Of a stretch of 12,251 nt of DNA, positions 1 through 12,251 are shown piece by piece. The translations under genes were made by a program, and so were the position numbers. This DNA comes from Selenomonas sp. (lineage in GTDB: Bacteria; Bacillota_C; Negativicutes; Selenomonadales; Selenomonadaceae). The notes under the pieces were generated by a model. The model was not told where the DNA came from and did no database searches. It saw only the letters and a program-made list of their open reading frames with translations. The first letter of the stretch is position 1. The number at the start of each line of letters is the position of its first letter. The stretch lies in the NCBI GenBank assembly GCA_017940705.1, contig JAGAYB010000016.1, positions 1 through 12,251 of the forward strand. Reading direction: 5' to 3'.

Positions 1-1
1 A

Positions 2-1501
2 AGCATCATCACAACGGCGTTATGCCGGATTTTTCATCAGGAAGGGCGCAAGGTCGTGCCCTTTAAGGCGCAGAATATGGCGCTTAATTCCTACGTGACC
101 AAAGACGGCCGGGAAATGGGCCGGGCGCAGGTCGCGCAGGCAGAGGCCGCCGGCCTGGAACCCATGGTGGATATGAATCCGGTGCTCTTAAAGCCGACGG
201 GCAATTCCTGTTCGCAGGTGGTGATAAACGGCAAGGCTGTGGGCAATATGAGTGCTAGTGAATATCACAAGGGCTATTCGTTAAAAGCCTTTGGGGCGGT
301 GACAGAGGCTCTGGCACGCCTGCAGAAAGATTTTGACACGTTGGTTATTGAAGGCGCAGGCAGTCCGGCAGAGGTCAATCTCAAAGCCAATGATATTGTC
401 AATATGCGTGTGGCCAAACATTTAAATGCGCCGGTGCTCTTAATTGCCGATATCGACCGGGGCGGAGCTTTGGCCTCACTGGTGGGTACTTTGGAACTTT
501 TGGACGAGGACGAGCGCGCCTTAGTCAAGGGGCTTATCATCAATAAGTTCCGCGGTGATGTGACGCTGCTTACGCCGGCCGTAGACTTTTTGGAGGAAAA
601 GACCGGTAAGCCGGTGCTCGGCATTGTGCCCCATATTGAAAACATGGGCATTGATGATGAAGATTCCGTATCCCTTGATGATAAGGATAATGACGCCGCA
701 GAACAGGCGCAGGCGGATTTGCATATCGCCGTTCTGCAGACACCGAAGATTTCCAACTTCACGGATTTTGACAGCCTGGCGGCGGAACCAGATGTCTCCC
801 TGTACTATGTGCGTAAGGTGGAGGATTTAGGCAATCCCGATATGATTATCCTGCCCGGCTCGAAGAATACGACCGAGGACTTGCTGCATTTGCGTGAGTG
901 TGGCCTGGAAGAGGCTATTCGCGAACAGGTGGCTAAGGGCACGCCGTTATGGGGAATTTGCGGCGGCTATCAGATGCTGGGACAGAAAATTGCTGACCCT
1001 TTGCATACGGAATCGGCCAACGATGAAGTGACAGGCCTGGGCTATCTGCCCATGGCCACGACCTTTGCAGCGGAAAAATTGACAAGTCAGGTACAGGCTG
1101 ACTGTGTTAATTTTTCTTTTCTGGGCCGGCAGATAAAAGCTGAGGGCTTGCATGGTTATGAAATTCATACGGGCGAAACGCAGTTTACCAGGGAAATGAC
1201 GCACCCCTTTAAGCTGACTGACAGGTCAAATCAGACGGTGGCGATTCCCGAAGGTTTGACATGTCAGCTTGACGGTCAGGGACAGGTGACGGGTACCTAT
1301 ATTCATGGTATTTTTGACCATGACACGTTCCGCCGTCAGGTATTAAATGTCCTGCGCGGCCGCAAGGGACTGGCGGATTTGCCTGTCCAGCGCAGTGTGC
1401 GGCAGGAAAAGGAACGGGCGTATAATCGTCTGGCCAGTGTGGTACGGGCCAGTCTCGATATGGAAAAGCTGGCGCAGATTATGGGGGAAACTTCATGCTG
1501 A
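2..1501 (+). CDS. cobQ: Cobyric acid synthase CobQ/CbiP (5'-truncated by window edge)
   Basis: This enzyme makes four glutamine-dependent amidations (side chains b, d, e, g) of adenosylcobyrinic acid a,c-diamide to give adenosylcobyric acid in the cytoplasm. The reading frame is open from base 2, so the true start and the N-terminal P-loop lie upstream of the window. The first visible residues fit the family just after the P-loop, followed by PFKAQNMALNS. Further family marks are GAGSPAEVNL, IADIDRGG (about base 450) and PGSKNT (about 855). The C-terminal glutamine amidotransferase domain shows GICGGYQMLG with the nucleophile Cys at 959-961, GYEIHTGET, and GTYIHGIFDH with the catalytic His at 1304-1306. 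About 500 codons are present, close to full family length. The stop overlaps the next start (ATGCTGA), which implies translational coupling. CobB/CbiA is a relative, but these motifs and the length favour CobQ. Confidence 0.97.
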   Translation, partial: SIITTALCRIFHQEGRKVVPFKAQNMALNSYVTKDGREMGRAQVAQAEAAGLEPMVDMNPVLLKPTGNSCSQVVINGKAVGNMSASEYHKGYSLKAFGAVTEALARLQKDFDTLVIEGAGSPAEVNLKANDIVNMRVAKHLNAPVLLIADIDRGGALASLVGTLELLDEDERALVKGLIINKFRGDVTLLTPAVDFLEEKTGKPVLGIVPHIENMGIDDEDSVSLDDKDNDAAEQAQADLHIAVLQTPKISNFTDFDSLAAEPDVSLYYVRKVEDLGNPDMIILPGSKNTTEDLLHLRECGLEEAIREQVAKGTPLWGICGGYQMLGQKIADPLHTESANDEVTGLGYLPMATTFAAEKLTSQVQADCVNFSFLGRQIKAEGLHGYEIHTGETQFTREMTHPFKLTDRSNQTVAIPEGLTCQLDGQGQVTGTYIHGIFDHDTFRRQVLNVLRGRKGLADLPVQRSVRQEKERAYNRLASVVRASLDMEKLAQIMGETSC

Positions 1502-2436
1502 CAGGAATACTGGCTTTTTTAGTGGACTGCATTATCGGGGACCCCAAGAGCAAGTGGCACCCCGTGGTGCTGATGGGAAATCTGATTTCCCTGTTGGAGC
1601 GCCTGTTTTATCACCCGGCGGATACGGACAGTCGGAAATTTGCCTGGGGCGCGGTGCTGGTGCTGCTGGTACTGTGGCTGACCTATACCGTTGCGGAAGG
1701 AATAATGCTCCTGTCCTACAGGATTCCCTGGAGCTGGGGGCCCATAGCTGTGGGTTCAGTTATGCTGTCCTTTGCTATCTCGCCTAAAAGTCTGGCTAAG
1801 GCTGGCAAGGAACTATACGGCCTGCTGCTGGCCGGGGACATGAGCGAGGCCCGGCGTAAGGTGGGCTGGATTGTCGGCCGGGATACGGATAAACTTGACG
1901 AACCGGAAATCGCCCGGGCTACGGTGGAAACCATTGCCGAAAACACCGTCGATGGCATTATTGCGCCCCTGTTCTTTTTCGTGCTGGGCGGAGTGCCTTT
2001 GGCTATGGCCTATCGGGCAGCAAATACGATGGATTCCATGCTGGGTTACAAAAATGATAAATACCTTTACTTTGGCCGGGCGGCGGCGCGGCTTGATGAT
2101 GTGCTGAACTATATTCCGGCCCGTATCACAGCCGTACTCTTTATCTTTGCGGCGTGGATACTGGGCTATGATTATAAATTTGCTTACCGCATGATGCTCC
2201 GCGATGCGAAGAAACACCCCAGTCCTAACGGCGGTTATGCCGAGGCCACGGTGGCCGGAGCGTTGCATATTCGCCTGGGAGGTTACAACTCCTACTTTGG
2301 GCAGCCGCATTTTCGCGCCTATATGGGGGAACCGTTAGAGGTTTTGAGCATTAAGCATATCATGGGCTCAATCCGGCTTATGTATACGGCCACGGTTATG
2401 TTTATCATTGTCTGCTACGCCATGTTTGGCTTGTGA
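1495..2436 (+). CDS. cbiB: Adenosylcobinamide-phosphate synthase CbiB/CobD
   Basis: This is an integral membrane enzyme that joins adenosylcobyric acid to (R)-1-aminopropan-2-ol or its phosphate, giving adenosylcobinamide (phosphate). Its 313 residues are the normal family length. Family marks are an N-terminal GDP...HPV...MG pattern (D16, P17, H22, P23, G28), ETIAENTVDG at 145-154, YRAANTMDSMLGYKND, ARLDDVLNYIPAR, and HPSPNGG from residue 241. Hydrophobic stretches near 51-75, 155-172, 207-225 and 293-312 fit a multi-pass membrane protein. The ATG lies inside the stop region of cobQ, with a 7-base overlap and no strong ribosome site of its own, so translation is probably coupled to cobQ. It directly follows CobQ in the pathway. 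The symbol cobD is also used for this gene and for an unrelated decarboxylase. Confidence 0.97.
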   Translation: MLTGILAFLVDCIIGDPKSKWHPVVLMGNLISLLERLFYHPADTDSRKFAWGAVLVLLVLWLTYTVAEGIMLLSYRIPWSWGPIAVGSVMLSFAISPKSLAKAGKELYGLLLAGDMSEARRKVGWIVGRDTDKLDEPEIARATVETIAENTVDGIIAPLFFFVLGGVPLAMAYRAANTMDSMLGYKNDKYLYFGRAAARLDDVLNYIPARITAVLFIFAAWILGYDYKFAYRMMLRDAKKHPSPNGGYAEATVAGALHIRLGGYNSYFGQPHFRAYMGEPLEVLSIKHIMGSIRLMYTATVMFIIVCYAMFGL

Positions 2437-2458
2437 TAAGGGAAGGAAATGGAATGAA

Positions 2459-3226
2459 ATGAAATCATTTATTACCGCCCTGCAGTTTTTAACGCGGATT
2501 CATATCTGTACGCAACGGGACTTGACGGCTGAGGATTTTGGCCGCAGTACAAAGTTTTTCCCGTTGGTCGGGGTTATTCTGGGGACTATATATATGCTGG
2601 CCGCCTGGGGGCTGATTGCCGTATTCGGCTGGGCCAATCTGGTGACCACCCTGCTGATAATCCTGCCGGTGCTGCTGACAGGCGGGCTGATGCTCGACGG
2701 TTTTATGGATACCGTGGACGGTGTCTTTTCCGGCCGGGACCGGGAGCGTGTACTGGAAATCATGAAGGACAGCCGCGTGGGCTCCTTCGGGGTAATCGCC
2801 CTGGCCTGTCTGCTGCTCATCAACTGGACGGCGCTCCGTGATGTCAAGCTCATGCTGATTATGACGGCGCTCTTTGTCATGCCGATTATCGGCCGCATGG
2901 CCATGGTCATGGCCATTGCCTGCTTTCCCTATGCACGTAAGGAAGGTATGGGCAAAATATTTGCCGATATGGCCAATAAGAAAACCTTGCTGCTGGCAAT
3001 AGCTGTGACACTGGCCTTTGTGGTTCCCTGGGGGCAGGCAGCTGTCGCCGCTTTGGTGGTGGGGCTTTGCTTTGCCTGGCTGGTGGGCCGCTGGTTGACA
3101 AGTCAACTGGGTGGGCTGACCGGTGACACTTACGGCGCCATTGAAACGCTGACGGAAACGGTGGTACTGCTGGTGTTCTGGGTGACGTCCTGGATACCGG
3201 GCGGCCTGCATATATTTTGGAGATAA
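2459..3226 (+). CDS. cobS: Adenosylcobinamide-GDP ribazoletransferase (cobalamin synthase) CobS
   Basis: CobS is a membrane enzyme that joins adenosylcobinamide-GDP to alpha-ribazole (or its 5'-phosphate), the last assembly step of cobalamin. The start is ATG 2459, giving 255 residues beginning MKSFITALQFLTRI, the usual family N-terminus. An AAGGAA ribosome site lies at 2443-2448. A longer reading from 2408 would overlap cbiB and has no family support. The acidic metal-binding motif is GGLMLDGFMDTVDG (75-88, Asp at 80, 84 and 87), followed by KDSRVGSFGV, GRMAMVMAIACFPYAR and GLTGDTYGA (219-227). Several hydrophobic helices fill the rest. An out-of-frame ATG at 2454 opens a two-codon reading (stop TGA at 2460-2462) across the start, a possible small damper on initiation. 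Only 22 bases separate it from cbiB. CobU and CobT are not in view. Confidence 0.97.
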   Translation: MKSFITALQFLTRIHICTQRDLTAEDFGRSTKFFPLVGVILGTIYMLAAWGLIAVFGWANLVTTLLIILPVLLTGGLMLDGFMDTVDGVFSGRDRERVLEIMKDSRVGSFGVIALACLLLINWTALRDVKLMLIMTALFVMPIIGRMAMVMAIACFPYARKEGMGKIFADMANKKTLLLAIAVTLAFVVPWGQAAVAALVVGLCFAWLVGRWLTSQLGGLTGDTYGAIETLTETVVLLVFWVTSWIPGGLHIFWR

Positions 3227-3253
3227 CGGACTCATGTTATGGAGGTGCTGGGT

Positions 3254-4006
3254 GTGAGTAATAAAAATTGGCAGTTTTACGATATGGTCATCAACGGCCT
3301 GCCACAGCGTGTAAAATACAATGAGGATACGGTAAACTCTTTGTTTATACCTTTGCTGCAAAAATTGACGGAGATACAGCAACGTGAGCAGCGCCGGGTA
3401 ATGGCCTTTCTGGCTGCACCGCCGGCCACGGGAAAATCAACCTTGTTGCAGTTTCTGGAACAACTGTCACATGAGCAGGCAGGTACGCAGGCCGTGCAGG
3501 CTTTGGGCATGGACGGCTTTCATTATCCCAATGCTTATCTGGAGGCACATACGATAGAACGTGACGGAAAGACCATAACGCTCAGGTCAATTAAAGGCGC
3601 ACCGGAAACTTTTGACGTGGCAGGTTTAAGGGCAAAGATACAAGAGGCCAAGCAGGGGAAATCCCTCTGGCCTGTATATGACCGCAAGCTGCACAATCCC
3701 ATTCCTGACGCGCTTGTAGTAAACAGCAATATTTTGCTGGTGGAGGGCAACTGGCTGCTGCTCAATGAACCGCAGTGGCGTGACTTGCATGAACTGGCTG
3801 ATTACACACTTAGTATAAAAGTGGCACCGGAACTCCTAAAAGACCGCCTTATTCAGCGCAAAATACAGGGAGGCCTGTCCGAAAAAGACGCTGTAAATTT
3901 CTACGAAACCAGCGACCGCCTGAATGTAGAACGTATATTAAACAATCAAGTCCCAGCCGATGAACAATGGCAAATGTTCGCGGACGGGGACTTCATAAAA
4001 TGCTGA
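3254..4006 (+). CDS. P-loop nucleoside/nucleotide-type kinase (YggC-like family)
   Basis: This is a probable cytoplasmic kinase of the uridine kinase/pantothenate kinase-like P-loop group; the substrate cannot be read from the sequence. With the GTG start at 3254 it has 250 residues. GTG is preferred because a strong GGAGGTG ribosome site sits at 3241-3247, six bases upstream; the more upstream ATG at 3239 overlaps that site. The Walker A-like loop is AAPPATGKST (54-63), with Ala in place of the usual first Gly. MDGFHYPN (Asp87) resembles the substrate-binding loop of this group. KGAPETFDV, VYDRKLHNPIPDA and LLVEGNWLLL (Walker B-like region) follow, then a lid-like RLIQRKIQGGLSEKDA. It follows cobS by 27 bases and precedes the operon terminator, so it is probably cotranscribed with the cob genes. 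A cobalamin-related role is only suggested by position. Confidence 0.85.
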   Translation: MSNKNWQFYDMVINGLPQRVKYNEDTVNSLFIPLLQKLTEIQQREQRRVMAFLAAPPATGKSTLLQFLEQLSHEQAGTQAVQALGMDGFHYPNAYLEAHTIERDGKTITLRSIKGAPETFDVAGLRAKIQEAKQGKSLWPVYDRKLHNPIPDALVVNSNILLVEGNWLLLNEPQWRDLHELADYTLSIKVAPELLKDRLIQRKIQGGLSEKDAVNFYETSDRLNVERILNNQVPADEQWQMFADGDFIKC

Positions 4007-4013
4007 TAATTTG

Positions 4014-4048
4014 AAACCGCACACGGCAGCAGGCTGTGTGCGGTTTTT
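4014..4048 (+). terminator. Intrinsic terminator of the cob operon
   Basis: AAACCGCACAC at 4014-4024 pairs perfectly with GTGTGCGGTTT at 4036-4046. The stem may extend inward by three more pairs (one G-U), leaving a five-base loop, and a T5 tract (4044-4048) overlaps its base and follows it. It begins 8 bases after the kinase stop codon. It separates the cob operon from the CRISPR locus, so cas3 must use its own promoter. Confidence 0.93.
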
Positions 4049-4307
4049 GTCGCTTAGGGGATAACCGCAAAGTATTCTGAAAAATGAGTAATAGCATGAT
4101 ATAACTAGTTCATGGTATACGTTAATCTGATTCATACCCTTAAAAAGTGATTGAAATTTAACTAATGTGAGATTTCGATTGCTTTTTTCTCCAAATGAAG
4201 TGAACCTGGATGTTTTCTGGCACTGATACTGGCAATAGATGCATTTTAATATTGTTTGACACAGTTCAGCCAGTCATTCTTAAACAAGAAGAAATAATAA
4301 TAATAGA
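4049..4307. other. AT-rich intergenic stretch, no gene recognised
   Basis: This lies between the cob terminator and the promoter of the crRNA-like element. No reading frame with a family resemblance is visible, and I see no remnant of cas1 or of the Cas2 domain. A near-palindrome centred on AACTAGTT (4103-4110) and a lone TTGACA (4256-4261) without a good partner box are present. Neither is strong enough to name. Confidence 0.6.
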
Positions 4308-4336
4308 TTGACAATTACATATAACTTTGGTATAAA
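4308..4336 (+). promoter_or_regulatory. Near-consensus sigma-70 promoter upstream of the crRNA-like element
   Basis: A perfect TTGACA (4308-4313), an exact 17-base spacer and TATAAA (4331-4336) predict transcription starting near 4343. This would produce RNA through the two degenerate repeats at 4392-4473, and possibly on into cas3. It is a better match to consensus than anything directly upstream of cas3. That suggests the small RNA is made constitutively and in excess over the cas mRNA. Confidence 0.8.
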
Positions 4337-4391
4337 TAATAAACGGGAGGTGTTTACGCTGCTGATTGATAGTGCAGGAATGCAAGAGTCA

Positions 4392-4421
4392 GTTTACCGC
4401 TGAAAAAGTGCGGCTTAGAAG
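4392..4421 (+). repeat. Degenerate CRISPR repeat 1 of the crRNA-like element
   Basis: This begins GTTTACCGC and ends GCGGCTTAGAAG, against GTTAACCGC...GCGGCTTAGAAA in the leader-proximal array repeats. The four outer base pairs of the Cas6f hairpin remain (CCGC 4397-4400 with GCGG 4410-4413). The fifth pair has become T-T, and the loop is enlarged to nine bases including the T-T (TGAAAAAGT). The 8-nt handle left on a crRNA after Cas6f cleavage is almost intact (CTTAGAAG, 4414-4421). This conservation outside any array suggests that processing is still selected. Confidence 0.85.
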
Positions 4422-4465
4422 GTTTGTACTTTTGATGTTGCGATTTAGTTACCGCCGTGAGGTGG
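4414..4465 (+). ncRNA. Predicted crRNA-like regulatory RNA (CreR type) aimed at the cas3 upstream region
   Basis: If Csy4 cuts both degenerate repeats at the standard place, the mature RNA has three parts. They are an 8-nt 5' handle (4414-4421), a 26-nt guide (4422-4447), and an 18-nt 3' part with a stem-loop (4448-4465). Normal crRNAs of this locus would be 8+32+20. The guide is 6 nt short, which equals one Cas7f segment. It matches the + strand from 4502 at positions 1-5 (GTTTG), 7-11 (ACTTT) and 13-15 (GAT), with an I-F PAM (CC) at 4500-4501. In the first 15 only positions 6 and 12 mismatch, and these are flipped out in type I complexes. Past 15 the match is poor (17 of 26 overall), so binding without Cas3 cutting is expected. 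Autoregulatory crRNA-like RNAs are known from other CRISPR types; the role here is inferred. Confidence 0.8.
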
Positions 4466-4473
4466 CTTGGGGA
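4448..4473 (+). repeat. Degenerate CRISPR repeat 2 of the crRNA-like element
   Basis: This begins GTTACCGCC and continues GTGAGGTGGCTTGGGGA. The five-pair hairpin is preserved (CCGCC 4452-4456 with GGTGG 4461-4465, including one G-T pair), with a four-base GTGA loop. The 8-nt handle has decayed to CTTGGGGA. In type I-F, Cas6f stays bound to the 3' stem-loop of the crRNA, so the hairpin is the part of this repeat that the RNA needs. The handle would belong to a following guide that does not exist. The pattern of conservation and decay fits a single-guide element. Confidence 0.8.
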
Positions 4474-4499
4474 ATTTTGTATGGTGATATATTTATATA

Positions 4500-4527
4500 C
4501 CGTTTGAACTTTAGATTATAATTTTGA
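4500..4527 (+). promoter_or_regulatory. Predicted Csy-complex target (PAM plus protospacer) over the cas3 promoter/leader
   Basis: CC at 4500-4501 is the type I-F PAM on the guide-identical strand. It is followed by a 26-base site matching the guide at 4422-4447 with a seed interrupted only at positions 6 and 12. The site covers the TATAAT at 4517-4522 and ends 11 bases before the ATG of cas3 at 4539. Binding would block RNA polymerase at that box or stall transcripts coming from the 4308 promoter. The crRNA would pair with the template strand of cas3. Confidence 0.75.
4517..4522 (+). promoter_or_regulatory. Candidate -10 box of a cas3-proximal promoter
   Basis: TATAAT is a perfect -10 hexamer. 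At 16-18 bases upstream only AT-rich sequence (TTATAT/TATATA near 4493-4499) stands in for a -35, and there is no TG extension, so the promoter may be weak or activator-dependent. It would start RNA near 4529, leaving a leader of only about 10 bases before ATG 4539. Its position inside the predicted Csy target is the main reason to list it. Confidence 0.45.
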
Positions 4528-4538
4528 GATTGAAAATC

Positions 4539-7466
4539 ATGATGAAATATATGAATTTACTTTCAGGCATACTGGCACTTACCGCACTGTTGCACGATTG
4601 GGGGAAAGCAAATGACGCTTTCCAGGAATCGTTGCGAAAGAAGAAGGCGAGAGATTGCTACCGACATGAGTGGCTTAGCTGCAAGCTGGTGGAGAATCTT
4701 TGTGCTGCTGCTGATAACGATGCTGATTGGCTTCAGCAGCTTGCCGAAGGAAAAATTGATGAAAAGGCTCTTATCGAGGCAATACAAAAAAACTATGCAC
4801 AGGAGATAGGTGAAATGCCACCTATTGCCAGTATGATTTGCTGGCTGATTTTGTGCCATCATCGAATGCCAACGCTGGAAAAGGATGATTGCGCTGGTTT
4901 CGTGAAAGCCGAGGGTAGTTCTTTTCAAGAGGTGCTTTCTTTAATTGAGCCTGAGTGGGGATATAAGAAAACTGAAGAAGTGAAAATCCCCCTGTTTTCC
5001 AAGGGCTTGTTGCTTGATTCGACAGTTTGGCTTCAGAAGCTGAAGGAGGCCAGTCAGGCAGTGCTGGATGAACAAGATGGGCTCCTGGAAATATGGGAAG
5101 CTGACAATACGAGAATTTTCTTATTGCAGGCGAGAATTTGCCTGATGCTGGCGGATTACACTGTTTCATCAGAGGAGGCTGATAAAACATGGAAAGGTGG
5201 GCGACATGTTTTATATGCTAATACCTGCCAAGGAAAGCTGAAGCAGAAACTTGCTGAACATCTTGTTCGTGTTTCTCAACAGGCTGTTCAGACAGCTATT
5301 GTCTTGCCGAAACTCATGGCTGGTATGAAACAGGCAAAAAATGTGGAAAAACTCCAACAGGCAAGTGCATTGCCAGATTTTGTCTGGCAGGACTTGGCAG
5401 TTCAGGCTGTGCGTGAAAATAAGGCGCAGATTGAGGATGAGGTCGGTTGGTTTGTAGTCAATATGGCTGGAACAGGCTGCGGCAAAACCTTTGCCAATGC
5501 CAAGCTGGCCATGGCTATCTCGAAAGATGGAGAATCCCTGAGGTATAGCCTCCTGCTGGGGCTTAGAAGCCTTACACTGCAAACTGGCGACGAGTATCGT
5601 AGCCGTGTAAAGTTGAACGAAGATGATATGGCTGTATTGATTGGTTCTGCTACGGTCAAGGAACTGCATGAACGCTTGAGAGTTGGAAAAGAAGAGTTTG
5701 AGACCGCTTGGGATGACAATAGTGATACTGCAAACATGAATGAGCTTTTGCCTGGTGATATTTATGGTGGCGTTGCTCAGGGAGAAGAGGTTTTGGCGGC
5801 ACTATTTCCTCAGCACAATAAAGTTGCAAGCCAAAAGCACCGCAGATTGCTATATGCGCCTGTGCTGGTGTCCACCATCGACCATCTTATGCCAAGCACG
5901 GAAAGCATTCGCGGGGGACGTTATATGCTGCCTGTGCTGAGGATGATGACGGCTGATATTGTCATTGATGAGATAGATGATTTCACAGGCAGTGATTTGG
6001 TAGCAATAGCAAGGCTTACGCATTTGGCTGGCATGCTGGGGCGCAATGTGATATTGTCATCGGCAACTATCCCGCCTGATTTGTCTGAAGGCTTGTTTTC
6101 TGCCTATAAAAGTGGACGGGCACTTTATGCTCGTTTCTTTGGCAAAAGCAATGCTATCAACTGTGTCTGGTGTGATGAGTTCATGACTGAAGTAAAACTG
6201 ATGGACAACCAAAAAGCAGATGATTTCAGGATGGCTCATGCTGCATATGTTGAGAGCCATTGCAAGAAACTTCTGGTTCAGCCGCCGAAAAGATGGGCCT
6301 GGATAAAGGATTGCAGTGATATTTTGAACAAAACAGGCGATGAGCGGCGAAAAGCATATTGCGAATCTATGAAAGAAGCGGCGGTCATCCTTCACCATAA
6401 TTACTTCGTAACAGATAAGAAAACAAATAAGAAAGTATCAATTGGTCTAGTCAGGACAGCGAATATCAGGCTTTGTGTGGAAGTTGCCAAGTATTTCGTG
6501 GAGACAGCCGTGTGGCCAGAGAATATGGCACCGAGGATTATGGTGTATCATAGCAGGCAGACACTGCTTTTGCGAACTTTGCAGGAGAAATATCTTGATG
6601 GAGCCTTGAAACGCAAGGGGCAGGACACGGAGAAGATTGATTTTACAGATAGTGTGATGCGTAAGCACATAGACGAAGCAGAAGAAAATAATATTTTGTT
6701 TATTGTCATAGCTACACCTATTGAGGAAGTAGGCCGAGACCATGATTTTGACTGGGCCATATTGGAGCCATCTTCGTATCGCTCGCTCATTCAGTTGGCT
6801 GGTCGTATTCGCAGGCATAGACGTGCTTTCAAGGCCAAAGCTTTAGGCAATATCTGTATAATGCAATATAATATGTTGGCTTTGGAGGGGAAAAAGATAG
6901 CATACACCTTGCCGGGCTTTGAATGTGAGGAATATGTCCTGGATACGCATGATTTACAGCAACTGGTAGATGTTGAGGGCTTGGCCGAGAGAGTAGATGC
7001 CATACCTAGAGTCAGTAGGCGGGAAAGTTTATCACCCAAGAGAAGATTCATAGATCTGGAGCATCAGGTATTGAGCGATTTTCGCAATCTTTCAAATGTG
7101 GGGGCTGCCTTTATTCACGGCTGGCAGGATGAGTATTGGTATTTGACTGGTTTGCCGCAAACTTTGAATCCTTTCCGGGAGGGGGAAAAAGATAGAGAAT
7201 TGTATTTAAGAAAGGATGACGTGGGGCGGTATAGATTCTATGAAATAGATGAGGTGTCTGGGGATTTTCAGCTGATTGAAGAAACCTATGACATTGTTCA
7301 CGCCGAGGTTGATGAAAGTGAGAAGTTTTGGCTTGAGAGGGACTATGGCACCGCAAGCGGGGGGGACAAGGAATGGAGTTATAGAGTGGGACTGCTGACT
7401 ATTTCTGAGAAGAAACGCGAGCGCATCTATTCTGACCAATATGGCATGGTTGAGCTTGTTAGGTGA
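4539..7466 (+). CDS. cas3: CRISPR-associated nuclease-helicase Cas3 (type I-F), lacking the Cas2 domain
   Basis: Cas3 is recruited by the target-bound Csy complex and unwinds and degrades the displaced DNA strand. Residues are numbered from a possible TTG start at 4524. The HD nuclease motifs are HDWGK (H24, D25, K28), YRHEW (H48) and CHHRMP (H112, H113). The helicase has Walker A GTGCGKT (316-322), DEID (482-485), SSAT (512-515) and motif VI QLAGRIRRH (757-765). ATG 4539 is chosen; ATG 4542 and TTG 4524 are also possible, none has a strong ribosome site, and an in-frame stop at 4512 bars any longer protein. Family I-F Cas3 is normally about 1,050-1,100 residues with an N-terminal Cas2 domain of about 95. 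Here the protein starts right at the HD domain, so Cas2 is missing while the interference domains look intact. It heads the cas operon; csy1 follows after 12 bases. Confidence 0.95.
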   Translation: MMKYMNLLSGILALTALLHDWGKANDAFQESLRKKKARDCYRHEWLSCKLVENLCAAADNDADWLQQLAEGKIDEKALIEAIQKNYAQEIGEMPPIASMICWLILCHHRMPTLEKDDCAGFVKAEGSSFQEVLSLIEPEWGYKKTEEVKIPLFSKGLLLDSTVWLQKLKEASQAVLDEQDGLLEIWEADNTRIFLLQARICLMLADYTVSSEEADKTWKGGRHVLYANTCQGKLKQKLAEHLVRVSQQAVQTAIVLPKLMAGMKQAKNVEKLQQASALPDFVWQDLAVQAVRENKAQIEDEVGWFVVNMAGTGCGKTFANAKLAMAISKDGESLRYSLLLGLRSLTLQTGDEYRSRVKLNEDDMAVLIGSATVKELHERLRVGKEEFETAWDDNSDTANMNELLPGDIYGGVAQGEEVLAALFPQHNKVASQKHRRLLYAPVLVSTIDHLMPSTESIRGGRYMLPVLRMMTADIVIDEIDDFTGSDLVAIARLTHLAGMLGRNVILSSATIPPDLSEGLFSAYKSGRALYARFFGKSNAINCVWCDEFMTEVKLMDNQKADDFRMAHAAYVESHCKKLLVQPPKRWAWIKDCSDILNKTGDERRKAYCESMKEAAVILHHNYFVTDKKTNKKVSIGLVRTANIRLCVEVAKYFVETAVWPENMAPRIMVYHSRQTLLLRTLQEKYLDGALKRKGQDTEKIDFTDSVMRKHIDEAEENNILFIVIATPIEEVGRDHDFDWAILEPSSYRSLIQLAGRIRRHRRAFKAKALGNICIMQYNMLALEGKKIAYTLPGFECEEYVLDTHDLQQLVDVEGLAERVDAIPRVSRRESLSPKRRFIDLEHQVLSDFRNLSNVGAAFIHGWQDEYWYLTGLPQTLNPFREGEKDRELYLRKDDVGRYRFYEIDEVSGDFQLIEETYDIVHAEVDESEKFWLERDYGTASGGDKEWSYRVGLLTISEKKRERIYSDQYGMVELVR

Positions 7467-7478
7467 GGAGGGGTAAGG

Positions 7479-8612
7479 TTGAGTGTTTTTCTGGATGAAC
7501 TTGCAAATAAAGCCAAAAAGGATAAGGATTTGAGGGACTGTTTGCTTAGACTGGCCGATAATGCCTGCAAAATCGAACTGGCTACACATATCGGCAAATA
7601 TACAGATCCTGAACTGCAGATAAATTATTGCGTGGCTACGGATGGCGTGACTGACAGTAATTATGTGATGACTAAGAATGTGAATTGCCAAGTTGATATG
7701 TATAGCAGTGCCTCATATGCTGCAACCAGCAGTTTGCTGACCAAAAAACTGGAGGATGGCAGGACAGTATATCAGCATCTCAATAATGATGATATGTTGC
7801 GGGAAGATATAGAATCACTTGGCCTTGCTTATGATGAAATCAAAGAAAAGCTACTTGCTTTCAAGAAACCTGATAGTCATGCGCCCATAGGGAATAAGCT
7901 TAGGCAAGTGTTTTTTCCTATCGGAGATACAGATCACCTGCTGTCAGTCATGCAGCCTGCCTGCATTATCCAGGAATTGGCAGCTAGGACAAGGGCGATG
8001 AGGGAGTTGAAATTTGCGGCACGAAAGCCGGAGGCTGATATTGAAGAATACAGTGAGATTTATGGGATGGTGAGCACAAAAATAGGAGGTGCCAATGCAC
8101 AAAACGTGTCTATAGGGACTACTGGCATGGATGCGAAAATGTTGTTGTCAATGCCCCCAAAATTCGAAAAACGAGTCATGCTGCCTAGAAATGATTTTTT
8201 CAAAGAAAAAGTGTGGTTCAATAACAAATTCAAGGATGTATATAGTCATATCTGCAAGTGTTATAGCACTACTTGGGAAAATAAGCAGAATCGGGAGATA
8301 CTAGGCTATTACTGGTCCAAAGTCATTGATGAGATATATAGGAATGTGTACGAGTTGCGTGCGCAGCAGCAAGGCTGGAGTGAAAATGTAAATCTGCCCA
8401 GGGAACAGGCTATTTGGCTGGATGATAAATATGTTGATGAACGTTATGACAGTGATGAGTGGAAGCAGAAAGTTATCTTGGACTTTGCAAGAAGGCTGAG
8501 GGAGTTTTTTATTGAGGCCTGGAAAAATGAATATAAAACTGAAATCACACCTGATGATAAATTTTTGGATAATTTAAAAGAGAAAGTCCTTGAGGTCGTT
8601 CAGTCAGAGTGA
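7479..8612 (+). CDS. csy1: Type I-F CRISPR-associated protein Csy1 (Cas8f)
   Basis: This is the large subunit of the Csy (type I-F Cascade) complex; with Csy2 it holds the crRNA 5' handle and reads the PAM. The start is TTG 7479, with an AGGAGGGG ribosome site at 7466-7473 that overlaps the cas3 stop. The product has 377 residues, shorter than the roughly 430 of the Pseudomonas aeruginosa protein. The clearest family mark is GGANAQNVSIG (203-213) followed by LLSMPP (222-227), matching the GGxxxQNxS...LLxSxPP pattern of Csy1. GDTDHLLSVMQP and the basic C-terminal region also fit. The sequence is otherwise divergent, as Csy1 usually is. Position between cas3 and csy2 supports the call. Confidence 0.93.
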   Translation: MSVFLDELANKAKKDKDLRDCLLRLADNACKIELATHIGKYTDPELQINYCVATDGVTDSNYVMTKNVNCQVDMYSSASYAATSSLLTKKLEDGRTVYQHLNNDDMLREDIESLGLAYDEIKEKLLAFKKPDSHAPIGNKLRQVFFPIGDTDHLLSVMQPACIIQELAARTRAMRELKFAARKPEADIEEYSEIYGMVSTKIGGANAQNVSIGTTGMDAKMLLSMPPKFEKRVMLPRNDFFKEKVWFNNKFKDVYSHICKCYSTTWENKQNREILGYYWSKVIDEIYRNVYELRAQQQGWSENVNLPREQAIWLDDKYVDERYDSDEWKQKVILDFARRLREFFIEAWKNEYKTEITPDDKFLDNLKEKVLEVVQSE

Positions 8613-8646
8613 TGGTTGTGGTGTGTTGATCAGAGGTGAGAGCCTG

Positions 8647-9552
8647 ATGGATAAAACTTATTTGTTGTTTTCTAAAATGAAGGTACATAATGCTAATGCA
8701 GCCAGTTCAGCGTATACCATAGGGGTACCGGCTATGACTGCATGGACAGGTTTCATGTATGCGCTGGAGCGATATGTCAGAACCCAATGCAAGCTGGAGG
8801 AAGTGAGATTTACCGGTATTGCGGTATCGTATCATGAATGTGAGCTGCAGACGTATAGACTGGATGAATATAGGACGAATATTGTTGGGTATGCCAAGCC
8901 GCCTAAGCTGGATGGCAATGATGGTGGTATAAAGGCTGCTTCATTCATTGAAGAAGCAAGGTGTCATATGTGCGTGAGCCTCCTTATCGAGCTTGAAGGC
9001 GTGAATGGCAAGAATGAAAAGAAGCTGTTGCATGCCGTCAGGGAGCGAATGCCGCGCATGAAAGCTGCTGGGGGAGATATTTGGACAATATTTGACGAGA
9101 AAAATTTAAACGTCCACTATGTCAGGGATGAAAAGTCTATGTATAAGGTTAGGGCTAGATTGATGGTTGGCGCCATGCTCAAGGAGCGTCTGGATCTTAT
9201 ACAGCCAACTGAGGCGCATGATGCGCTGGATTGTCTCATGGATATTCAGAGGGTAATGCATAAGAAGATTGTCGAAGGGCAGGAAGATTCTAAGAAGGTG
9301 CGCTGGGAAAGCAGCAAATTCATTGACAAGGGCTGGCTGGTACCTATAGCTGTGGGGTTTTGTGATTTGTCCGGCCCTACTGATAAGCTAGAGGGGCAGC
9401 GTGATTATGGCTATGAGCATCACTTTGTTGAGCCGATAGTCACGGTAGGTGAATTTATGATGCCGCATAGATTCAATACCCTCGATGAAATGATGTGGCG
9501 TTATGATTATGATGAGGTCAATGGTCTTTATCTTTGCAGACAGGCAATGTAA
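8647..9552 (+). CDS. csy2: Type I-F CRISPR-associated protein Csy2 (Cas5f)
   Basis: This is the Cas5-like subunit that caps the crRNA 5' handle together with Csy1. ATG 8647 is preferred: it has an AGGTG ribosome site at 8634-8638 and gives 301 residues starting MDKTYLLFSKMKV, close to the roughly 325 of known members. A longer reading from 8590 would overlap csy1 and adds 19 unlike residues. Family marks are the early GVPAMTAWTGFMYALER stretch, then GWLVPIAVGFCDLSG, the RDYGYEHHFVEPIVTVGE region and MMPHRF near the C-terminus. A 34-base gap follows the csy1 stop and a 21-base gap precedes csy3, within one operon. Confidence 0.94.
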   Translation: MDKTYLLFSKMKVHNANAASSAYTIGVPAMTAWTGFMYALERYVRTQCKLEEVRFTGIAVSYHECELQTYRLDEYRTNIVGYAKPPKLDGNDGGIKAASFIEEARCHMCVSLLIELEGVNGKNEKKLLHAVRERMPRMKAAGGDIWTIFDEKNLNVHYVRDEKSMYKVRARLMVGAMLKERLDLIQPTEAHDALDCLMDIQRVMHKKIVEGQEDSKKVRWESSKFIDKGWLVPIAVGFCDLSGPTDKLEGQRDYGYEHHFVEPIVTVGEFMMPHRFNTLDEMMWRYDYDEVNGLYLCRQAM

Positions 9553-9573
9553 TCAGAAAAGGAGAAATGTGAT

Positions 9574-10614
9574 ATGGCTAAGAAGAATGCGGCTAACAAT
9601 ATGAAACTTCCCTCTCTGCTGGCGTATGAGAAGAAGATTGTTCCCTCCGATGGACATTTATATGGCACTGTTTGGGACGATGCTCATACTAATGAGATTG
9701 TGCCGCTCAAACTTACAGAGAAAGCAGTGCGTGGCACTGATTCTACTTTGCAGAAAAATTCCAAAGCCGATACTGAAGACAAATTTGAAGCACGGATTAC
9801 GATGGCTAATTTGCAGACAGTTGATACCTGTATGTTGGGGGTGAAGCAGGATACAATAGTGCTGACTTTTACATTGAAGATCATGAGTGGCGTAGAAATT
9901 CCGATAGCTTGCAATGATATAGCATTTTATGATAATTACTACGCTAAGGTCAAAGAGTATATAAAGAAAACTGGATGCCGGGAGTTGGGGCATCGTTACG
10001 CTACTAATATAGCCAATGGCCGGTTCTTGTGGCGCAATCGCTTGGGAGCAGAAAAGATTGATGTTCAGGTGAAGGCTGATGATTTGGAGGCAACGTTCTC
10101 AGCATATGACTATTCTCTGCGAAATTTCGATAAACATGATGAAAAACTAGATGAGTTGGCGGGGAAGATTGCATCAGCCCTGTCTGGCGAAATTCCTTAT
10201 TTGTATGTCGAGGTAAAGGCATATGCAAAGGTGGGATTAGGCCAGGAAGTTTATCCTAGTGAGGAATTGGTATTCAACAAGGGCAAGGGGGATAAGAGTA
10301 AGATCCTGTATCAGTCAAACAACATTGCAGCTATGCATTCTCAGAAAATCGGCAATGCGTTGCGCACGATTGACACTTGGTATCCTGGCTATCCTGACAA
10401 AGAAAATTCGCCTGTTCTGGCTGTTGAGGTCTATGGTGCAGTAACTACCAGGGGGAGGGCCTTCCGTAATCCGAACAGCAAGCAAGATTTTTATACCCTG
10501 TTTAAGAAATATATGTTTGGAAACGAACCTTTGACGAATGAAGAGGCTGATTATGTAGCAGCAGTTCTCATACGTGGTGGTGTATTCGGTGAGAGTGACA
10601 AAAAGGGTGAGTGA
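9574..10614 (+). CDS. csy3: Type I-F CRISPR-associated protein Csy3 (Cas7f), backbone subunit
   Basis: In the Csy complex six copies form the crRNA-binding backbone. Each covers a six-nucleotide segment, and its thumb flips out every sixth base. The ATG has AAGGAG at 9559-9564. The 346 residues are close to the P. aeruginosa protein (about 342), and this is the best conserved gene of the set. Marks in order are LPSLLAYEKKIVPSD, EKAVRGT, NLQTVDTCML, ACNDIAFYDNYY, RYATNIANGRFLWRNRLGAE, GQEVYPSEEL, HSQKIGNALRTIDTWYPGY, DFYTLFKKYM and LIRGGVFGE. It is 3 bases from csy4, so the two are probably translated together. Confidence 0.98.
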   Translation: MAKKNAANNMKLPSLLAYEKKIVPSDGHLYGTVWDDAHTNEIVPLKLTEKAVRGTDSTLQKNSKADTEDKFEARITMANLQTVDTCMLGVKQDTIVLTFTLKIMSGVEIPIACNDIAFYDNYYAKVKEYIKKTGCRELGHRYATNIANGRFLWRNRLGAEKIDVQVKADDLEATFSAYDYSLRNFDKHDEKLDELAGKIASALSGEIPYLYVEVKAYAKVGLGQEVYPSEELVFNKGKGDKSKILYQSNNIAAMHSQKIGNALRTIDTWYPGYPDKENSPVLAVEVYGAVTTRGRAFRNPNSKQDFYTLFKKYMFGNEPLTNEEADYVAAVLIRGGVFGESDKKGE

Positions 10615-10617
10615 ACT

Positions 10618-11208
10618 ATGGTGAAATATTATCAGGAGTTGACAATACTGCCGGATGGTGAGGTCAATGAAAATCATATATGGGGCAAGCTGTATCAGTC
10701 GGTGCATATTGCATTGTCAGACAAGATGGAGGAGAGGGGGCGCATTGGTGTTTCTTTTCCTCACTACAGCCTGGATGGGTTGGGGGACAAACTAAGGATT
10801 TTTGCTGAGACAGAAGAAGATCTGTTAGCGCTGAATATGCAGCAGCAGGTGGCCAGGTATCGTGATTATGTCCATGTCAAGGGCATCGCCAAGATACCTA
10901 AGCATGTTGCATGGGCTACTTTCAGGCGCAGGCATAACAAAGGCAATCCTGCTAAATTAGCAAGAAGATATGCCAAAAGGCACAATGTTTCTTTTGATGA
11001 GGCCATCAACCTTTTCTCAGAGCAGGAGCATAGGAAACAGGAGCATAGGAAACAGGAGCATAGGAAACTGCCTTATGTAGTGCTGCGCAGTGACAGCAAT
11101 GGATATGAGTACCGTTTGTCTATAGAGAAAATAGACAAAGAGGAAGTTGTTGAGATGGGGTTTGGGAGCTATGGATTGGATAATCAATCTACTGTGCCTG
11201 TGTTTTGA
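10618..11208 (+). CDS. csy4: CRISPR RNA endoribonuclease Csy4 (Cas6f)
   Basis: Csy4 cuts the array transcript at the 3' base of each repeat hairpin and stays bound to the crRNA 3' stem-loop. The product has 196 residues (P. aeruginosa 187); the ribosome site AGGGTGA sits about 8 bases before ATG. Conserved marks are RIGVSFP, KLRIFA, the basic segment FRRRHNKGNPAKLARRYAKRH that grips the hairpin, LPYVVLRSDSNG carrying the catalytic-site Ser, and the YGL...VPVF end. The catalytic His (H29 in P. aeruginosa, in KLHQAL) aligns with Tyr26 in a simple alignment; His30, in YQSVHIAL, is the likely true counterpart. A QEHRK peptide is repeated three times in the linker before LPYVV. Both the main array and the crRNA-like element would be its substrates. 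Confidence 0.96.
   Translation: MVKYYQELTILPDGEVNENHIWGKLYQSVHIALSDKMEERGRIGVSFPHYSLDGLGDKLRIFAETEEDLLALNMQQQVARYRDYVHVKGIAKIPKHVAWATFRRRHNKGNPAKLARRYAKRHNVSFDEAINLFSEQEHRKQEHRKQEHRKLPYVVLRSDSNGYEYRLSIEKIDKEEVVEMGFGSYGLDNQSTVPVF
11023..11067 (+). repeat. Three perfect 15-bp tandem copies inside csy4
   Basis: The unit CAGGAGCATAGGAAA is repeated three times without change, at 11023-11037, 11038-11052 and 11053-11067. It is in frame and encodes QEHRK each time. Perfect identity indicates a recent expansion, and the number of copies probably varies between strains. It falls in a linker rather than in a catalytic motif. Confidence 0.95.
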
Positions 11209-11338
11209 CCCAAATTTTAGGAACGCTTGTAGAATCTAGTAAAATCAAGGCTTCTTGAAGATGCGCAGAATTTGGGGTAAAATAGGGGAAAGGCCTGTGA
11301 GAGCAGGTGTGATAAGGTGGTAGGCATTGGATTTTACA
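11209..11338 (+). promoter_or_regulatory. CRISPR leader with array promoter
   Basis: This 130-base stretch runs from the csy4 stop to the first repeat. It holds TTGAAG (11255-11260), a 17-base spacer and TAAAAT (11278-11283), a good sigma-70 promoter that would start RNA about 50 bases before repeat 1. CCCAAATT (11209-11216) and AATTTGGG (11269-11276) form an 8-bp inverted repeat around the promoter region, of unknown role. No gene is visible. The array can therefore be transcribed separately from the cas operon. Confidence 0.75.
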
Positions 11339-12251
11339 GTTAACCGCCGTGTAGGCGGCTTAGAAAACCAGTCTCTTACGGACTGCTGGGCTTCTTCAGT
11401 TAACCGCCGTGTAGGCGGCTTAGAAAAGCTTTGCGGCGGCTATGACCAGCTGCTACATGTATTCCGCCGTATAGGCGGCTTAGAAATCCTTGTAGGTGTA
11501 GCAAAGCACCGGCGTGTTGTATTCCGCCGTATAGGCGGCTTAGAAAATACGGTCCTTAATGGAGTGACCACTATAGCCGTATTCCGCCGTATAGGCGGCT
11601 TAGAAATTGGAGAGCATAAGCACCTTTTGGGCATCGCCGTATTCCGCCGTATAGGCGGCTTAGAAATCTATCATGCCTTCGTTTTGCAGCCATTTTTTGT
11701 ATTCCGCCGTATAGGCGGCTTAGAAATTACCCCAGACAACGATACGATGGAAATACGTGTATTCCGCCGTATAGGCGGCTTAGAAAACACGACGGCCTCC
11801 CGGTGAAAACATACGACAGTATTCCGCCGTATAGGCGGCTTAGAAATTGCAGTTTTCAAAATGACGAGCAAAGTCCTTGTATTCCGCCGTATAGGCGGCT
11901 TAGAAATGAATTCGTGCCACGCGCCATGGTGCCGTCTCGTATTCCGCCGTATAGGCGGCTTAGAAAGTCTATCAATGTCACCGGCATGAATAAGCAGTGT
12001 ATTCCGCCGTATAGGCGGCTTAGAAAGTTCGGGCGGTGAAAAAATCGAACCGCTGTTCGTATTCCGCCGTATAGGCGGCTTAGAAACTGTCGAGGGAACG
12101 GATTGTAGACTCACGGTTGTATTCCGCCGTATAGGCGGCTTAGAAAATAGGTGAATCTATGATGCCTGCGGCGGCGTATTTCGCCGTATAGGCGGCTTAG
12201 AAATCTTTGAAGATGAAAAGAAGGTGCAAACTCTCGTATTCCGCCGTATAG
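11339..12251 (+). CRISPR. Type I-F CRISPR array, 15 spacers visible, continues past the window
   Basis: Repeats of 28 bp recur every 60 bp from 11339 to 12119, then at 12176 and (cut at its 16th base) 12236. Each has the I-F form: a 5-nt lead, stem CCGCC, loop GTATA, stem GGCGG and handle CTTAGAAA. The handle at the 3' side of the repeat and the upstream leader show transcription on the + strand. Spacers are 32 nt except spacer 14 (12147-12175), which is 29. The consensus lead is GTATT. Repeats 1 and 2 instead have GTTAA and loop GTGTA (four differences), and repeat 15 has C6 changed to T, leaving a G-T pair. Comparing the 15 spacers by eye with this window shows no match, so their targets lie elsewhere. 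Confidence 0.99.

What the first reader, a model, noticed from the sequence alone, without database searches (positions are those of the whole stretch)
4392..4527. A hidden crRNA-like RNA upstream of cas3 that appears to target the cas3 promoter region (type I-F autoregulation)
Two degenerate copies of the array repeat flank a 26-nt guide, outside any array and behind a near-consensus promoter. From its first base the guide matches DNA starting at 4502, directly after CC (4500-4501), the correct I-F PAM on the correct side. Positions 1-5, 7-11 and 13-15 match, and the match fades after 15. This seed-only design fits binding without cleavage, so the locus would not destroy itself. The site covers TATAAT at 4517-4522, just upstream of cas3. 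Autoregulatory crRNA-like guides are known for other CRISPR types; this I-F case with a Cas2-less Cas3 may be undescribed. A feedback loop would raise cas expression when Csy complexes are scarce or blocked, for example by an anti-CRISPR protein.
Basis: partly seen in the sequence, partly recalled or inferred. Interest (0 to 1): 0.95.

Follow-up and report, generated by a model that had tools for sequence, protein, structure and literature searches.

The report
CRISPR guide that likely silences itself
Just upstream of a bacterial type I-F CRISPR operon lies a small CRISPR-like unit whose guide matches, beside the correct PAM, the DNA in front of the operon's first gene; it would likely let the CRISPR complex turn down its own production, and similar units lie near the cas genes of other type I-F systems.

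Summary
At window 4392-4473 two degenerate repeats flank a 26-nt guide behind TTGACA-17-TATAAA. Beside CC at 4500-4501 the guide matches 13 of its first 15 bases; only positions 6 and 12 mismatch. In relative L001, at another chromosomal place, position 13 changed identically in guide and target. Relative G167 lost promoter, first repeat and guide in a 142-nt deletion but keeps target, cas genes and an array.

Among 89 distinct I-F loci, 25 (window and L001 included) carry such a unit; the same score is reached by 3 of 9740 shuffled guides and 0 of 534 array spacers. In 20 of 24 the target lies at most 114 nt before a csy1 or cas3 start. Seven Selenomonas units match their own targets 13/13, unlike pairs 6-10/13.

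Best reading: a type I-F CreR, predicted to guide the Csy complex to repress its own operon. CreR is reported for I-B, I-E and V-A, and a toxin-repressing relative (CreA) for I-F; my searches listed no I-F CreR. Processing, binding and repression are untested.

The parts
4308..4336 (+). Promoter-like TTGACA-17-TATAAA in front of the guide unit
   Evidence: Coordinates; kept in L001; deleted in G167
4392..4421 (+). psiR1, degenerate first repeat (30 nt) ending in the 8-nt handle CTTAGAAG (4414-4421)
   Evidence: hairpin CCGC/GCGG of only 4 pairs with 9-nt loop, -5.9 kcal/mol, 32 of 200 shuffles fold as well
4422..4447 (+). 26-nt guide (array spacers are mostly 32 nt)
   Evidence: pairs with 4502-4516 except positions 6 and 12
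4448..4473 (+). psiR2, degenerate second repeat (5-pair stem, GTGA loop)
   Evidence: -8.3 kcal/mol, 39 of 200 shuffles fold as well; kept in L001 and, less its first base's context, in G167
4485..4493 (+). TGaTATATT, candidate extended -10 for cas3 (inferred)
   Evidence: Kept in window, L001 and G167; no experimental start site
4500..4501 (+). CC, I-F PAM of the target
   Evidence: PAM CC for I-F stated in PMC10097628 section 6
4502..4527 (+). Target of the guide (paired part 4502-4516)
   Evidence: kept in L001 and G167
4539..7466 (+). cas3f without the Cas2 part (ATG 4539 chosen by conservation with L001; an upstream TTG at 4524 is in frame)
7479..11208 (+). csy1, csy2, csy3, csy4 (cas6f)
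11339..12251 (+). CRISPR array, 15 whole repeats seen, cut by the window end

Best explanation
The unit at 4308-4473 is a crRNA-like guide unit in front of a type I-F cas operon, and it likely works as a CreR: its RNA would be cut out by Cas6f (Csy4), load into the Csy complex and lead it to the CC-flanked site at 4500-4527, where it is predicted to block transcription of cas3-csy1-4. Pairing ends at about base 15, so Csy would bind without licensing Cas3 to cut (inferred). Array crRNAs would compete for the same Csy proteins, so repression should ease when Csy is scarce, saturated or blocked by an anti-CRISPR (inferred from what reviews report for CreR in other subtypes). Shown here: anatomy, PAM, pairing pattern, co-variation, recurrence near cas genes in other I-F loci, one natural loss. 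Not shown: transcription, processing, binding, repression.
For: Anatomy and PAM. Match rare by chance: 4 of 20000 shuffles near cas3, 34 of 20000 in the window. Position 13 changed alike in guide and target of L001. Module with the unit found at a different chromosomal place in L001, homology starting at 4283 just before the promoter. Survey: 25 units in 89 distinct loci; shuffled guides 3 of 9740 and reversed guides 0 of 487, array spacers on the same regions 0 of 534. Without a PAM rule 26 of 39 strong hits follow CC (one of the 26 is an array artefact). Mismatches cluster at 6 and 12: 26 of 52 against 6.1 expected when no position is skipped. Seven Selenomonas units: own targets 13/13, unlike pairs 6-10. 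20 of 24 targets lie at most 114 nt before a csy1 or cas3 start; seven S. ruminantium-type targets are followed, 18-21 nt from their first base, by a 10-12 of 12 sigma-70-like promoter. In I-F Acinetobacter a 20-nt CreA guide represses through Csy and needs neither Cas1 nor Cas3 (PMC10097628). In E. coli I-E about 5 bp suffice for binding and more than 18 bp are needed for interference (abstract of PMC5904413).
Against: No RNA or binding data. Positions 16 and 17 mismatch in window and L001, whereas pairs 13-17 were each needed for the Acinetobacter CreA, so repression may be weak. psiR1 has a 4-pair stem with a 9-nt loop; neither pseudo-repeat of the window folds better than its shuffles (z about -1), and L001's psiR1 is predicted to fold in a shifted register, so Cas6f cutting is uncertain. 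The cas3 promoter is unknown: the best promoter motif at the window's target is 8 of 12 and TATAAT is not conserved. G167 keeps target and cas genes without the guide, so the guide is dispensable there. 64 of 89 distinct loci showed no unit by this test, some of them cut short by contig ends. The position-13 co-variation is a single event.
Confidence: 0.74

Rival explanations
1. It is the creA half of a CreTA addiction module: the guide represses a small toxin RNA rather than the cas operon.
For: I-F CreTA exists in Acinetobacter with the same kind of unit (PMC10097628). The leader between promoter and psiR1 has an SD-like GGGAGG (4345-4350) and a 21-nt block (4359-4379) identical in L001 (by eye), and CreT there is a short ORF behind an SD.
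Against: Target end and cas3 ATG are 21 nt apart, leaving no room for a toxin gene behind the target on the + strand. The leader block lies upstream of the guide and its promoter is not the target. G167 lost the guide and kept the target, although the deletion took the leader too. Toxicity was not tested and the minus strand was not searched for small toxins.
Confidence: 0.08
2. It is a relic: the decayed remains of an old array or a captured self-spacer with no present role.
For: Both repeats are degenerate, psiR1 folds weakly, and G167 has lost the guide.
Against: Mismatches sit at 6 and 12, not at random; guide, PAM and target are kept in L001 with a matching change at position 13; the same pattern recurs in unrelated I-F loci.
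Confidence: 0.07
3. The guide does direct Csy to 4500-4527, but mainly as a roadblock to transcripts coming from the unit's own promoter, which would itself drive cas3; the proximal promoter is minor.
For: No terminator was found between unit and cas3, and promoter motifs at the window's target are weak.
Against: In S. ruminantium-type loci the target directly precedes a strong promoter-like motif leading into csy1; G167 lacks the distal promoter but keeps open cas frames.
Confidence: 0.09

Closest known systems
CreR, cas-regulating RNA (Liu et al. 2023, Cell Host Microbe 31:1481; not held; known here from passages of reviews PMC13131331, PMC12737573, PMC12948488)
   Same: crRNA-like mini-CRISPR unit with limited complementarity to a cas promoter region; no toxin gene coupled
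   Different: Reported for I-B, I-E and V-A; here the subtype is I-F and the target lies between a conserved -10-like site and the cas3 ATG
CreTA of I-F Acinetobacter (PMC10097628; sections 6, 9, 15 read, other passages seen)
   Same: Two degenerate repeats, short guide, CC PAM, partial match with a mismatch at position 6, Csy as effector
   Different: There the target controls a toxin RNA with a 33-bp mini-ORF in a ~400-bp cas3-csy1 gap; here the target directly precedes cas3. There the unpaired guide positions are 6, 11 and 18; here 6 and 12
Archaeal and bacterial CreTA with degenerate repeats (PMC9458426, abstract and outline seen)
   Same: First repeat more diverged than the second
   Different: Toxin-linked
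Cas9 autorepression (mentioned in PMC13131331)
   Same: Effector represses its own expression and anti-CRISPRs relieve it
   Different: Type II effector; no Cas9 was found among the window proteins scanned

Membership tests
CreR | crRNA-like unit outside the array, with repeat-like flanks | tested here: met
CreR | Guide partly complementary to the cognate cas promoter region, with the subtype's PAM | tested here: met
   CC at 4500-4501, 13 of 15 bases, 21 nt before cas3 ATG; that this is the promoter is inferred
CreR | Not coupled to a toxin gene | tested here: inconclusive
   No room behind the target on the + strand, but a conserved leader block with an SD-like site lies before psiR1
CreR | Processed RNA bound by the Cas effector | not testable with these tools
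   Only folds: weak psiR1 hairpin
CreR | Represses cas expression; relieved by crRNA competition or anti-CRISPR | not testable with these tools
   Needs a reporter
CreTA (I-F) | Toxin RNA gene behind the target | tested here: not met
   Target end to cas3 ATG is 21 nt
CreTA (I-F) | Loss of the guide is lethal or arresting | tested here: inconclusive
   G167 lacks the guide but the same deletion removed the leader
Type I-F CRISPR-Cas | Cas3f, Csy1-Csy4, I-F repeat | tested here: met
Type I-F CRISPR-Cas | Cas1 and a Cas2-Cas3 fusion | tested here: not met
   Cas2 part missing; the I-F Cas1 model found nothing in either relative G001 or G167, 0 of 2; the window's own genome is not held

The most novel reading that the evidence does not exclude
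Type I-F systems broadly carry their own guide-RNA brake: a dedicated CreR-type unit, in tandem with or divergent from the cas promoter, whose seed co-evolves with its target while positions 6 and 12 run free. It recurs in Bacillota, Pseudomonadota and Campylobacterota and would make I-F cas output self-sensing and anti-CRISPR-responsive; the window shows an interference-only module that took its brake along when it replaced a resident I-F system.
Probability: 0.6. Interest if true: 0.78.

Novelty: new variant of a known kind. Interest (0 to 1): 0.7.

Why it matters
In the papers that my searches listed (several lists were capped and judged by title and abstract start) I saw toxin control by an I-F guide but no I-F guide that controls cas itself. 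If these units act as predicted, I-F cells sense the pool of free Csy complexes and raise cas output when it is titrated or blocked, which bears on how anti-CRISPRs work in practice. The survey gives 20 non-redundant guide-target pairs, a ready set for testing how much pairing separates silencing from cutting, and G167 is a natural loss to compare with.

Tried and rejected
One search listed no forward promoter and no terminator in 4000-4700 (one minus-strand promoter match); the TTGACA/TATAAA pair was found by eye and rests on its letters and its presence in L001. Rfam at gathering thresholds listed two array repeats only. Viral contigs, searched with Cas3, and plasmids, searched with 4000-5200, gave no match. 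CreTA was judged unlikely for lack of room behind the target, a captured self-spacer or relic unlikely from the mismatch pattern. A first, looser scan (its output was cut) listed many hits of 11-12 of 15 anywhere in a locus; these are near chance and were not counted. In one search one hit of 13 (L051 10468, an array piece) was dropped before the counts. Of 39 hits of at least 13 without a PAM rule, 13 do not follow CC; they come from six loci (L003, L021, L038, L040, L051, L122) and look mostly like array, tandem or inverted repeats (not examined one by one). With no position skipped, shuffled guides reach 13 of 17 in 16 of 9720 against 29 of 486 real candidates, one of them (the L051 piece) dropped; the 23 non-redundant ones include three hits outside the first set (L040, L073 and one of the two in L125). 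Four of 24 units (L014, L017, L038, L080) leave 189-417 nt between target and cas start and could be CreTA; L072 has no csy1 on its contig. A literature search for the Csy4 loop fold listed nothing used here.

Full report
WHAT IS THERE. After cobalamin genes (recognised by eye) and a nucleoside kinase ending at 4006 the window carries a type I-F locus: cas3 (ATG 4539), csy1, csy2, csy3, csy4 and an array from 11339. Cas3 matches TIGR02562 from profile position 115, so the Cas2 part is missing. Between kinase and cas3 lie TTGACA 4308-4313, 17 nt, TATAAA 4331-4336; psiR1 4392-4421; guide 4422-4447; psiR2 4448-4473; CC 4500-4501; target from 4502.

CHANCE. Scoring positions 1-17 without 6 and 12, the guide gets 13 of 15 at 4502; the next CC site in the window gets 9. 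Shuffled guides reach 13 in 4 of 20000 in 4100-4640 and in 34 of 20000 in the whole window.

CLOSE RELATIVES. L001 (Selenomonas MAG, water deer rumen) has the module at another place, behind what looks like a chemotaxis receptor gene (by eye). Homology to the window begins at 4283 and runs at 94% to the contig end, inside csy1. In the 13 paired positions guide and target each have one change, both at 13 and both G to A; the mismatches at 6 and 12 are kept. G167 (Cas3 88% identical) has the same upstream gene sequence as L001 but lacks the stretch equivalent to window 4307-4448, 142 nt: promoter, psiR1 and guide are gone, while psiR2, PAM, target, cas genes and an array remain. So the guide is dispensable there. 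This fits a regulator better than an antitoxin, although the deletion also took the leader. The TATAAT of the finding is absent from both relatives; TGaTATATT at 4485-4493 is in all three. Among 189 genomes of the family, the stretch 4283-4640 found its two long matches in G001 (the genome of L001) and G167; six more genomes had short matches, five of them within the cas3 start.

SURVEY. Loci: the window, the best 80 of 306, and nine; 89 distinct. One search took every hairpin followed by a handle within two changes of CTTAGAAA or CTAAGAAA and outside arrays (487 candidates) and sought a CC-flanked match within 400 nt. Twenty-six reach 13 of 15; one array piece was dropped, leaving 25 units in 25 loci, window and L001 included, 20 of them non-redundant. 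Controls: shuffled guides 3 of 9740 and reversed guides 0 of 487; array spacers on the same regions 0 of 534, best 12. Without a PAM rule 26 of 39 hits follow CC, one of the 26 being the array piece. The other 64 distinct loci gave no unit by this test; some contigs are cut short.

PAIRING PATTERN. In the 20 non-redundant units the matches at positions 1-18 are 20, 20, 20, 19, 20, 10, 20, 18, 20, 20, 19, 4, 20, 20, 19, 14, 16, 7, and at 19-26 between 5 and 11. Because that selection skipped 6 and 12, selected on all 17 positions: 28 units, 23 non-redundant, 26 of 52 mismatches at 6 and 12 against 6.1 expected (binomial P about 1.5e-11, treating mismatches as independent). That every sixth base of a type I guide is flipped out is recalled; it explains the pattern, which plain duplication or spacer capture would not.

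CO-VARIATION. Seven Selenomonas units between cas3 and csy1 match their own targets 13 of 13. Three of them share their first 17 guide bases; all other pairs match 6-10. In three of the seven, 1.9-3.9 kb lie between cas3 and csy1.

PLACE OF TARGETS. In 20 of 24 units with a visible downstream gene at most 114 nt separate target and cas start codon; in the window it is 21 nt to ATG 4539. In the seven S. ruminantium-type units a 10-12 of 12 sigma-70-like promoter begins 18-21 nt after the target's first base and leads into csy1; L013, L048 and L125 also have 10 or 11 of 12; the rest are weaker, the window 8, and L014 none. In L015, L019, L048, L060 and L075 the unit points away from csy1 with the target between them. 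By record titles (phyla by knowledge) the units fall in Bacillota (Negativicutes), Pseudomonadota and Campylobacterota.

MECHANISM. Likely: Cas6f cuts the two hairpins, Csy loads the RNA, sits at 4500-4527 and blocks transcription. In E. coli I-E as few as 5 bp allow binding and more than 18 bp are needed for interference (abstract of PMC5904413); 15 or fewer pairs would bind without cutting. In I-F Acinetobacter a 20-nt CreA represses through Csy and works without Cas1 or Cas3 (PMC10097628: sections 6, 9 and 15 read, other passages seen). There pairs 13-17 were each needed, and the window lacks 16 and 17, so its repression may be weak. The hairpins are a weak point: psiR1 has four pairs and a 9-nt loop, and neither window repeat folds clearly better than its shuffles.

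KNOWN OR NEW. CreR is stated for I-B, I-E and V-A (PMC13131331 passages) and for type I and V-A in general (PMC12737573 passages). The primary paper is not held, so an I-F entry in it cannot be excluded. Searches listed no paper that by title, abstract start or the passages seen describes an I-F CreR; some searches showed part of their lists only. I therefore call it a new variant of a known kind.

ORIGIN OF THE LOCUS. Window 1400-4052 is 96% identical to G162 (the part held), where other genes follow in the next 1.5 kb; window 1-4052 is about 81% identical to L113 and L115, where I-F systems sit at the same site. The array starts with two repeats of the G167 type and goes on with 13 of the type also seen in L006 and L008, one of the 13 with a single change. 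The cas operon with its guide unit seems to have replaced a resident system (inferred).

Noticed in passing
window 1-4052 and 11339-12251: Host flank and most array repeats look S. ruminantium-like, while the cas operon and the first two repeats are of the L001/G167 type: a likely cassette replacement at a shared I-F site.
   Followed up: partly
window 4345-4379: Between promoter and psiR1: SD-like GGGAGG, then a 21-nt block (4359-4379) identical in L001, perhaps a mini-ORF (by eye). Role unknown; a CreT-like leader is not excluded.
   Followed up: no
window 4539-7466; G001, G167: I-F Cas3 without its Cas2 part; the I-F Cas1 model finds nothing in either relative genome (0 of 2): an interference-only I-F variant.
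   Followed up: partly
window 4455-4461: psiR2 loop is GTGA in the window and GCGA in L001, both of the GNRA kind (folds); that Csy4's usual loop is GNRA-like is recalled.
   Followed up: no
L017 9396-9476: On the unit's own strand the target is followed by TTGACA, so this guide may also repress its own promoter (sequence).
   Followed up: no
window 12147-12203: One 29-nt spacer among 32-nt ones, followed by a repeat with one change (GTATTTCGCC).
   Followed up: no
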